This document shows, piece by piece, positions 1 to 64,000 of a DNA stretch of 64,000 bases. How positions within the stretch are numbered: position 1 is the first letter of the stretch; the number at the start of each line of letters is the position of its first letter. Origin of the DNA: Bacteroides oleiciplenus YIT 12058 (GTDB lineage: Bacteria; Bacteroidota; Bacteroidia; Bacteroidales; Bacteroidaceae). The position numbers were made by a program, and so were the translations under genes. The notes below the pieces were generated by a model. The model worked only from the letters and a program-made list of their open reading frames with translations. It was not told the origin of the DNA and searched no databases. Where the stretch lies: NCBI RefSeq assembly GCF_000315485.1, contig NZ_JH992940.1, forward strand, positions 1,357,194 through 1,421,193, in the 5' to 3' direction.

Positions 1-194
1 CTTAGCCTTGTGATTTATAGGTATTTTATTGTTTCACCTACCACCTCCCCCTACGGGTACTCACCCCCTCCGACTCCCCCGTTATCGGGGGAGAGCAACC
101 TCCCGGGAGGAGGAGAATTGAGATAGTGCTGTTTATCATTTGCCTCATTACTAATCACTAAACGCTAATCACTAATCACTTTTGTTCCTTTCTA
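1..194. repeat. Dispersed intergenic repeat, copy 1
   Basis: This gene-free stretch is nearly identical to 55687-55848. Both share the AT-rich start around TTATAGGTATTTTATTG, a C-rich middle, and the tail with repeated TAATCACTAA words ending near TTTTGTTC. Copy 1 is about 30 bp longer because its middle holds an extra hairpin (CTCCCCCG / CGGGGGAG, about 79-98). It lies just after the stop codon of the minus-strand gene at 216-2246. No coding potential is seen. Confidence 0.85.
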
Positions 195-215
195 TTCCGT
201 TATGAATTATTCGTT

Positions 216-2246
216 TCAATATTTTTCCTTCCTTTCAAACTCCCCATCTTCCGTATAATATTTCCAAGTCCCCTTAGGTTGGTTTTTGGAATACTTGCCG
301 CGGAGTTTTAATTTACCATTCTCATAATATTCGCGGTAGCGCCCATGACGCTTTCCTTCTTTTACTTCCGCTTCACTCTTCAACGCTCCCTCCGGATAGA
401 ACTCCCTCAGGACATTGCCTTCAAACTTCTCGACGTAGAAACGTTCCAATTCACTCATCATTTCCTTCTCGGTATCAGCTTCTTCATTCAGTATGGAGTC
501 CTCCCCCGTTGCTTCATCTTCTTCATCGGCATCAACCGCCATAACCGCTTGAGGGCTGTACGGACTATAATCCATCACATATCGCAGGGAGGCCGACCGG
601 CCCTCTCCCGTAATCTGCATGGTCCAGTAGGGAAACGAATACAAAATATCCTTATCAGCCTGCATTTGCTTCCAAGTGAGCGCATTTACCATCGGCTTCA
701 ACTGAGAGTAAAACTTCTGCACATCCATATACAAGAAAACCGTGGAACTTGAATTCAAATACGAAAACGCATTCTTAAATCCCGGATTATCTTTTAGCAA
801 ATTCTTCTGCTCATAATCTTCCACAAACGAGAGCAGGGATGATGCCTTATTGCTAAACACCACATAATCGTCCACATACGTATAGTATGGCTTCTCGAAT
901 TTATCAAACAACCCGCCGAAGAACAAACGGAAGAAGCCTTTCATCTCTACATAATTGATATCGAAACCTTTATAATCAACCGTTTTAATCCGGAGCGGGG
1001 TGCGGCGCCTGATTTTCTTTTCAATAAACTCCATGTTTTCACGGGCATCTTTCATGTTCTTAGCCCCAATAGCCAGGATAAGTTCGGGGTCATGCCCCAG
1101 CAACCCCGGCTCAGATTGTGTTATGGCAAACTCCCCCGACATCCAACTCAGGAAATTCTCTTCCAGAGATATGCCGAACAGCCCTTCAATCTTCTTCCGT
1201 GAACTTTCATAAGAATCATACAATTGCTTATCATGGAGAGAAAGTGCATTTTCCAGTTCCTTCATGAACGTCACCGGATTACTAAAGCCAATATTCGTGT
1301 AAAGGGCGGTTCGTCCGGAGAGGATTTCATGCGCCTTCATTTTATGTTTTCCGGAATTCAACATGGCGGTGACATAAGGATCAGCCGTATCCTTGCACAA
1401 TGTATAGCCTTTCACTTCCATCCGGTGTCTGTCCGTATCGAAATAAAGTCCGCCAAAACCCATGGACTTACTAAACAGATCCACATATTCGTTCCTGGCT
1501 CCCAGATAAATAGTCATAAACTGGGGCAGATATTCGTAGTTGACAAATACCTGGACAAGTCCTTTGCCTGAAACCAACTTCCGGGCTTCCATAAAAGAGT
1601 GGTCGAGCCCTATTTTAGGTTTATTGCGCGAATTGATGGCGGACTCCACAAGCCAAGAGGTATAGGAACCTATAAAGTGATTGTCCACAAAGGCACAATA
1701 AAAAATATCCTGCGTATCCGGATTATGCATCTCAAGGATATTTATGCCACTATGCATGCGGTTAGTCACCGGATTACCAGCCATCACCAGCACCGTTTCA
1801 AGCTGGCTTTTCAATAAATCCAACTTGGAGGCTTTCTGCATATCCAGCACAATCAGGAAATCCCAGTCGGTGGCACGGACCTTATGGATTGAAATAAGCA
1901 TATCCCGCTTGCCAACCAGCGACAATAACATTTTATTACTTCTGACCACCTCGTCAAGCGTCTCGACGTTCTTTGCAACCTCTTCAAAGGCTTTCGCATT
2001 CTTCAAGCATTGCCACGTGGCGCTCCTGCTGAACTTTCCCCAATCATCAATCGGAGCCGATGATTGAATGATGAATGCCGCATCCTCAGGCACCAGATAG
2101 ATTTGCTGAATGTTGCGGTCGGGCAAGATGAACACACAAAACATGGAGTACACAAAGTAGACCGCCAGGGCCAAGCCAGCCCCTACGAAAGTTCTTTTTA
2201 CTATTTTCCCGGTGCTTTTCTTCTTCCCATTGACTAATTCATCCAT
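216..2246 (-). CDS. DUF3352-like membrane-anchored protein with YwqK/MORN-like C-terminus
   Basis: The 676-residue protein has a short basic N-terminus and one membrane segment at about residues 21-41, so most of it should lie outside the cytoplasm. The long middle (about 45-560) resembles DUF3352-type proteins of Bacteroidetes, whose function is unknown. An acidic linker (about 575-600) precedes roughly 60 residues with repeated Tyr/Gly patterns (REFYPEGALK, REYYENGKLK, WKYYTEDGEF), typical of YwqK/MORN-like repeats. The start codon lies 2 nt after the stop of the upstream HAD-thioesterase gene, so the two are probably translationally coupled and driven by the promoter at 3508-3515. The DUF3352 label comes from overall resemblance and is tentative; the topology and the repeats are directly visible. 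Confidence 0.85.
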   Translation of the reverse strand: MDELVNGKKKSTGKIVKRTFVGAGLALAVYFVYSMFCVFILPDRNIQQIYLVPEDAAFIIQSSAPIDDWGKFSRSATWQCLKNAKAFEEVAKNVETLDEVVRSNKMLLSLVGKRDMLISIHKVRATDWDFLIVLDMQKASKLDLLKSQLETVLVMAGNPVTNRMHSGINILEMHNPDTQDIFYCAFVDNHFIGSYTSWLVESAINSRNKPKIGLDHSFMEARKLVSGKGLVQVFVNYEYLPQFMTIYLGARNEYVDLFSKSMGFGGLYFDTDRHRMEVKGYTLCKDTADPYVTAMLNSGKHKMKAHEILSGRTALYTNIGFSNPVTFMKELENALSLHDKQLYDSYESSRKKIEGLFGISLEENFLSWMSGEFAITQSEPGLLGHDPELILAIGAKNMKDARENMEFIEKKIRRRTPLRIKTVDYKGFDINYVEMKGFFRLFFGGLFDKFEKPYYTYVDDYVVFSNKASSLLSFVEDYEQKNLLKDNPGFKNAFSYLNSSSTVFLYMDVQKFYSQLKPMVNALTWKQMQADKDILYSFPYWTMQITGEGRSASLRYVMDYSPYSPQAVMAVDADEEDEATGEDSILNEEADTEKEMMSELERFYVEKFEGNVLREFYPEGALKSEAEVKEGKRHGRYREYYENGKLKLRGKYSKNQPKGTWKYYTEDGEFERKEKY

Positions 2247-2248
2247 CC

Positions 2249-3481
2249 CTATCCTTTTTTCAATATGCTATTCACCACGCGCACCGAAGATACCAGTTTA
2301 GCCGTCGAAGTGAACACATCTACATTCCAGACATGCGAGGAACGGCCTTTATGCACGATAGTCGCCACCGCTCTTACCGTGTCTCCTTCGTGAGCCGAAG
2401 AAATATGGTTTCCGCTGACTTGCATGCCGACCACTATTTCATCCGGCTTGCAAAGTATCATCGAGCCCAGTCCGGCAACCGTCTCCGCCAGTGCCAGACT
2501 GGCACCTCCGTGCAGAATGCCGAAAGGTTGGCGGGTGCGTTCGTCCACCGGCATGGTGGCCTCTACCCTATCTTCGGAAGCGTAAGTATATTGTATGCCC
2601 AGATTTCCCATCAGAGCATGGCGTGCACGCTGGTTGAGTTGTTCCAAGGGTACGTCGGCAGGGCGGATTTCGGCAAGGATGGCCTTCTCTACCGCCTCAG
2701 CCACTCCGTCTTCGTCATTGGATGCGGTAATCCGGTCGGCACAAACTTTTACAGAGTCTTGTGCGTTTCCCATGGCAATGCCCAGCCCGGCGGATTGTAT
2801 CATGGAGACATCGCAAACTCCGTCGCCAATGGCGATGACTTCTTCCGAACTAACACCCAGTTTCTCAAGCAAAGCGCCCAGCGTATTGGATTTATCAATG
2901 GAACAAGGCACCACTTCGAGAAAATAGGGTTCCGAACGAAACACGTCCAGCGCTCCGTTCAATCTCCGGCGCCAGTGGTTTTCCAAGCCCACCAGCGCTT
3001 CTTCGTCATCGCTGACCAGCATGCACTTGCATGGGGCAAAGTCCACCGCTATCGAGAACTCCGTTTCCGTCACAATCTTCAGTCCATTCAGTTCTGCTTC
3101 GCGGCGTATGTGCTCATTTTCGGGTGTATCGGTGATAAGGGTATCTTCGTGATAAGTAAAGATGGCAAATCCGTTTTTGCGGGATTTCTTTTCAAGATAA
3201 GGCAACATTTCGGGGTTTATCCGGCGCTCAAACAGGAGTTCGCCGTTTTGGGCATTGATAATCTGCCCGCCGTTATAGGAGAGGATGAAGCCTCCGTAAT
3301 TGCCCAATTCCAGAGTTTTGGCAATAGGCATAAGGCCATACGTCGGTCTGCCGGAAGCCAGCACGATACGCACGCCCATCTGTTGCACCTTCAACAAGGC
3401 GGCCAGCGTGCGCTTACTGATTTTCTTTTCACTATCGAGCAGAGTTCCGTCTACATCAAGAACTAATAATTTGTATTTCAT
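2249..3481 (-). CDS. Cof-type HAD phosphatase fused to a hotdog thioesterase
   Basis: Residues 1 to about 270 form a Cof/IIB HAD-family phosphatase: motif I LDVDGTLLDS at residues 8-17 (nucleophile Asp9) and a C-terminal GDGVCDVSM motif for Mg binding. Residues from about 285 to 410 form a PaaI-type hotdog acyl-CoA thioesterase, with the characteristic GILHGGASLALAE motif. HAD members hydrolyse phosphate esters and PaaI-type hotdogs hydrolyse acyl-CoAs; the substrates here are unknown. Such thioesterases include DHNA-CoA hydrolases of menaquinone synthesis, but no men gene is nearby. It is the first gene of a two-gene operon with the DUF3352-like gene. Confidence 0.93.
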   Translation of the reverse strand: MKYKLLVLDVDGTLLDSEKKISKRTLAALLKVQQMGVRIVLASGRPTYGLMPIAKTLELGNYGGFILSYNGGQIINAQNGELLFERRINPEMLPYLEKKSRKNGFAIFTYHEDTLITDTPENEHIRREAELNGLKIVTETEFSIAVDFAPCKCMLVSDDEEALVGLENHWRRRLNGALDVFRSEPYFLEVVPCSIDKSNTLGALLEKLGVSSEEVIAIGDGVCDVSMIQSAGLGIAMGNAQDSVKVCADRITASNDEDGVAEAVEKAILAEIRPADVPLEQLNQRARHALMGNLGIQYTYASEDRVEATMPVDERTRQPFGILHGGASLALAETVAGLGSMILCKPDEIVVGMQVSGNHISSAHEGDTVRAVATIVHKGRSSHVWNVDVFTSTAKLVSSVRVVNSILKKG

Positions 3482-3507
3482 GACTTACCGGTTTTAAGTT
3501 AATGAAA

Positions 3508-3515
3508 CAAAGGTA
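3508..3515 (-). promoter_or_regulatory. Bacteroides -7 promoter box for the HAD-thioesterase operon
   Basis: On the minus strand this reads TACCTTTG, matching the TAnnTTTG consensus, 26 nt before the start codon at 3481. It is arranged divergently from the box at 3579-3586. No clear -33 TTTG was assigned. Confidence 0.6.
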
Positions 3516-3578
3516 AAGTTATTCGAGAGAAAACACAATAAGTGACGGGGTTTTTCTTCTTTTTAGAGAATTCTTTTC

Positions 3579-3586
3579 TACCTTTG
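3579..3586 (+). promoter_or_regulatory. Bacteroides -7 promoter box for the MazG/helicase module
   Basis: TACCTTTG matches the TAnnTTTG consensus and ends 46 nt before the MazG start codon, leaving a short untranslated leader. Confidence 0.6.
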
Positions 3587-3632
3587 TCACACAATCGAGT
3601 TATAACATATTCTTCACAAAAATAGAAAGCCC

Positions 3633-3974
3633 ATGAAGACTAACAAATCCGAAATGCAAGAAATTATGGAAAGAATCGTCTCATTCACACAAGAAAGAGA
3701 TTGGGATCAATTCCATAATGGAAAAGACTTAGCCTTAGCACTTTCGATAGAAGCTTCGGAACTAAATGAGGCTTTTCTTTGGAAAAATGCCCAAGAAGTC
3801 AATATTGATAAAGTAAAAGAGGAACTGGCCGATATAATGAATTATGCATTTCTTATAGCACATAAATATGATTTAGACCTTAAAGAAATCATATTGGCAA
3901 AACTTGCAAAGAATGCGGAGAAATATCCAGTAGACAAGTCAAAAGGAAACGCTAAAAAATATACTGAACTATGA
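3633..3974 (+). CDS. MazG-like nucleotide pyrophosphohydrolase
   Basis: This 113-residue all-helical protein carries the MazG signature: E40-x-x-E43 in EASELNE and E64-x-x-D67 in EELADIMNYA, the acidic residues that bind Mg in this family. It is the single-domain, dimer-forming size, so it should hydrolyse a nucleoside triphosphate to monophosphate and pyrophosphate; the substrate is unknown. Its stop codon overlaps the next start in an ATGA arrangement (3971-3974), so it is translationally coupled to the large helicase-like protein. Its codon usage is more AT-rich than the genes on either side, consistent with horizontal acquisition. Coupling to a nuclease/helicase-like protein suggests nucleotide-pool manipulation in defence, which is inference. 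Confidence 0.92.
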   Translation: MKTNKSEMQEIMERIVSFTQERDWDQFHNGKDLALALSIEASELNEAFLWKNAQEVNIDKVKEELADIMNYAFLIAHKYDLDLKEIILAKLAKNAEKYPVDKSKGNAKKYTEL

Positions 3975-6331
3975 TTGTTTACCATGCTTCTAAAAAAGGA
4001 TTCATAAGAGATGTCTTCAACGGAAACATTGCAGATGAAATAGATCATGCATTTATGGCACATCTCGGAAGACATACTTCTCCAAACGAGGTGAGGTCAT
4101 GGAGAAATTCAATGATGTATATGTATAAGGTCATTGATACGCCAGACATACCGGACACTTCCAGCATTGCAATTGAATACCAGATACCATTAACTTCTAA
4201 ACGAGTCGATTTTATTATTTCCGGATTAGATGAGAATCAAAAAGGAAACATAGTCATCATTGAACTTAAGCAATGGGAACAGGCCAAATTATCAAGTAAG
4301 TCCGGAGTGGTTCAAACCCGGTTCCAACACGGAGAAAGCGAAGTTACCCACCCATCATATCAGGCATGGTCTTATGCTTATATGCTGACAAACTATAATG
4401 AGACAATCAGAGAACAACAAATAGAACTTTCTCCATGTGCCTTCTTGCACAATTATCAATCAGATAATATCATAGCCAATGCATGCTATCAGGAATACAT
4501 TGAAAAGGCACCTGTGTTCTTTAAATCTGATGCCCAGAAGTTACAAGATTTCATTAAGAAACGCATCAAATTCGGAGCTAAAGACGATATCATCTGGCTT
4601 ATTGATAAAGGGAAGTTGAGACCTTCCAAGCAATTAGCAGACACTTTACTCTCCATGCTACATGGCAATCAGGAGTTTGTTTTATTGGACGATCAAAAGA
4701 TTGTTTACGAAACGGCATTAGAACTGGCGCGGAATACCGCAAGCGGGAAGAAACATGTCTTAATCGTGGAAGGAGGACCCGGCACAGGTAAAAGTGTTGT
4801 GGCCGTAAATCTTCTGATACAACTGACCAAAGAAGGGTTAGTAGCCCAGTATGTATCCAAAAATGCAGCACCGAGAGATGTGTACACCGTAAAACTCAGC
4901 GGTAGTTATCAAAAGAGTTTTATCAATAATTTATTTGTTGGAAGCGGGAGCTTTATAGATGCGCCGGCAAATGTTTTTGATGCTCTAATTATTGATGAAG
5001 CCCATCGATTAAACCTTAAAAGTGGTCTATACGGCAACCTTGGCGAGAACCAGATTCTTGAAATCATACGTGCCGCTAAATTCTCTGTATTTTTTGTTGA
5101 TGACAGGCAAAGAGTACATATTAAAGACATCGGTTCCAAAAAGGCTATTGAGAAAGTTGCGGAAAGTTGTGGCGCCATTGCACATTATGCCAAATTAAGT
5201 TCTCAATTCCGTTGTAACGGGTCGGACGGATACCTCAGTTGGCTGGACAACACGTTGCAAATAAAAGAGACCGCTAACATTCACCTTTCATCAGAAGATT
5301 ATGATTTCAGAATTTTTTCTGACCCCAATGAATTACTCGACACAATAAAAGTAAAAAATAAAATAAACAATCGTGCAAGAGTCGTAGCGGGTTATTGCTG
5401 GGACTGGAATAGTAAAAAAGACCCTGATGCTTTTGACATAGTAATACCAGAGTTCAATTTCAAGAAAAGATGGAATCTCAGTTCTGATAAAAATCTCTGG
5501 ATTATCGGGAACAATTCGGTCAATGAAATCGGATGTATCCATACCTGCCAAGGATTAGAACTGGATTATATCGGGGTCATTGTTGGCAAAGATATGAGAT
5601 ATGAAAATAACAAGGTAAGCACAGATGTAACCCAGCGTTCCAAACATGACCAATCTGTAAAAGGTTTCAAGTCTCTGCTAAAAGAAAACAAGAAACAGGC
5701 TTTACAAGATGCTGATGAGATTATAAAAAACACTTATAGAACCTTAATGACAAGAGGTATGAAAGGTTGCTACGTGTATTTTTGCGATTCTGCGTTATCC
5801 CAACATTTCATGAACCAACTACAACCTCTGCATGAAGAGAGGAAAGAAATACGCATAGAACCGGAAATTAATGATGACGTCAAGTATATAGATTTCCTTC
5901 CTCTTTATTCCATAAAAGCAGCCTGCGGCTATTTTGGAGAAGGGGAAATTGTAGATGAACTTGGCTGGATAAGAGTGGAAGGCATAGGGAAGCTGAACCG
6001 AAATATGTATATAGTGCAGGCCACAGGGCATTCCATGGAACCAATCATAAATGATGGGGACTACTGTGTCTTCAGAGCTAACCCCGCAGGTAGCCGGCAA
6101 GGCAAAATAGTACTGGCACAACATTACAACTTTTATGACGCTGACTATGCAGGAGGCTATTCGATCAAAATATACCATAGTAAGAAAAAACAAGATGGGT
6201 CAGAAAATTGGACACACGAAGAAATTGTACTTGAACCCAAAAATGCTAATTATAACCCTATAATCATCAATGAAGAAAACTCTGAAGAATTTAGAATTGT
6301 CGGGGAATTCGTTGGAACAATAAAACCCTGA
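3971..6331 (+). CDS. Nuclease-like / DUF2075 helicase / S24-peptidase-like fusion protein
   Basis: The 786-residue protein has three visible parts. At about 60-105 is a PD-(D/E)xK-like pattern (E69, D80 in RVDFII, E98-x-K100 in IIELKQW). At about 255-620 is a DUF2075/SF1-type ATPase: Walker A GGPGTGKS (268-275), Walker B IIDEAHR (340-346), motif III VDDRQ (376-380), then QGLELDYIGV and YRTLMTRGMKG as late helicase motifs. From about 639 to the end is an S24/LexA-like domain with GHSMEPIINDGD (Ser688) and a possible partner Lys733 in YSIKIY. S24 domains self-cleave or act as signal peptidases; no signal or membrane segment is present, so a LexA-like regulatory or self-processing role is more likely. 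The gene overlaps the MazG gene by 4 nt. The module is AT-rich relative to its neighbours. The combination looks like a stress- or phage-responsive system; that role is inference. Confidence 0.9.
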   Translation: MIVYHASKKGFIRDVFNGNIADEIDHAFMAHLGRHTSPNEVRSWRNSMMYMYKVIDTPDIPDTSSIAIEYQIPLTSKRVDFIISGLDENQKGNIVIIELKQWEQAKLSSKSGVVQTRFQHGESEVTHPSYQAWSYAYMLTNYNETIREQQIELSPCAFLHNYQSDNIIANACYQEYIEKAPVFFKSDAQKLQDFIKKRIKFGAKDDIIWLIDKGKLRPSKQLADTLLSMLHGNQEFVLLDDQKIVYETALELARNTASGKKHVLIVEGGPGTGKSVVAVNLLIQLTKEGLVAQYVSKNAAPRDVYTVKLSGSYQKSFINNLFVGSGSFIDAPANVFDALIIDEAHRLNLKSGLYGNLGENQILEIIRAAKFSVFFVDDRQRVHIKDIGSKKAIEKVAESCGAIAHYAKLSSQFRCNGSDGYLSWLDNTLQIKETANIHLSSEDYDFRIFSDPNELLDTIKVKNKINNRARVVAGYCWDWNSKKDPDAFDIVIPEFNFKKRWNLSSDKNLWIIGNNSVNEIGCIHTCQGLELDYIGVIVGKDMRYENNKVSTDVTQRSKHDQSVKGFKSLLKENKKQALQDADEIIKNTYRTLMTRGMKGCYVYFCDSALSQHFMNQLQPLHEERKEIRIEPEINDDVKYIDFLPLYSIKAACGYFGEGEIVDELGWIRVEGIGKLNRNMYIVQATGHSMEPIINDGDYCVFRANPAGSRQGKIVLAQHYNFYDADYAGGYSIKIYHSKKKQDGSENWTHEEIVLEPKNANYNPIIINEENSEEFRIVGEFVGTIKP

Positions 6332-6458
6332 GTATTACTAAAATCAAGTTTAAGCTAAATCAATCAAAATATTAAGAAGCCGCATTTCAGCAAACAAAAT
6401 TTTATCCATACCTTTACAGAGTTCTAATGCACATATACATACTAAATAGGATTTTGAT

Positions 6459-7151
6459 ATGAAGAAACTGATTAGCATGCATTTTATAGGAATATTGGCA
6501 TTAACCATATTGTGTAGCGGATGTAGCACCAACCGCATGGCGGCGGGTGACCCGGGTGCCGTATTGGCCGGAGCCGCCATCGGAGGCAATGTAGGAGGCG
6601 CCATCGGCGGGCTGATAGGCGAGAACAACCGAGGATGGAGAGGAGGTTACCGTGGTTCTGCCATCGGCACCATTGTGGGAACCATTGCCGGAGCCGCCAT
6701 TGCCAATGCCGCCACCGCCCCCAAACAAACGGAAGAATACAGCTACCGGGTAGAGAGAACCCAGCCCACTTATAATTCCCGACCGGAAGCGCGCCCCTCC
6801 GCCATCAATAACCTGAAGATACGCAATATACGTTTCATTGACGATAGCCGCGACCACGTAATCAACGCGGGCGAGAATTGCAAAGTCGTCTTCGAAATTA
6901 TGAACGAAGGAAGCAGGACCGCCTTCAACGTGGTGCCGGTAGTGGCGGAAGTCACGGGCATGAAGCACATCTATATCTCGCCATCCGTCATGATAGAACA
7001 AATCGCTCCCCGCGAAGGCGTGAAATACACCGCCAGCATCAGCGCCGGAGAACGGATAAAGACGGGAGAAGTCATCTTCCGCATTGCCGTAGCCGACGAG
7101 AACGGTGAGGAATATGACTGGCAAGAGTTTTCATTGCCCACCCAACGATGA
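6459..7151 (+). CDS. Glycine-zipper outer-envelope lipoprotein
   Basis: The 230-residue product starts with a lipoprotein signal (lipobox LCSGC, Cys22). Residues about 32-95 are very rich in Gly and Ala with GxxxG-type spacing (GAAIGGNVGGAIGGLIG and GTIVGTIAGAAIA), a glycine-zipper membrane-interaction region. The rest (about 120-230) is a beta-rich domain with conserved-looking NxGENCKVVFEI and WQEFSLP segments, probably a periplasmic or surface Ig-like fold. No enzymatic motif is seen. Its composition is clearly more GC-rich than the preceding helicase module. A 59-residue gene follows 27 nt downstream and may be cotranscribed. Confidence 0.88.
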   Translation: MKKLISMHFIGILALTILCSGCSTNRMAAGDPGAVLAGAAIGGNVGGAIGGLIGENNRGWRGGYRGSAIGTIVGTIAGAAIANAATAPKQTEEYSYRVERTQPTYNSRPEARPSAINNLKIRNIRFIDDSRDHVINAGENCKVVFEIMNEGSRTAFNVVPVVAEVTGMKHIYISPSVMIEQIAPREGVKYTASISAGERIKTGEVIFRIAVADENGEEYDWQEFSLPTQR

Positions 7152-7178
7152 ACAATCTCTAATTAAAACAATAAAATC

Positions 7179-7358
7179 ATGGCCGACAACTATTTAGAAA
7201 AGCAATACGAAGCATACGAAGCAAGAAAAGCCGCTTGGGAAAAAGAACGCAAATACGGGAAGAAGCACTCCCTTGCCAAGCGCCCGAAAACGGAGGAAAA
7301 GTCAAAAGGGAGTGAAAACACACCCCCTATCACGTCCCATCCGGAAAGTACTATTTAA
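7179..7358 (+). CDS. Small charged hypothetical protein (59 aa)
   Basis: An ATG-started frame encodes 59 residues beginning MADNYLEKQYEAYEARKAAW and ending HPESTI. It is rich in Lys, Glu, Ala and Tyr, helical in the first half and disordered in the second. It lies 27 nt after the lipoprotein stop. Its last 8 nt overlap the convergent metallo-hydrolase gene. I do not recognise a named family; the composition and start look like a real small protein rather than chance. Confidence 0.65.
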   Translation: MADNYLEKQYEAYEARKAAWEKERKYGKKHSLAKRPKTEEKSKGSENTPPITSHPESTI

Positions 7359-8208
7359 ATCCCGGAGGCGGCAAATGCATTCCCGCCATTGTCAATCCAT
7401 TTTCTTTGGCATACCGGAGGAAGTGTTTACGTGACTTCACCGCCGCATCCTTATCCATATCGTAGGAGGCACAGATTTCGGGATGTTCCAATTGAAGGGC
7501 AGCTCCGTGAATCAAATCGGCTATCACCAATAGCTTGCCTGCCTGGTATACCGTATGGCCGGGAGTGTGCCCTTTCGCATTCATGGCAACCACATTCCCC
7601 GGCAAGGTTTCACCAAATTCAAACAGGTGCAAACGGTCCTTATAAGCGTTCATGGTCTTCACCACTTGCGCATTCCTATCGGAAGGCATCTTGAGCCAGG
7701 CATCATACTCTACTTTCGATGCATACACCTCGGCATTAGGGAAGACAATGCTATCTCCCTTCATCATCCCTCCGATGTGGTCACCGTGGAAGTGGGTGAG
7801 ATACATATACTTGATGTCAGCCGGATTCACGCCCAAAGAGGCAAGTCCCGGTAACAGGCGGCTATCCGGCGCTCCCATTCCCGTATCAAACAAAATGTGA
7901 ATGCCATCCGTTTCTACCAGAAAAGTACTCATTGAAGAGGGTATCCCGTTTTGCAACTTCAAGCTATCTATCAGTGCATCACTGGCATCGGCGAAAAGCG
8001 TCCTCTCCATAAGACGTTCTTTTGCATTATCCTGTATCCAAGTGACCTTCACTCCATCCAGTTGTAGGGTTTTCAAACCGTCACATGTCATAGTTGTACT
8101 ATCCATACTTGCTTCCTCATTAGTTTGTTTCTTTGCACCGCCGCCACAACCGACCAGCAACAATACAACTGACGAAACAACCCAATATCTCCATGTTTTG
8201 TTCTTCAT
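7351..8208 (-). CDS. Metallo-beta-lactamase-fold hydrolase, lipoprotein
   Basis: The start is taken at the Met that opens a lipoprotein signal (MKNKTWRYWVV..., lipobox LLVGC); a longer frame upstream only adds an unlikely extension. The 285-residue product carries the MBL zinc motif HFHGDHIGG, a later GHTPGHT with a zinc-ligand His, and DLIHG with the bridging Asp. It resembles the MBL hydrolases that act on lactones or other small esters. The lipobox suggests attachment to a membrane, facing the periplasm. It lies 38 nt downstream of the histidine kinase gene on the same strand and could be cotranscribed with it. The substrate is unknown. Confidence 0.9.
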   Translation of the reverse strand: MKNKTWRYWVVSSVVLLLVGCGGGAKKQTNEEASMDSTTMTCDGLKTLQLDGVKVTWIQDNAKERLMERTLFADASDALIDSLKLQNGIPSSMSTFLVETDGIHILFDTGMGAPDSRLLPGLASLGVNPADIKYMYLTHFHGDHIGGMMKGDSIVFPNAEVYASKVEYDAWLKMPSDRNAQVVKTMNAYKDRLHLFEFGETLPGNVVAMNAKGHTPGHTVYQAGKLLVIADLIHGAALQLEHPEICASYDMDKDAAVKSRKHFLRYAKENGLTMAGMHLPPPGFK

Positions 8209-8246
8209 TGGCCTACTAATTTTTAGTTCATGAATAATAGTTTTGA

Positions 8247-9851
8247 TTATGCCGACTCGGCACAAGGATGTGTAAACCAGAAACGGCTACCGACGCCCAC
8301 CTCAGACTCTAGCCCGATAGTGCCGCCAAGATGTTCGATTATGCTCCGGCAGATGGACAATCCCAAGCCGGTGCCTTTGGAAAAAGTATTAAGTTTCACA
8401 AAGCGGTCGAACACCTGCCCCACCGCATCCGGAGCGATACCGATACCCGTATCCGTTACGGAGAATTCTATCTCATTGGTATCCTCCTTAAAGTGATACT
8501 CAAGAGTGATTTGCCCTTCGCTCGTAAACTTGAGGGCGTTATTGATAAAGTTGGTGATAACCTGCATCAAACGCTTCTTGTCCGTATAAATACGATAATC
8601 GGGCAAATTAGAAGCCAGCAACACCGGCACAAGTTTATCTTCCTTGATGTCATAACCGCGAAGTATGTCCTCACAAAAGTCTTTGATGTTCAGATACCCC
8701 ATATTGAAGTCGAGCGTCCCCGCCTCTATCTTCGACAAATCCAGAATATCGGATATCAATTGCAAAAGCAACTCCGTGTTCTCCTGCATGATTTCAATAT
8801 ATTCCTGACGCTCTTTCTTGTCATCTTCCTCAACAAGCATACTTGCAAAACCGACAATCGCATTCAACGGAGTACGAATTTCATGGCTCATATTGGCCAG
8901 GAAAGCCGACTTCAGGCGGTCCAGATTCTCCGCTTTCTCCTTGGCTATCCTTAATTCTTCTTCTATCTTTTTCTGATGGTCGATGTCGACACTGGTGATG
9001 ACGTGCGCCATCTGTCCATCTATCCAGGGGAATGCGGCACTGAACACACGAAACCAGCATTTGTCGAACGGGCGTTGATAGTCCCAGGAATAAACCTTGG
9101 TGGGCTGGCCATTCTCATCAATCAAATGTCTTTTAGGGCAGAACTCACACTCGCCCGTTTTATCGGTGTAGAGGGCTTGCCAGCACTTCTTCTCTTCGAA
9201 ATGCTTGATGCCGCCATACGGGGCGGCCATAGACGCGTTGGCATATAGCATGTCATGAGAATCGAAAGAGTTCACATAAATGTCCACTCCCATATTGTTC
9301 ATAATGCTACCCAGCGTATTGCTTGCCCGCACTTCTCTTTCCTTATATTCCCTGACCGCTATTTCCTTGGAGAGCGAGCCCAGTATCAGATGAATCATCT
9401 GGAGCTCGTCTTCGGCGAAAGGTATAGAGGCTTCTTCCCTATCCGCGAACCCGATAAATCCGATAATCTTCCCTTCGGAATCTTCAAATTGTCTGATTAG
9501 CAATGAATCCACTCCATAAAAATCCAGAATATCCATATCAGACAAAGAAATTTTCTCACCCTTACTGGCATAGAAAGGTTTCTTTTTAGCCTCTATACGA
9601 CCAGAATGTTGTGTGGTCATCTCTCCCATTTCAAAACGAAACCTCAGGGTGTTGTCTTCATTTCCGATGGTTTCCTTCAAAAAGAAATAGCGGAAGCCAT
9701 CTGTTTGATAAACAAACCCTTTCTTGAATCCATAGTAATTACAAATGTCTATCAACGACTTCGTGATTTTCTTTTCAATAGATTCATGGCCATTCAACCG
9801 TTCTAAAAACTGAAGTAGAAATACACTTAAACTTTCCTTGCTTTTGGTCAT
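8247..9851 (-). CDS. Soluble sensor histidine kinase with GAF and PAS-like domains
   Basis: The 534-residue protein has no membrane segment. Residues about 20-165 look like a GAF domain; about 180-290 is PAS-like and contains a Cys-rich stretch (ECEFCPK) that could bind metal or sense redox state. The HisKA box SHEIRTPLNAIVGF has the phospho-accepting His at 323. The ATPase domain shows the N box (TNFINNALKF), G1 (DTGIGIAP) and G2 (GTGLGLSI). There is no receiver or output domain, and no response regulator gene adjacent, so the partner is unknown. The MBL lipoprotein follows on the same strand. Confidence 0.93.
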   Translation of the reverse strand: MTKSKESLSVFLLQFLERLNGHESIEKKITKSLIDICNYYGFKKGFVYQTDGFRYFFLKETIGNEDNTLRFRFEMGEMTTQHSGRIEAKKKPFYASKGEKISLSDMDILDFYGVDSLLIRQFEDSEGKIIGFIGFADREEASIPFAEDELQMIHLILGSLSKEIAVREYKEREVRASNTLGSIMNNMGVDIYVNSFDSHDMLYANASMAAPYGGIKHFEEKKCWQALYTDKTGECEFCPKRHLIDENGQPTKVYSWDYQRPFDKCWFRVFSAAFPWIDGQMAHVITSVDIDHQKKIEEELRIAKEKAENLDRLKSAFLANMSHEIRTPLNAIVGFASMLVEEDDKKERQEYIEIMQENTELLLQLISDILDLSKIEAGTLDFNMGYLNIKDFCEDILRGYDIKEDKLVPVLLASNLPDYRIYTDKKRLMQVITNFINNALKFTSEGQITLEYHFKEDTNEIEFSVTDTGIGIAPDAVGQVFDRFVKLNTFSKGTGLGLSICRSIIEHLGGTIGLESEVGVGSRFWFTHPCAESA

Positions 9852-10056
9852 ATAGTCTTTAGTTCCTTAAGTTTAGACTACTCGGAACGAATTTTCGTTT
9901 TTCCTCCAAGCATTCAAGCCGCTAATATACAAACTTTTAAAGACAATAGAGCATTTTTACCAAGTTTTTAAATATTAAATATTTTCCTTTTTACACAAAG
10001 CAAGACAAAGAAAAACTTAATTTATTTTACAAGTATCCCAAAAGCATATACAACTT

Positions 10057-11514
10057 TCAATCATAGTTTTCGTAGCGCGAACGCAACTTTGCCGGACTTT
10101 TGGGTGACGGCTCCGATTTATCGGCCCCCGACTTCTTTTGCCCGGATTGCTGGACAGGTCGAGGTCTTTCGGGGCGGTTATTATTCCGTTTGGGCTTTTC
10201 GGCAGATACCACCACCTTTTGAGTGCTTCCGGTTGATTCGGCTGGTCTCTTCCTTTCTTCCCGCCTTCTATTGTTCTGAGGTCTTCCTCCTTGAGTGCGG
10301 CTTTGCGATTTGGGTGCAACATTGGGGGTAGAAGAAGAATTGGTGGTAGCAGAAGAAGCCGCAGGCTCTTCCAAAAGCGACAAATTGCGCTTTTGTTGCA
10401 CCAGCTTTATACCCGTAAGTTTCTCTATCTCACGTAGCATGGGGGCTTCTTCGCTCGAGCAAAAAGCAATGGCACGTCCTTCGCAACCCGCACGTCCCGT
10501 ACGTCCGATACGGTGCACGTAGGTCTCCGGAACATCGGGCAAATCAAAATTGAGAACCAAATCCAGACCTTTTATATCGATACCCCGGGCAGCAATATCC
10601 GTAGCAATAATCACATTGGAGCGCCCTTCCTTAAAATTGCTCAACGCACGTTGGCGGGCATTCTGTGACTTGTCTCCATGTATGCTTTCGCAAGCAATGC
10701 CACGACGAGACAGGTAGCGGGCAATGTTATCCGCCCCATGCTTGGTACGGGAGAAAACCAGCACCTGATGGCCTGCCTCTCCGAGCAACAATTGAGCCAA
10801 CAATTCTTTCTTCTGAGGTTTTTCTACCCGGTAGACGGACTGGCTGATAATCTCCACAACACTGGATGCCGGAGTTACTTCCACACGCGCCGGATTGTGC
10901 AACAAACTCTTGGCAAGACGGTCGATGCTATCGGGCATGGTGGCCGAGAAGAAAAGAGTTTGCTTCTTGGGCGGAAGCTTGGGCAAGAGGCGTTTGACGT
11001 CATGGATAAATCCCATGTCGAGCATACGGTCGGCCTCATCAAGAACGAAGTGGCGAACATCGTCGAGGCGGATAAAGCCTTGCGACATCAAGTCGAGCAG
11101 GCGTCCGGGAGTAGCGGTCAAAATGTCCGTCCCGGCACGAAGTTCATCAGTTTGCGACTTTTGTTTCACTCCGCCGAAGATAACCGTGTGGCGCAAGGTC
11201 GTATAGCGTGTATAGTCCGCCAACGATTCATCAATCTGAATCGCCAACTCCCGGGTTGGGGTCAGGATAAGCGCACGGATGCTACGCGGGGTACCTTTGC
11301 GTTGGGGCATAGGAGCGGCAAGCAATTGCTCGATGATGGGTACGGCGAAAGCGGCGGTTTTGCCGGTTCCGGTTTGCGCCAGTCCCAACAAATCACGCCC
11401 AGTCAGGGCTTCGGGTATAGCTTGTTCTTGGATAAGTGTGGGGGTAGAATAGTCTTTTTCAAGGAGCGCACGGCACACCGGCTCCGAAATATTCATCTGT
11501 TTAAATGTCATCAT
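10057..11514 (-). CDS. DEAD-box RNA helicase (RhlE-like)
   Basis: All core motifs are present: Q motif, motif I AQTGTGKTAA, motif Ia PTRELAIQ, motif II DEAD, motif III SAT, and motif VI HRIGRTGR. The core ends near residue 375. About 110 residues of low-complexity, basic tail follow, rich in Ser, Asn, Arg, Lys and Pro, typical of RhlE/CsdA-like RNA chaperone helicases that act in ribosome assembly or RNA decay. Two adjacent ATG codons are possible starts. A TACCTTTG box lies 17 nt upstream. It diverges from the VOC-GNAT gene. Confidence 0.95.
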   Translation of the reverse strand: MMTFKQMNISEPVCRALLEKDYSTPTLIQEQAIPEALTGRDLLGLAQTGTGKTAAFAVPIIEQLLAAPMPQRKGTPRSIRALILTPTRELAIQIDESLADYTRYTTLRHTVIFGGVKQKSQTDELRAGTDILTATPGRLLDLMSQGFIRLDDVRHFVLDEADRMLDMGFIHDVKRLLPKLPPKKQTLFFSATMPDSIDRLAKSLLHNPARVEVTPASSVVEIISQSVYRVEKPQKKELLAQLLLGEAGHQVLVFSRTKHGADNIARYLSRRGIACESIHGDKSQNARQRALSNFKEGRSNVIIATDIAARGIDIKGLDLVLNFDLPDVPETYVHRIGRTGRAGCEGRAIAFCSSEEAPMLREIEKLTGIKLVQQKRNLSLLEEPAASSATTNSSSTPNVAPKSQSRTQGGRPQNNRRREERKRPAESTGSTQKVVVSAEKPKRNNNRPERPRPVQQSGQKKSGADKSEPSPKSPAKLRSRYENYD

Positions 11515-11531
11515 TTCTTTTTATTACGGCA

Positions 11532-11539
11532 CAAAGGTA
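11532..11539 (-). promoter_or_regulatory. -7 box for the DEAD-box helicase gene
   Basis: TACCTTTG on the minus strand, 17 nt before the start at 11514. It is paired divergently with the box at 11562-11569. Confidence 0.6.
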
Positions 11540-11561
11540 GGACTTTACAGGGAATTATCAC

Positions 11562-11569
11562 TATATTTG
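11562..11569 (+). promoter_or_regulatory. -7 box for the VOC-GNAT gene
   Basis: TATATTTG, 15 nt before the ATG at 11585. It overlaps a possible TTG start at 11567, which argues that the ATG is the true start. Confidence 0.6.
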
Positions 11570-11584
11570 CATGAAAAAGGAATC

Positions 11585-12526
11585 ATGAGAATACATCACA
11601 TCGCCATCTGGACCTTCCGCCTGGAAGAATTAAGGAACTTCTATATCCGGTATTTTAACGGAAAGAGCAACGAAAAATATATCAACCCCAAGAAAGGTTT
11701 CGAATCATACTTCATATACTTTGACGATGGTGCATCATTAGAATTAATGAGCCGAACGGACGTACAGAACACCCCGGTAGAAGAAAACAGGTTAGGGCTC
11801 ACCCACTTTGCCCTTGCCTTTCAAAGCAAAGAAGATGTGCTCAAGACTACTGAACAACTCCGGGCAGACGGTTACATGATAGTAGGCGAACCCCGGACTT
11901 CGGGCGACGGCTATTTTGAAAGCGTGGTGCTCGATCCTGACGGAAACCGCGTAGAATGTGTCTATCGGAAAGAAGAAACTTCAGAAGAACCCGACGCCCC
12001 AATTGAAACGGAACGGTTGCTACTACGCCCCTTCGTAGAGAGCGATGCAGAGGCTCTCTTTGCCTGTTGCCGAAACCCCAACATAGGGAACAATGCGGGT
12101 TGGCAACCTCACGCAAGTCTGGAGGAATCGCGCGAAGTACTTCGTTCCGTATTCTTATCCCAGAAAGGGGTATGGGCCATTATCCTGAAAGACAACGGGC
12201 AATTGATTGGCTCCATCGGCATCATCGCCGACCCCAGACGCGAAAACCCGCAAGTACGTATGCTGGTATATTGGCTCGACGAGGCTCAATGGGGAAAAGG
12301 CTATATGACGGAGGCGGTAAAAGCGGTACTAAACTACGGCTTCGGCACGCTAAAACTAAGTCTTATCACCGCTAATTGTTACCCCCATAACGAGCGCTCT
12401 CAACAAGTATTGAAACGCCAGGGCTTTGTGCATGAGGGTACGCTTCATCAGGCCGAAGTGACTTATGACGGACATGTATATGACCATCAATGCTATTACC
12501 TGACAAATCCTGAATATCAAAAATGA
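11585..12526 (+). CDS. VOC (glyoxalase-like) domain fused to a GNAT acetyltransferase
   Basis: Residues 1 to about 127 form a vicinal-oxygen-chelate domain: it begins MRIHHIAIWTFRLEELRNFY and ends with the metal-binding-type segment VLDPDGNRVE. Residues about 138-313 form a RimJ/RimL-type GNAT N-acetyltransferase (ETERLLLRPF, then the acetyl-CoA loop region QWGKGYMTEAV). VOC domains bind metals and act in glyoxalase, dioxygenase or drug-binding roles; GNATs transfer acetyl groups. The ATG at 11585 was chosen because an upstream TTG start would lie inside the promoter box. A detoxification role is possible but unproven. Confidence 0.9.
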   Translation: MRIHHIAIWTFRLEELRNFYIRYFNGKSNEKYINPKKGFESYFIYFDDGASLELMSRTDVQNTPVEENRLGLTHFALAFQSKEDVLKTTEQLRADGYMIVGEPRTSGDGYFESVVLDPDGNRVECVYRKEETSEEPDAPIETERLLLRPFVESDAEALFACCRNPNIGNNAGWQPHASLEESREVLRSVFLSQKGVWAIILKDNGQLIGSIGIIADPRRENPQVRMLVYWLDEAQWGKGYMTEAVKAVLNYGFGTLKLSLITANCYPHNERSQQVLKRQGFVHEGTLHQAEVTYDGHVYDHQCYYLTNPEYQK

Positions 12527-12659
12527 GTCTATAAAAGGGAAAAATAAGATTTACATTCATATAGTCTTTTTTTAAGACATCATAAATTCAGCGTTCCGAT
12601 ACAAACGAAGTTAATTCTCACATTTTTATCCATTTGTGTGGGAATTCAAAATAATCGTG

Positions 12660-12667
12660 TAACTTTG
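12660..12667 (+). promoter_or_regulatory. -7 box for the second histidine kinase
   Basis: TAACTTTG, with a plausible -33 TTTG at 12633-12636. The spacing is slightly long at 23 nt. Confidence 0.6.
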
Positions 12668-12722
12668 CGAATGAGATTTTCTTCAGAATCTCCACTGGTA
12701 ACGGATATAGGTGCGTGCTTTT

Positions 12723-14165
12723 ATGACAAATAATATAGCTCAAAAAAATGACTCTATGAAAAAACGATATCGGATACTCAAAAGGGTATCCGTCATTTTA
12801 ATTCTCTTTGCTCTATTCACAAAGATTCATCCGCAAAAAGTGCCGACGAACAATATCCCGAAAGTGGAAATCAATGTGGAAAAGGCTTCGCAAGAGGACT
12901 ATACCATCATCAAGATACCTTTCCGCATCGAGCACAAAACCCTGTTTATCGGTATTTTTATCCTGATCGCTTCCGCCATTTGTTTTTTCATCCTATATCC
13001 GTTGTTCCTTTATTTCAGGGAGTCAAAACGGAAACGTGCCACCCAGAGGGAATTAATCAGGGAAAAGGAATTGCTATCATTATCACTTGAAAAGAGCGAT
13101 ATCTATGCCTGGAAATATGTGGAATCCACCAACACCTTCTCATGCGATAAAGAATTCTTTGAGCATCTGGACATACCTTTCCGTACGTTCACCCTACAAG
13201 AGATGGCCGAGGCCATACACCCGGAAGACCGAACGGATGTGCTGACCACCTTCTACCGGGTAAAAACCCAAACGGATTCAAAAGCACACACCCAATGCCG
13301 GTGCAATTTCAATGGCAAAGGGTACATCTGGTACGAACTTCGCTATGTCAACCCCACGAAAGCCATGGCGGAAACCGCCTCCATCATAGGATTGGTGACC
13401 AATGTGCAACACTTCAAAGATAAAGAAGAAGAGTTGATGAAGGCCAAAGACCTGGCGATAGAAGCAGAACTTAAACAATCATTCCTCGCCAATATGAGCC
13501 ATGAAATACGCACGCCGCTCAATGCAATCGTAGGCTTCTCCAACCTGCTGGTTAGTGAAGATGACTTGTCCGATGACGAGAAGGCGGACTTTATAAATAC
13601 CATCAATAGCAATTGCGAACTTCTTCTAAAACTCATAAACGACATATTGGAATTATCCCGTATCGAATCCGGCAAAATGGCTTTCTCTTTTTCAACTTGC
13701 AACCTGAATAGCTGGATTGACAATATGTACATGACTCACTCCTTATTGATACCCAAGGAGATTGAGTTCATAAAGGAAATGCCCGATGCCACATTCTTCA
13801 TCCATACGGACGTGAACCGGCTTAGTCAGATCATTACCAATTTTCTGAACAATGCTGCCAAATTCACCAAGTCGGGATTCATAAAACTGGGGTATGAGAT
13901 AGACTTCTCGAACTATGAAGTCTCCATCTATGTGGAAGATACCGGAAAAGGTATTCCGAAAGAAGAACAACGGATGATATTCGAACGTTTCTACAAGCAG
14001 GACGAATTTGTTCAGGGTACCGGTCTGGGGCTTTCCATAAGCATGGTCATAGCAGAAAAGCTGGGCGGAAAAATCTCCGTTAACTCCGAGGCCGGAAAGG
14101 GAAGCCGGTTCACCTTCACCCTACCCTATCATAATGAGAGTGAAGAACTTTTCTCCGTCGGATAA
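12723..14165 (+). CDS. Membrane sensor histidine kinase with PAS-like domain
   Basis: The start is uncertain: a GTG at 12711, ATG at 12723 and ATG at 12756 are in frame; 12723 is used as the first ATG after the promoter box. Two hydrophobic stretches (about residues 22-34 and 74-96) enclose a short, roughly 40-residue extracytoplasmic loop. A PAS-like domain (about 115-230), HisKA with SHEIRTPLNAIVGF (His260) and a HATPase domain with N box TNFLNNAAKF and GTGLGLSI follow. No receiver domain is present. The kinase core closely resembles the kinase at 8247-9851, but the input domains differ. The DUF3788 gene follows 29 nt downstream. Confidence 0.92.
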   Translation: MTNNIAQKNDSMKKRYRILKRVSVILILFALFTKIHPQKVPTNNIPKVEINVEKASQEDYTIIKIPFRIEHKTLFIGIFILIASAICFFILYPLFLYFRESKRKRATQRELIREKELLSLSLEKSDIYAWKYVESTNTFSCDKEFFEHLDIPFRTFTLQEMAEAIHPEDRTDVLTTFYRVKTQTDSKAHTQCRCNFNGKGYIWYELRYVNPTKAMAETASIIGLVTNVQHFKDKEEELMKAKDLAIEAELKQSFLANMSHEIRTPLNAIVGFSNLLVSEDDLSDDEKADFINTINSNCELLLKLINDILELSRIESGKMAFSFSTCNLNSWIDNMYMTHSLLIPKEIEFIKEMPDATFFIHTDVNRLSQIITNFLNNAAKFTKSGFIKLGYEIDFSNYEVSIYVEDTGKGIPKEEQRMIFERFYKQDEFVQGTGLGLSISMVIAEKLGGKISVNSEAGKGSRFTFTLPYHNESEELFSVG

Positions 14166-14194
14166 TAAATATACCAAACTATAATCATAAAGCT

Positions 14195-14611
14195 ATGAAC
14201 GCATTAATCTTAAAAGACAAAGAAGTGTTTCCCACCGATGAAGTACTTGAAAACGCATTAAAGAGCAGCTACCCGGCATTTAACAAATTGCGCGATGAAT
14301 TGACCGCCACCGATGTCCGCATCGAATGGAATTACTACAATGACGGGAAAGCCTGGATGGGCAAGATGTTATTCAAAAAGAAGAACCTGGGATGGCTACA
14401 AATATACGACGGTTATTGCACCACTTCCTGCTTCTTCATGGAAAGGCATCTCGAAGCGATAGGTGGATTGGATATTACCGAAAGTATCAAAACAAACTTT
14501 TATCAGCAAAAGCCCAGTGGCAAGTTGACGCCAATGACGGTAAATATCCATACGGCGGAAGACATTGACGACACATTGAAGATGCTGGATTTCAAGAAGA
14601 AGCTGAAATAG
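14195..14611 (+). CDS. DUF3788 family protein
   Basis: The 138-residue protein matches the DUF3788 pattern: an N-terminal region on allowed protein length, a central EWNYYNDGKAWMGKMLFKK segment and a basic C-terminus (LDFKKKLK). The family function is unknown; it is often found near regulators or small stress genes. It is probably cotranscribed with the kinase upstream, 29 nt away. Confidence 0.85.
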   Translation: MNALILKDKEVFPTDEVLENALKSSYPAFNKLRDELTATDVRIEWNYYNDGKAWMGKMLFKKKNLGWLQIYDGYCTTSCFFMERHLEAIGGLDITESIKTNFYQQKPSGKLTPMTVNIHTAEDIDDTLKMLDFKKKLK

Positions 14612-14658
14612 GTGGCCAAAACGAACGGCGCCATGATACGCTTATTATAAGAAATGAG

Positions 14659-14666
14659 TATCTTTG
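14659..14666 (+). promoter_or_regulatory. -7 box very close to the pseudouridine synthase start
   Basis: TATCTTTG whose last G lies only 8 nt before the ATG at 14674, so the transcript would have almost no 5' leader. Confidence 0.55.
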
Positions 14667-14673
14667 CGCCATC

Positions 14674-16299
14674 ATGTTGCACCGTTTCAAGACTTCCATA
14701 GCAAATATTCCACTTCCGGAAAGGTTTACTTATCCTTTCTGCTACACCCCCCATCCATTATGCGTAATGGCGGCGGAAGAGGTGCAACACTATCTCAACC
14801 GGCAACATGAATGGAAAGAAGAACTAAGTCGGGGGAAGATGTTCGGAGTGCTGGTGGTGCAGACCGAAAATGGGGAAATTGGTTACCTGGCCGCTTTTTC
14901 GGGTATATTGGCGGGAAAGAACCAACACTCCTACTTCGTTCCGCCCGTATATGACTTGTTGCAACCGCAAGGTTTCTTCAAAGTCGAAGAGGAAAATATA
15001 TCCGCCATCAACCGGCGCATCAAGCAATTGGAAGAGGACAAGGAATACACTTCTTTGTTGTCCGAACTCACCCGGACCCACCAACAGGCCCGGGAAGCAC
15101 TGGACATAGCCAAACAACAACTAAAAGAAGCGAAAGAGAAAAGAGAATTGCGTAGAAAGGAAACCGGACTCACTACCAAAGAAGAAGCTGGCCTGATACG
15201 CGAAAGCCAATTTCAAAAAGCGGAATACAAACGGCTGGAACGTTCCTGGAAAGAAAAGATGGCCGCTTTGCAAGTGGAAATCAATAATCGGGAAGAACTA
15301 ATTCAAGAGTTGAAGGTGGAACGCAAAAGCCGTTCCGCCGCCCTGCAACAACAATTATTCGAGCAATTCAGAATGTTGAACTACCGGAAGGAGGTGAAAA
15401 CCTTGTGTGATATATTTAGCCAAACCGTACACAAAACTCCTCCCGCCGGTGCCGGAGAATGTGCCGCCCCTAAATTGTTGCAACAAGCCTATCTGCACGG
15501 TTGGAAACCCATTGCTATGGCAGAGTTCTGGTGGGGTAACTCTCCCAAAAACGAAATCCGCCATCATGGTTACTATTATCCTGCTTGTAAAGGTAAGTGC
15601 GAGCCTATCTTGCAACATATGCTTCAAGGGCTGGAAGTAGAAGAAAATCCCATGCAACAACTTCCGGAACAGGGCTACGGGAAATTTAAAATAGTCTATG
15701 AGGACGAATGGCTATTGGTTATCAACAAGCCTTCCGGAATGCTCTCCGTGCCCGGTAAAGGGGAAAAGGAGTCCGTATATAGTCTGGCAAGGCAACTCTA
15801 TCCGGAAGCTGACGGGCCGATGATTGTGCATCGGCTGGACATGGCAACATCGGGACTTTTAATCGTTGCCAAGAATAAAAAGGTGCATCAACATCTGCAA
15901 GCCCAGTTCAAGAATCATAGCATCCGAAAGAAATATATAGCCCTGCTCGACGGCATCATTCCCCAAGACGAAGGAACCATCGAGCTTCCCATTTGCCCGG
16001 ATCCGCTGGACCGCCCCCGGCAGGTGGTGGACATGGAGTACGGCAAACCCGCCATCACTCATTATCAGGTTCTTGAGCAGAGGGACAAATGCACACGCAT
16101 AGCTTTCTACCCGCATACAGGGCGCACCCATCAGCTCCGTGTGCATGCCGCACATCCGTCAGGTCTGCATTGTCCCATCATAGGCGACGAGCTTTACGGG
16201 AGAAAGGATAAACGCCTCTACCTGCATGCCGAGTCCATCGAATTTACCCATCCCGCCGACGGACGGATCATCCGTATCACGGAAAAGGCTGACTTCTGA
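14674..16299 (+). CDS. RluA-family pseudouridine synthase with long N-terminal extension
   Basis: The last 210 residues are a RluA-type pseudouridine synthase: NKPSGMLSVPG, then the catalytic HRLDMATSGLL motif and the GRTHQLRVH motif. The first 330 residues are an extension with a basic coiled coil (about 105-230) and a segment PPAGAGECAAPKLL plus WGNSPKNEIRHHG and YPACKGKC, seen in a recognised subgroup of RluA proteins. Such enzymes isomerise uridine in 23S rRNA or tRNA; the exact site cannot be told. The ATG is only 8 nt after a TATCTTTG box. Confidence 0.92.
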   Translation: MLHRFKTSIANIPLPERFTYPFCYTPHPLCVMAAEEVQHYLNRQHEWKEELSRGKMFGVLVVQTENGEIGYLAAFSGILAGKNQHSYFVPPVYDLLQPQGFFKVEEENISAINRRIKQLEEDKEYTSLLSELTRTHQQAREALDIAKQQLKEAKEKRELRRKETGLTTKEEAGLIRESQFQKAEYKRLERSWKEKMAALQVEINNREELIQELKVERKSRSAALQQQLFEQFRMLNYRKEVKTLCDIFSQTVHKTPPAGAGECAAPKLLQQAYLHGWKPIAMAEFWWGNSPKNEIRHHGYYYPACKGKCEPILQHMLQGLEVEENPMQQLPEQGYGKFKIVYEDEWLLVINKPSGMLSVPGKGEKESVYSLARQLYPEADGPMIVHRLDMATSGLLIVAKNKKVHQHLQAQFKNHSIRKKYIALLDGIIPQDEGTIELPICPDPLDRPRQVVDMEYGKPAITHYQVLEQRDKCTRIAFYPHTGRTHQLRVHAAHPSGLHCPIIGDELYGRKDKRLYLHAESIEFTHPADGRIIRITEKADF

Positions 16300-16416
16300 T
16301 TATTGCTTCTTCTCTTTTTCTTCCTTCTATAAGAAAGGGTCAAAAAGCCTACATAAACTGACAAATAGCTTAGGAAATGGACTTATCACCATAAACCACA
16401 TGTAGATTTTATTCCC

Positions 16417-16424
16417 TATTTTTG
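16417..16424 (+). promoter_or_regulatory. -7 box for the GH28 gene
   Basis: TATTTTTG, 43 nt before the GH28 start at 16468. Confidence 0.55.
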
Positions 16425-16467
16425 CAAACGGATAATTCTATCCGGTCAAAGCACTATTAACCAACTA

Positions 16468-17778
16468 ATGATTAAAACCATGAAATTCGTAACTTTAGCA
16501 TGTAGTTTACTTTTTTGTCTGTCCTCTTTCGCACAAGAGAATTTTCCTGACGGAACTCCCATTCCCGACTGGTTCAGACAAAACGAAATCGTAAACATTG
16601 AAACACTGGGTGATAAATACAAGATTACAGATTATAGCGTTGTGAATGATAGTACCCTGCTCCAAACAGAAAAGATTCAGGCCGTCATCGACCAAGCTTC
16701 ATCCAAAGGCGGTGGCGTAGTCATCATTCCGAAAGGTACTTACCTGAGCGGTGCGCTTTTCTTCAAACCGAAAACTCATCTTTATCTGGAAGAAGGAGCC
16801 GTACTGAAAGGTAGCGATGATATCAGCAATTTCCCCATCATCAACACCCGCATAGAGGGACAATCACTGAAGTATTTCGCCGCACTGGTAAATGCTGATG
16901 GAGTCAATGGTTTCACCATCTCCGGCAAAGGCACAATCAACGGTAACGGTCTGCGCTACTGGAAATCTTTCTGGTTGCGCCGTTCCGTCATTCCTAAATG
17001 TACCAATATGGATGAGTTGCGTCCACGACTGGTGCACGTTTCCAATAGTAATGATGTACAGATTTCAGGAGTACGTCTCATCAATTCTCCGTTCTGGACA
17101 ACACATATCTATAAATGTAATAATGTGAAGTTGCTGAATTTATATATTTTCTCTCCGGCAGCTCCGGTCAAGGCTCCCAGCACGGACGCTATTGATATTG
17201 ATGTATGTAGCAATGTATTGGTTAAGAACTGCTATCTCTCGGTTAACGATGATGCCATTGCTCTGAAAGGTGGAAAAGGCCCGTGGGCTGACAAAGACTC
17301 CAACAACGGAAGCAACACCAACCTTATCATTGAAGATTGCACATTTGGTTTCTGTCATAGTGCATTGACTTGTGGTAGCGAATCTATTCATAACCGTAAT
17401 ATCATCCTCCGCCGTTGCACAATCAATCAGGCAAGCCGCTTGCTATGGTTGAAAATGCGTGCCGACACCCCTCAGAATTACGAATACATCCTTGTTGAAG
17501 ACATCAAAGGAAATGCCAAGAGCTTCCTCTACATCAAGCCGTGGACACAATTCTTTGACCTTAAAGACCGGAAGGACACACCGATGTCCTACTCAGACCA
17601 CGTGACGATGCGTAATATTGACTTCGATTGTGATGTATTCTTCAACGTAAGTGCATCCGAACAATACAAATTGTCGAATTTCAAGTTCGAGAATCTGAAT
17701 ATCAAGGCTAAAAATGGAGATTGCGATAAGTCGGTTATCTCATCGTTTGAATGGGATAATGTGAAGGTGAATCAATAA
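16468..17778 (+). CDS. Glycoside hydrolase family 28 (polygalacturonase-like), secreted
   Basis: The 436-residue product has a signal peptide (about 1-23, ending SSFAQ) and a right-handed beta-helix pattern of GH28 pectinases. The catalytic region is recognisable: STDAIDID (place of the family NTD motif), NDDAIALKGG with the paired Asp residues, TCGSES in the position usually occupied by GHG, and LKMRA in place of RIK. GH28 enzymes cleave galacturonide or rhamnogalacturonan linkages. The GSE variation suggests a subfamily with a specificity other than classical endo-polygalacturonase. It stands alone without SusC/D partners. A second in-frame ATG (residue 5) is possible. Confidence 0.9.
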   Translation: MIKTMKFVTLACSLLFCLSSFAQENFPDGTPIPDWFRQNEIVNIETLGDKYKITDYSVVNDSTLLQTEKIQAVIDQASSKGGGVVIIPKGTYLSGALFFKPKTHLYLEEGAVLKGSDDISNFPIINTRIEGQSLKYFAALVNADGVNGFTISGKGTINGNGLRYWKSFWLRRSVIPKCTNMDELRPRLVHVSNSNDVQISGVRLINSPFWTTHIYKCNNVKLLNLYIFSPAAPVKAPSTDAIDIDVCSNVLVKNCYLSVNDDAIALKGGKGPWADKDSNNGSNTNLIIEDCTFGFCHSALTCGSESIHNRNIILRRCTINQASRLLWLKMRADTPQNYEYILVEDIKGNAKSFLYIKPWTQFFDLKDRKDTPMSYSDHVTMRNIDFDCDVFFNVSASEQYKLSNFKFENLNIKAKNGDCDKSVISSFEWDNVKVNQ

Positions 17779-17795
17779 AATTAAGAAATAGCTAT

Positions 17796-17853
17796 AAACA
17801 ATAATTCCTGCAAAATCCGATTATCCCGGAAACATTGCAGGAATTATTGTTTT
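17796..17853. terminator. Bidirectional terminator between GH28 and nfo
   Basis: A perfect 18-bp stem (AAACAATAATTCCTGCAA with its complement) encloses about 20 nt and is flanked by T-rich sequence on both strands. It lies between two convergent genes. Confidence 0.85.
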
Positions 17854-17871
17854 CATATAGCACGCAAATAA

Positions 17872-18708
17872 CTATTCAAAGCTACGCAACAACTTTATTT
17901 CTTCCGCCCAGAGCGTTTCATCCGGTGTTTCCAGAATGATAGGTATATTATCGAAACGTTCGTCTTTCATAAAACGCTTGAAGAAATCAATCCCTAACAA
18001 GCCTTTCCCGATGCTATCATGGCGGTCTACATGGCTACCCAACGCTTTCTTTGTGTCATTCAGATGAATGCCCCGCAAATAATTGAAACCGACCACCTCG
18101 TCGAACTCACGGAATACTTTATCATATTCCCCTACTATATCATAACCTGCCGAGTAGGTGTGGCAAGTATCCAGGCACACCCCTACACGTGACTTATCTT
18201 CTACCCGATCAATGATATGCTTCAATTGCCAAAACTCATTACCTACATTGCTGCCCTGTCCGGCCGTATTTTCAATAACGGCCGTTACTCCTTTCGTTTT
18301 GTCCAATGTAATGTTGATGGACTCGGCAACCTTATCCAGACATTCCTCTACCGAAATCTTATTGAGATGGCTTCCCGGATGGAAGTTCAGGAGTTGCAAA
18401 CCTAATTGCTCACAACGTTGCATCTCATCCAGAAATGCGGCACGGCTTTTCTCCAATCCTTCCTCTTCCGGATGTCCCAGATTAATCAGATAGCTATCAT
18501 GAGGCAGGATATAGCGGGCATCAAAAGAGAATTTCTCACAATTACCCTTGAACTCGCGGATGCTTTCCTCCGTCAACGGTTTGGCTACCCATTGCCGTTG
18601 ATTCTTTGTGAACAAGGCGAATGCATTCGCACCTATCTCATGGGCATTAACAGGAGCTATTTCCACTCCACCACTTGCACTCACATGCGCTCCAATATAT
18701 TTTTTCAT
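17872..18708 (-). CDS. nfo: Endonuclease IV (AP endonuclease)
   Basis: The 278-residue protein is full length for Nfo/endonuclease IV and starts [14 protein letters not shown]. Zinc-ligand regions are visible in [45 protein letters not shown] and ILETP. It cleaves the phosphodiester 5' of abasic sites in base-excision repair. It is followed by a convergent GH28 gene past a strong bidirectional terminator. Confidence 0.97.
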
Positions 18709-18777
18709 ATCTGTTCTTTATATTATGATTAAAAACGGAAGCAAGATAGAGAAAAATCCGAAGATGGCAAAATCAAT

Positions 18778-19080
18778 TTAAAGTGCACACGTCCCTTCTC
18801 CGGCATAATCCTTTCCTGTTTTTCCATTATATTCAGGATGTCTTTCCAGCCAAACCACGGCATAAGAGCATGTTGCCACCGGCACTAATCCATTAACCAA
18901 AGCATAATCATAGGCCGCCTTTACCAAAGCAGAAGCAATGCCCCTTCCGCTGATTTCATCGGGAACAATCGTATGGCGCACATCCAGCGCACCATCAGTG
19001 ACATGATACATCAGACGGGCAGTTTCCCCATCCACCGTTGTCTGAAAAACTTTTTTCTCGGGATAATGTTCTATATTCAT
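18778..19080 (-). CDS. GNAT N-acetyltransferase, small YidJ-like
   Basis: The 100-residue protein is the short GNAT type (GtnT/YidJ-like), with the acetyl-CoA segment VPDEISGRGIASALVKAA and a C-terminal CSYAVVWLERHPEYN. These small proteins act on unknown small or peptide substrates. It diverges from the HD gene upstream. Confidence 0.9.
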   Translation of the reverse strand: MNIEHYPEKKVFQTTVDGETARLMYHVTDGALDVRHTIVPDEISGRGIASALVKAAYDYALVNGLVPVATCSYAVVWLERHPEYNGKTGKDYAGEGTCAL

Positions 19081-19146
19081 AATCTGTTTCCTTTATTGGG
19101 TGAATAAATAAATAACAAGACTCTCTTATTAAATAACAGATTTCAG

Positions 19147-19154
19147 TAACTTTG
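19147..19154 (+). promoter_or_regulatory. -7 box for the HD-domain gene
   Basis: TAACTTTG, 26 nt before the ATG at 19181. Confidence 0.55.
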
Positions 19155-19180
19155 TATCGAACACTTCTAAAAAAAATCTT

Positions 19181-19624
19181 ATGGACAATCATCTTCTCTC
19201 TCACGCCATCGCCCTCGCTACCGAGGCTCATAAAGGACAAAAAGATAAATACGGACAGGAGTACCTGCACCACCCCATCCGCGTCATGAATATGGGACGT
19301 GACCTGAAAGAAAAGATTGTCGGCATCCTCCACGATGTGGTGGAAGACACGGAATGGACGTGCGAAGACCTGAAGAAAGAAGGTTTCCCGGATGAAATCA
19401 TCGAAGCCGTGCGGTGCGTCACGAAGCTATCCGATGAAGAAGACTACGAGGAATACATAGGAAGATGCGCTACCAATCCCCTCGCAATTGCCGTTAAGAT
19501 TCACGACCTGACGGATAATATGGACGTCCGCCGTATGCCCTGCATAGGGGAAAAAGAAATCAGCAGATTAAAAAAATATCTGAAAGCCTATCACCGCTTG
19601 ATGCCTTTCTATATGAATCATTGA
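19181..19624 (+). CDS. Small HD-domain phosphohydrolase (SpoT-like HD)
   Basis: The 147-residue protein shows the metal-binding HD pattern seen in the hydrolase half of RelA/SpoT: HHPIRVMNMG, GILHDVVEDT, and a late KIHDLTDNMD. No synthetase domain follows. Single-domain MESH1-like hydrolases of this type can remove pyrophosphate from (p)ppGpp or act on other nucleotides. The assigned role is by family only. Confidence 0.88.
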   Translation: MDNHLLSHAIALATEAHKGQKDKYGQEYLHHPIRVMNMGRDLKEKIVGILHDVVEDTEWTCEDLKKEGFPDEIIEAVRCVTKLSDEEDYEEYIGRCATNPLAIAVKIHDLTDNMDVRRMPCIGEKEISRLKKYLKAYHRLMPFYMNH

Positions 19625-19655
19625 TAATATATGCGTTCGTTTTTCATGAAATAGT

Positions 19656-19663
19656 TACCTTTG
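19656..19663 (+). promoter_or_regulatory. -7 box for a probably leaderless MFS transcript
   Basis: TACCTTTG whose G at 19663 lies 5 nt before the ATG at 19668. The same TTTGCGGCATGAA context occurs at the YbaN gene (47804). Confidence 0.6.
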
Positions 19664-19667
19664 CGGC

Positions 19668-20843
19668 ATGAAACAGGAACTAAAGGAAAATCAAGGAATA
19701 CCGTCGTCCTTACTTTGGACACTCGCCATCATATCAGGAATAACGGTGGCCAACATATATTATAATCAACCCTTACTGAACCGTATCAGCCGCGATCTGA
19801 ACATCAGCGAATTCACCGCCAATCTGATAGCCATGTTCTCGCAGATAGGCTATGCGCTCGGATTGCTTTTCATCATTCCATTGGGCGACTTATACCGCCG
19901 AAGGAACATCATCCTTGTGAATATCTCCGTGCTGGTGGTCTCCCTGCTCACCATTGCCCTGGCTCCCAACATCCACCTGATACTTTTTGCCTCCCTGCTG
20001 ACAGGTGCCTGTTCCGTCATTCCGCAAGTATTCATGCCTCTTGCGGCGCAATACTCCACCCCCGAAACCAAAGGAAAGAATGTAGGCATTATCCTTTCGG
20101 GATTGTTGACCGGTATTCTGGCTTCGCGCGTAGTGAGCGGCATCGTAGGCGAATACATGGGCTGGCGTTTCATCTACTTCATTGCCGCCGGACTGATGAT
20201 TATTTGCCTCATCGTCATCATCAGGATACTTCCGGATCTCCCTTCCAACTTCCAGGGGACATACTTCGGCTTAATGAAGTCTCTGTTCTCCTTAGTTAAA
20301 AAGTATCCCCAGTTACGCATTGTTTCGCTACGTGCAGGTTTTTCATTCGGTTCCTTCCTCGCCATGTGGAGTTGCCTGGCCTTCAAAATGGAGCAGGCAC
20401 CTTTTTTTGCGGGAAACAATATCATAGGTATGTTAGGCCTTTGCGGCATAGCCGGAGCACTGACGGCATCGTCCATCGGCAAATATATACATATTCTCGG
20501 AGTGAAACGACTTACTTACATAGGTTGTACGCTGATTATCAGTGCATGGATCACCCTGTATGTGGGGCAATACAGCTATGTAGGCATCATAGCCGGTATA
20601 TTATTGATAGATATAGGAATGCAATGTATCCAGCTTAGCAATCAGACAAGTGCATTTGCCCTTTGTCCACAAGCTTCCAATCGCATCAATACGATTTTTA
20701 TGACTACTTACTTCATCGGAGGGTCCACGGGGACTTTCCTTGCCGGAACTTCGTGGCAATATTTCGGCTGGACGGGAGTGATAGGGACAGGTATTTTGCT
20801 GACGAGTTGCTCGTTGATTATCAATATATTTGCTAAGAAATAG
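19668..20843 (+). CDS. Major facilitator superfamily transporter
   Basis: The 391-residue protein has about 12 hydrophobic helices and the MFS loop 2-3 motif (PLGDLYRRRNI). The N-terminus NIYYNQPLLNRIS resembles drug/sugar efflux-type MFS carriers. Substrate is unknown. The 3' end overlaps the convergent MGMT-like gene by 11 nt. Its promoter box lies only 5 nt before the start codon. Confidence 0.93.
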   Translation: MKQELKENQGIPSSLLWTLAIISGITVANIYYNQPLLNRISRDLNISEFTANLIAMFSQIGYALGLLFIIPLGDLYRRRNIILVNISVLVVSLLTIALAPNIHLILFASLLTGACSVIPQVFMPLAAQYSTPETKGKNVGIILSGLLTGILASRVVSGIVGEYMGWRFIYFIAAGLMIICLIVIIRILPDLPSNFQGTYFGLMKSLFSLVKKYPQLRIVSLRAGFSFGSFLAMWSCLAFKMEQAPFFAGNNIIGMLGLCGIAGALTASSIGKYIHILGVKRLTYIGCTLIISAWITLYVGQYSYVGIIAGILLIDIGMQCIQLSNQTSAFALCPQASNRINTIFMTTYFIGGSTGTFLAGTSWQYFGWTGVIGTGILLTSCSLIINIFAKK

Positions 20844-21150
20844 ATTCTTTCAATATTTCCCAGCCACATGCTTTGAGGTCGACACAACCGTTCTTCCTGA
20901 AAGCGACACCTTCCTTTTCCAATAGTTCGCGCTGTTCCGGCCAGAAAGGTGCCAGTCGTCCCTGACTATTTACCACCCGGTGGCAAGGGAGATTCCGCTC
21001 TTCGGAAGCGTTGTGCATAGCCTGTCCCACCATGCGGGAACACTGGGGCCTGCCCACAAGGTAAGCGATTTGCCCGTATGTCAGTACGCGCCCCGAAGGG
21101 ATGGAGGCAACTACGCTATATACTTCATTTCGGAATGATACCTGATCCAT
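20833..21150 (-). CDS. Short MGMT-like DNA alkyltransferase
   Basis: The 105-residue protein is the DNA-binding domain of the methylguanine-DNA methyltransferase family, with the active-site PCHRVV motif (Cys present) and a Met/Arg DNA-recognition region RMVGQAMHNA. It lacks the N-terminal domain of full MGMTs. Related ATL proteins have Trp in place of the Cys; here the Cys is kept, so methyl transfer is possible. It lies 9 nt after the AAA/DUF1703 gene's start side and overlaps the MFS gene end. Confidence 0.9.
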   Translation of the reverse strand: MDQVSFRNEVYSVVASIPSGRVLTYGQIAYLVGRPQCSRMVGQAMHNASEERNLPCHRVVNSQGRLAPFWPEQRELLEKEGVAFRKNGCVDLKACGWEILKESIS

Positions 21151-21159
21151 AACGGCTGA

Positions 21160-22920
21160 TTAAATAACTTCTTCGCACACCCGCATTTCCATACCTTTAT
21201 ATACAACCACAATCTTGTGCAACCGAGTGTTACCGATGGCACGCTTCACCGTATCCGTATCGGCGTATCGGTTGGCTTGAGCGATGGCTTCCTGGCGGAG
21301 TTTTTCCACAAAGGTTTCGGGGTCTTTGTACTTGGCATATTTCAGTTCCACGATGTAGCTGTGCGTCATGTCGGAGTAGATGTCCAGCATCGGGCAGAGG
21401 AAGATGTCTACATAGCCCGCTTGTGTGTCCTGCTCGGAGACAGGGCGGTAGAAGCGGTTCTGCGCGGTCATGGCAAGGGTGAAGCCGTGAACAAAGAACT
21501 CGCCCTTCTGCTTGTCACGTTGCGAGGCATACGTCTTCAGGCAGTCGGCAATGTAGCCAAAGTAGGCTTGCCAATCACCATCATAAGCGAGTTGGCTTGC
21601 CAATTCACTCTTTTCGTAGCTGCTGAAACTCAGGTCTGCATCGTTGTAAGTGTTCAACAGATAGGTATAGAGTTGTTCCTGAACCACCAGGTTGGGGATG
21701 GTCAGTTTGGTTTTTCCTCTATGCATTCCGCTGATGGTGAGCATGCCGAAATAATAGAGCAGGCTCACGAAGTTGTCGGGATTGGTGATGCTGGCGGCAG
21801 GAAATCCTTTCTTCAGTTCGCCGGTGATGAAGCCCTGGCTCACCAGCGTCTGGATGACGGAAGCATCGTGGGCAAACTCTTTGTCCTTGCGGATAAGCAT
21901 ACGCAACTTCTGATAGTCGATGCGGATGTTGTCTTCTATCATATCTTCCGGGACATAACCGCCCATGATGTAGTTCTTTACGAAATAAAGCACCATGTTA
22001 GAGTTGTACATCGTGGTTTCACCATAGCTTTTCTGTGCGAAGCAATAGTTGTCATACCACGGCTTCATTATTTCTATCAACTCGTCAATGGTGTGATTGA
22101 AGGGGCTGGTGGTAGAATAGTAAGTCAACATCTCCCGCACTTCCTCTTCCGTGAATCCCATCATCTGGTTGAACTCCGGCGTGAGGGAATAGTTGGTTCC
22201 GATGTTGAATCCACTGGTGAGGTCATCCATCGTCACGGGGCTTACGCCGGTGATGAAGCAACGCTTGATGCTGGAGTAAGTTCCCGCTTTCACTTTGTTG
22301 AAGAAAGCACGCAGGTAACCTTCGCCATGCGTTTCGTTGGTATAGCGATGCAGGCTTTCGGGGTCGGCGAGGATGGCGTTGGTGAAGTGGTCGTACTCGT
22401 CGATGAAGAGATACATTTTCTGTCCGGCACGTTCGCAGGCCTGGTAAAGGTAATCCAACTGTTCCACGGCTCCGCTCATGGCACACAGGCCTTCCAGAGT
22501 GCCTTGCGGCAGAAGGTCGGCATATATTTTACAGAAGTTCTCGAAAGTAATTCCGCAATGCGCATCCAGTCCTTTGCGGTAATTGTTCAGCTCGCCGGTG
22601 ATGCCGGAGAAGTTGAGGTAGAGCACCAGATAGCTGTTGCGGTCCGGTGTGGGATGCTGCCCGATGTAGAGGTCACCAAAGAGTGCCTCAAACTGGTCGC
22701 GGGTGCGCACGTCGTAGTAGTGTTGCAGTAGGTTCAGCGTCAAGCTCTTGCCGAAGCGGCGGGGGCGGATGAAGAAGAAGAAGCGGTCCGCCTCCTCTAT
22801 CATGGGGATGAAGCGGGTTTTATCCACATAATAATAATTGTCGAGGCGAATATCTGCGAAGTTCATCATGCCGTAAGGGAGACGTTTCCTGCCGGGTACT
22901 ATGTATTTCATTGGGTCCAT
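21160..22920 (-). CDS. AAA-ATPase-like / DUF1703 nuclease-like protein
   Basis: The 586-residue protein has the AAA-ATPase-like domain (PF09820 type) common in Bacteroides: GRKRLPYGMMNFADIR, RPRRFGKSLTLNLL as Walker A (with the usual Arg-Arg-Phe-Gly-Lys-Ser form) and FIDEYDHF as Walker B. The C-terminal 120 residues are the DUF1703 PD-(D/E)xK-like domain (DIYSDMTHSYIVELKYAKY). Many paralogues exist in this genus; a mobile or defence role has been suggested but is unproven. Confidence 0.92.
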   Translation of the reverse strand: MDPMKYIVPGRKRLPYGMMNFADIRLDNYYYVDKTRFIPMIEEADRFFFFIRPRRFGKSLTLNLLQHYYDVRTRDQFEALFGDLYIGQHPTPDRNSYLVLYLNFSGITGELNNYRKGLDAHCGITFENFCKIYADLLPQGTLEGLCAMSGAVEQLDYLYQACERAGQKMYLFIDEYDHFTNAILADPESLHRYTNETHGEGYLRAFFNKVKAGTYSSIKRCFITGVSPVTMDDLTSGFNIGTNYSLTPEFNQMMGFTEEEVREMLTYYSTTSPFNHTIDELIEIMKPWYDNYCFAQKSYGETTMYNSNMVLYFVKNYIMGGYVPEDMIEDNIRIDYQKLRMLIRKDKEFAHDASVIQTLVSQGFITGELKKGFPAASITNPDNFVSLLYYFGMLTISGMHRGKTKLTIPNLVVQEQLYTYLLNTYNDADLSFSSYEKSELASQLAYDGDWQAYFGYIADCLKTYASQRDKQKGEFFVHGFTLAMTAQNRFYRPVSEQDTQAGYVDIFLCPMLDIYSDMTHSYIVELKYAKYKDPETFVEKLRQEAIAQANRYADTDTVKRAIGNTRLHKIVVVYKGMEMRVCEEVI

Positions 22921-22976
22921 TTTCTATCCTCCTGCTATTTTTTATTTAATCTGTTGCTTTATGATACTTAATGTAA

Positions 22977-22984
22977 CAAAGATA
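22977..22984 (-). promoter_or_regulatory. -7 box for the AAA/DUF1703 gene
   Basis: TATCTTTG on the minus strand, 56 nt before the start at 22920. Confidence 0.5.
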
Positions 22985-23087
22985 CAGGTTTATCCCCAAT
23001 ATACAACAAACTCAATCTAAAATAGTTATTCATGCCAATCAGGAGTTGAAATTCACATTAAACTACCAAGTTACAGTATGTTTTGCT

Positions 23088-23095
23088 TACCTTTG
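23088..23095 (+). promoter_or_regulatory. -7 box for the orphan gene at 23124
   Basis: TACCTTTG, 28 nt before the ATG. Confidence 0.55.
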
Positions 23096-23123
23096 CGACC
23101 GCAATATCAATCACTAAGAGAAA

Positions 23124-23816
23124 ATGATAACAAGAACAATGAACCCCTTCACACTTAGAAGGGAGATGCAAAACGATATATTTGAAAATATAGTTCCCTA
23201 TCTCAAAAGAAATCATGATTCTAAAATACGCAGGGCGATTATTAAAAGCCTTCACCTGCCGATGATATTTAATCCGATTCACTATTTCAGTAAGACAACA
23301 AATAATGATTGGTTTATATTTTATTATGCAATAACCAAAAAGTTGGCCGAGGATGCCGCGTGTATTGCTATATCCCAGGTGCAAACTGAAGAAGGAACTT
23401 ACGTTTACGAATATATTGTTGCACGCGAGCATAACATTTATATTTTTCCTCCTCATTTTTTCTCCCGCTATCATTCAAGGTTTTTAAAGAGTGCCGCGAT
23501 TGGCAAACAAGAGCTTATTAATCAATATATAAAAAATAGTTATATAGGCATTATTTTTATCTCAGAAACAGGGCAGGAAAAATGTGCATTAAGTTTTCAA
23601 GACGGATATGCAATCGGAGACATTATTAGTCGGAAAGAACGTATTTTTATGTTCAAGACGTTTATCTCTAAAGATTTACTGAGAAAAGATCAAGAGTTTG
23701 CGAAGGCATACGATCAACTTCAGGAGCAAAATCTAATGAATTACATTATGAACTTAGAGAACCCCAATGAATTTTTGCTTAACAAATACAGTTCTTATCT
23801 GAACTCAAAGTTATAA
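23124..23816 (+). CDS. Unrecognised protein (230 aa)
   Basis: I do not recognise this family. The protein is soluble, mixed alpha/beta, with an aromatic-rich middle (DWFIFYYAITKK, FPPHFFSRYHSRF) and a C-terminal helical region ending NKYSSYLNSKL. There are no Cys clusters, signal or membrane segments. It is strongly AT-rich compared with the neighbouring genes, suggesting recent acquisition. A promoter box is present, so it appears to be expressed. A second ATG (residue 6) is possible. It begins the accessory stretch that includes the decayed VapE locus. Confidence 0.75.
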   Translation: MITRTMNPFTLRREMQNDIFENIVPYLKRNHDSKIRRAIIKSLHLPMIFNPIHYFSKTTNNDWFIFYYAITKKLAEDAACIAISQVQTEEGTYVYEYIVAREHNIYIFPPHFFSRYHSRFLKSAAIGKQELINQYIKNSYIGIIFISETGQEKCALSFQDGYAIGDIISRKERIFMFKTFISKDLLRKDQEFAKAYDQLQEQNLMNYIMNLENPNEFLLNKYSSYLNSKL

Positions 23817-23864
23817 ATGCAACATGAAGAAGAGTCCGGTGACCGCTCCCGGACTTATTCAGTT

Positions 23865-24029
23865 TCATCCCAGCGGATCTTCTCCCAGCCCGCCCTCTCC
23901 GCCTTGCGACGGGTCCTGGTCTTCGGTATCGGCTGAAAGTTCAATCCACTCCAACTGTTCGCTGTCCACCAGGGCGCGGGTGTAGTAAACCGCTTGTTTC
24001 TGATTAAGCATCTTTTTCCAAAATGGCAT
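23865..24029 (-). CDS. Small hypothetical protein (54 aa), possibly remnant of an HU-like gene
   Basis: The frame begins MPFWKKMLNQKQAVYYTRAL and ends with a Gly/acidic tail (GGEGGLGEDPLG). In Bacteroides, HU-related proteins next to VapE-type primases often end in such Gly-rich acidic tails. This one is far shorter than an HU domain, so it may be an internally deleted remnant. It lies on the same strand as the VapE pseudogene, which makes a shared decayed locus plausible. Confidence 0.45.
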   Translation of the reverse strand: MPFWKKMLNQKQAVYYTRALVDSEQLEWIELSADTEDQDPSQGGEGGLGEDPLG

Positions 24030-24452
24030 AATTCTGATTGTTTTAAGTATGATTATTATTAATTGAAGTTTCGCAAGTTAATTTTAAAAGTTCGTAGGAG
24101 TGCCTAAAAAAGGCATAGTGATTTCTGTATATCTCGAGGCTGTAATCTGAACTCTGTCCTGAAAACAATTAACTTTATATTATGGATAGAAATAGTGAAC
24201 CAATAATTTATTACTTCTTGACTACAGACTATCAGTCAGATAGTTACAAGAATCTTTTTTATCCGAGGCAAAGATAATGCAAACCGAAAGCAATACAAAA
24301 TAAGCTTGCTTATTTTTTTAGTACCAATAACGCTATATATCTCGTACTTAATGAAAGCTATAATAACATTTATGCTTTTTAATAGACATCATGCATAAAT
24401 ACTTTACCCATACATTCTCTTCCCATAACCAACTTTCCTCCTTGCAGTTCTT
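24030..24452. other. Gene-free interval
   Basis: AT-rich sequence between the small frame and the VapE remnant. I see no credible gene, tRNA or terminator in it. Confidence 0.6.
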
Positions 24453-24858
24453 TCAGTCTTCCCAGATCTCCCTGTTCATCGGCTTTCCGGCTGAAGCCTC
24501 CTGCCTTCTCACCACTTCATACACATTGCCGTATTCCGTATGTCTTCTTTTCAGCCCTGCCCGAAGCAGTACTTGACCAAAACGCATGGGATTGCTGCCA
24601 CACATAGCAGCAGGGTTACTCGTTTGTAGTTCACTGAAAATGTCGGCGGCGGTCAGGTCGAGGCTCTTTTCATGGGGAAGCGGGGTACGAAATCGGGCGG
24701 GCAGCTCTTCCATGTAGAGGTGAAAAGGATGCTAAGAGGGAATGTAGGAGGAAAAGACGTAGCGGCTCAGGTCTTTGTCCCAGCAAGGGATGCCTTCGTC
24801 ATGTGCTTCGAGGTATAAGGCATTCTTTCTAAAAGGCGCTTGCAGAAAAAGACAGGAC
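24453..24858 (-). pseudogene. Decayed VapE/DUF3874-type primase fragment
   Basis: Reading the minus strand, one continuous frame opens after a stop near 24859 and gives LYLEAHDEGIPCWDKDLSRY followed by VFSSYIPS, then a TAG stop, then HPFHLYMEELPA, which jumps to DIFSELQ, PAAMCGSNPMRFG and RHTEYGNVYEVV. The first part matches the region before the catalytic core of Bacteroides VapE/BT4734-like proteins (normally continuing ELPAWDG). The second matches the C-terminal DUF3874 region. The catalytic core between them is missing, so this is an internal deletion plus a nonsense mutation. Recognition rests on memory of the family pattern. Confidence 0.7.
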
Positions 24859-24910
24859 TTTTAGGTACATAATCCCCTATTTTATGTACCTTTGTATGCT
24901 GTTTTACAAA

Positions 24911-24998
24911 TGACCGACTTTAGTTGTTCGCTCTTCCGAACGGAGTTATTTGATTAAATGACTCCAGTCATTTGTTCGACCGACCAGAGTGGTTCATT
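24911..24998. repeat. Four degenerate 22-bp tandem units (array A)
   Basis: Four consecutive 22-nt steps start at 24911, 24933, 24955 and 24977. Columns G6, A7, A12, G13, T14, T17, T18 and T22 are identical in all four, and positions 16 and 19 are G/C or A/T together in each. Unit 3 contains a perfect 8-2-8 palindrome (AAATGACT CC AGTCATTT). Confidence 0.65.
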
Positions 24999-25196
24999 TA
25001 TCAACCAGCATCTTTAGCACAATAAAGCAAGGCAAAACTAATGAAATTTATCGGTCGACAGCTAATTTCCATAAAAAATGACGGTTGACAGGAAAAAAAA
25101 CGTTAGTTATGTGAATCGGTGGTTGACTATATTTTATACTGTTATCTCATTTTTCTTTAAAGGTGGGTCTGAACATCTTATGAAAGGGGGGATAAT

Positions 25197-25250
25197 CAGT
25201 ATACGACTGAATAGGGTTCAGCATACGACTGAATCAGGTTCACTATAGGA
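25197..25250. repeat. 22-bp tandem units (array B), related to array C
   Basis: Two full 22-nt units (starting 25197 and 25219) share the core TACGACTGAAT and TTCA, and a third starts at 25241 in partial form. The reverse complement (ATTCAGTCGTA) recurs at 33595-33682 with the same 22-nt spacing. It lies about 80 bp upstream of the GNAT promoter. Confidence 0.75.
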
Positions 25251-25330
25251 CACAGTCCGCAACAGCCGGTTCGCATCATTTATTTGACAAGAAAAGAGAG
25301 GAGGTATTTGCCTGTCCCGTTTCAATTACC

Positions 25331-25338
25331 TATCTTTG
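25331..25338 (+). promoter_or_regulatory. -7 box for the GNAT gene
   Basis: TATCTTTG, 32 nt before the ATG at 25371. It falls inside a longer frame, arguing for the shorter protein. Confidence 0.6.
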
Positions 25339-25370
25339 GAGAATTCGAAAACAATTCAGTCAATACTATT

Positions 25371-25823
25371 ATGATTAATATCGTACCTATCTTAAAGAAC
25401 AAGAAAGAATTCCTCGAACTCCTGCTTCTCGCAGACGAGCAGGAATCTATGATTGACCTTTATCTGGAACGCGGAGAAATGTTTGCCCTCTACGACGGAG
25501 ACTTAAAAGCCGCCTGCGTAATCACCGATGAAGGAAACGGAACCTATGAAATAAAGAACATTGCAACCTATCCGCACTATCAGCGCAAAGGATATGGAAC
25601 GTACTTGATAAAATTTCTGCTGGAACACTACAAAGACCGCTATCAGACGATGCTAGTAGGCACGGGAGACAGCACCTATACCATACCGTTTTATGAACAG
25701 TGCGGCTTCACCTACTCCCACCGGATACCCGATTTTTTCATCAAGAACTACGACCATCCCATGTATGAGGACGGCAAACAATTGCGAGACATGGTTTATT
25801 TAAAAATTAGCAAGAATGGATAA
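25371..25823 (+). CDS. GNAT N-acetyltransferase
   Basis: The ATG at 25371 was chosen over an upstream start because a TATCTTTG box lies between. The 150-residue product has the acetyl-CoA loop HYQRKGYGTYLIKFLLEHY and a C-terminal IPFYEQCGFTYSHRIPDFF segment typical of GNATs. The acceptor is unknown. It is followed 46 nt later by the AraC gene's own unit. Confidence 0.92.
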   Translation: MINIVPILKNKKEFLELLLLADEQESMIDLYLERGEMFALYDGDLKAACVITDEGNGTYEIKNIATYPHYQRKGYGTYLIKFLLEHYKDRYQTMLVGTGDSTYTIPFYEQCGFTYSHRIPDFFIKNYDHPMYEDGKQLRDMVYLKISKNG

Positions 25824-25845
25824 TTCTTCTTCCAAAGGTTTCCCC

Positions 25846-25853
25846 TACCTTTG
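25846..25853 (+). promoter_or_regulatory. -7 box for the AraC-YoaP unit
   Basis: TACCTTTG, 16 nt before the AraC start at 25870. Confidence 0.6.
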
Positions 25854-25869
25854 CATCAAAACATAGCAA

Positions 25870-26721
25870 ATGAAGGAAGAAACCACATACGGACATCAGG
25901 AATTAATAAATCAAGTCATTGATTATATTCATACCCATCTGCACAAAGCATTGACTTTAGAAATGCTGGCGGCGGAAATGCACATGTCTGTATATCACTT
26001 CCATCGGCTTTTCAAATCCCATCTGCAAGAAACACTTTCGGCATACATCACCCGCCAAAGAATGGAAAGGGCTGTGATGTATCTGCAAACGCGAGATTTA
26101 TCCTTGCAGGAACTCTCCGAAAAGATGGGATATGACACGGCACAATCTTTCTCAAAAGCATTCAAACGATATTTTGGCGTTTCTCCGGTGGCTTTCGGCA
26201 ATACATTGACCTTTAACACTCCTGAAACAACTCCGATAGAGGATATTGCTTTTATCGGATTGGGCGAACCGGAAGTCCTACTCATTTCCCCAATGTACAT
26301 AGCCTATATCCGTATTATCGGTCCGTATGGAGAAAAAGAGAGTTACGAGCTCGGTTGGGGAAAACTTTGCGGATTTCTGAAGGAAAACAAGCTACAATCC
26401 AAAGCCACCCGCTGGTTTGGCATCAGCTTCGATAATCCGACTATTACAAAGAAAAAGCAATGCCGTTTCTATGCCTGCGCCTCCGTTGCGCAAAGAATAA
26501 AACCATCGGGTGCCATCGGAGCATTGACGATAGAGAGTGGAAAATATGCAGTCTATACTTACAAGGGAAGCTATTCAGGTTTGCTTCGTGCCTATACTTA
26601 TATTTATTCCAGAGAAAAAGGAAGATTGCGCAATGCACTCTCTTTTGAAGAATATGTAACGTGGTCGGACAATCCGGCAAAACAGATAACAAAAATCTAT
26701 ATACCAATACAAAAGAAATAA
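25870..26721 (+). CDS. AraC-family regulator with GyrI-like effector domain
   Basis: The N-terminal 110 residues carry two AraC helix-turn-helix motifs (LTLEMLAAEMHMSVYHFHRL and LSLQELSEKMGYDTAQSFSK). Residues about 125-283 form a GyrI/Rob-type effector-binding domain, which in Rob/BmrR-like proteins binds small hydrophobic or amphipathic ligands. It is followed by the YoaP-like GNAT gene with only 1 nt between stop and start, so the regulator and acetyltransferase are cotranscribed. Ligand unknown. Confidence 0.93.
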   Translation: MKEETTYGHQELINQVIDYIHTHLHKALTLEMLAAEMHMSVYHFHRLFKSHLQETLSAYITRQRMERAVMYLQTRDLSLQELSEKMGYDTAQSFSKAFKRYFGVSPVAFGNTLTFNTPETTPIEDIAFIGLGEPEVLLISPMYIAYIRIIGPYGEKESYELGWGKLCGFLKENKLQSKATRWFGISFDNPTITKKKQCRFYACASVAQRIKPSGAIGALTIESGKYAVYTYKGSYSGLLRAYTYIYSREKGRLRNALSFEEYVTWSDNPAKQITKIYIPIQKK

Positions 26722-26722
26722 T

Positions 26723-27469
26723 ATGGAATTTATCACATTGAACCCGGATAATGTCATGAGCGAACATTTATGTTGCGCCATTTCTGATAAAAAGCATCAA
26801 ACAGGTGTAAATGATAAGCGCAACTGGTTGTCCGAACGTGTAAAAGAAGGGCACATCTTCCGCAAACTGGATGCACAAGGCAAGGTATTTATCGAGTATG
26901 CCCCGCTGGAAAAGGCGTGGGTACCCGTAACGGGAAACAACTATCTGTATATCTACTGCCTGTGGATAGCAGGTAGCTACAAGGGAAAAGGATATGGAGA
27001 AGCCTTGTTGCAATCGTGCATTGACGATGCTAAGGCACAAGGAAAATCGGGTATCTGTGTGCTCTCTTCCAAGAAGAAGAAACCCTTCTTGTCCGACAAG
27101 AAATTCATGATGAAATACGGCTTCAAAGTAGTAGATACCATTAATGATGAATATGAATTATTAGCTCTTTCCCTTGACGGCACCCAACCGCAATTCACGG
27201 CGGACGCACGGAAACAGACTATTGAGAATAAAGAGCTGACCATATATTACGGCATGCAATGTCCTTACATCCCCAACTGCATCGAGCAAATCTATAATTA
27301 TTGTGAAAACAATCAGGTGCCTTTGAGGTTGATAGAAGTCAACACGCTGGAGAAAGCCAAGCAACTGCCTTGTATCTTCAATAATTGGGCGGTATTCTAT
27401 AACGGGAAGTTCGAGACTGTACATCTGCTGAATGAAGGATTGCTAAAGAAATTGTTACAATCAAAATAA
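26723..27469 (+). CDS. YoaP-like GNAT acetyltransferase
   Basis: The 248-residue product has a GNAT domain (YLYIYCLWIAGSYKGKGYGEALLQ, about 70-140) and a C-terminal YoaP domain (about 165-245) with a thioredoxin-like Cys-Pro segment (YGMQCPYIPNC). The start is 1 nt after the AraC stop. YoaP-type proteins are of unknown function in Bacillus and gut bacteria. Co-expression with a GyrI-containing AraC regulator suggests small-molecule response, as inference. Confidence 0.9.
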   Translation: MEFITLNPDNVMSEHLCCAISDKKHQTGVNDKRNWLSERVKEGHIFRKLDAQGKVFIEYAPLEKAWVPVTGNNYLYIYCLWIAGSYKGKGYGEALLQSCIDDAKAQGKSGICVLSSKKKKPFLSDKKFMMKYGFKVVDTINDEYELLALSLDGTQPQFTADARKQTIENKELTIYYGMQCPYIPNCIEQIYNYCENNQVPLRLIEVNTLEKAKQLPCIFNNWAVFYNGKFETVHLLNEGLLKKLLQSK

Positions 27470-27505
27470 AAATCATATTTATAGAACTCTAATTCAAGAA
27501 CAATT

Positions 27506-27778
27506 ATGGAAATGAAATTTTGCCAGAGTTGCGGAATGCCGCTGACATCCAATGAAGTTTGCGGAACAAATGCTGACGGTAGTCTCAGCGCAGACTACTG
27601 TACTTACTGTTATCAGAATGGAAAGTTCACTCAAGACTACACCATGGACGAGATGATAGAACATTGCGCTCAGTTTGTTGAGGAATTCAACAAAGACTCG
27701 GAACAGAAAGTGACTAAAGAAGAGGCTATTGCTATGATGAAGCAAGAGTTTCCGAAGTTGAAACGCTGGCAGAATTAA
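27506..27778 (+). CDS. Zinc-ribbon protein (PF12674-type)
   Basis: The 90-residue protein begins MEMKFCQSCGMPLTSNEVCG and continues with YCTYCYQNGKF, giving four Cys pairs of a zinc ribbon. The rest is helical, with an acidic repeat of EMIEHCAQFVEEF. It is the small, widespread putative zinc-ribbon family; partner unknown. It sits between the YoaP gene and the GrpB fusion. Confidence 0.88.
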   Translation: MEMKFCQSCGMPLTSNEVCGTNADGSLSADYCTYCYQNGKFTQDYTMDEMIEHCAQFVEEFNKDSEQKVTKEEAIAMMKQEFPKLKRWQN

Positions 27779-27788
27779 TTGCCAACAT

Positions 27789-27830
27789 CTTGCCACCGCA
27801 TTGGCAAAAGTTTGCCAATGCGATGGCAAG
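27789..27830. other. Strong inverted repeat without T-tract
   Basis: A stem of about 20 bp with one mismatch (CTTGCCACCGCATTGGCAAA with its complement) closes over 2 nt. No run of T follows on either strand, so it is not a standard terminator. It lies between the zinc-ribbon gene and the GrpB fusion. Confidence 0.7.
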
Positions 27831-27933
27831 AAAAGAATAGAATAGTCTGCTTGAAGTTGAAAAAGCCTTTAATAATCTGCTCTATTTACTAGAAAAAGCG
27901 TACTTTTACAACACAAATAAAAACTATCCTATT

Positions 27934-28803
27934 ATGAAACAATTGACAGAAATGTCCAATGAAGAATTAGGAATATTGTTTCCCATCATCTTGACTGAAC
28001 ATAAAGAAGACTGGGCCAAATCATACGATCAGGAGGAAAAAATACTTTACGATACTATTGGCAAAAACATCTACCGCATTGACCATATAGGAAGTACCGC
28101 CGTTGAACAATTAATCGCAAAGCCAACCATAGATATATTATTAGAAATCAATGGTGAAACCAATATCAAGGAATTAATCAAAAGGCTGGAAAGCATAGGA
28201 TATATTTATTCTCCACAGCCTCAAAAACCTGCCCCGCACATGATGTTCATGAAAGGATATACCCTACAGGGGTTTCAGGGACAGACTTACCATATTCACG
28301 TAAGATATGTCGGGCATTGGGATGAGCCTGTTTTCTGCCACTACCTCCAAACTCACCCGGATGTGGCTCATGATTACGGAGAACTCAAGAAGAAATTAAA
28401 AGAGAAGTACGAGCATGACAGAGAGGCATATACGGAAGGGAAAACGGAATTCATCAAATACATTGTTCAATTGGCAAAGATGCTGCCCAAAGAACACTCC
28501 CGCATCGAAAAGGAAAAGCAAACCGTAGAGCAGATGATTCGCCTCTACTGCCGGAAGAAAGAGGGAAACGAGACCTTATGTCCGCAATGCAGGAAACTAT
28601 TGGAGTATGCACAGACGCGGCTTTCCCGTTGTCCGTTTGGAGAAAGGAAATCAACTTGCCGGATTTGTACCGTGCATTGTTATAAACCGGAAATGAGGGA
28701 ACGAATGAGGATAGTGATGAGATGGGCAGGACCGAGAATGCTGTTCTATCATCCGGCGGCTGCTATCCGACATTTGTGGCAGGAATATATCAGGAAGAAA
28801 TAG
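27934..28803 (+). CDS. GrpB nucleotidyltransferase fused to a nitrous-oxide-stimulated-promoter domain
   Basis: Residues 1 to about 175 are a GrpB/UPF0157 nucleotidyltransferase fold with RIDHIGSTAVEQLIAKPTID, the GS and KP..D motifs of the family. From about residue 190 is the NOSP-type domain (PF11756-like): IRLYCRKKEGNETLCPQCRK, then two Cys pairs (SRCPFGERKSTCRICTVHCY) and RWAGPRMLFYHP. GrpB proteins relate to glutamate-rich or coenzyme metabolism and NOSP to a nitrous-oxide-induced gene; the linkage of the two is unusual and not explained by either name. 289 residues, full length. Confidence 0.9.
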   Translation: MKQLTEMSNEELGILFPIILTEHKEDWAKSYDQEEKILYDTIGKNIYRIDHIGSTAVEQLIAKPTIDILLEINGETNIKELIKRLESIGYIYSPQPQKPAPHMMFMKGYTLQGFQGQTYHIHVRYVGHWDEPVFCHYLQTHPDVAHDYGELKKKLKEKYEHDREAYTEGKTEFIKYIVQLAKMLPKEHSRIEKEKQTVEQMIRLYCRKKEGNETLCPQCRKLLEYAQTRLSRCPFGERKSTCRICTVHCYKPEMRERMRIVMRWAGPRMLFYHPAAAIRHLWQEYIRKK

Positions 28804-28835
28804 GAGGTATTTAAGAGTGAGCACAGATGAAATAT

Positions 28836-28879
28836 TTTTCGCCCCTACAAAGTCGCCACAAAGCATGTAGGGGCGAAAA
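28836..28879. terminator. Bidirectional terminator after the GrpB fusion
   Basis: A 13-bp stem (TTTCGCCCCTACA with its complement) has T-rich and A-rich flanks, between two convergent genes. The words TTTCGCCCCTACAA recur at 43395-43410, suggesting a shared element. Confidence 0.75.
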
Positions 28880-28912
28880 CATATTCAGCCGAAATGAGAA
28901 ATTCAGCTATTC

Positions 28913-29377
28913 TCAATTAAAATAATACAAGAACACCGCAATCCCTTCAAGTGCCTTCTTAGGCTGATCCTTTATTTCAATTGCAAACTTAATCTCCGCT
29001 TTTGCCACACCACGCAAATTTGCCAACGAATGTAATTTCGCCACCAAACGTACACTTTGTCCTGACAATACTGCCTGACCGAATTTCATCTGTTCCATAC
29101 CGTAATTAACCATCATTTTCAGGTTGTTCACCTCAATAATCTGGTTCCACAAATGCGGAAGCATAGATAAAGTGAGATAACCATGCGCAATGGTCGTCTT
29201 GAAATGACTTTCTGTTTTTGCACGTTCCGTGTCTACATGTATCCATTGATGGTCCAGTGTAGCATCCGCAAACATATTGATGCGCTCTTGCGAAAGTTCT
29301 ACATAATCAGAAACACCAATTTGCTGGCCTACCAGTTTTTCAAACTCCTCGTACGAGTTAATAATTACTTTTTCCAT
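28913..29377 (-). CDS. MaoC-like dehydratase (R-specific hydratase type)
   Basis: The 154-residue hotdog protein shows the MaoC hydratase motif: FADATLDHQWIHVDTERAK with catalytic Asp and His, and IAHGYLTLSM. It hydrates or dehydrates enoyl-CoA-type thioesters. It is the second gene of a two-gene operon, 21 nt after the SDR gene. Together they could reduce and dehydrate a 3-hydroxyacyl intermediate, but the substrate is unknown. Confidence 0.93.
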   Translation of the reverse strand: MEKVIINSYEEFEKLVGQQIGVSDYVELSQERINMFADATLDHQWIHVDTERAKTESHFKTTIAHGYLTLSMLPHLWNQIIEVNNLKMMVNYGMEQMKFGQAVLSGQSVRLVAKLHSLANLRGVAKAEIKFAIEIKDQPKKALEGIAVFLYYFN

Positions 29378-29398
29378 TATTCGTTTATTTAGTTAGTT

Positions 29399-30169
29399 CT
29401 ACGGTTGATAATCCCAACCATAATCATTATGATAAATCATCAATTTACTCATGCCTCCATCAATCGTGATGTTCTCTCCATTAATGAAAGAATTTCGTTC
29501 ATCACAAAGGAAAAGAACAGCGCGGGCTATGTCAGCCGGCTCTCCCACCCTTTGTGAAGGATGTTGCATGACGTCGCCTTCCGTGTAAGACGGAACATAA
29601 TCATCTTCGTGATAACTGCCTGTATCAATCCATCCCGGAGCAATGGAGTTCACCCGAGCAATGCCGGAAAGACTGACAGCCAGCGCATGTGTCAAAGCAG
29701 TTATTCCACCTTTGGCAGCCGTATAGCTCTCCGTATTGGTTTGCGACTGGAAAGCACGGGTAGAAGATATATTCACGATGGAGCCCGCCCCACTGAAATA
29801 ATCCTTGAACAGCAAAGACAAGAAGTAAGGAGCAGCCACTCCCACACGCTGTACGTACACGAAATCCTCATAAGAACAATTACTCAATATCCCTCCGTTC
29901 GTCAGACAGGCATTGTTCACCAGACAATCTATCTGGTTCTCAAGAGACAAGACAAAGTCAACAAAGTCCCTCAAAGTTTCCTCCTCGGCAATATCCCCCA
30001 CAAATCCCGTCACGGAAAGACTTCTTTCCGACATCTTCTCTTCCACAACCTGCACCATCTCCGGCGTCTTATCTATGAAGTACACCGTATATCCGGCTTC
30101 CGCAAACATTTCGACAATACAACGTCCAATGCCCGCAGCTCCACCCGTCACAACACATACTTTATTCAT
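29399..30169 (-). CDS. SDR-family oxidoreductase
   Basis: The 256-residue protein has the Rossmann NAD(P) motif TGGAAGIGRCIV, the NNA motif in LVNNACLTNG, and the catalytic SYTAAKGG (Tyr-x-x-x-Lys). The C-terminal ENITIDGG is typical of the family. It precedes the MaoC gene and the pair is likely cotranscribed. Confidence 0.94.
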   Translation of the reverse strand: MNKVCVVTGGAAGIGRCIVEMFAEAGYTVYFIDKTPEMVQVVEEKMSERSLSVTGFVGDIAEEETLRDFVDFVLSLENQIDCLVNNACLTNGGILSNCSYEDFVYVQRVGVAAPYFLSLLFKDYFSGAGSIVNISSTRAFQSQTNTESYTAAKGGITALTHALAVSLSGIARVNSIAPGWIDTGSYHEDDYVPSYTEGDVMQHPSQRVGEPADIARAVLFLCDERNSFINGENITIDGGMSKLMIYHNDYGWDYQP

Positions 30170-30288
30170 ACGCTCTCTATATTAAGGGTTATAACTTCAA
30201 CAACAGATGATGCTATGAACAAAATCCCAATTACGAAGGTTATTATTCTTTTCATGGTTGTTTACTTTAAAATCGTGAAAACAGGTAA

Positions 30289-30296
30289 CAAATATA
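30289..30296 (-). promoter_or_regulatory. -7 box for the SDR-MaoC operon
   Basis: TATATTTG on the minus strand, 119 nt before the SDR start, so the leader would be long. Confidence 0.4.
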
Positions 30297-30358
30297 CTCC
30301 ATATTCCAGCAAGTTACAAAAAGTTGAGTACCCTTTTTCTTATTCAAAAAGGTTTTCC

Positions 30359-30366
30359 TACTTTTG
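30359..30366 (+). promoter_or_regulatory. -7 box for the channel operon
   Basis: TACTTTTG, 18 nt before the ATG at 30385. Confidence 0.6.
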
Positions 30367-30384
30367 TGACAAACATTACGAAAC

Positions 30385-31254
30385 ATGAGATTAAAAGAAA
30401 AATTCACTGCACTGATGCATAATCAGGCTTTGAAACGAAAATTATATATCATCATATTCGAAGCTGATACACGTGCCGGAAAGCTGTTTGACGTCACACT
30501 AATCTGGTGTATCCTGCTCAGCATCGGGCTTGTTATCCTGGAAAGTCTGCAAGGATTACCGGTATGGCTAAAGACACCTTTCATTGTGATGGAGTATCTG
30601 CTGACGGGCTTCTTTACTTTCGAATATATCACCCGGCTGTATTGCTCACCCAAACCTGCAAAGTATGCTTTCAGTGCTTTCGGCATTATCGATTTACTGG
30701 CCACACTGCCACTTTATCTTGCTTTTCTGTTCCCCGGAGCACGTTATTTGCTTATCATACGAGCTTTCCGTCTGATACGTATATTCCGTGTATTTAAGCT
30801 ATTCAACTTCTGGATGGAAGGGCAGATGTTACTGACCGCATTGCGCGACAGTAGCAAAAAGATTGCCGTATTTTTCATGTTCGTTGTCATTCTGGTGATA
30901 TCCATCGGGACGCTAATGTACATGATTGAAGGTGGAAAGCCCGGTTCTCAGTTCAGTAATATCCCCAACAGTATCTATTGGGCTTGTGTCACGCTTACTA
31001 CTGTAGGATACGGTGACATTACGCCTGTTACAGCTTTGGGAAAATTCCTTTCGGGCTGCGTCATGCTGACAGGTTACACAATTATTGCAGTACCCACCGG
31101 AATTGTCTCCGTATCACTGATGAAAAGGCATGAAAAGAATGTGGCAAGAGAATGTCCCAACTGCCACAGAAGAGGACACGATGAGGGTGCACAATATTGC
31201 AAGTATTGTGGTTCAGCGCTCAATGGAATGAAGAATGAGGAAGGAAGTATTTAG
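30385..31254 (+). CDS. Voltage-gated potassium-type ion channel with C-terminal zinc ribbon
   Basis: Six membrane helices are expected; the S4-type helix reads RAFRLIRIFRVFKLF with regularly spaced Arg, and the selectivity filter is TTVGYGD. The C-terminal ECPNCHRRGHDEGAQYCKYC is a zinc ribbon, which is unusual as a channel tail. The 289-residue protein is full length for KvAP-like bacterial channels. YjbQ follows 25 nt downstream and the SDR gene 16 nt after that, forming an operon. Confidence 0.93.
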   Translation: MRLKEKFTALMHNQALKRKLYIIIFEADTRAGKLFDVTLIWCILLSIGLVILESLQGLPVWLKTPFIVMEYLLTGFFTFEYITRLYCSPKPAKYAFSAFGIIDLLATLPLYLAFLFPGARYLLIIRAFRLIRIFRVFKLFNFWMEGQMLLTALRDSSKKIAVFFMFVVILVISIGTLMYMIEGGKPGSQFSNIPNSIYWACVTLTTVGYGDITPVTALGKFLSGCVMLTGYTIIAVPTGIVSVSLMKRHEKNVARECPNCHRRGHDEGAQYCKYCGSALNGMKNEEGSI

Positions 31255-31279
31255 ATAAAAAATTAAAGCAATATATAAG

Positions 31280-31705
31280 ATGGAACAAAATCTCGTTACC
31301 CAAAAAGAATTTACCCTACATCCCCGCTCCCGTGGTTTTCATCTGATAACGGATGAAATTATACGCAATCTGCCCCGATTGCCACAAGCAGGTATTCTGC
31401 ATCTGTTCATCAAGCATACCAGCGCAGGCCTGACAATCAATGAAAACGCTGATCCGGATGTCCAGACAGATATGGAAGCCATCTTCAACCGTCTGGTGAA
31501 AGAACGGGAACCTTATTATATGCATACCTGCGAAGGTGATGACGATATGCCTGCCCATGCCAAATCCACTCTGACAGGAAACAGCCTCACCATCCCCGTC
31601 ACCGATGGCAGACTAAATATGGGTATCTGGCAAGGCATATACCTTTGCGAATTCCGCAATCGTGGCGGTGGAAGAAAAATAGTAGCAACTGTAATCGGAC
31701 AATAA
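31280..31705 (+). CDS. YjbQ/UPF0047 family protein
   Basis: The 141-residue protein shows the family signature HLFIKHTSAGLTINENADP followed by VQTDM and a late LTGNSLTIPV. YjbQ-type proteins have been described as thiamine-phosphate-related enzymes. It is the second gene of the channel operon. Confidence 0.92.
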   Translation: MEQNLVTQKEFTLHPRSRGFHLITDEIIRNLPRLPQAGILHLFIKHTSAGLTINENADPDVQTDMEAIFNRLVKEREPYYMHTCEGDDDMPAHAKSTLTGNSLTIPVTDGRLNMGIWQGIYLCEFRNRGGGRKIVATVIGQ

Positions 31706-31721
31706 CCAATTATCAGAAAGT

Positions 31722-32447
31722 ATGAAACGAGCCATTATCATAGGAGCCACTTCCGGCATAGGAGAAGAAGTAGCCAAACTGCTGGTTCAGCAAGGCTGGC
31801 ACATCGGCATTGCCGGAAGACGGGAAGAAGCTTTGAAGAATCTGCAAGCTACCGCACCCGGACAAATAGAAATCCAGCGACTGGACGTGACGGAGGCAGA
31901 CGCCCCCACCCTGCTGGAAACTCTTATCCGAAAACTGGGAGGCATGGATTTATTCTTCCTGAGCTCCGGCATCGGCAGTCAGAACCCTGACCTGCTGCCC
32001 GAAATAGAACTGAACACCACCCGTACCAATGTGGAAGGTTTTACCCGCATGGTAACCTCCGCTTTCAATTACTTCAAAGCACGGGGCGAAGGGCATATTG
32101 CCGTCATCAGTTCCATTGCAGGCACCAAGGGACTGGGCATTGCCCCAGCTTATTCTGCAACGAAACGTTTCCAGAACACCTATATCGATGCCTTGGCACA
32201 ACTTGCCCGGATGCAACACCTGAACATTCATTTCACGGATATACGCCCGGGGTTTGTCGCCACTGACCTGTTGAAGAGTGGTAAATTCCCAATGCTGATG
32301 CAAGCCGGACAAGTAGCAAAAAGCATTGTCCGCGCACTGAACCGAAAGAAACGGGTGGTTGTTATAGATGGTAGATACCGGGTACTCGTTTTCTTTTGGA
32401 GAATGATACCTCGGTGGTTATGGGAAAGGTTGCCTATAAAGAACTAA
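31722..32447 (+). CDS. SDR-family oxidoreductase
   Basis: A 241-residue Rossmann-fold dehydrogenase with the glycine-rich GATSGIGEEVAKLL, SSGIGSQN in the NNAG position, the Ser/Tyr/Lys core (VISSIAG and YSATKRF) and TDIRPGFVATDL. No membrane segment is seen. It is the third gene of the channel operon. Substrate unknown. Confidence 0.92.
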   Translation: MKRAIIIGATSGIGEEVAKLLVQQGWHIGIAGRREEALKNLQATAPGQIEIQRLDVTEADAPTLLETLIRKLGGMDLFFLSSGIGSQNPDLLPEIELNTTRTNVEGFTRMVTSAFNYFKARGEGHIAVISSIAGTKGLGIAPAYSATKRFQNTYIDALAQLARMQHLNIHFTDIRPGFVATDLLKSGKFPMLMQAGQVAKSIVRALNRKKRVVVIDGRYRVLVFFWRMIPRWLWERLPIKN

Positions 32448-32511
32448 GAATTCTTGCCCTGTTCCCTCAAATATCGTATATTCGACCTCCAAACCAAACA
32501 ATATTCTGAAA

Positions 32512-33492
32512 ATGAAAAAGAACTCTATACATATCTTGATAGTCTCCTCGGTTGCCTTGTGTGTAGGCACCGCACTCCCTTTCCTGCTGGGACATAGTGC
32601 GATAGACCCTGAACAGCAATCCGTTAAGTCCGAAGTACCATACTGTGTCACCTCTCCCGCCGTACCGGATAGAATCACCTTTGCCGGACAGGAAATTGAC
32701 CTGAAGCGTTACGACCACCGCGAACGTATGGACCGCGAACAGATGTCGTTCACCTACATGCACTCCACCACTATGCTGACCATCAAACGTGCCAACCGTT
32801 TCTTCCCCATCATTGAACCGATACTGAAAGAAAACGGTGTGCCCGATGACTTTAAATATCTTGCCGTCATAGAAAGTAATCTGAATACCCTTGCCCGCAG
32901 TCCGGCAGGAGCCGCTGGAATGTGGCAGTTCATGCAGACCACCGGACGTGAATTCGGCCTTGAAGTCAACCCCAGTGTCGATGAACGTTATCATGTGGAA
33001 AAAGCAACCCATGCGGCATGTAAGTATCTGAAGGATGCGTACCAGAGATATGGTAACTGGCTTTGTGTAGCCGCCGCTTACAATGGCGGGCAAGGCCGTA
33101 TTTCTTCTGAACTGAGAAAGCAACTCGTAGATCAGGCCGTAGACCTTTGGCTGGTTGAAGAGACTTCCCGCTATATGTTCCGTCTGCTTGCTGCTAAAGC
33201 TGTCATCAGTAATCCGCAACGCTACGGCTTCCTGCTTAAACGGGAACATCTTTATCCACCTATTCCTTATACGGAAGTCACCATTAATACGGGTATTGAC
33301 AACCTGGCACAGTTTGCCAAAGACAAGGGTATCACCTACGCTCAACTGAAGGACGCCAACCCCTGGTTGCGCGACAGTTCCCTGCAAAACAAAAGCGGAC
33401 GCACATACGTTCTGAAAATACCTACACAGGCAGGAATGCATTACGACCCGAAAAAGACAGTGCCTTACAATAAAAATTGGGTAATCAATTGA
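32512..33492 (+). CDS. MltD-like lytic murein transglycosylase
   Basis: The 326-residue product begins with a signal-type hydrophobic N-terminus and has an SLT domain with ESNLNTLARSPAGAAGMWQF (catalytic Glu) and AAYNGGQGRI. A LysM-like segment (LAQFAKDKGITYAQLKDANP) lies near the C-terminus. It cleaves peptidoglycan glycan strands. It starts 64 nt after the SDR gene and may belong to the same operon. Confidence 0.92.
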   Translation: MKKNSIHILIVSSVALCVGTALPFLLGHSAIDPEQQSVKSEVPYCVTSPAVPDRITFAGQEIDLKRYDHRERMDREQMSFTYMHSTTMLTIKRANRFFPIIEPILKENGVPDDFKYLAVIESNLNTLARSPAGAAGMWQFMQTTGREFGLEVNPSVDERYHVEKATHAACKYLKDAYQRYGNWLCVAAAYNGGQGRISSELRKQLVDQAVDLWLVEETSRYMFRLLAAKAVISNPQRYGFLLKREHLYPPIPYTEVTINTGIDNLAQFAKDKGITYAQLKDANPWLRDSSLQNKSGRTYVLKIPTQAGMHYDPKKTVPYNKNWVIN

Positions 33493-33594
33493 AGTAAGAT
33501 ACGCATTCATTTAAACAAATTATCAACGAGGATTTAGATACTCGTATTAGAAGAGATACATATAATTATTTACAAAATCAGAAGTTTGGAGATA

Positions 33595-33682
33595 CAGTCG
33601 TAACCTCATCCCCATTCAGTCGGTAGGTGAATATGATTCAGTCGTAATGTGAATGCCATTCAGTCGGTACCTCATTATAGTC
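33595..33682. repeat. Four 22-bp tandem units (array C)
   Basis: Four units start exactly at 33595, 33617, 33639 and 33661. All begin CAGTCG; units 1 and 3 continue TA and units 2 and 4 continue GTA, with shared GAATnnnATT or CCTCAT middles. They are the reverse complement of array B units. They lie between the transglycosylase and mgtC genes. Confidence 0.8.
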
Positions 33683-33760
33683 CATATTTACACACCTGAC
33701 AATCAACCTGTTACACAGACGTCTTTTAATGACAATAAATTAGAACAAAAAGGAGGTAAT

Positions 33761-34429
33761 ATGACATTAGATTTTGATTTCGTACTCAGACTATTAGTTG
33801 CCGGCATTTTAGGCGCCATCATCGGGCTGGACAGAGAATACCGTGCCAAAGAAGCCGGATACCGCACCCATTTTCTGGTATCATTGGGCAGTGCCCTCAT
33901 TATGATTGTTTCCCAATACGGCTTTCAGGACATCATCAAGGAAAACAGCGTCACGCTGGACCCGAGCCGTGTGGCAGCGCAAGTAGTCAGCGGCATTGGT
34001 TTTATCGGTGCAGGTACCATCATCCTGCAAAAACAGATTGTACGCGGGCTTACCACCGCGGCAGGAATATGGGCCACCGCAGGCATCGGCCTGGCCGTTG
34101 GTGCCGGAATGTATGTGATAAGTATTGCTGCTACCCTATTGACTTTAGCCGGATTAGAGCTTCTCAGCATTCTGTTCAAAAGCGTAGGAATGAAAAGTTC
34201 CATGATTACTTTCTCTACCACAAACAAGGACATCCTCAAAGAAGTTTCCGATCGTTTCAAATCCCGGAATTATATGTTAGTCTCCTACAAAATGGAAAGG
34301 CTCGGCTATGGAGAAACAGAAAGATATATGGTGACTATGGTTATCAAATCCAAGCGAAGCAATGACGAAGGACATATGCTGTCATTGATGCAGGAATGGC
34401 CGGACGTCACTGTAGAACAAATAGAATAA
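33761..34429 (+). CDS. MgtC/SapB-family membrane protein
   Basis: The start at 33761 is fixed by an AGGAGG at 33751-33756, one of the few strong ribosome-binding sites in the window; a longer frame upstream would run through array C. The 222-residue protein has the MgtC helices with GAIIGLDREYRAKEAGYRTHF, SGIGFIGAGTI and TTAAGIWATAGIGLA, then an ACT-like cytoplasmic C-terminus. MgtC proteins modulate F-type ATPase or magnesium stress. Confidence 0.94.
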   Translation: MTLDFDFVLRLLVAGILGAIIGLDREYRAKEAGYRTHFLVSLGSALIMIVSQYGFQDIIKENSVTLDPSRVAAQVVSGIGFIGAGTIILQKQIVRGLTTAAGIWATAGIGLAVGAGMYVISIAATLLTLAGLELLSILFKSVGMKSSMITFSTTNKDILKEVSDRFKSRNYMLVSYKMERLGYGETERYMVTMVIKSKRSNDEGHMLSLMQEWPDVTVEQIE

Positions 34430-34435
34430 CTGTCG

Positions 34436-35206
34436 TTACTGCTTCTCCGTCAGATGTTTCCAATAGCGCACAGGCATATCCTGTTTGTGTTTCCGCGGGT
34501 TTATCCTTTCTTTGATGCAGATAGCTTTAAAGTACGTCTTCCATAATTGCTGAAAAAGTTTTTCGTCCTTGTCCATCAAACTCTCATCCAGCATACCGGT
34601 AACGAGATGCCCCTCCCGCGAACCTTCTTCGAAAGTAACCTGACGCACTTCTTTTAAATCATAATAGAATCCGTAAGCCCGCTTGATGTCGTATATCAAC
34701 CAAGGCTGGTCGGCAAAACGGTCTTTAAAATGGTCGATAGCCAAGGGGAGAGCGTTTTTTTCCGGTTCTACGGCAGCAAAGAATGTGCCGTCGGCAGCCT
34801 TCTGAAAACGGATAAACTGGAGCATGCGAAGACGTTCCCAGTCTACCCTTTTCCACATGCGTGAGAATTCCAAGACATCAGGGTCAGCAAAGTTCGTTTC
34901 AATGGAACGGGGAGCATCAATCGCCTTGCGCATATAACGGAACAGCAATATCGGTGTTTCTGCTTCTTCCGCCAGCCAACACTGAGCAAGGCAGGACAAA
35001 GCCCCGGAAGAAAGTTTCTTCTGCAGACCGCGCCACACACGCTTTGCTTTCTTCTCTTCAGTAATCACCATGAAAGCCTCATCATGAAATAAAGGTAACG
35101 GTTCTCCTTCCGGAAGCAGAGCATCAGGGAAAGTCCGACGGGAATAAGCTTCAAAAACAGAAGTCAACAGGCCCTCGAAAGTATTATCAAAGATGAATAT
35201 CGTCAT
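34436..35206 (-). CDS. Putative DNA repair protein, TIGR03915/DUF4130 family
   Basis: The 256-residue protein starts MTIFIFDNTFEGLLTSVFEA and has the central FKDRFADQPWLIYDIKRAYG and C-terminal RINPRKHKQDMPVRYWKHL typical of the TIGR03915 family. It is always encoded beside the radical SAM protein upstream, as here, 27 nt apart. The family is annotated as putative DNA repair but has no demonstrated activity known to me. Related proteins are fused to uracil-DNA glycosylases. Confidence 0.88.
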   Translation of the reverse strand: MTIFIFDNTFEGLLTSVFEAYSRRTFPDALLPEGEPLPLFHDEAFMVITEEKKAKRVWRGLQKKLSSGALSCLAQCWLAEEAETPILLFRYMRKAIDAPRSIETNFADPDVLEFSRMWKRVDWERLRMLQFIRFQKAADGTFFAAVEPEKNALPLAIDHFKDRFADQPWLIYDIKRAYGFYYDLKEVRQVTFEEGSREGHLVTGMLDESLMDKDEKLFQQLWKTYFKAICIKERINPRKHKQDMPVRYWKHLTEKQ

Positions 35207-35233
35207 GATTATTTTTTATGAAACCATAAATAG

Positions 35234-36499
35234 CTAATCCTGAAAGTCAAGCAGTAACTGCCTTTCATCCACTTTCTTCTTATTGGATTTTGTTATCAAC
35301 AGGCTGCGTACTGCCTGCGGGGTCATCTCATTCACCGTCTTCATGGGCAGTTCGTGGCAAGTAATGAAATATTGCGCTTTCTTCATCACCACACCTATCT
35401 TCTTCAACTCATAGAAGCCTAATTTAGAGAAGCGACGGGATGCCACAATCAGTCTTGCCGACTTCACTCCTACACCCGGAATACGTAGCAACATTTCATA
35501 ATCCGCCCGATTGACGTCTACAGGAAACTGTTCCGGATGGCGCAAAGCCCATGATAACTTAGGATCTATCTCCAAATCCAGGTCGGGATACGAGTCATCC
35601 ACTATCTCCTCTACCTTGAACTGATAGAAACGCATCAACCAGTCTGCCTGATAAAGGCGGTTTTCTCGCACCAGCGGCGGCTGCTTCAAGGCAGGCAAAC
35701 GAGTATCATAGGTATTCACAGAGATATAGCCGGAATAATAAACACGTCTCATTGTAGGACCTTTATAAAGGGCGGATGAGAGATACAGAATATCCTTATC
35801 CGACTCTGTCGTAGCCCCCACAATCATCTGCGTACTCTGCCCAGCAGGAGCAAAACGGGGAGCATGACGATGTTTCTTCCGCTCTTCCGAACTCTCCAAA
35901 ACCCCTTGCTGGATATAGCGCATCGGCGCATACACACTTTTATGGTCTTTTTCCGGTGCCAGCAGCTTCAGGTTCTCTTCCTTTGGAATTTCTACATTGA
36001 CACTGAGACGGTCGGCATACAGCCCCGCCTCATTCACCAGTTCACGACTGGCACCGGGAATACTTTTCAGATGAATATAGCCATTGAAACGATGTACCGT
36101 ACGCAAGTCTTTTGCCACGCGCACCAAGCGCTCCATAGTATAATCGGGATTTCGCACCACACCGCTACTGAGGAACAGTCCTTCTATATAATTACGGCGA
36201 TAGAACTCCATCGTCAAATCAACAAGCTCACTAACCGTAAGCGTGGCACGAGGCAAGTCATTGGAACGGCGGTTGATGCAATAGGCACAATCATAGATGC
36301 AATAGTTCGTCAGCATCACCTTCAATAATGAAATGCAACGTCCATCTTCGGCAAAACTGTGACAGATGCCCCAGCCTCCAACAGTATTGCCCAACATACC
36401 GGGTTTATTTGAACGCACAGTACCACTGGAAGCACACGAAACATCATATTTCGCCGACTCCGCCAGTATCTTCAGTTTATTAAGGACGTTTTCATTCAT
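35234..36499 (-). CDS. Putative DNA modification/repair radical SAM protein (TIGR03916)
   Basis: The 421-residue protein has the SAM cluster CIYDCAYC (CxxxCxxC, about residues 68-75) and a C-terminal helix-hairpin-helix (LLRIPGVGVKSARLIV), which points to DNA binding. It resembles spore photoproduct lyase-like radical SAM proteins. Its partner TIGR03915 gene lies immediately downstream. A minus-strand TAATTTTG box precedes it. Confidence 0.9.
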   Translation of the reverse strand: MNENVLNKLKILAESAKYDVSCASSGTVRSNKPGMLGNTVGGWGICHSFAEDGRCISLLKVMLTNYCIYDCAYCINRRSNDLPRATLTVSELVDLTMEFYRRNYIEGLFLSSGVVRNPDYTMERLVRVAKDLRTVHRFNGYIHLKSIPGASRELVNEAGLYADRLSVNVEIPKEENLKLLAPEKDHKSVYAPMRYIQQGVLESSEERKKHRHAPRFAPAGQSTQMIVGATTESDKDILYLSSALYKGPTMRRVYYSGYISVNTYDTRLPALKQPPLVRENRLYQADWLMRFYQFKVEEIVDDSYPDLDLEIDPKLSWALRHPEQFPVDVNRADYEMLLRIPGVGVKSARLIVASRRFSKLGFYELKKIGVVMKKAQYFITCHELPMKTVNEMTPQAVRSLLITKSNKKKVDERQLLLDFQD

Positions 36500-36525
36500 A
36501 CCCGCTACCCAAGTTATAATTGGGT

Positions 36526-36533
36526 CAAAATTA
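36526..36533 (-). promoter_or_regulatory. -7 box for the radical SAM/TIGR03915 pair
   Basis: TAATTTTG on the minus strand, 26 nt before the start at 36499. Confidence 0.55.
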
Positions 36534-36614
36534 GCAATTCAAAAAGAAGGAAACAAGTAATGGGAAGTTAAATAATGAATATACTTCATAGGACATTGTT
36601 CTCACCTATTGACA

Positions 36615-36647
36615 CAAAAAAGACCACCCCCGGCAGGAGTAGTCTTT
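36615..36647 (-). terminator. Terminator of the histone-like gene
   Basis: On the minus strand a stem AAAGACTACTCC pairs, with G-U pairs, to GGGTGGTCTTT around TGCCGG, followed by six T. It lies just after the histone-like stop codon. Confidence 0.8.
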
Positions 36648-36671
36648 CAATCTTTTTAGTAAGCGTGCCTA

Positions 36672-36845
36672 TTATTTAGCAGCTTCCAAAGATGCTTTAC
36701 GGAAAGCCTTCATTGACTTTTCGATTTCCAAAGAAGCCTTACGTGCACGAGTACCGGCAGCTTTGTTACCATTTTCAATCTGAGCTTTCGCATCTTTCTC
36801 AAATGCTGCATACATTTCAGCAACTTTTTCAACTAATTCTTTCAT
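36672..36845 (-). CDS. Histone H1-like Hc1-family protein (57 aa)
   Basis: The 57-residue protein (MKELVEKVAEMYAAFEKDAK start, RKASLEAAK end) matches the short Bacteroidetes Hc1/histone H1-like family: Lys/Ala-rich, helical, with NGNKAAGTRARKASLEIEKS. It probably binds DNA non-specifically. It has its own promoter box and a strong terminator, so it is a single-gene unit. Confidence 0.92.
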   Translation of the reverse strand: MKELVEKVAEMYAAFEKDAKAQIENGNKAAGTRARKASLEIEKSMKAFRKASLEAAK

Positions 36846-36886
36846 AATCCTTTTCTAGTTAATATTACTTCGTTAATAATGTCTGG

Positions 36887-36894
36887 CAAAAATA
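36887..36894 (-). promoter_or_regulatory. -7 box for the histone-like gene
   Basis: TATTTTTG on the minus strand, 41 nt before the start. Confidence 0.55.
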
Positions 36895-36987
36895 CATTCT
36901 TTCTTGAAATAAATGCAGAAAAACGATATTTTTTTTGAAATAATCCGCAAAAATTGCACAAAAAAACATCCTCTGGCGTTTTTTACC

Positions 36988-36995
36988 TACTTTTG
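36988..36995 (+). promoter_or_regulatory. -7 box for a probably leaderless AlbA_2 transcript
   Basis: TACTTTTG whose G at 36995 lies 6 nt before the ATG at 37001. Confidence 0.6.
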
Positions 36996-37000
36996 CAGAC

Positions 37001-37642
37001 ATGAAACCCCTTACAGATACGGAATACATACACTCGCTCATATCCGAAGGCGAGCACCAAAGGCAGGACTTTAAGTTTGAAATTTCCGATGCCCGTAAGA
37101 TAGCCAAAACGCTCTCCGCCTTTGCCAATACAGACGGCGGACGATTGCTTATCGGAGTGAAAGATAACGGAAAAATTGCCGGAGTGCGCTCCGACGAAGA
37201 ACAATATATGATAGAGGCAGCCGCACAGATGTACTGCCAACCGGAAGTGAACTATACCATGCAAACCTTCTATGCAGAAGGACGCAGCGTGCTAGTAGTA
37301 CAGATTGAACAAAGTCCGCAGAAACCGGTTTATGCCAAAGATGAAACAGGGAAGCTGCTGGCTTATCTACGCATCAAGGACGAGAATATACTTGCTACGC
37401 CAGTGCATCTGCGGGTATGGCAACAAAGCAGTAGTCCACGCGGTGAACTGATAACATACACCGAACGTGAACAACTATTACTTGATTTATTGGAAGAAAA
37501 TGATAGTTTGTCACTGAACCGGTACTGTCGATTAGCGCATCTCTCCCGCCGTGCAGCAGAACATTTACTGGCTAAATTCATTCGGTTCGAAATTGTGGAG
37601 CCGGTATTCGAGGGACATAAATTTCATTTCAGACTAAAATGA
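37001..37642 (+). CDS. AlbA_2 (Schlafen-like) ATP-binding protein
   Basis: The 213-residue protein has the AlbA_2/Schlafen domain: EHQRQDFKFEISDARKIAKT, FANTDGGRLLIGVKDNG, and a central VLVVQIEQSPQKPVY. The last 60 residues form a winged-helix region (LSLNRYCRLAHLSRRAAEHL). These proteins are often regulators or defence components. No other Met lies near the start, so it is read from an almost leaderless transcript. The IS30 element lies just downstream. Confidence 0.88.
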   Translation: MKPLTDTEYIHSLISEGEHQRQDFKFEISDARKIAKTLSAFANTDGGRLLIGVKDNGKIAGVRSDEEQYMIEAAAQMYCQPEVNYTMQTFYAEGRSVLVVQIEQSPQKPVYAKDETGKLLAYLRIKDENILATPVHLRVWQQSSSPRGELITYTEREQLLLDLLEENDSLSLNRYCRLAHLSRRAAEHLLAKFIRFEIVEPVFEGHKFHFRLK

Positions 37643-37701
37643 GAAATCAGGAGTGAGACGCCCTCTAATTATTATTTAACAAATAAATATAAAAGGTGGA
37701 T

Positions 37702-38682
37702 TCAAGTTATAAATGCAACACCTATGTTTTCGTTTAATTTTTGAGCGAAAACTTCATTGGGCGTTTTAAATCCAAATCTTTTTCGTGGTCTGTTATTTAA
37801 AATACTTATTACTCTGTCAATTTGCTTCTGAGTGATGTTTGTAAAATTAGACTTTTTTGGGAAATATTGTCTTATCAATCCATTCAAATTTTCATTTGCT
37901 CCTCTTTCCCAGCTGTGGTAGGGCTTAGCGAAAAAGTAGTCTATATCGAGCTTTTCTGCTATCTGCTGATGATTAGCAAACTCTTTTCCATTATCTGAGG
38001 TAATGGTGTGTAACAACGGTTTCCAATCTTGTAAGAGTTCAATTGTTTTAGCTTCTATTTCGATTGATTCTTTGGTCTCTACCTTACCCATAAAGAGTAA
38101 CCCAGTGGCGCGATCATTAATAGTTAGCAATGCCCCTTTATGATCTTTGCCAATTACTAGATCTATCTCTAAATCCCCAACCCGTTTCTTATCCTCGACA
38201 ATCCTGGGGCGCTTATCTATATCTACCCGATTGGTTATCAATCCTCTGTCATCTTTGCCTAAACCTCTTTTTCGATATTTCTTCCCCTTAGTTCTTAGGT
38301 GTTTGTAGAGCTTGCCACCACCTCGTTTATCCTTCCAGATGTATTGATATATCCGCTCATGAGAAACCATTTCTTTACCTTCCAAGGCAGCTCTTCCGAC
38401 TATCTGTTCAGGACTGAAATCCTGTTTCAAATAGTGTACTACATTGGCTTCAATATGTTCGTTAAATTTACATGGTTTACGTTTGTTCTGATGCCTTTTC
38501 ATTGTTTTTCGCTGCGCTAAATCGGCTTTATATAAACCACTTCTAGCATCGGCGTTCCTCTTGATTTCTCTTGAAATCACAGATTTGTCCCGACCAACAT
38601 AATTGGCTATTTCTGTAATTCCTTTTCCTAGACTTTTATAAGCCTCAATTTTGTATCTTTGTTCTAACGTTAAATGTCCCAT
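37702..38682 (-). CDS. IS30-family transposase
   Basis: The 326-residue protein has an N-terminal helix-turn-helix (GKGITEIANYVGRDKSVISR) and the IS30 DDE catalytic domain: LEIDLVIG, ITSDNGKEF, and WERGANENLNGLIRQ. It is intact, with no frameshift, so the element may be active. A TAATTTTG box precedes it, and the stop codon lies within the left inverted repeat. Confidence 0.95.
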   Translation of the reverse strand: MGHLTLEQRYKIEAYKSLGKGITEIANYVGRDKSVISREIKRNADARSGLYKADLAQRKTMKRHQNKRKPCKFNEHIEANVVHYLKQDFSPEQIVGRAALEGKEMVSHERIYQYIWKDKRGGGKLYKHLRTKGKKYRKRGLGKDDRGLITNRVDIDKRPRIVEDKKRVGDLEIDLVIGKDHKGALLTINDRATGLLFMGKVETKESIEIEAKTIELLQDWKPLLHTITSDNGKEFANHQQIAEKLDIDYFFAKPYHSWERGANENLNGLIRQYFPKKSNFTNITQKQIDRVISILNNRPRKRFGFKTPNEVFAQKLNENIGVAFIT

Positions 38683-38704
38683 AAATTTTGTAGTGTAGGA
38701 ACCA

Positions 38705-38712
38705 CAAAATTA
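38705..38712 (-). promoter_or_regulatory. -7 box for the IS30 transposase
   Basis: TAATTTTG on the minus strand, 22 nt before the transposase start. Confidence 0.5.
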
Positions 38713-38729
38713 AGGTGATTTTTTACGCC

Positions 38730-38754
38730 AACCAAGGGATGTCATCCCTTGGTT
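38730..38754. other. Perfect inverted repeat near the right end of the IS
   Basis: AACCAAGGGATG and its exact complement flank a single T, followed by ATTTT on the plus strand. It could stop transcription entering the IS from its right side, a common protection in IS elements. That role is inference. Confidence 0.7.
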
Positions 38755-38803
38755 ATTTTAAATGCTGTTGCATTTATTAGTTGAATCTAAGAAACAATAT
38801 AAG

Positions 38804-40195
38804 ATGGGTATAATCAACTCTATAAATGATATTCTTTGGACTTACATCCTCATTGCTTTATTGTTAGGGTGCGCTCTTTGGTTCACTCTGAAAACCCGCT
38901 TCGTGCAGTTTCGTATGATAGGAGAAATGGTGCGTCTGCTGGGTGATTCGGCAGGCACGAACGGGAAGCCCGGTGAGAAGCATATCTCTTCTTTCCAAGC
39001 ATTTGCCATTTCCATTGCCAGCCGTGTGGGCACGGGAAATCTGGCGGGTGTGGCCACTGCCATTGCAGTAGGCGGACCAGGAGCAGTGTTCTGGATGTGG
39101 ATCATCGCTTTATTTGGGGCTGCCAGTGCATTCGTGGAGTCCACATTAGCGCAATTATATAAGGTGAAAGGCAAAGACTCTTTCATTGGCGGACCCGCTT
39201 ACTATATGCGAAAAGGTCTGAAACAACCATGGATGGGTACAGTCTTCGCTATACTAATTACAATCACCTTCGGCTTTGCCTTCAACTCTGTGCAAAGCAA
39301 CACACTGTGTGCAGCATTTGAGCACGCTTTCGGTTTTGACCATGCCATTGTGGGAAGTGTCATTACGATAGCTACACTGATTATCATCTTCGGTGGTGTG
39401 CAACGCATTGCCAAAGTAAGCAGTATCATTGTTCCTGTCATGGCACTGGGATATATTGCCTTAGCTCTGATTATCGTGGCAATGAATATCACCTCACTGC
39501 CTGCTGTTATAAAACTCATCGTCAGCCATGCCTTCGGATGGCAACAAGCACTTGGAGGTGGTGTAGGCATCGCACTGATGCAAGGCATCAAACGAGGATT
39601 GTTCAGCAATGAAGCCGGTATGGGTTCTGCACCGAACGTAGCAGCAACGGCACACGTCACACATCCCGTAAAACAAGGATTGATACAGACATTAGGCGTC
39701 TTCACCGATACATTAATTATATGTACTTGTACCGCATTTATCATCTTGTTCAGCGGCGCTCCTCTGGATGGTTCTACCAACGGAGTACAGCTTACACAAC
39801 AGGCTCTGACAAATGAAATCGGCTCAGCCGGAAGTATCTTTGTCGCTGTAGCCTTGTTCTTCTTCGCTTTCAGCAGCATCCTGGGCAATTATTATTATGG
39901 AGAAGCCAACGTACGCTATCTAACCCACCATAAGTGGATACTGAATATATATCGTGTCTTGGTAGGTGGCATGGTACTATTCGGTGCCCTCGCCACATTA
40001 GATGTAGCCTGGAGTCTGGCAGACGTCACCATGGGATTGATGGCTCTCTGCAATTTAATCGCTATCAGCCTGCTTGGCAAATACGCTTTCAAGCTGCTGG
40101 AAGACTACCGCACTCAGAAACGTGCCGGCATCAAAGACCCTGTTTTCACCAAAGATCGACTGAAAGAGGTAGAAAATGACATAGAATGCTGGTGA
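38804..40195 (+). CDS. Sodium:alanine symporter (AGCS family)
   Basis: The start at 38804 begins MGIINSINDILWTY; a longer frame upstream runs into the IS end. The 463-residue protein has about 11 hydrophobic helices and AGCS signatures (SRVGTGNLAGVATAIAVGGP, FSNEAGMGSAPNVAA). It takes up alanine or glycine with sodium. The IS30 insertion lies between it and the native upstream sequence, which may alter its expression. Confidence 0.94.
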   Translation: MGIINSINDILWTYILIALLLGCALWFTLKTRFVQFRMIGEMVRLLGDSAGTNGKPGEKHISSFQAFAISIASRVGTGNLAGVATAIAVGGPGAVFWMWIIALFGAASAFVESTLAQLYKVKGKDSFIGGPAYYMRKGLKQPWMGTVFAILITITFGFAFNSVQSNTLCAAFEHAFGFDHAIVGSVITIATLIIIFGGVQRIAKVSSIIVPVMALGYIALALIIVAMNITSLPAVIKLIVSHAFGWQQALGGGVGIALMQGIKRGLFSNEAGMGSAPNVAATAHVTHPVKQGLIQTLGVFTDTLIICTCTAFIILFSGAPLDGSTNGVQLTQQALTNEIGSAGSIFVAVALFFFAFSSILGNYYYGEANVRYLTHHKWILNIYRVLVGGMVLFGALATLDVAWSLADVTMGLMALCNLIAISLLGKYAFKLLEDYRTQKRAGIKDPVFTKDRLKEVENDIECW

Positions 40196-40256
40196 GAAGA
40201 TTTGTGATTTATAAATTATGAATTATACAATTGTTGGTGTAAATCAACTTATTTCG

Positions 40257-40264
40257 TACTTTTG
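40257..40264 (+). promoter_or_regulatory. -7 box for the gene at 40317
   Basis: TACTTTTG, with TTGTTGG about 23 nt upstream as a possible -33, 52 nt before the ATG. Confidence 0.6.
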
Positions 40265-40316
40265 CAACCACAATTGCCTCGGCAATCATAATCATAAATC
40301 ATAAATTATAAATCAT

Positions 40317-40943
40317 ATGGGTATATTTGCCAAACTATTTAAAAAGAATACAGAAGGAGCTTCTTCTAAAAACGTGGAAGATTTCGTGTCATTAACGCGC
40401 GTTTACTTCCAGTCCGTAATTGCCGCTAATCTGGGCATTACGAATATTCGTTTCGTACCAGATGTAGCCAACTTCAAGCGCCTGTTCAAGATACCGACAC
40501 AGGGCGGACGACTGGGACAAGCCGAGAAAACCGCTTCACGCAAAATGTTGATGCAAGATTACGGATTGAGTGAAGGCTTCTTTAAGGAAATTGATGCGTC
40601 TGTAAAAAAGCATTGCCGTACACAGAATGACGTACAGGCTTACCTGTTTATGTATCAAGGCTTCTCACAAGACCTTATGATGCTGATGGGTAACCTGATG
40701 CAATGGAAGTTCCGCGTACCCTCTTTCTTTAAGGGTGCACTGCGCAGTATGACAGAAAAGACCGTACATGACATTTGCACCAAGACCGTATGGAAAAAGG
40801 ATGATGTGCACAAGACTGCAATGGCAGTACGCCAGTACAAAGAGCGTTTAGGATACTCCGAGCAATGGATGACGGAATACGTATACAATGTCGTATTACT
40901 GGCAAAAAAAGAACCAAAAAGTAAAGCTACAGAAGAAAAATAA
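40317..40943 (+). CDS. Unrecognised protein (208 aa)
   Basis: I recognise no domain. The protein begins MGIFAKLFKKNTEGASS, then FANLGITNIRF-like hydrophobic patches and a Lys-rich C-terminus (KKEPKSKATEEK). The middle is mostly helical with Met-rich stretches (DLMMLMGNLMQWKF). It has its own promoter box and a strong terminator, so it forms a single-gene unit. Confidence 0.7.
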   Translation: MGIFAKLFKKNTEGASSKNVEDFVSLTRVYFQSVIAANLGITNIRFVPDVANFKRLFKIPTQGGRLGQAEKTASRKMLMQDYGLSEGFFKEIDASVKKHCRTQNDVQAYLFMYQGFSQDLMMLMGNLMQWKFRVPSFFKGALRSMTEKTVHDICTKTVWKKDDVHKTAMAVRQYKERLGYSEQWMTEYVYNVVLLAKKEPKSKATEEK

Positions 40944-41011
40944 ACCTAAAACACAGATAGGGAAAAACTGTTAGCAAAAGAAAAAGTTTTCTAAAGAAAC
41001 TACCAAGAGAT

Positions 41012-41043
41012 AAGGCGAGGAACATTTTCCTCGCCTTTTTTTG
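41012..41043 (+). terminator. Rho-independent terminator after the 208-aa gene
   Basis: AAGGCGAGGA and its complement close over ACATTT, followed by a run of T. Confidence 0.85.
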
Positions 41044-41243
41044 TTATTTTTATGCAACTTTTTTGTTCGGAGGAACAACAACACTCCATGTAAAGAGATT
41101 GTTGTAGAATAATATTTAGCACTTTTCGCTAAATCAAGAACAAGTTACAAGCTACAAACTATGAGTCGCTTGTGGCTTTTCATTTATAAAATGCTCCGGA
41201 GCAATAGAGCAAATTCAGTATTAATCTCTAAAAACAACCGCTT

Positions 41244-43340
41244 ATGAAACAAAAGAAAATGCTTGCACTCACTTTGTCTCAGTTAAAACAACTTTATCGA
41301 AATGAACTTCCGGAAATTGTACGCATCGCCGAACAGAGCGACGGTACGGAAAGCTTCAAGCAAGATCTTTCGGAATTCATCACCGGTCAAACTGATGCAG
41401 AGAATGAAGCTGCCAGGCAAATTCGACTTCTGATTGAATATGACGGCCAGGAAGTCCACGAACTTTCTACCGATGAACAAATGACTGTTTCCACTCTGTC
41501 ACTGCTATACGGATTTCTCACCGGAGATTTGGAAGAAGATATAGAAACAGACCTGTTCCTGGATATTTTCCAGCAATTCAAACGCCTGCAGTCCCTCGCT
41601 GCCCCACTCCCACCGCCCCAACGGGTCAAAGCATGGACTGAGCGCTGGCCCAGCGGACTCAACAAAGACGTGCAACTTATCCGTGCCAAAAATAAAGAAC
41701 GCATTTTGCACGCATTAATACAAAAAATAGAACATCGGAAAAATACCGTTTCCCGTTATCGCTTCGAAGAAGGTATCAGCTACGAAGAGAAATATCATCT
41801 TGTTGAAGAATGGTGGAATGATTTCCGTTTTCACCTGGCCATGGCAGCCAAAAGCCCTACGGAACTGAATCGCTTTCTGGGCAATTCACTTTCTGCCGAA
41901 ACTATGTACCTACTTTCGCGTGCCCGCAAGAAAGGAATGCCTTTCTTCGTTACACCTTACTATCTATCTCTGCTAAATCCCCGCAACGAAGGATACAACG
42001 ACGATTCCCTGCGCAGTTATATTCTCTATTCCCCTCAACTGGTGGAGACTTACGGACAAATTCGCGCTTGGGAACGTGAAGATATAGTAGAAGTAGGAAA
42101 ACCGAATGCCGCCGGCTGGCTCCTACCTGACGGACATAACATTCACCGCCGTTATCCAGAAGTGGCAATCCTCATCCCCGACACCATGGGACGCGCTTGC
42201 GGAGGACTTTGTGCTTCCTGCCAACGTATGTATGACTTCCAAAGCAAACGGCTCAATTTCGAATTTGACTCTTTACGCCCTAAAGAAACGTGGGAGAAAA
42301 AGTTGCGCCGCCTGATGACCTACTTTGAGGAAGACACTCAACTACGCGATATTCTGATTACAGGTGGAGATGCTCTCATGAGTCAGAACAAGACATTGGC
42401 TACCATCCTGGAAGCCGTTTACCGCATGGCTGTCCGCAAACGGAAAGCTAATCAAGAGCGCCCGGAAGGAGAAAAGTATGCCGAACTGCAACGTATCCGA
42501 CTCGGTTCACGCCTACCGGCATATCTGCCTATGCGTATTAATGAGGAATTAGTAGAAATCCTGCGGACTTTCAAAGAAAAAGCATCTGTCATTGGTATCC
42601 GCCAGTTTATTATTCAGACACATTTCCAGACCCCACTGGAAGTTACGCCCGAAGCAAAAGAAGGTATCCGCAAATTACTGTCGGCTGGCTGGCTGATAAC
42701 TAATCAGTTAGTATATAATGTAGCTGCTTCACGCCGAGGACACACCACTCGCCTGCGCCAAGTACTCAACGAGCTGGGAGTGGTTTGCTACTACACATTC
42801 TCCGTAAAAGGCTTTGAAGAGAACAATGCGGTCTTCACCCCTAATAGCCGTTCCATGCAAGAACAACGGGAAGAAAAGCGTTTCGGGAAATTGAATAAGG
42901 AAGATGCATTCAATCTATCGACATCGCTTGAAACGGCACTTGACCCTGCTGTTTGCATCCGTCAGTTCCTGAAGATTCATCATCTTCCGTTCCTTGCCAC
43001 GGATCGTAGTGTTCTGAATCTGCCAGCCATAGGCAAGAGCATGACATTCAATCTGGTGGGAATGACCGAAGACGGAAAACGTATCCTGCGTTTCGAGCAT
43101 GATGGTACACGCCGTCATAGTCCGATAATCAATCAACTGGGACAAATCTATATTGTGGAAAATAAATCCATAGCTGCCTACCTGCGGCAACTACGTGCCA
43201 TGGGAGAAGATGTGGAAGACTACACAAGCATCTGGAACTACACAGAAGGTAAAACCGAGTCACGATTCAGCCTGTATGAGTATCCGGACTTCCCTTTCCG
43301 CATAACAGAAAAAATGAGTAATCTGGAAATAGCAGAATAA
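41244..43340 (+). CDS. KamA-like radical SAM protein with long N-terminal domain
   Basis: The 698-residue protein has a radical SAM cluster CGGLCASC at about 314-321 and resembles lysine 2,3-aminomutase-type proteins (ITGGDALMS, GSRLPAYLPMRI, QTHFQTPLEVTPEA). About 290 residues precede the cluster, longer than the typical aminomutase. A PLP-binding Lys region may lie in the C-terminal part. Substrate is unknown; no lysine-degradation gene is nearby. Confidence 0.88.
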   Translation: MKQKKMLALTLSQLKQLYRNELPEIVRIAEQSDGTESFKQDLSEFITGQTDAENEAARQIRLLIEYDGQEVHELSTDEQMTVSTLSLLYGFLTGDLEEDIETDLFLDIFQQFKRLQSLAAPLPPPQRVKAWTERWPSGLNKDVQLIRAKNKERILHALIQKIEHRKNTVSRYRFEEGISYEEKYHLVEEWWNDFRFHLAMAAKSPTELNRFLGNSLSAETMYLLSRARKKGMPFFVTPYYLSLLNPRNEGYNDDSLRSYILYSPQLVETYGQIRAWEREDIVEVGKPNAAGWLLPDGHNIHRRYPEVAILIPDTMGRACGGLCASCQRMYDFQSKRLNFEFDSLRPKETWEKKLRRLMTYFEEDTQLRDILITGGDALMSQNKTLATILEAVYRMAVRKRKANQERPEGEKYAELQRIRLGSRLPAYLPMRINEELVEILRTFKEKASVIGIRQFIIQTHFQTPLEVTPEAKEGIRKLLSAGWLITNQLVYNVAASRRGHTTRLRQVLNELGVVCYYTFSVKGFEENNAVFTPNSRSMQEQREEKRFGKLNKEDAFNLSTSLETALDPAVCIRQFLKIHHLPFLATDRSVLNLPAIGKSMTFNLVGMTEDGKRILRFEHDGTRRHSPIINQLGQIYIVENKSIAAYLRQLRAMGEDVEDYTSIWNYTEGKTESRFSLYEYPDFPFRITEKMSNLEIAE

Positions 43341-43357
43341 TTTCCGGAAATAATCTG

Positions 43358-43365
43358 TAATTTTG
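43358..43365 (+). promoter_or_regulatory. -7 box upstream of the UDG-like gene
   Basis: TAATTTTG, 82 nt before the start at 43448. Confidence 0.4.
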
Positions 43366-43447
43366 CAAAAGACTGCACTATACATACGGGCGAAAATTCT
43401 TTCGCCCCTACAAGTGTGCAACAACGCTAAATAAATCATCATTTAAA

Positions 43448-44032
43448 ATGTTAAGTATGGAAATAGAACAACACCCTTTAGAACCTTTTCTTCCCGCCAA
43501 CGCCCGTTTGTTGATGTTGGGAAGTTTTCCACCCCAGAAAAAACGGTGGTCGATGGAGTTTTATTATCCGAACTGGAATAACGATATGTGGCGAATTGTA
43601 GGACTTCTGTTCTTTAATGACAAAACCTATTTTCTGAACGAATCGGCAAAAGCTTTCAACAAAGAATGTATTGTCCATTTTCTCCAGGAAAAAGGAATCG
43701 CCTTGTTTGATACAGCCACTGCCATACGTCGGTTGCAGGACAATGCATCCGATAAATTTCTGGAAGTTGTAGAGCCTACGGATATTGAAGCTATGCTTCG
43801 CCGATTACCGGAATGCAAAGCAATTGTCACTACAGGTGAAAAAGCTACGGAGACTCTATGTGAGCAATTCTCCCTTGTAAAGCCTAAAGTGGGAGATTTT
43901 GCAGAGTTTGTATTTGACGGTAACCCTATGCGACTCTACCGAATGCCGTCTTCATCACGCGCTTACCCACTTGCTTTAGAAAAAAAAGCAGCAGCCTACC
44001 GCATTATGTATCAGGACTTACAGATGCTGTAA
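43448..44032 (+). CDS. Uracil/hypoxanthine-DNA glycosylase superfamily protein
   Basis: The 194-residue protein has the UDG-superfamily motif 1 region MLGSFPPQKKRWSMEFYY with a later NWNNDMWRIVG and the C-terminal PSSSRAYP motif. It resembles mug/TDG and deoxyinosine-type glycosylases, which remove damaged bases. A second ATG (residue 4, position 43457) is possible. It is the kind of gene found near repair functions, but its neighbours are not repair genes. Confidence 0.85.
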   Translation: MLSMEIEQHPLEPFLPANARLLMLGSFPPQKKRWSMEFYYPNWNNDMWRIVGLLFFNDKTYFLNESAKAFNKECIVHFLQEKGIALFDTATAIRRLQDNASDKFLEVVEPTDIEAMLRRLPECKAIVTTGEKATETLCEQFSLVKPKVGDFAEFVFDGNPMRLYRMPSSSRAYPLALEKKAAAYRIMYQDLQML

Positions 44033-44088
44033 CAGGGAAGACCGTTAAAATAATTGCGCATAGTTCTTGCAAATATGAAACTTTACAT

Positions 44089-44096
44089 TACCTTTG
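44089..44096 (+). promoter_or_regulatory. -7 box for the tRNA-Trp gene
   Basis: TACCTTTG, 11 nt before the tRNA. Confidence 0.6.
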
Positions 44097-44107
44097 CAGC
44101 CGCAAAC

Positions 44108-44180
44108 ACGGGAGTAGCTCAGTTGGTAGAGCACTGGTCTCCAAAACCAGGTGTCGGGAGTTCGAGCCTCTCCTCCCGTG
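44108..44180 (+). tRNA. tRNA-Trp (CCA anticodon)
   Basis: The cloverleaf folds well: acceptor ACGGGAG with CTCCCGT, the anticodon stem CTGGT/ACCAG around CCA, and T arm GGGAG/CTCTC with TTCGAGC. The 3' CCA is not encoded. Bacteroides usually has tRNA-Trp before secE/nusG; here it stands alone with its own promoter and terminator, so it may be an extra copy. Confidence 0.97.
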
Positions 44181-44187
44181 CAGTAAG

Positions 44188-44225
44188 AAAAAGGAGAGAA
44201 ACAAATTTCGTTTCTCTCCTTTTTC
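44188..44225. terminator. Bidirectional terminator after tRNA-Trp
   Basis: A perfect 15-bp stem (AAAAAGGAGAGAAAC) closes over 7 nt, with T-rich tails in both directions. It also ends the phosphoesterase gene on the other strand. Confidence 0.88.
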
Positions 44226-44253
44226 TTTTCCTACTTTTTTCCAAATAAAAATA

Positions 44254-45714
44254 TCATTTCAAGTCCACTGTTTGAGTAAAGCTTTCCCCGAAACGGTTAG
44301 TCGCTACAATTTTTATAGATTTTGCTTTCTCAGCAGGACGCACACGAAACAAATGCAATGTGTGATATCCCGTGACTTTCCCCTCTTTCATTGTGATATA
44401 ATCCTGGTCTTCATCAGCGAATGCCTCCAATACACCGGACTTCTCCACCCCATCTTCATAATAAGATAGTTTCCATGCCGAGTCGTAATCCCATACATTT
44501 ACTACCAAGTATTTCGGTTGACTCTTGAATTCGCCCGGCTTGTAGATGCGGAACTGATAATCGAATGGACGCCCCGTAGCCTTATATTGCCAGGATACAT
44601 TATCTCCATTCACTTTTACTACCAAGTATCCGTTGGGAGCACCACAACGATTCACATGTCCTGCCCACCAAGCACCACAAGCTGCACCGATATTATGCTC
44701 ATAAATGTCAGGGGTTACAATACGATTCTCATAGAAATGAGTATGTCCTGCAAAAATATGTGCTTTATAGTCTTTCAGAATCTCAAACAGTTGTTCTGCA
44801 TTACGGGCGTTTCCGCCACCTTTGGCGGTACTGTTGGCGGTAGGTGCATGAACATTCAGAAGTACCGTAGTGCCGGGTTTCACATAACTCAAATCCTTCT
44901 TCAGCCATTCCAATTGCTCAGGAGTGAACTGCTCCTCATATTTCTTCACACCCTGATAATCAATATCTTTCATCGCAACAATATGAATTTCACCTACATT
45001 GAAGGAATAATCAGTTGGACCGAAGTTATCACCAAATACAGACTCTCCGTATTCATCCTTATTTTCCGCCTGACTCAATGCAGCATACTGCAAATCAAAA
45101 TCATGGTTACCGATGACGTGATACATGGTCATATCCAAATCGGAAATAGCCTCCTTGTAAGGAGCATACAAGGGCATTACATCCCGTACGATATCGCCTA
45201 ACACCATTCCATACGCTTCTTGCCCGGAAGCTTGCTTCAATGTCTCTTTCAAGTCGGGAAGTGTTTCTGAAATAAAGCGATTTAGTTGCTTCTCATTCCG
45301 TACCTGCGGATCAGATATAGCTATAAAAGTAAAGTTCCGGACAGGCTGTTCCCTCTTTTCCAACCAGAAATCGTGACGGTTCCTTTTCTCACTGGCATCA
45401 ATCCGGGCGTAATAGCCAACAGGCAACGCTTTTTCCACAACGGCCTTATAATCTGCTGGAACAGAAAGATAAACAAACTTAGACTGCGCAGGATCAGACA
45501 CTAACTGATAACGCCCTTTTTCATCGGTCTGGGTGAAATTAACACCATCAGTAACCACAACCCCTGCAATGGGTTGCTTTTGTGTATCGGTAACCACACC
45601 TTTTACGGGAATCTCTTTTTTGACCGGTTGGTCTGCTGCATAACCCTTCACTGCCAGCAAACCCAACAGGAACATTAGGGACAAAAAACGAATTGATTTC
45701 ATATTCTCTCTCAT
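44254..45714 (-). CDS. Secreted calcineurin-like phosphoesterase
   Basis: The 486-residue product has a signal peptide (MKSIRFLSLMFLLGLLA, ending KGYAAD). Residues about 35-115 form a carboxypeptidase-regulatory-like beta sandwich (GVVTDTQKQPIAGVVV). The phosphoesterase core shows AISDPQV, GDIVRD, GNHDFD, NVHAPT and GHTHFYEN, the metal ligands of the family. A C-terminal beta domain (about 340-486) closes the protein. An alternative start is 45702. Substrate unknown. Confidence 0.93.
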   Translation of the reverse strand: MRENMKSIRFLSLMFLLGLLAVKGYAADQPVKKEIPVKGVVTDTQKQPIAGVVVTDGVNFTQTDEKGRYQLVSDPAQSKFVYLSVPADYKAVVEKALPVGYYARIDASEKRNRHDFWLEKREQPVRNFTFIAISDPQVRNEKQLNRFISETLPDLKETLKQASGQEAYGMVLGDIVRDVMPLYAPYKEAISDLDMTMYHVIGNHDFDLQYAALSQAENKDEYGESVFGDNFGPTDYSFNVGEIHIVAMKDIDYQGVKKYEEQFTPEQLEWLKKDLSYVKPGTTVLLNVHAPTANSTAKGGGNARNAEQLFEILKDYKAHIFAGHTHFYENRIVTPDIYEHNIGAACGAWWAGHVNRCGAPNGYLVVKVNGDNVSWQYKATGRPFDYQFRIYKPGEFKSQPKYLVVNVWDYDSAWKLSYYEDGVEKSGVLEAFADEDQDYITMKEGKVTGYHTLHLFRVRPAEKAKSIKIVATNRFGESFTQTVDLK

Positions 45715-45796
45715 TTACAATTTTATTTCGCGACAAAGTAAGCTGTAAAAAAGCAAAGGAATATGTCATTCTCATTACATTTACGTAACAGTCAAT

Positions 45797-46342
45797 CTAA
45801 CGAATATCAATCAGTTTATGCGTTTGTAGACTTAACCGCCATTTAGGATGTTGCATTACACATGCCACTGCCTCAGCGATATTGGCACACGAACAAGGCT
45901 GCAAGAAGAAATGTTCGGCAGGCAGCAACTCATAGACTTCAATATCCTGTCCTTCATAAACAACTTTCACTTCATCCATGCGAGTAATCCCCAGCTTCAC
46001 CCCTTGCTTGGGCGAACAGGTCACCCAATCGATATTCTCCGGCAATGGACGTGTACCATTTGTCTCTATACAAACATACTTGCCAGCCTGATGCAATCGG
46101 TCAATAAATTCTTCATCAATCCAGATGGAGGGTTCTCCGCCTGTCAGAATAACCGTAGCAGCCGGATATTTCTGCACTTCAGCAATAATATCTTCATCCG
46201 TCATCAATGTACCTTCCTCATGCTGTGTATCACAGAAAGAGCATTTCAGGTTACATCCGGAAAAACGAATAAAGACAGCCGGTGTGCCAGTGTGGTAGCC
46301 TTCACCTTGTAAACTATAGAAAATCTCGTTAATCTTTCTCAT
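45797..46342 (-). CDS. queE: 7-carboxy-7-deazaguanine synthase QueE
   Basis: The 181-residue radical SAM enzyme has SGCNLKCSFCDTQHE with the CxxxCxxC cluster, TGGEPSIW, and is full length for the short Bacteroidetes QueE. It converts 6-carboxytetrahydropterin to 7-carboxy-7-deazaguanine in queuosine synthesis. It overlaps queD by 14 nt, so the two are coupled. Confidence 0.96.
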   Translation of the reverse strand: MRKINEIFYSLQGEGYHTGTPAVFIRFSGCNLKCSFCDTQHEEGTLMTDEDIIAEVQKYPAATVILTGGEPSIWIDEEFIDRLHQAGKYVCIETNGTRPLPENIDWVTCSPKQGVKLGITRMDEVKVVYEGQDIEVYELLPAEHFFLQPCSCANIAEAVACVMQHPKWRLSLQTHKLIDIR

Positions 46343-46661
46343 AAATGGCTACATTGGATTCGGATTCCTGGACCTCGACTTTGAAACAAGTGGGTATCTG
46401 CTCACATATCCAGCAGGCAATATTCTCAGCAGTAGAATTGAAAGGAAGAACTTCATTCAGATTACGGTGGTCAAGTTTCTCTTTCACCGCTTCTTTGATA
46501 TGACTAAAATCGACCACCATCCCATCGGCATTGAGTTCCCGGGAACGGCAGTAGACTGTGATAATCCAATTGTGACCATGCAGATTCTCACATTTGCTAC
46601 GATAGGAAAGTTTCAAGCTATGGGAAGCTGATATTTCCATGCGTTTGATAACTGTATACAT
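46329..46661 (-). CDS. queD: 6-carboxytetrahydropterin synthase QueD
   Basis: The 110-residue protein has the QueD/PTPS zinc motif (ISASHSLKL and the later HGHNW with the two His ligands) and DHRNLNEVLPFN. It makes 6-carboxytetrahydropterin for QueE. The overlap of 14 nt with queE suggests translational coupling. Confidence 0.96.
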   Translation of the reverse strand: MYTVIKRMEISASHSLKLSYRSKCENLHGHNWIITVYCRSRELNADGMVVDFSHIKEAVKEKLDHRNLNEVLPFNSTAENIACWICEQIPTCFKVEVQESESNVAIYEKD

Positions 46662-46731
46662 ATTCTTATTAATACGCTAATTAAGAAAATACTCTGTTTG
46701 TTGTCGTACCTGATGTCACCTCGGTACGGCG

Positions 46732-46739
46732 CAAAAGTA
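46732..46739 (-). promoter_or_regulatory. -7 box for queD-queE
   Basis: TACTTTTG on the minus strand, 70 nt before the queD start. Confidence 0.5.
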
Positions 46740-46776
46740 CAAAAAATCTAAGGATTACGGACGGAATCTTCTGCTT

Positions 46777-47634
46777 TTATTCATAAACACAGAGAGAATT
46801 GGCCACTTGACGCTCTCCTTCATTGTCATAGAGATTATTATCACAGAGTTTATTTACGATGCCATTACCCGGTGCAGAAGCACTCCAAAGCGTTGTAGAA
46901 CCGCCACCATCAAGGTTCAGCGCTTTCCTGGCACCCAATACTCGAAGCAGGTGTGTCAGTTCGGGGATATTGATACCCTCTGCCTTACCTGTGAAACGAC
47001 CGGCTACTGCAATAAGGAGGATACTTCCGTCCTCCATCAAAGCCACAGCACTACGCGGATGCTTGGTCTTGACAAATGACTTATTACAAGTCGAGAGATC
47101 ACAATCCTTTCCATCCAACAACATCAACGGACCGGAAGAAAGAATACTACCCTCTTTCAAATCGCAAGTTTTTTCATCCTGTTTATGCCAGGGGATAATG
47201 TCCAATTTTCCCTTATTAATGCGCACGGCACCTGTAGATACAGTACTGAGTATACCGGTAGCAGTGGTATCTATCACTACACCGTCTTTTCTCAGATAGC
47301 AGATAGACGTTCCTCGTTTGACATTGAAATAAGATCCATTGATAGCTGCTACTGCTCCCGAACGATAGGCTGCAATGCTTGTTTCTTCTTTAGGGGAGTG
47401 AATCAGAATATCAAACCGATGCTGTTCAGGTTTTATTTGCAGAATAGCTATATGCTGAGGAACACCATACAATGAAGTAAACTCTGCTTCGCGAAGAAAA
47501 ATACCTTTTCCCATAGAGGTAATATTCCAATCTGCAGTAATAATTGCTAAAGAGTCTGTGGCAGTCTGTGCCAATGCAATAAATACATTACAGAGTATCA
47601 GCAACAGCATAAGGATGGACTTACGGAAATTCAT
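46777..47634 (-). CDS. Phosphodiester glycosidase (NAGPA-like), secreted
   Basis: The 285-residue protein has a signal peptide (about 1-22, ALA ending) and the NAGPA/phosphodiester glycosidase fold with AAINGSYFN, SGPLMLLDGK, RSAVALMEDGSILLIAV and the terminal LNLDGGGSTTLW. Such enzymes remove N-acetylglucosamine from phosphodiesters, including on lipids or proteins. No partner gene is nearby. Confidence 0.92.
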   Translation of the reverse strand: MNFRKSILMLLLILCNVFIALAQTATDSLAIITADWNITSMGKGIFLREAEFTSLYGVPQHIAILQIKPEQHRFDILIHSPKEETSIAAYRSGAVAAINGSYFNVKRGTSICYLRKDGVVIDTTATGILSTVSTGAVRINKGKLDIIPWHKQDEKTCDLKEGSILSSGPLMLLDGKDCDLSTCNKSFVKTKHPRSAVALMEDGSILLIAVAGRFTGKAEGINIPELTHLLRVLGARKALNLDGGGSTTLWSASAPGNGIVNKLCDNNLYDNEGERQVANSLCVYE

Positions 47635-47660
47635 GTCTTGACTTTATTAAAATTCTTTCG

Positions 47661-47668
47661 CAAACATA
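47661..47668 (-). promoter_or_regulatory. -7 box for the phosphodiester glycosidase gene
   Basis: TATGTTTG on the minus strand, 26 nt before the start. Confidence 0.55.
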
Positions 47669-47791
47669 AGCATTTTAAACGAATGCCATATCACAAAAGG
47701 ATTATATTTTTTTAAGCCAATCAGAACGAGAGGATTCCAGATATTCTTCCTTACGAAATCATCAGAACTTTTTCCGTAAACAAAAAAAGAG

Positions 47792-47799
47792 TACTTTTG
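47792..47799 (+). promoter_or_regulatory. -7 box for a probably leaderless YbaN transcript
   Basis: TACTTTTG, 5 nt from its last G to the ATG at 47804, within the same TTTGCGGCATGAA context as the MFS gene. Confidence 0.6.
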
Positions 47800-47803
47800 C
47801 GGC

Positions 47804-48163
47804 ATGAAGATCCTCTATATCACACTTGGCACTCTCTCTCTAGCTCTCGGTATCCTCGGTATCTTTCTGCCGTTGTTGCCCACTACACCGTTTTTGTTAC
47901 TCACCGCTGCACTATACTTCAAAAGTTCTCCCCGCTTATATGCATGGTTACTGAACCAGAAACATCTAGGTCCTTATATTCGTAACTTCCGCGAAAATAA
48001 AGCCATCCCCTTACGGGCAAAGATTATTTCCATTTCATTGATGTGGATTACGATGCTATACTGTGTTTTCTTTATTGTTCCTTATCTATGGGTAAAGATA
48101 TTGCTCCTGATTATTGCAGCAGGAGTAACGCATCATATTCTATCGTTCAAAACGCTGAAATAA
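47804..48163 (+). CDS. YbaN/DUF454 inner-membrane protein
   Basis: The 119-residue protein has three membrane helices and the YbaN signature LGIFLPLLPTTPFLLLTAALY followed by KSSPRLYAWL. The family is widespread and its function is not known. Its promoter box lies just 5 nt before the start. Confidence 0.93.
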   Translation: MKILYITLGTLSLALGILGIFLPLLPTTPFLLLTAALYFKSSPRLYAWLLNQKHLGPYIRNFRENKAIPLRAKIISISLMWITMLYCVFFIVPYLWVKILLLIIAAGVTHHILSFKTLK

Positions 48164-48174
48164 ATGACAATTTA

Positions 48175-48759
48175 TTATTTAATAACCCCGTCAATCTTTT
48201 CAAAGAATTCCCCTAATCCTCTGCGTGCATCAGCCAGTTTATCTTCCCAATGCTTCACAGAATTCTGCCCGATGATATCCGTCACATACTTCACCGCAAT
48301 GAAAGGCACATTTTTAGCACGACACACAAATGCTTGCGCAAAAGCCTCCATATCAACAACATCGCCTTTCACATCCGACAGTTCCGTCAGGAAAGTATCA
48401 CCCGTATTACACACTCCTTCTCCTACCCAATGCATACAATATCCTTTTTCGGTAAGCAAAGCGGAAGAATCTATTTCACTCTCCACACCCAGATTAGCAA
48501 GCTTCTGCATATCACGGTCTACAAAATGACGGCACACCAATATATCACCCACCTGGCGGTCGATACTCCCTGCCGTACCTACATTTATCACCAAATCCGG
48601 TTGTGCCTGGTTTATCACCTCAGTAAGATAATAAGCCGATTTCACCTTTCCTACCCCCGTACGGAGATACCCAACGTGCACTTCTTCCTCCCCTATTAAT
48701 CCGGGAAACTTCAATTCCGTAAATTCGCCCTGTACGGCGTAAGTGACTAAAATTCTCAT
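48175..48759 (-). CDS. MTAN-type nucleosidase (futalosine or MTA/SAH hydrolase)
   Basis: The 194-residue protein has the phosphorylase/nucleosidase fold with NVGTAGSIDRQVGDILV and VVDMEAFAQA plus VKYVTDI. It should cleave methylthioadenosine, S-adenosylhomocysteine or futalosine. It is the last gene of the operon that starts at 51468, 11 nt after the HTH gene. Confidence 0.92.
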   Translation of the reverse strand: MRILVTYAVQGEFTELKFPGLIGEEEVHVGYLRTGVGKVKSAYYLTEVINQAQPDLVINVGTAGSIDRQVGDILVCRHFVDRDMQKLANLGVESEIDSSALLTEKGYCMHWVGEGVCNTGDTFLTELSDVKGDVVDMEAFAQAFVCRAKNVPFIAVKYVTDIIGQNSVKHWEDKLADARRGLGEFFEKIDGVIK

Positions 48760-48770
48760 ACAGTATCTTT

Positions 48771-49058
48771 TTACTTTTTAATAATATACGTTTTCAGTGC
48801 CTCCACATATTCCTCAAAGGCGTCCACCCCCTGCGGCGTAATTTTGCAGAGAGTACAAGGCATTTTTCCTTTGAACGTCTTTGTCACCTCCACATAGCCT
48901 GCTTTATTGAGCTTGTCAATCTGCACGCTGAGGTTACCGGCCGTTGCCCCTGTTTGTTGGCGGATAAAGACAAAGTCTGCCTCTTCAACGCCAATAAGCA
49001 ACGACATCACCGCTAAACGCAGTTCAGAGTGGAGCAAAGGGTTCAGTTCTTTAAACAT
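48771..49058 (-). CDS. Winged-helix transcriptional regulator
   Basis: The 95-residue protein is a single winged-helix domain (DFVFIRQQTGATAGNLSVQIDK as recognition helix region, then wing SVEVTKTFKGKMPC). It resembles MarR/PadR-like small regulators paired with membrane proteins. It lies 1 nt after the membrane protein gene, within the operon. Confidence 0.92.
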   Translation of the reverse strand: MFKELNPLLHSELRLAVMSLLIGVEEADFVFIRQQTGATAGNLSVQIDKLNKAGYVEVTKTFKGKMPCTLCKITPQGVDAFEEYVEALKTYIIKK

Positions 49059-49059
49059 A

Positions 49060-49833
49060 TCATTCTTTTTTCTTTCGTTTACTACTCAACAAAGCAAATA
49101 GGGATATCCCCAACAGGGGCAGATGATACAGTCCCAGATAAAATCCGGTATCAGTGGCAAAATTGCCCATATTGTAACATCCTATAATAGTCCCTACCAT
49201 CGCCGTCACCCGCAACACAACCCTGCTTACACTCCGCTTACTCAATATTAGCAAAGTAAGGAATACAGGTGTCATCGGGCAGAAACCCAGTACAGCACCG
49301 CTATCCAGCAGATAGTGCAACCGGAAGTCGGGTAAAGCCGTACGTAAATCCATCGGCCACCACAGGCAGAATAGAGCAACAGGAATTGTCCAACCCGTCT
49401 TCCAGGTAATATTATCAAAAGAGAATACGGTATTACCCTTCCACGCAGACCAAAGCCAGACAAATGCCACAAATCCCATCATCACCACATTCACCGTCAC
49501 CATGCTGAAACCGTACTGTTCTGTCACAACCATATTCTGTATCACGGCATACAGCAGATAGAAACACCCTGCAATCGCCATAAAATATCTGCTGAACTTA
49601 CCTCTCCAAACAATAACAGCCACCAGAGCCAATATCATTACTATCTGAAAATAAACAGTATAAGCGTACATATCCATAATAAAGGCATGCCTCAGTGTAT
49701 AAAATATTAAATCTCCCGCAGCCTCAAACTTAAAGCCTTTCGTCGCCACCGGCATCAAAAGGAACTGCAAAAGTACGAGTAACAAAAAGAACTTCCAAGA
49801 GGTCAGGAAATTCTCGAAACGACTTTCTTTCAT
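49060..49833 (-). CDS. Multi-pass membrane protein
   Basis: The start is taken at MKESRFENFLTSWKF, which gives an ATGA overlap with the stop of the upstream gene; a longer frame exists but would not overlap. The 257-residue protein has about eight hydrophobic helices and a Lys-rich end (SSKRKKKE). I recognise no family. It lies between two DUF-type membrane proteins and the winged-helix regulator, so it may be a target or partner of the regulator. Confidence 0.85.
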   Translation of the reverse strand: MKESRFENFLTSWKFFLLLVLLQFLLMPVATKGFKFEAAGDLIFYTLRHAFIMDMYAYTVYFQIVMILALVAVIVWRGKFSRYFMAIAGCFYLLYAVIQNMVVTEQYGFSMVTVNVVMMGFVAFVWLWSAWKGNTVFSFDNITWKTGWTIPVALFCLWWPMDLRTALPDFRLHYLLDSGAVLGFCPMTPVFLTLLILSKRSVSRVVLRVTAMVGTIIGCYNMGNFATDTGFYLGLYHLPLLGISLFALLSSKRKKKE

Positions 49834-50438
49834 AACGAATGCCCTTTCCTTGCTGCATAATTCAACATGTGCCCCGGAATAATCATTGCAAAGACAGCAG
49901 CCACAGCAAAACAAAGTAAAGAAGCATAGGTAGGAACCTCTTCTCCCATTGCCGCAAACACCATATACAAGCCTATTGCCAATCCAATTAACGAGAAAAG
50001 ATAAAAAGCTTTGTAGCGAACAATAATACCTGTAATAATACTCCCTAACGACATGATAAATGTTCCTAACGGCAGGATAAATTCAAACTGTTTCATACAG
50101 GTAGCCCCTATTGCCACAGCCATACAAAGTCCACCCAGTATACGCCATATTTCGGTCAGTACCTTATCCGAATAGGCTTTAGCCCGTTTCTCTGATTTAT
50201 GTTCTAAATATATTCCCAAAGGAATTCCAATAACAGGTATTCCCCAAAAGCCCCACATCCAATGAGGGTCTTTTGTAAAACATAGGCCCGCGTACACAAC
50301 TAAAGTCACTATAGTTCCAATATATCCCCACAACAGAAATATATTTCCACTACCCGCATCCAAATTACGACGTGTATTCTGTATCATCTGAGAGATGAGT
50401 TCTAAACTCTCTTGCTCGGTTATCTTTCTATCTTCCAT
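49830..50438 (-). CDS. Membrane protein, paralogue of the next gene
   Basis: The 202-residue protein has about five membrane helices. Its N-terminal 100 residues are clearly similar to the gene at 50459-51061 (compare SLELISQMIQNTRRNLDAG with SLELITQMIQNSKKNLRLG, and SDKVLTEIW with TDKVLLAIW). Such ITQMIQ-type membrane proteins are common in Bacteroides operons; function unknown. It overlaps the downstream gene by 4 nt. Confidence 0.87.
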   Translation of the reverse strand: MEDRKITEQESLELISQMIQNTRRNLDAGSGNIFLLWGYIGTIVTLVVYAGLCFTKDPHWMWGFWGIPVIGIPLGIYLEHKSEKRAKAYSDKVLTEIWRILGGLCMAVAIGATCMKQFEFILPLGTFIMSLGSIITGIIVRYKAFYLFSLIGLAIGLYMVFAAMGEEVPTYASLLCFAVAAVFAMIIPGHMLNYAARKGHSL

Positions 50439-50458
50439 AACTTATTGATTTAATACAA

Positions 50459-51061
50459 TTATTCTTTTGTGTGTCTTCTATTCAATCGATGTCCGGGAAT
50501 AATCAGCATAATAATAAAACAAACAGCAAAGGCAGGATACATAAAGTTAAGTTCAGGCGGATTAAACAAAATATGCGATATCATAACCACGGATATTGCC
50601 AATGCACAACCAGCAGCATTTCTCATCCATGAATCATTTATAATACTCCCTGTAATATTAACTCCCAATGAGCACAGCAGCAGAATAATCGGCAACAATA
50701 ATAACATGGAGTCAAAATAGAAAGCGGCTATTATAGAAATGCCAATTCCATATTGCCCGATATTGCTCCAGATTGCAAGTAAAACCTTATCCGTGTAAGT
50801 CAAAACCGGTTTATCTTCCTTTTTCTTCAGCCAGTGCATCACTGGAAAACCAATAACCGGTATAGCCAACCATAGCCAATTCCAAAGTGGGTTACCAGTT
50901 ATCAGAATCAAAACATAAACCACAAGCGCAGTTATCGCACAAAGATAACCCCATAGCAAAAGAACATTCACATTCCCCAATCGAAGGTTTTTCTTACTAT
51001 TCTGTATCATCTGCGTGATAAGTTCCAAACTCTCCTTTTCAGTCATTTTCTTGCCTTCCAT
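50459..51061 (-). CDS. Membrane protein, tandem paralogue
   Basis: The 200-residue protein is the upstream paralogue of the gene at 49830-50438, sharing the SLEL.TQMIQN motif and topology, so the pair arose by duplication. No catalytic motif is seen. It lies 23 nt after the DUF2141 gene in the same operon. Confidence 0.87.
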   Translation of the reverse strand: MEGKKMTEKESLELITQMIQNSKKNLRLGNVNVLLLWGYLCAITALVVYVLILITGNPLWNWLWLAIPVIGFPVMHWLKKKEDKPVLTYTDKVLLAIWSNIGQYGIGISIIAAFYFDSMLLLLPIILLLCSLGVNITGSIINDSWMRNAAGCALAISVVMISHILFNPPELNFMYPAFAVCFIIMLIIPGHRLNRRHTKE

Positions 51062-51084
51062 AATAGTCTCTCCCTTATATAAAA

Positions 51085-51468
51085 TTATTTTTTTGCTTTG
51101 TCCTGCAAGGCCCTCACATCTTTCAACTCCACATCAATCGTTTTTGCCTCAGCCGTCATGTCCAAATCTACAATTGCGCAATTCTCCGCCGGCACCCCGT
51201 CTTCCCTGTCCAGTTGATAATTGCCGTTTTCATCATGATACACATACAATTTGCATTTTCCTTCGGGCATCTCTTTTAATACAAGAGTTGCCGTATCACC
51301 CGTAGCATCCACCATTGCATATTGCCCTTTATCAGCAGCAATCATCACCTTTCCTTTTGCAGAACGAATGTTCTTCACCTTCACTGTCAAGTCGCTCTGT
51401 ACTGATACAAAAGTTGCACACACGCTTACAATACACAATGCAACCCATTTAAAACCAATTGTTTTCAT
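51085..51468 (-). CDS. DUF2141 domain secreted protein
   Basis: The 127-residue protein has a signal peptide (MKTIGFKWVALCIVSVCATF) and the DUF2141 beta fold with VKNIRSAKGKVMIAA and YVYHDENGNYQLDREDGVPAE. It is the first gene of a six-gene operon. A second DUF2141 gene lies at 58671-59090. Function unknown. Confidence 0.92.
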   Translation of the reverse strand: MKTIGFKWVALCIVSVCATFVSVQSDLTVKVKNIRSAKGKVMIAADKGQYAMVDATGDTATLVLKEMPEGKCKLYVYHDENGNYQLDREDGVPAENCAIVDLDMTAEAKTIDVELKDVRALQDKAKK

Positions 51469-51526
51469 AACTGTACACCAATTAAAATTCTACAATAATC
51501 ATACATTCCGGGTTCGAACTCCGGTG

Positions 51527-51534
51527 CAAATATA
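51527..51534 (-). promoter_or_regulatory. -7 box for the DUF2141-membrane-MTAN operon
   Basis: TATATTTG on the minus strand, 58 nt before the DUF2141 start. Confidence 0.6.
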
Positions 51535-51663
51535 GATAGTTTATTTTATAAACCAAATTATCCTATAAATTATTTTATAAAAATCCAAAGAAAGCTTTTG
51601 AGAATGTACAAATACTCAGGAATTAATTCATAACTGTGCAAAAATGAATGAAATGATAATTTA

Positions 51664-51864
51664 GCGCAGCCTAAGCCTGAAAGGCTTTCATCTTATAGCC
51701 CGGAGCAACACCCCGGGTAATAAATGACCCAACAATCTTACGCCCTGTAAGGGCAAAAGCCGGTGTGTGCCGTTATGCCCTTACAGGGCGCAAAGATAAA
51801 TACATACCACCCCAGAGCATTGCCCTAGGCTATAAGATAAAAGGCTTTCAGCCTTGAGCTGCGC
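51664..51864. repeat. 201-bp palindromic intergenic element
   Basis: The outer arms (GCGCAGCC.. and its near-complement ending GGCTGCGC-type sequence) pair over about 36 bp with roughly six mismatches. Inside, CGCCCTGTAAGGGC (51741-51754) pairs perfectly with GCCCTTACAGGGCG (51777-51790). It resembles the dispersed palindromic elements, often BIME-like, that recur in Bacteroidales. No gene lies within it. Confidence 0.75.
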
Positions 51865-51885
51865 AATGCTTCTATGCCGATAGAA

Positions 51886-51920
51886 CCTTGTTCCCTTGTC
51901 AACTTGTATCCTCGTCAACT
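51886..51920. repeat. Short dispersed repeat, copy 1 (TTGTCAACT)
   Basis: Contains CCTTGTTCCCTTGTCAAC followed by a second CTCGTCAACT. The same arrangement occurs at 55903-55939. Confidence 0.6.
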
Positions 51921-51934
51921 AATTCATAACCGCA

Positions 51935-52198
51935 CAGAGACAAATAATTCCGCCATTGCAACCAACTAATCCCTATCCTGCAAGAGACTAATCCCGGCAC
52001 TGCGATAAACTAATATTTTCCTTGCATCTAATTATTCATACAACAGATATAAAAGTTTCCTACAACAATTATATATCTTTCTTACAACAGCTATTGTAAG
52101 AAACAAAAATAGATATTGTATGAATAATTAGATGCAAGGAAAATATTAGTTTATCGCAGTGCCGGGATTAGTTTCTTGCAAGACAGAGATTAGTTTTT
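51935..52198. repeat. Twelve-step 22-bp array with a perfect 56-bp inverted repeat (array D)
   Basis: Units start every 22 nt at 51935, 51957, 51979, 52001 and so on to 52177, without a single indel. Left units share TGCAAnnnACTAAT, right units share ATTAGTTTnTTGCAA. The arms 51988-52043 and 52116-52171 are perfectly complementary over 56 bp. A second hairpin, TTTCTTACAA/TTGTAAGAAA (52078-52103), has its centre displaced by 11 nt, half a unit. No gene lies inside. Confidence 0.85.
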
Positions 52199-52308
52199 AG
52201 GCACCCCCGACAACCCCTTTTCAGCCCGCATAAGTACCGTTTTCATGTTATTTCGACACACAGGCAACATTTTTCCCTGAAAAGTTTTTGTAATCTCCAA
52301 GTTAATTG

Positions 52309-52316
52309 TATTTTTG
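52309..52316 (+). promoter_or_regulatory. Promoter of the zapA operon
   Basis: TATTTTTG with a TTTG -33 at 52287-52290, a good spacing of about 18 nt, and the start 20 nt further on. Confidence 0.65.
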
Positions 52317-52336
52317 TGTACAATTTTGGTATAGTA

Positions 52337-52630
52337 ATGACTGACGAAGAAAAGAAGCGATTAAGTACCTTTGAAGCGAGACTGCGTCATTTAGTCTTTT
52401 TACATGACGAATTGAGGCGCGAAAATGCTGAACTAAAGCAACTTCTAAAAACAAAACAAGAAGAATGCGAGCAGGTACATGCTGAATATGAAGCTTTGGA
52501 AGATGACTATACGAACCTAAAAACAGCAATGACAATCAGCCTTAACGGCAGCGACGTAAAAGAGACGAAACTGCGATTGTCCAAATTAGTGCGTGAAGTC
52601 GATAAATGCATCGCTTTGTTGAATGAATAA
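52337..52630 (+). CDS. Coiled-coil protein upstream of zapA
   Basis: The start at 52337 (MTDEEKKRLSTFEARLRHLV) was chosen because a promoter box lies just before it. The 97-residue protein is almost entirely a coiled coil rich in Glu, Lys and Leu, with RRENAELKQLLKTKQEECEQ. It lies 8 nt before zapA, with which it is coupled. Partner in cell division is plausible by position. Confidence 0.85.
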   Translation: MTDEEKKRLSTFEARLRHLVFLHDELRRENAELKQLLKTKQEECEQVHAEYEALEDDYTNLKTAMTISLNGSDVKETKLRLSKLVREVDKCIALLNE

Positions 52631-52638
52631 CGAGATGT

Positions 52639-52929
52639 ATGAACGATAAGATAAAGATAAACCTACAGATGGCAGGCTCCACCTATCCCCTCACCATATT
52701 GCGTGAAGAGGAAGAAATGGTGAGAGAAGCCGCCAAACAGGTGGATATACGGCTCAATGCGTATCGAGAACATTACCAGAATGTGACTCCTGAGAAGATT
52801 ATAGCCATGGTGGCCTATCAATTTGCCTTGGAGAACCTGAAAATGAAAAACCGAAACGATACTCGCCCGTATGCCGACAAAATAGAAGAACTGACAGAGG
52901 TGTTGGAAACATACTTTAAAGGACTGTAA
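52639..52929 (+). CDS. zapA: Cell division protein ZapA
   Basis: The 96-residue protein has the ZapA signature: [32 protein letters not shown] and a C-terminal coiled coil. It stabilises FtsZ rings. It follows the coiled-coil gene in one operon. Confidence 0.96.
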
Positions 52930-53042
52930 ATGTCCGGAAGCCTTTTCAAAAGCACCAGAGCCAGTTAAAGATAAAGAAAACCCGCGCACTGTGTAAAAGT
53001 GACCTTCAGAGAACGGAGGCGACTTTTCTGCAGTGCGTTTTT
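52930..53042 (+). ncRNA. Candidate 6S RNA (ssrS-like) or long terminator
   Basis: Between zapA and rny lies a segment with a long imperfect hairpin: GCACTG pairs CAGTGC at 52986-52991 and 53031-53036, with an inner stem AAAAGT..ACTTTT and a T-run at 53038. In Bacteroidetes the zapA-rny gap commonly carries a 6S-type RNA (the 6S-Flavo family). The T-run means it also acts as a terminator. The identification rests on position and structure only. Confidence 0.45.
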
Positions 53043-53069
53043 ATTTATATATACTTAAAACAAATTGAA

Positions 53070-54605
53070 ATGACAGTAACAATACTAGTATCCATTGCCT
53101 GTTTCATTATCGGTGGATTTCTGTCGTACATGTTCTTCAAGCACGGCTTGAGGTCCAAATATGACAACATCCTGAAGGAAGCCGAAACCGAAGCGGAAGT
53201 GATTAAGAAGAATAAGCTGCTCGAAGTGAAGGAGAAGTTCTTGAACAAAAAAGCAGACTTGGAAAAAGAAGTAGCCATCCGCAACCAGAAAATTCAGCAA
53301 GCGGAGAACAAGTTGAAACAACGCGAATTGGTGCTGAACCAACGCCAAGAGGAGATACAGCGTAAAAAATCGGAAGCCGAAGCGGTGAAAGAAAACCTGG
53401 AAGCCCAATTGGTTATCATCGACAAGAAAAAGGAAGAATTGGACAAACTGCAACAGCAGGAAATAGAAAAACTGGAAACCATTTCCGGGCTTTCTGCCGA
53501 AGAAGCCAAAGAACGTATGATAGAGTCTTTGAAAGAAGAAGCTAAAACGCAAGCGCAGTCCTTCATCAATGACATCATGGACGATGCCAAGCTGACTGCA
53601 AGCAAGGAAGCAAAACGTATCGTGATACAATCTATCCAGCGTGTGGCTACGGAAACCGCCATCGAAAACTCTGTTACCGTATTCCACATTGAATCGGATG
53701 AAATCAAGGGACGCATCATCGGTCGCGAAGGCCGCAATATCCGTGCGCTGGAAGCAGCTACGGGTGTGGAAATAGTTGTAGATGATACTCCGGAAGCAAT
53801 CGTATTGTCAGCTTTCGACCCGGTTCGCCGTGAAATAGCCCGTCTGGCTTTGCACCAGTTGGTGACTGATGGACGTATCCACCCAGCTCGCATTGAAGAA
53901 GTGGTATCTAAAGTGCGCAAGCAAGTGGAAGAAGAAATTATCGAAACCGGTAAACGTACCACGATTGACCTCGGTATTCATGGTTTGCATCCTGAACTGA
54001 TTCGTATTATCGGTAAGATGAAATATCGCTCTTCTTATGGTCAGAACCTCTTGCAACATGCCCGCGAAACAGCCAACCTCTGCGCTGTGATGGCATCAGA
54101 ACTGGGACTGAATCCGAAGAAAGCAAAACGTGCCGGATTGTTGCATGACATCGGCAAAGTGCCCGATGAAGAACCGGAATTGCCGCACGCACTTTATGGT
54201 ATGAAGCTGGCTGAGAAGTTCAAAGAAAAGCCGGACATCTGCAACGCTATTGGTGCTCACCATGACGAAGTGGAAATGACAAGCCTTCTGGCACCTATCG
54301 TACAGGTATGTGATGCCATCTCAGGTGCACGTCCGGGAGCACGCCGCGAAATCGTTGAAGCTTATATCAAGCGTTTGAATGATCTGGAACAGTTAGCAAT
54401 GGCTTATCCGGGTGTAACGAAGACGTATGCTATCCAGGCAGGTCGTGAGTTACGCGTAATCGTTGGTGCCGACAAGATTGATGACAAGCAGACAGAGAAC
54501 CTTTCAGGTGAAATAGCGAAGAAGATACAGGATGAAATGACGTATCCAGGACAGGTAAAGATTACGGTAATCCGTGAGACACGCGCTGTAAGCTATGCAA
54601 AATAA
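53070..54605 (+). CDS. rny: Ribonuclease Y
   Basis: The 511-residue protein has an N-terminal membrane helix, a long coiled coil (about 20-195), a KH domain ([21 protein letters not shown]) and an HD domain ([19 protein letters not shown]) followed by IQAGRELRV. RNase Y is an endoribonuclease that initiates mRNA decay. Confidence 0.97.
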
Positions 54606-54629
54606 ATTGTAAATTTGAAATAAAGGATA

Positions 54630-54660
54630 AAAGGCGGGGAATTAATCTCCGCCTTTTTTA
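54630..54660 (+). terminator. Rho-independent terminator after rny
   Basis: AAGGCGGGGA pairs with TCTCCGCCTT around ATTAA, with a T-run behind. Confidence 0.85.
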
Positions 54661-54696
54661 TTTCATCATAAAGACACAGAGTTCACAGAGTTTTAA

Positions 54697-54704
54697 TATT
54701 TTTG
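54697..54704 (+). promoter_or_regulatory. -7 box for cutC
   Basis: TATTTTTG, 75 nt before the cutC start. Confidence 0.45.
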
Positions 54705-54779
54705 CAGAAGCTATCTGTTGTTCTGAATGTAGTGTAGCAACAGGCAGACATCATTCTTATTACTTGCATTATAAAAAAT

Positions 54780-55538
54780 ATGAAGCAATATCAATTTGAA
54801 GTTTGTGCCAACTCCGCAGAGAGTTGCCTTGCCGCCCAGGCGGGGGGAGCAAACCGGGTGGAGTTATGCGCCGGAATACCGGAAGGTGGCACTACCCCAT
54901 CCTACGGAGATATCGTCATTGCACGCGAAGTATTGAACAATACTCTGCTACACATCATTATCCGCCCACGTGGCGGAGACTTTCTGTACTCTCCCATTGA
55001 GCAACGCATCATGCTAAAAGATATCAGTAATGCCCGCAGGCTGGGAGCGGACGGATTAGTATTTGGTTGTCTCACCGCTAAAGGCGACGTAGATATGTCG
55101 CTCATGAAGCAACTGATGGAAGCTTCGGAAGGTATATCCGTCACTTTTCATCGCGCTTTTGATGTATGCCGTAATCCGGAGGAAGCATTGGAGCAGATTA
55201 TAGAATTGGGGTGCAACCGTATCCTGACTTCCGGACAACAGTCTACAGCAGAACAAGGCATCCCTTTACTGAAAAAATTGCAGCAACGAGCAGCAGGACG
55301 CATCACTCTACTGGCCGGATGCGGAGTGAACGAAAACAATATTGCCCGTATTGCCGCCGAAACAGGAATCCGTGAATATCACTTTTCAGCAAGAGAGAAT
55401 ATTAAAAGTGGCATGTTACACCGTAACGAGACAGTATCCATGGGAGGAACAGTACATATAGAAGAATACTATCACCCTGTGACCACCGCAAAACGAGTTA
55501 GAAAAACCATTGAAGCATTAATAAACAAAGTGAATTAG
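54780..55538 (+). CDS. cutC: CutC family protein
   Basis: The 252-residue TIM-barrel protein has FEVCANSAESCLAAQAGGAN, ELCAGIPEGGTTPS, VTFHRAFDVC and ILTSGQQSTAEQGI. CutC was named for copper homeostasis; its real enzyme activity is not agreed. Full length. Confidence 0.95.
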   Translation: MKQYQFEVCANSAESCLAAQAGGANRVELCAGIPEGGTTPSYGDIVIAREVLNNTLLHIIIRPRGGDFLYSPIEQRIMLKDISNARRLGADGLVFGCLTAKGDVDMSLMKQLMEASEGISVTFHRAFDVCRNPEEALEQIIELGCNRILTSGQQSTAEQGIPLLKKLQQRAAGRITLLAGCGVNENNIARIAAETGIREYHFSARENIKSGMLHRNETVSMGGTVHIEEYYHPVTTAKRVRKTIEALINKVN

Positions 55539-55619
55539 TAGTTGAATTTTGTTCATTTCTGCAGGTTTTTGAATGAAATGATGATTTACTGAGTATCTCA
55601 ATTAATTAGGCGGACTATC

Positions 55620-55664
55620 TTAACTCCCCTCCTCCAGTTGGAGGAGGGGTGCCCTTTAGGGCGG
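55620..55664. repeat. Hairpin-forming C/G-rich intergenic sequence
   Basis: CCCCTCCTCCAGTTGGAGGAGGGG is a near-perfect palindrome, followed by TGCCCTTTAGGGCGGGG. This is a recurrent intergenic pattern in Bacteroides and leads into copy 2 of the dispersed repeat. Confidence 0.6.
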
Positions 55665-55686
55665 GGTGGTAGGTGAGAAAGAATTC

Positions 55687-55848
55687 CTTAGCCTTGTGAT
55701 TTATAGGTATTTTATTGTTTCACCTAACACCTCCCCCCCGTTGGGGTACTCCTCCTCCCGGGAGGAGGAGAATTGAGATAGTGCTGTTTATCATTTGCCT
55801 CATTACTAATCACTAAACGCTAATCACTAATCACTTTTGTTCATTTCT
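55687..55848. repeat. Dispersed intergenic repeat, copy 2
   Basis: Matches positions 1-194 over its whole length except for about 32 bp missing in the C-rich middle. Like copy 1 it lies downstream of a minus-strand gene, here the transglutaminase-like gene. Confidence 0.85.
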
Positions 55849-55902
55849 GTACTGATTTAAATCAATTGACGAAAAAAGAAGGGAACAAAGTACAGCGCAG
55901 CC

Positions 55903-55939
55903 CCTTGTTCCCTTGTCAACTCGTTCCCTCGTCAACTCC
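55903..55939. repeat. Short dispersed repeat, copy 2 (TTGTCAACT)
   Basis: CCTTGTTCCCTTGTCAACTCG followed by CCTCGTCAACTCC, the same arrangement as 51886-51920. Confidence 0.6.
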
Positions 55940-58618
55940 TTATAATCCTTTCACAGTTTTCATCAACTGCTCACCCAGCCCGATGGTATATCCTTGCGAA
56001 ACAAACACCACGCGGTTGAAGGTATCAGCGATGATAAAGATAGGCAAACTATTCTTATTCCTTAATTTCATGGCTTCGGCTATTTGTTTAGCGATACCGT
56101 CCGTGTCTATACCATACATTATAGTAGAAGGCATACCGGGGAATGATTCTTTAGTAAATCTTCCGGCCTGAGCCTCATCGGGGAAAAGAAACACCATCTT
56201 TCGTCCCCATTTCTCCAAATCCACCTTGTATGCAGCAATGTCCCGCAATGCATGGTTAGTAGGTTCCTGATTGACGCCTAATATGCCGACCACGAAATAA
56301 CCACGTCCGCAAGCCTGCAAAAGACTTTGCTTGGAGGAAGGATTTCCCTTATCCACTATCGGAGTGAAAAGAGACTCGGAATTGAAGTTTCCGATGACTT
56401 GCACCTCATCTTTACTCTCGCGCATCACCAGGTCTATTTTTGTTGTCTTTTGCGGCTCGACGCTAAAGAAAATGACATTGGAGAGCACTGCACCGCTGGC
56501 CAGACGCGTACCGGTGACCAATACGTAGTTTCCGGCATCCAGCGCTGTCCCTTCCTTCAACAAATTGCTCCATGTGGTACCGCTACCCATATCCGCATCA
56601 CCTTCGTCATAAGCGAGCAATTGCAAACGTCCCTGCGGAGTAACTTTAGATATGGTGAAATGGGAATAATATTTTGGATTGTCCAATGACTTGACAGGTT
56701 TGTATCCGGCAACAAGTTTACCTCTTTGCAATCGTGACTCGTCGGACAATGCTTTTTCAAAGTTCACGTCAATGAGACCTGTATCTTCTATCAATTGTAC
56801 TTTACCGGTCACTTCGTCAATACGTGCAGGCATCCCCATACTGCGAGTCATAGCCACAAAGAAAATATCCCTACTGTGAGCATCCGCCACACGTGCTTTC
56901 CACACTCCCGCAGGAGAAATGGCCGGACCGCCCAGATTACAATCCTTCTCCACACGGATATTCTCAGCTACCCACGCAATCAGCTTGGCAGGTTCTTCCA
57001 GATAAATCTGCTCTGTTTCCTGAGAAATCACTTTGTCAAAGAAGGTTTTGTATGGGGTCAGCATCTCATTACTTATACGCGGATTGCGTACATATTTACG
57101 GAAGTTCACAGCACTTGTGCGCACATGAGACAGCATGTTTTCTATCAACACTTCCAGACTAACGTCACGAAGGTCTTTCGCCGAAATCTGTTGCAACAGG
57201 TCGATACCGCCTTTTCTGGAATCCTCGGAACGCAGACGGGTAATGAAGTCCGCAATCACTTTATAATTGCCGCGGGAAGCAGCCAGAATCTTTGCCACTA
57301 CATCTGCATCCAGCTTATACTGCTTTGCCAGACGACGAGCCGAGTCTTCTGACATGAATGTAGCAACGTAGGCATTACGAATGGAGTCTTCATATGCCAG
57401 ACGGCAATTGTTTTCAGCACGCTGTTCGGCAGTAACGGCAGGCAGGTTTGCACTTTCTGCCGGCGGAACGATGTCAAAGTCGATAACACAGTTATCGCCG
57501 GGAGTTTTATCCAACATCACAGTCAACTCATTGTCCTTGCCGAAAGAAAGTTTGGAGAAGCCAAACTTTCCGTCTTTGGATGCCCACACCAGCATGTCTC
57601 CTTTTCCGGCAGTCAGGGCACAGGTTCCTTCAGCATCGGTCTGCTTGGTTGCTACCGTGTAAAATTCCGCATAGTTGTAGAGTTTAAATTCTACCTGCGC
57701 ACCGGAAACGGGATTTCCTTGTCCATCCGTCACTTTTACTTTGGCCTGTGCTATAGGCGCATAATTCTCAATCACATTGATTTCCGTATAGTTGGGGGTG
57801 ACGGACATCACTTCTTCTTTTCCTTCATAACGGCCGAATACCTTTGTGTGCATCAGCATGCCGCGACTGGCAGGAGCATTGAACCAACCAAGATTCAAAA
57901 CCGGTTCCGGCTCACAGGCACCCAAGAAATACCATTTGCCATCCGCCCAGGCCTCCACCCAAGCATGATTATCATCGGTATGCGCCCAACGCGGCGTATA
58001 AACCTGCCGTGCCGGAATACCTACCGAACGAAGGGCGGCTACCAGAAGCGTAGATTCTTCTCCACAACGACCGTAAGCAGTACGCACAGTTGCCAATGGC
58101 GAACTGGTACGGGCGTCGGAAGGCATATAGACTGCTTTTTCATGACACCAATGGTTCACTTCCAGTATAGCATCGTATAGGGAAAGGGACTTCACACGGT
58201 CTTTCAGCTCATCGTAGAACACAACCCGGGCACTGTCCAGATGCTCATTGTTCACCCGTGCCGGAAGCACGAAGTGACGGAACAAATCTTCGGGGATAGT
58301 CTTTCCCCAAGGCATTTCCTCCGTCGTGCGCCGGGAAGCGCGGATATTCATCAGATGAAACTGCCCGGGATAGTCCGTAATATCTGCCAACGGCATATAT
58401 GCATAGAGAAATTCCAAAGCTTCCCGTTCATAGGTGGTCAGCGACTCATCGTCCAATATGGTAAACAATTCCCCTTGCGATAGCATCGTCTGCTTTTGCT
58501 GCAAGTCCTGTTCCATACGGGAACGGTAGGATTCATCAGTTATGAAATGGGATTTTCCACAGGAAGTAAGCAGGCAAAGCAGCCAGCATATTCCGAAAAG
58601 ATGTGTAGCTCGTCTCAT
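55940..58618 (-). CDS. Transglutaminase-like domain lipoprotein
   Basis: The 892-residue protein has a lipoprotein signal (lipobox LLTSC, Cys20). A transglutaminase-like domain at about 150-275 has YGRCGEESTLLVAAL (Cys), HAWVEAW (His) and the following WYFLGACEPE (Asp/Glu). Two Ig-like carboxypeptidase-type domains (NPVSGAQVEF) and a second transglutaminase-like segment (VAMTRSMGMPARIDE) follow. It may cleave or crosslink peptides at the cell surface. It has its own promoter box, 17 nt after the DUF2141 stop side. Confidence 0.92.
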   Translation of the reverse strand: MRRATHLFGICWLLCLLTSCGKSHFITDESYRSRMEQDLQQKQTMLSQGELFTILDDESLTTYEREALEFLYAYMPLADITDYPGQFHLMNIRASRRTTEEMPWGKTIPEDLFRHFVLPARVNNEHLDSARVVFYDELKDRVKSLSLYDAILEVNHWCHEKAVYMPSDARTSSPLATVRTAYGRCGEESTLLVAALRSVGIPARQVYTPRWAHTDDNHAWVEAWADGKWYFLGACEPEPVLNLGWFNAPASRGMLMHTKVFGRYEGKEEVMSVTPNYTEINVIENYAPIAQAKVKVTDGQGNPVSGAQVEFKLYNYAEFYTVATKQTDAEGTCALTAGKGDMLVWASKDGKFGFSKLSFGKDNELTVMLDKTPGDNCVIDFDIVPPAESANLPAVTAEQRAENNCRLAYEDSIRNAYVATFMSEDSARRLAKQYKLDADVVAKILAASRGNYKVIADFITRLRSEDSRKGGIDLLQQISAKDLRDVSLEVLIENMLSHVRTSAVNFRKYVRNPRISNEMLTPYKTFFDKVISQETEQIYLEEPAKLIAWVAENIRVEKDCNLGGPAISPAGVWKARVADAHSRDIFFVAMTRSMGMPARIDEVTGKVQLIEDTGLIDVNFEKALSDESRLQRGKLVAGYKPVKSLDNPKYYSHFTISKVTPQGRLQLLAYDEGDADMGSGTTWSNLLKEGTALDAGNYVLVTGTRLASGAVLSNVIFFSVEPQKTTKIDLVMRESKDEVQVIGNFNSESLFTPIVDKGNPSSKQSLLQACGRGYFVVGILGVNQEPTNHALRDIAAYKVDLEKWGRKMVFLFPDEAQAGRFTKESFPGMPSTIMYGIDTDGIAKQIAEAMKLRNKNSLPIFIIADTFNRVVFVSQGYTIGLGEQLMKTVKGL

Positions 58619-58645
58619 AATACTTATATATTAAGGTGTGAGCTA

Positions 58646-58653
58646 CAAAGTTA
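58646..58653 (-). promoter_or_regulatory. -7 box for the transglutaminase gene
   Basis: TAACTTTG on the minus strand, 27 nt before the start at 58618. Confidence 0.55.
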
Positions 58654-58670
58654 AAGAATTATCCGGAAAC

Positions 58671-59090
58671 TCACTTTAAATTTACCACTAAAGTGGTATC
58701 TGCAGAAAAGGTGAAACTGCATTTCTCGAAAGGCGGCGGGCCCATGACCCCTTCGGCATCGTTACTGAAACCGAATTTCTCGGTGGGTATGCCGAAAGCG
58801 GCGGTATCCAGTTTACTGTTCCCGTTCTCATCCTGATACATGGAGAAAGCATAGGTGCCTGTGGGAAGGCCCTTGCAGGGAACGGACATCACCTTATCCT
58901 TTACCTCGACCACAAACCCAGCAAGCGGTTTCTTCATGAATGTTTCCGGAGAATTGTAAATAGCAACATAAAGTTTCCCGGTTACTTTTTCGATACCACG
59001 CACTTCCAGAGTAAGATTCTGTGCTGACAGACTTTGAGCAACAAATGCCAAAACGCAAACGAAACTAATAATAAATGCTTTCATGTTCAT
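58671..59090 (-). CDS. DUF2141 domain secreted protein
   Basis: The 139-residue protein has a signal peptide (ending LSAQN) and the DUF2141 pattern VRGIEKVTGKLYVAIYNS and MYQDENGNSKLDTAAFGIP. It follows the TonB receptor gene by 28 nt, and so is likely transported or assembled with it. Second such gene in the window. Confidence 0.92.
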   Translation of the reverse strand: MNMKAFIISFVCVLAFVAQSLSAQNLTLEVRGIEKVTGKLYVAIYNSPETFMKKPLAGFVVEVKDKVMSVPCKGLPTGTYAFSMYQDENGNSKLDTAAFGIPTEKFGFSNDAEGVMGPPPFEKCSFTFSADTTLVVNLK

Positions 59091-59118
59091 TGTTTTTTAA
59101 AGAGTTAATTTATTGAAT

Positions 59119-61059
59119 TTAGAAATTAGATACATCATAAGCCGCTTTCTTGCCTATCGTGATAAATACGCCGATGTAGAAGAAATGGTCATTGGACGCC
59201 AATATCGCCTTATTATCCACCTTGCCGAATTCATTTTTCCGGCAAAGGATATTCGTGGCAGAAGCATGGATGATAACTTTCTTACTCGGCAAGAAAGTCA
59301 GCCCTAGATCAAGGCTGTTATAAGGCTTCACTTCATCGTTCATCAGCCCCGGCAAACCGGGATTATGGTAAGGACGGCCGCTACTGAAACGGTTCGTCAG
59401 CCCGACAATCGTTCCTATGCGGGGAATGGAATATTTCAGAACTACAGATGCATTATGACGGGTGGCATATTGCGGAGTAGTCAATTCCGTGTACTCCTGA
59501 AACTTTCTTTTGGAGATATTATAGGTATAAGAAAGCTGGTATTCCAGGTTCTTCACCAACACACGGTCATTGAAAAACAAATCGAACCCCTTGCTATGAC
59601 CGTATCCATCGGATGTTACGCTCTCTGCTTGATTCATATTTCCTTTCTCTATCAATGCCAGGTGGCCGTATTTCTTATAATAAACTTCCGCTTTATAAAA
59701 ACGCCCCTCACTCCCGAATTGAGCACCTAAGTTATACTGGATACACGCCTCCGATTTCAGATTCTTACTTTGAGCCAATAATCTATTTATCGGTAATTGC
59801 GTATATCTCCCTGCCGTAGCAGAAAACACCACATCACCCAAATAGTAATTGACGGACAAGCGGGGAGAGAAATTCATCCGCCGGTTCAATGAAGTATATT
59901 CCGTCCGGAAAGAAAGTTCCGCTTTCAGTTGCTCTATGGGATAGTAGGTGGCAGAAAGGAAAGCTGCGCTGACGGTAGGACTCATCTCATTGCGGCTATC
60001 CACTGTACCCGTTTCTTGCATCTGATACTGATAATGGTTTTCATATCGGCGAATAAAACTCTCCAATCCCATATCCAGACGAAAAGCCGGAGTAAGGCGC
60101 TTGAAAACTTTCGTCTTTATGTGAAGTTCCTGCTGGCGTTCCATCCAGTCATCACCGGTAAGCGATACATTCCCTATTTTCTGTTCAAAGAAACCGTATG
60201 CCACTCCGGCAAACCAATTCCAGCCCTTAGGAGTGCTCTTGCGAAAAGTAGTATTGACATAGAAATTATTCTCACCCAAATCAAATAATCTTCGTTCCTG
60301 CCCCTCATAATTGGAGAAGTCTGTCCGGTCATAACCAAAGTAGATTTTAAAGAGTGTCGCATCGTCCGGATGATAACGAAACTGAGCTGAACCTGTCATC
60401 AGACGGTAAGGATCTTCAAAGTCCATTCGCCCCGAATAAATGTGGTCATATACACACAAATCCTGATAATCCAGATTCACGGAAAGGGAACCTTTATCGA
60501 AAGCCCGCGTGCCTCCACCCCCAACCCCCACCGTAGAAGCATTGATGCCCAACTTATTCACCGGACTTTTATCCTTCGTCTCCAAAGGGAGCACAGCCGA
60601 AAGCGCCTCTCCATATTCCAAAGGAGCACCGCCCGATTCCAGATTGACACCACTGAACATAAAAGTTGAATAACGACCACGTGCGGGTGAATTTATTCCC
60701 GTAGCAGTATAAGGATTCAGGACGTGCATCCCGTCAATATAGGTTTGCGCTTCGTCACTACTTCCGCCACGCACCAGCAATCTGCCGCTTTCACCTTGTA
60801 TTTGTGTACCGGGTAACGTTTGCAATGCATGGTATAAATCTCCGTTCGCACCTCCCACCGTTACCAGTTCCACAGGGTGCATGTCGCTCCAACGACTGTT
60901 AGCCACCGGTGTTCTTTTCCCTTTGACCACTACTTCCTTCAAATCTACACTATCATTGTATATTTGCAGAAATACAGTATCCGTCACCGCCGTTTGTGCT
61001 TCTGAATGCTGTGTCATCAGCAATGCACCCATACCTAAAAGTAAAATCAATCTTTTCAT
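59119..61059 (-). CDS. TonB-dependent outer-membrane receptor
   Basis: The 646-residue protein has a signal peptide (MKRLILLLGMGALLMTQHSE) and a plug domain with TPVANSRWSDM, LQTLPGTQIQGESGRLLVRG and YIDGMHVLNPY. The remainder is a beta-barrel pattern with alternating hydrophobic residues. There is no carboxypeptidase-like N-terminal domain and no SusD partner, so it is a stand-alone receptor. It lies upstream of the DUF2141 gene on the same strand. Confidence 0.94.
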   Translation of the reverse strand: MKRLILLLGMGALLMTQHSEAQTAVTDTVFLQIYNDSVDLKEVVVKGKRTPVANSRWSDMHPVELVTVGGANGDLYHALQTLPGTQIQGESGRLLVRGGSSDEAQTYIDGMHVLNPYTATGINSPARGRYSTFMFSGVNLESGGAPLEYGEALSAVLPLETKDKSPVNKLGINASTVGVGGGGTRAFDKGSLSVNLDYQDLCVYDHIYSGRMDFEDPYRLMTGSAQFRYHPDDATLFKIYFGYDRTDFSNYEGQERRLFDLGENNFYVNTTFRKSTPKGWNWFAGVAYGFFEQKIGNVSLTGDDWMERQQELHIKTKVFKRLTPAFRLDMGLESFIRRYENHYQYQMQETGTVDSRNEMSPTVSAAFLSATYYPIEQLKAELSFRTEYTSLNRRMNFSPRLSVNYYLGDVVFSATAGRYTQLPINRLLAQSKNLKSEACIQYNLGAQFGSEGRFYKAEVYYKKYGHLALIEKGNMNQAESVTSDGYGHSKGFDLFFNDRVLVKNLEYQLSYTYNISKRKFQEYTELTTPQYATRHNASVVLKYSIPRIGTIVGLTNRFSSGRPYHNPGLPGLMNDEVKPYNSLDLGLTFLPSKKVIIHASATNILCRKNEFGKVDNKAILASNDHFFYIGVFITIGKKAAYDVSNF

Positions 61060-61088
61060 TTATCTATGTTCTTTACGATTTCCGTCAG

Positions 61089-61096
61089 CAAACATA
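61089..61096 (-). promoter_or_regulatory. -7 box for the TonB receptor operon
   Basis: TATGTTTG on the minus strand, 29 nt before the start. Confidence 0.55.
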
Positions 61097-61207
61097 GACC
61101 AAGATTCCGGAGCAAAAAAATATCCGGGACAAACAGCCCGGATATGTGACAAACAGCGCTCCATCTGTGACGAATGGCTGTTTCTATCCCTTTTCTGTGA
61201 CGAATGA

Positions 61208-62137
61208 CTACCCTTCCAAAGTGCCTTCTATCAACGTTTTTACCTCTTTTGAGTAAGCTCTGGAAACAGGAACTTCATCCTTACACCCATCCAAACGTAA
61301 ACGGTATCCCTGTGAATTTCCATCCACTTTCACTACTGTACTTACATTCACCAGAAACGCCCGGTGGCAACGGACAATAAACGGACAAGCCGCCACTGCT
61401 TCTTCCGCCTGTTTCATTGTAGCGCGCAGCAACCTCTGCTGTATTTTGTTCTCAACACGATAGATAATACGCACATAGTTTCCCTCCGCTTCCACATACA
61501 ACAGCGCATCGGCGGGTATCTCCAGCATCTCTTTAGTTCCACCGGAAAAGACCAGATGCGCAGGTTTCTCCGTCACCGGACAGCAGACATCATCTTCCTC
61601 CTCAGCTTCCGCTTCTCTCTTTTCTTTCCGAAGACTTATCTTTTTAGAAAGGATGAAGTTCATCTCCGTGGCTTCTTTCAGGTTGCGAGCCAGTTGCAGA
61701 TTACGGTTCCACATCAAGAAGAACGCAATAGGGAAAGGAGCAAGAATACCTACCCAGATTACACTGATAAGAAAACCTCTCCAACTCAGTAGATTCCCTC
61801 CGAACCACCAGGCCGTATAAAACCAGTTACCTATTGCAATCAGCATGCAGGCTCCCAACGTTCCCAGCAGCTCCTTCCCTAATGTCCAATGCTGCTCATC
61901 ATAGTATCGGGGGAATGTAGCCGGAAGCATATACACAAATACGCTCAACGCCATTGAGGAAACTATGCCATACCCCAATAGTACCCAAAACTTATGGCTC
62001 TCCATCATAGAGATACCGAAAGGCTGCAATAGAAAAAGAATAATGAATACGATAAAAGAGGGGATTACCACCGCCTTCCATCGTTTCACCAATACCGGAT
62101 AAGGAGTATGCAAAAGTGTCAACAACTTATTTATCAT
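61208..62137 (-). CDS. LytTR-family transcriptional regulator with membrane domain
   Basis: The 309-residue protein has about four N-terminal membrane helices (residues 20-140) and a C-terminal LytTR DNA-binding domain (about 205-305) with YVEAEGNYVRIIYRV and FIVRCHRAFLVNVSTV. Most such proteins are linked to membrane signals. A 29-bp palindrome overlaps its promoter. It is transcribed toward the TonB receptor, and might control that locus. Confidence 0.93.
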   Translation of the reverse strand: MINKLLTLLHTPYPVLVKRWKAVVIPSFIVFIILFLLQPFGISMMESHKFWVLLGYGIVSSMALSVFVYMLPATFPRYYDEQHWTLGKELLGTLGACMLIAIGNWFYTAWWFGGNLLSWRGFLISVIWVGILAPFPIAFFLMWNRNLQLARNLKEATEMNFILSKKISLRKEKREAEAEEEDDVCCPVTEKPAHLVFSGGTKEMLEIPADALLYVEAEGNYVRIIYRVENKIQQRLLRATMKQAEEAVAACPFIVRCHRAFLVNVSTVVKVDGNSQGYRLRLDGCKDEVPVSRAYSKEVKTLIEGTLEG

Positions 62138-62175
62138 CGTAGTTTCCTGTTTATAACTTCCATTTCATATAAGAT

Positions 62176-62204
62176 ATTACAAAGATATGCAATATCTTTG
62201 TAAT
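62176..62204. promoter_or_regulatory. Palindrome with promoter boxes on both strands, upstream of the LytTR gene
   Basis: ATTACAAAGATAT and its exact complement flank GCA. Each arm contains TATCTTTG, one box for each strand. The minus-strand box (62180-62187) lies 42 nt before the LytTR start. Suggests an operator, possibly autoregulatory. Confidence 0.7.
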
Positions 62205-62295
62205 ATACAGATGGCAAAACCATGCTTTTTAAGAGATAATTGAAGAAAAAGTGCACATTTTTATGTTATAGAACATATTTCTCATGAACATTTCG

Positions 62296-62303
62296 TATCT
62301 TTG
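62296..62303 (+). promoter_or_regulatory. -7 box for the 46-residue gene
   Basis: TATCTTTG, 73 nt before the ATG at 62377. Confidence 0.6.
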
Positions 62304-62376
62304 CAGCGTTAATAAGATAAAGAAAAAGATGTAAAACCCGCTTTCCGAAACGCGGAAGGCACAAAACAAGACGATT

Positions 62377-62517
62377 ATGAAAAAGAATGCAAATGAAATT
62401 TTTATGTTACAGTACCGTATTAAGCGTTATCAAGCAATGGGAAACGGTGCAATGTGCCAGACTTTGAATGGCAAACTTCAGAAACTGCTTGCAAAGCAAG
62501 CTAACATTACCATGTAA
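62377..62517 (+). CDS. Small basic protein (46 aa)
   Basis: The frame encodes MKKNANEIFMLQYRIKRYQA, then MGNGAMCQTLNGKLQKLL and a tail ending KQANITM. It is basic and helical with one Cys. It has its own promoter box and a strong terminator, which is good evidence for a real gene. I do not recognise a family. Its codon use fits the surroundings. Confidence 0.7.
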   Translation: MKKNANEIFMLQYRIKRYQAMGNGAMCQTLNGKLQKLLAKQANITM

Positions 62518-62542
62518 ACAACACCTTTAAATAAAATGAATG

Positions 62543-62578
62543 AGGGCGGAGAACTGAAAAGTTCTTCGCCCTTTTCTT
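62543..62578 (+). terminator. Terminator after the 46-residue gene
   Basis: AGGGCGGAGAACT pairs with AGTTCTTCGCCCT around GAAA, with a T-rich tail. Confidence 0.85.
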
Positions 62579-62584
62579 TTCTGT

Positions 62585-62959
62585 TTAATCTGCAACAATA
62601 TCTTTTCCAAAAGGAGTCAACGCCAATGCCGCCAGTTTGAAGTGCTGCAAACCGAAGGGAATACCGATGATGGTGATGCACAAGATCACTCCAAACACCA
62701 AGTGTGAAAGGCAAATCCAGATGCCACCCAGAAATATCCACAGCACATTCATCAACACGTAGAGGCATCCGCCCGAACGCTCTCCGCTCCGCACCGTCTT
62801 TCCGAAAGGCCACAGCGCGAGCGTGGCAAGTTTCAACGTTTGCATACCAAACGGAATGCCGATAATGGTAATCATCATCAGCAAACTGGCAACAAGATAT
62901 TCAATAGCTGTAAGGATGCCTCCGAATATCAGCCACAAAAAGTTCATAAAACAACCCAT
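62585..62959 (-). CDS. YccF-family membrane protein
   Basis: The 124-residue protein contains two YccF repeats, each with NxLWxxxGGxxxxxxxL and the ITIIGIPFGxQxxKLAxLAL motif. Two or more membrane helices per repeat are expected. The family is of unknown function. A minus-strand box precedes it. Confidence 0.94.
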   Translation of the reverse strand: MGCFMNFLWLIFGGILTAIEYLVASLLMMITIIGIPFGMQTLKLATLALWPFGKTVRSGERSGGCLYVLMNVLWIFLGGIWICLSHLVFGVILCITIIGIPFGLQHFKLAALALTPFGKDIVAD

Positions 62960-62986
62960 AGTTTCGCGTTTTTATATTCTAAAACG

Positions 62987-62994
62987 CAAATATA
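62987..62994 (-). promoter_or_regulatory. -7 box for the YccF gene
   Basis: TATATTTG on the minus strand, 27 nt before the start. Confidence 0.55.
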
Positions 62995-63000
62995 GATTAT

Positions 63001-64000
63001 TTATTTGATAACGAACTTATACTTGCCCGTTAATCGTGCTTCTTTATCTTTCAATGTAATGCGGTATATTTCGGGACCCCAGACATTGGAAAGACGCGTA
63101 TCCGGCAATTCGATTGTTTCAAGGTCTGCTGTGAACTCGCGGGGATATTCCAGCGTAACCTTTTGTCCCAGCACTTCAATAGTCACTTTTCCGGGAACGG
63201 AAATGTCCACTTTTCCCCAGGTAAGGAAGTTAACCTGATTAGGTGCTTTCGCTGATTTCAGGGAGAAAGTATCGGTGATGGTCAGTTGCTTTTCGCCCAG
63301 GGAGTGCGCACGTGTCCAGTTGTTCACTCCGGCTTCTTCGGGATAGGCTGTAGCTATATCGGCTGAGAAGAAACGCTTTTTAGGCTGACAAACAACATCC
63401 GTAGCTTTATATTGCTGTCCGAAACTTTGCGGCACACCGTTAATCATCGGTAGGTTATGATAGTTGCTTTGCATCGTCCAGATGGTGTAACGGTCTTTGC
63501 TGAATGTCTGTCGCGTATATGTTCCCACACCTGCATCAATCAGCACCGGTATGGTATTGACGTACAAGGAGAAAGTACCCACATCATTATGATTATGGCT
63601 TTCATTATTGAAGCCGCCTTTTGTTGCCAGGAACCAACCGGACTTATTCGTCAGGTAGCAGAATTCCGTTTCGGGATACCAAGTACAAGCAGGTATGGTA
63701 TGGGCTGCCACTGTCTTTTCCAACTCTCCATTCCACAAGATGGACTGCAAGGAACGGAAGGTATCATTTCCCACAGATATGGAGGGGTGTTTGCCATTCA
63801 GAAGATAGGCTGCAAACTGCATCATTTCATCACTGCCCACGGCATGACCGTAGCGGTAAATCAACGGAGCGTCACCTCCGCCCTTAGCGGAAGCATCGGC
63901 AAAGTTCACTACCCAACCGTTGCCTACATATGTACGACTGATATACTCTCCCATCCGGCGCACCATTGGCTCTTCGAAAAGCGAGACCTTTCCGCCTGTA
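63001..64000 (-). CDS. Heparinase II/III-like protein (partial, 5' end beyond window)
   Basis: The frame is open through the window end, so the N-terminus is missing. The visible 333 residues include FNNESHNHNDVGTFSLYVN and LIDAGVGTYTRQTFS, the heparinase II/III catalytic region, and a C-terminal beta-sandwich. Such enzymes cleave uronic-acid-containing polysaccharides by elimination. No SusC/D genes lie in the visible part. Confidence 0.9.
   Translation of the reverse strand, partial: TGGKVSLFEEPMVRRMGEYISRTYVGNGWVVNFADASAKGGGDAPLIYRYGHAVGSDEMMQFAAYLLNGKHPSISVGNDTFRSLQSILWNGELEKTVAAHTIPACTWYPETEFCYLTNKSGWFLATKGGFNNESHNHNDVGTFSLYVNTIPVLIDAGVGTYTRQTFSKDRYTIWTMQSNYHNLPMINGVPQSFGQQYKATDVVCQPKKRFFSADIATAYPEEAGVNNWTRAHSLGEKQLTITDTFSLKSAKAPNQVNFLTWGKVDISVPGKVTIEVLGQKVTLEYPREFTADLETIELPDTRLSNVWGPEIYRITLKDKEARLTGKYKFVIK

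Follow-up and report, generated by a model that had tools for sequence, protein, structure and literature searches.

What is the function of a gene pair in which a small nucleotide pyrophosphohydrolase is followed by a nuclease–helicase ending in a LexA-type domain? The window, the whole stretch of 64,000 nucleotides analyzed here, comes from a gut bacterium and carries one such pair. An earlier note had described it as a MazG with four acidic residues, overlapping by ATGA a protein that joins a PD-(D/E)xK-like N-terminus, a complete DUF2075 ATPase and an S24 domain with Ser688, and had read it as a candidate defense system working by damage- or infection-triggered release, with nucleotide depletion by MazG. 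The observation is confirmed, and the interpretation is partly supported.

Gene pair and domain architecture

The features of the pair, by position in the window, are the following.

3579–3586, + strand: TACCTTTG, promoter −7-like box, 47 bp 5′ of the MazG gene (sequence)
3633–3974, + strand: MazG-like pyrophosphohydrolase gene, 113 aa; predicted all-α NTP pyrophosphohydrolase of dCTPP1 type (E40, E43, W50, E64, D67, H28, KYP 97–99)
3971–3974, + strand: ATGA start/stop overlap of the MazG gene and the large gene (sequence)
3971–6331, + strand: nuclease–helicase–S24 gene, 786 aa
3971–4570, + strand: predicted PD-(D/E)xK nuclease domain, residues ~1–200 (D80 at 4208, E98 at 4262, K100 at 4268; Q131)
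4751–5788, + strand: Schlafen group 3 (DUF2075) helicase domain, residues 261–606 (Walker A K274 at 4790; DEAH 342–345 at 4994)
5885–6328, + strand: S24 (LexA/UmuD-type) domain, residues 639–786 (S688 at 6032, K733 at 6167)
5924–5929, + strand: putative self-cleavage site Cys652–Gly653, 35 residues before Ser688 (sequence alignment)

The interval 3579–6331 opens at the TACCTTTG box, 54 bp before MazG. We take this candidate box to resemble the Bacteroides −7 element; a clear −33 TTTG was not found upstream of it in the sequence of the locus. The module has a GC content of 39–40%, against 52.5% before it and 46–49% after it. The AT-richness remarked on in the earlier note is therefore real, but it is weak as evidence, since other 1-kb segments of the same 64-kb stretch also reach 38–39%. 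A tRNA-Trp is the sole RNA element found in the window.

The MazG protein matches PF12643 (E = 5.1e-16, over the cut-off) and PF08761 (7.2e-6), and its match to PF03819 (0.0011) lies under the family cut-off. The closest protein found by phmmer is human dCTP pyrophosphatase 1 (E = 3.4e-17, residues 8–113). The E-x2-E and E-x2-D metal ligands, E40, E43, E64 and D67, are found without exception in all 26 operonic MazGs. By these matches, the protein belongs to the dCTPP1-type family, with dCTP or modified dCTP as its putative substrate; PMC7162842 describes DCTPP1 as cleaning pools of dCTP and modified dCTP. MazGs of this type are rare, occurring in 27 of 395 same-phylum genomes at 29 places, and an ordinary housekeeping MazG is ruled out because 17 of these 29 places are modules with a nuclease–helicase. 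One dCTPP1-type MazG lies close to an SRAP gene (L198).

In the large protein, eight residues (D80, E98, K100, K274, D342, E343, S688 and K733) do not vary in any of the 20 S24-bearing proteins of Bacteroidota and Pseudomonadota (window protein included), and the motifs are therefore not there by chance; D80, E98 and K100 are also invariant in a 22-row alignment. The structure model of the N-terminal domain has a pLDDT of 84.6, and its predicted strands 79–86 and 92–100 hold D80 and the ExK motif. VIA-align matched this model best with nucleases (Z 8.2–7), namely 1xmx (Z 8.2), Can2 8q41 (Z 8.0, r.m.s.d. 3.8 over 140) and, with all Z values middling, Card1, BsoBI, NucC, Cap4 and EndoMS, which we take to be PD-(D/E)xK members. 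Foldseek by itself gave no PD-(D/E)xK match below 1e-3 for the N-terminal model, and a full-length alignment profile searched against PDB sequences found nothing. With its D/ExK residues and the VIA-align match, the N-terminal domain has a PD-(D/E)xK nuclease fold. The helicase domain covers the full PF09848 profile (1–354 of 354, E = 4.5e-104), in keeping with a complete DUF2075 ATPase. Foldseek with the full-length model found SF1 helicases only, SLFN11 among them, with low TM-scores and large r.m.s.d.; thus, this search supports the helicase alone.

The C-terminal domain matches Peptidase_S24 (PF00717, E = 9.9e-10). Its lysine, K733, previously noted as a possible residue only, is in fact as invariant as Ser688, both in the 20 proteins and in a 16-row S24 alignment. 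The position of Gly653 is likewise invariant (20 of 20) and is preceded by Cys in 12 proteins and Ala in 8; a profile alignment places Cys652–Gly653 on RVAAGE of LexA, and model residues 654–661 have a pLDDT under 50. Since the Ser–Lys dyad and the Cys/Ala-Gly site keep a LexA/UmuD-like arrangement, self-cleavage before Gly653 is likely. S24 is optional in the helicase family, with Ser, Lys and the cleavage-type site retained wherever the domain is intact. The S24-less homologues end at 616–648 aa, near the predicted cleavage remnant of 652. In the helicase tree, which carries long-branch warnings, S24 was gained or lost at least three times; a reading in which S24 was transferred depends on a tree join flagged as possibly false, with the same warnings.

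Linkage, exchange of parts and surroundings

The linkage of MazG to the helicase is strong. Of the 34 loci found by sequence, 30 have a dCTPP1-like MazG ahead of the helicase; in two of these 30 (L019 and L022), a second helicase gene intervenes. In the survey of 395 same-phylum genomes, MazG lies ahead of the helicase in 17 of 18 carriers (adjacent in 16, with one gene between in 1). The pair recurs in bacteria, archaeal plasmids and phages, including phage Mwe-JY31 and both IMG/VR relatives; MazG is missing at L026, L027, L033, L034, L093 and the plasmids L111 and L114. The nuclease is swappable: GIY-YIG replaces PD-(D/E)xK in 10 of the 18 survey carriers, while MazG and helicase stay. The family is patchy, with 8 PD-(D/E)xK and 10 GIY-YIG carriers among the 395 genomes. 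Of 30 loci compared within the genus, the window and L060 are the only two that run on into the module. In L063, the alignment breaks off at 3515 and resumes at 7179, with the two parts 131 bp apart; matching in L061 and L062 ends at 3558 with other genes thereafter, and a clean empty site was not found among the 30 loci.

Close relatives of the module S24 were found in 24 genomes across two surveys; 22 of them sit on nuclease–helicases and 2 are cut by contig ends. Among the carriers are MazG-less restriction enzymes resembling type I (HSDR_N-SWI2/SNF2) and type IV (PLD-ResIII-DUF3427); the searched stretches around such loci contained no MazG in 8 of 8 cases. The Ser, Lys and Cys/Ala-Gly site is visible in the fully listed restriction-enzyme fusions, except for a piece cut by a contig end. 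S24 was also considered as the cause of the MazG linkage, and this was rejected because these 8 S24 loci lack MazG in the stretches searched and 10 of 14 S24-less helicases have it.

Regarding the surroundings, plasmid-borne loci adjoin restriction-modification, BREX-4, ABC-3C and DruA, and in Marinobacter a type IV-like restriction enzyme adjoins the module. With PADLOC at E ≤ 1e-25, 107 neighbors of 16 loci gave 37 models, whereas 95 of 144 control proteins from other stretches of the same genomes gave 1. These counts are of models, not of matching neighbors, and the contrast is a small one: 25 of the models are listed, each with one matching neighbor, and only six names occur among them. 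The expected defense-rich surroundings are thus seen in a small test, and the enrichment is suggestive, not significant by itself. No defense genes were recognized among the neighbors of the module in the window; the scan there covered the two module proteins. The patchy distribution, the carriage by phages and plasmids and the defense-rich surroundings together favor anti-phage defense.

Proposed mechanism and alternative readings

We propose, with a probability of about 0.5, that the pair is a mobile two-gene anti-phage (anti-mobile-DNA) module consisting of a nuclease–helicase and a dCTPP1-type MazG. The nuclease–helicase would load on invading or damaged DNA, track along it and cut it, using PD-(D/E)xK or, in the sister form, GIY-YIG. 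The MazG may hydrolyze dCTP or modified dCTPs made in infection, which would hinder re-synthesis of the cut DNA. The S24-bearing form would be held in check, probably via S24-mediated dimerization; RecA filaments on exposed single-stranded DNA would stimulate the cut before Gly653, and cleavage would leave a nuclease–helicase of the size found naturally without S24. We infer activation over silencing here, but the damage-triggered release suggested earlier is one of two fitting directions, and cleavage could equally silence the nuclease, as in restriction alleviation.

A wider version, which we offer tentatively and with the odds somewhat against it, is that different nuclease–helicase restriction enzymes (PD-(D/E)xK-Schlafen, GIY-YIG-Schlafen, PLD-ResIII-DUF3427 and HSDR_N-SWI2/SNF2) have repeatedly acquired a portable, self-cleaving S24 'damage switch', giving bacteria RecA-gated restriction. 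The Schlafen branch would also be obligately accompanied by a dCTP pyrophosphatase that starves invader repair. Together, these would make up a new class of immune system coupling DNA cutting, nucleotide removal and damage sensing.

The alternative that survives best, unlikely as we consider it, takes S24 as an off switch: the intact defense enzyme would be active, and upon host damage RecA-triggered self-cleavage would break the complex and spare the chromosome. Damage-induced silencing of restriction-type enzymes is known as restriction alleviation, and the same S24 is found on HSDR_N-SWI2/SNF2 and PLD-ResIII-DUF3427 enzymes. S24 cleavage classically lowers dimerization, and the coexistence of S24-less forms, with at least three gains or losses in the tree, fits an optional safety device. 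Simple inactivation is argued against because the cleaved product would retain complete nuclease and helicase domains, as the natural S24-less forms do. Improbable, in our view, is that S24 is a mere dimerization or peptide-fold domain which does not cleave itself. The Ser–Lys spacing of 45 residues, longer than the approximately 37 of LexA and UmuD, and the weak match to LexA among PDB sequences (E = 0.004–0.008) point that way; however, the Ser, Lys and Cys/Ala-Gly site is kept in every intact S24 aligned and can be seen in the fully listed restriction-enzyme fusions, apart from the piece cut by a contig end.

Human SLFN11, which shares the helicase class (fold match by Foldseek), acts in replication stress. 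The pair might accordingly be an SOS-type accessory that serves DNA repair or copes with replication stress, in which the nuclease–helicase processes stalled forks, MazG sanitizes the nucleotide pool and S24 sets the timing. We regard this as the least probable reading: the pool cleaning ascribed to DCTPP1 in PMC7162842 and the SRAP gene near the MazG of L198 agree with it, but the module is very patchy (18 of 395 genomes), is carried by phages and plasmids, has exchangeable nucleases and shares its S24 with restriction enzymes, and a LexA-type box (CTGT-N8-ACAG) was absent within one mismatch from the 300 bp upstream of 10 proteobacterial loci (best, 2 mismatches).

Comparison with known systems

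Neither gene matched a named system of PADLOC (2023 release) confidently and at full length; none of its models matched MazG, and the large protein was matched in part only. Searches of an open-access library found no report of the MazG, DUF2075, Schlafen and S24 combination, or of DUF3427 with S24; a report of the combination is possible elsewhere, as most subscription journals lie outside this scope. The module has the look of an antiviral system that has yet to be named; if this is true, a widespread, unrecognized defense module gets a name.

Nhi and AbiO are also single proteins with a nuclease and an SF1-type helicase. Their models match the large protein weakly and not at full length, with alignments confined to the helicase (AbiO, 1.3e-12 at 233–417; Nhi, 1e-9 at 234–417), and the module differs in its MazG, other nuclease domains and S24. 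The PADLOC candidate PDC-S41 shows a remote match to the helicase part (5.6e-17), and L020, a homologue that lacks S24, aligns with it over residues 19–300 (3.8e-15); however, PDC-S41 is a candidate only, with a profile of 657 positions and partial matches, and to our knowledge its model does not include MazG. The helicase belongs by Pfam name to the family of Schlafen group 3 (SLFN11; Foldseek 7zep, E = 1.5e-8, with a low TM-score of 0.26). Schlafen proteins bear an N-terminal RNase core, whereas the module has PD-(D/E)xK or GIY-YIG at this position, and a Schlafen (AlbA-type) RNase core had no Pfam match in the large protein up to E = 1. The preferred reading, if true, would establish, in bacteria, a tie between nucleotide-pool enzymes and helicases of the Schlafen type, which have an antiviral role in vertebrates. 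The MazG aligns with human DCTPP1 (RS21-C6) over 106 residues, with the acidic metal ligands and aromatics retained, but it is bacterial and operonic.

As in LexA and UmuD, the S24 has a Ser–Lys dyad and an Ala/Cys-Gly site about 35 residues ahead of Ser; apart from the longer Ser–Lys spacing, the difference is that its fusion partner is a nuclease–helicase in place of a DNA-binding or polymerase subunit, so that LexA-style proteolysis would, if the reading is true, control restriction nucleases rather than repressors. The type IV-like (PLD-ResIII-DUF3427) and type I R-subunit-like (HSDR_N-SWI2/SNF2) enzymes share with the module a nuclease–helicase and a C-terminal S24 of the same subfamily, but they bear other nuclease domains and SF2 helicase domains and stand without MazG in the searched stretches. 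If the reading is true, the old question of how restriction-like nucleases spare their own damaged chromosome, or wake only on infection, would become open to direct test.

The gene pair and its domains

The module consists of two open reading frames sharing the sequence ATGA at the end of the first and the start of the second:

3633-3974, + strand, MazG-like gene, ORF of 113 aa
3971-6331, + strand, nuclease-helicase-S24 gene, ORF of 786 aa

The 113-aa protein matches PF12643 in a Pfam profile search (E 5.1e-16), and among solved structures it is closest to human dCTP pyrophosphatase 1 (DCTPP1; 6sqw, E 3.4e-17, residues 8-113). The four acidic residues of the single-domain MazG described in an earlier note, E40, E43, E64 and D67, are invariant in 26 operonic MazGs, as are W50, R22, D23, W24, F27, H28, K90, K97-Y98-P99, K109 and Y110. 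Since DCTPP1 is the best solved relative and these residues do not vary, dCTPP1-type enzyme is, judged from sequence, a better description than MazG. DCTPP1 is reported to bind dCTP and modified dCTP with high affinity (PMC7162842); both are candidate substrates of the window enzyme.

Residues 1-200 of the 786-aa protein are predicted to form a nuclease fold (pLDDT 84.6, pTM 0.83). Its VIA-align neighbours, at middling Z values, are 1xmx (Z 8.2) and Can2 (8.0), with Cdn1, Card1, BsoBI, NucC, EndoMS, Cap4 and others, which we take to be PD-(D/E)xK enzymes; Foldseek alone gave weak matches, the best being EndoMS (E 0.015). D80, E98 and K100 are kept in 20/20 S24-bearing nuclease-helicases and in all 22 rows of protein alignment A4, and with the VIA-align matches they support the PD-(D/E)xK-like N-terminus proposed earlier. 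The DUF2075 ATPase is indeed complete, residues 261-606 forming a PF09848 Schlafen-group-3 helicase (Pfam, E 4.5e-104); a fold search with the full-length model yields SF1 helicases, SLFN11 among them, at low TM-scores.

The S24 domain spans residues 639-786 (Pfam). S688 and K733, the latter previously given as possible, are kept in all 20 proteins, as is Gly653, which is preceded by Cys in the Bacteroidota rows (12) and by Ala in the proteobacterial rows (8). This site lies 35 residues before Ser688; in LexA, which is cut at Ala-Gly, and UmuD, cut at Cys-Gly, that distance is 34-35. Against PDB sequences, a profile built from 16 S24 domains, with both nuclease types represented, gave two weak LexA matches (E 0.0039 and 0.0078), in the second of which the cleavage-type motif falls opposite RVAAGE of LexA. 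The predicted structure is disordered at 654-661, directly after Gly653. Taken together, the invariant Gly653 with its Cys or Ala, the 35-residue distance, the LexA match and the disorder make self-cleavage at this putative site likely, although the Ser-Lys spacing is longer (45) than in LexA and UmuD (37).

MazG linkage and exchange of parts

Scanning species genomes by sequence identified 34 related helicase loci. MazG (E 1e-19 or better) lies ahead of the helicase on the same strand in 30, and was not found at L026, L027, L033 or L034, profile search included. S24 is present in 20 loci and missing in 14; MazG accompanies 20/20 of the former versus 10/14 of the latter. An independent survey of 395 same-phylum genomes (carrier threshold E<=1e-30) gave 18 carriers, with MazG adjoining in 16, one gene off in L092 and missing in L093, so that the coupling proposed earlier recurs in 17 of 18. 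Two loci, L019 and L022, have another Schlafen-type helicase gene between MazG and helicase; these tandem Schlafen-group-3 genes, two after a single MazG, lie at L019:7689-11255 and L022:378-3944. MazG is downstream of the helicase gene at L164:3553-6402 and L109:11911-12850. The window's own genome also holds weak PF09848 matches with no MazG nearby (G000:C5:342684-343199, L036; C6:194411-194872, L037).

The dCTPP1-type MazG occurs at 29 places in 27/395 genomes, 17 of them nuclease-helicase modules. Ten of the other 12 were examined, and a nuclease gene abuts MazG in three (HNH in L199 and L203, GIY-YIG in L197); this MazG may therefore accompany nucleases in general. Among the other examined places, those whose neighbours were scanned hold a methyltransferase, an SRAP gene or unknown genes. 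The pairs of MazG and stand-alone nuclease, with no Schlafen helicase, are at L197:2578-3587, L199:7375-8705 and L203:5392-6619.

The nuclease itself is exchanged. The PD-(D/E)xK form is found in 8/18 survey carriers; in the other ten the match is limited to the helicase and S24 parts, and a GIY-YIG domain occupies the N-terminus. The GIY-YIG region aligns across nine rows of alignment A3; Pfam on five of these placed four above cut-off and L048 just under, and the GIY-YIG profile also matches the tenth carrier, L047, where the gene is broken. All ten have MazG; S24 is present in nine and shows sites of (V/A/I)AAG type together with the Ser and the Lys. An optional third gene of a single TPR family (603-672 aa) stands directly 5' of MazG in 8 of the 51 loci examined (34, 16 and one from phage, some on short contigs) and accompanies both nuclease types; its conserved C-terminal half received no Pfam name in five proteins scanned (3 + 2). 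Examples are L006:596-2446, L010:5864-7675, L019:5083-7056, L056:2629-4647 and four more.

The S24 domain also occurs on other enzymes, with counts valid for this subfamily only, because distant S24 proteins (LexA, CI) score under the survey thresholds. At 1e-12 it is found in 18/395 Bacteroidota-side genomes: the window locus, nine GIY-YIG forms (one gene broken), one protein cut by a contig end, five PLD-ResIII-DUF3427 enzymes (L151 assigned by grouping with L149) and two HSDR_N-SWI2/SNF2 enzymes. A second survey, at a threshold of 1e-8, covered 274 genomes from the class to which the L014 genome belongs and gave six genomes: two that had supplied sequences to the profile, one with a GIY-YIG form, one with a PD-(D/E)xK form whose MazG gene lies downstream, one with a 1188-aa protein placed with HSDR forms by grouping, and one with a protein cut by a contig end. 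In L149 the PADLOC type IV restriction model spans 1-948 and S24 follows at 979-1124 as an added tail. MazG was not found in the stretches searched at the eight S24 loci of restriction-type enzymes. Type I R-like and type IV-like enzymes with the same tail include L152:4539-8084, L153:1525-5067 and L149:4568-7942. Trees, read with a long-branch warning, give at least three S24 gain or loss events in the PD-(D/E)xK group and place the S24 domains of GIY-YIG forms and PLD enzymes in one group (100/99), separate from the PD-(D/E)xK forms.

Genomic setting

Carriers are scattered: when 30 same-genus loci were compared at the gene upstream of the module, the sequence ran on into the module only in the window and in L060. 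Microcystis phage Mwe-JY31 encodes a relative (58.6% over residues 1-617) in the order TPR-MazG-helicase, and both IMG/VR contigs found carry a relative with MazG upstream. Among the six of 39 plasmid records examined, MazG adjoins upstream in archaeal L112 and L113 and downstream in L109, lies ~8 kb away next to a TPR gene in L110, and was not found on L111 or L114. Restriction-modification, BREX-4, ABC-three-component and DruA genes are among the surroundings of L110, L111, L113 and L114; none of these was found around L112. At the Marinobacter loci, an SMC-like gene precedes the module and a gene encoding methyltransferase-PLD-helicase-S24-DUF3427 follows it. With PADLOC at 1e-25, 107 neighbours at 16 loci matched 37 models, versus one model for 95 control proteins from the same genomes; the 25 models listed, of the 37, each matched one neighbour and bear the names PDC-S37, HEC-06, Orf5, Cas1 types, SoFic and Hhe.

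Two putative fusions in the window were judged by eye. The 410-aa protein at 2249-3481 (- strand) joins a Cof-type HAD hydrolase to a PaaI-like thioesterase and has matches (E<=1e-60) in 41/60 same-genus genomes, some covering the first part only; the 319-aa ORF at 11567-12526 (+ strand) joins a glyoxalase/VOC domain to a GNAT acetyltransferase.

Proposed mechanism and known systems

The module is most likely a nuclease-helicase defence enzyme with a partner, MazG, that would act on the nucleotide pool, and a RecA-sensitive S24 gate whose cleavage would release the enzyme. We lean to release because the predicted leftover of 652 residues resembles natural S24-less homologues (616-648 aa). Restriction alleviation, in which cleavage would destroy the nuclease-helicase instead, is almost as good a fit. 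Ten proteobacterial loci were searched for a LexA box and yielded none; therefore, any damage sensing would be post-translational.

Searches of an open-access library found no report of the MazG/nuclease-helicase/S24 combination, its modularity or an S24 tail on restriction enzymes. Nuclease-helicase defence, S24 and MazG are each of already known kinds, and the PADLOC models PDC-S41, AbiO and Nhi match the nuclease-helicase or its homologues only distantly and in part.
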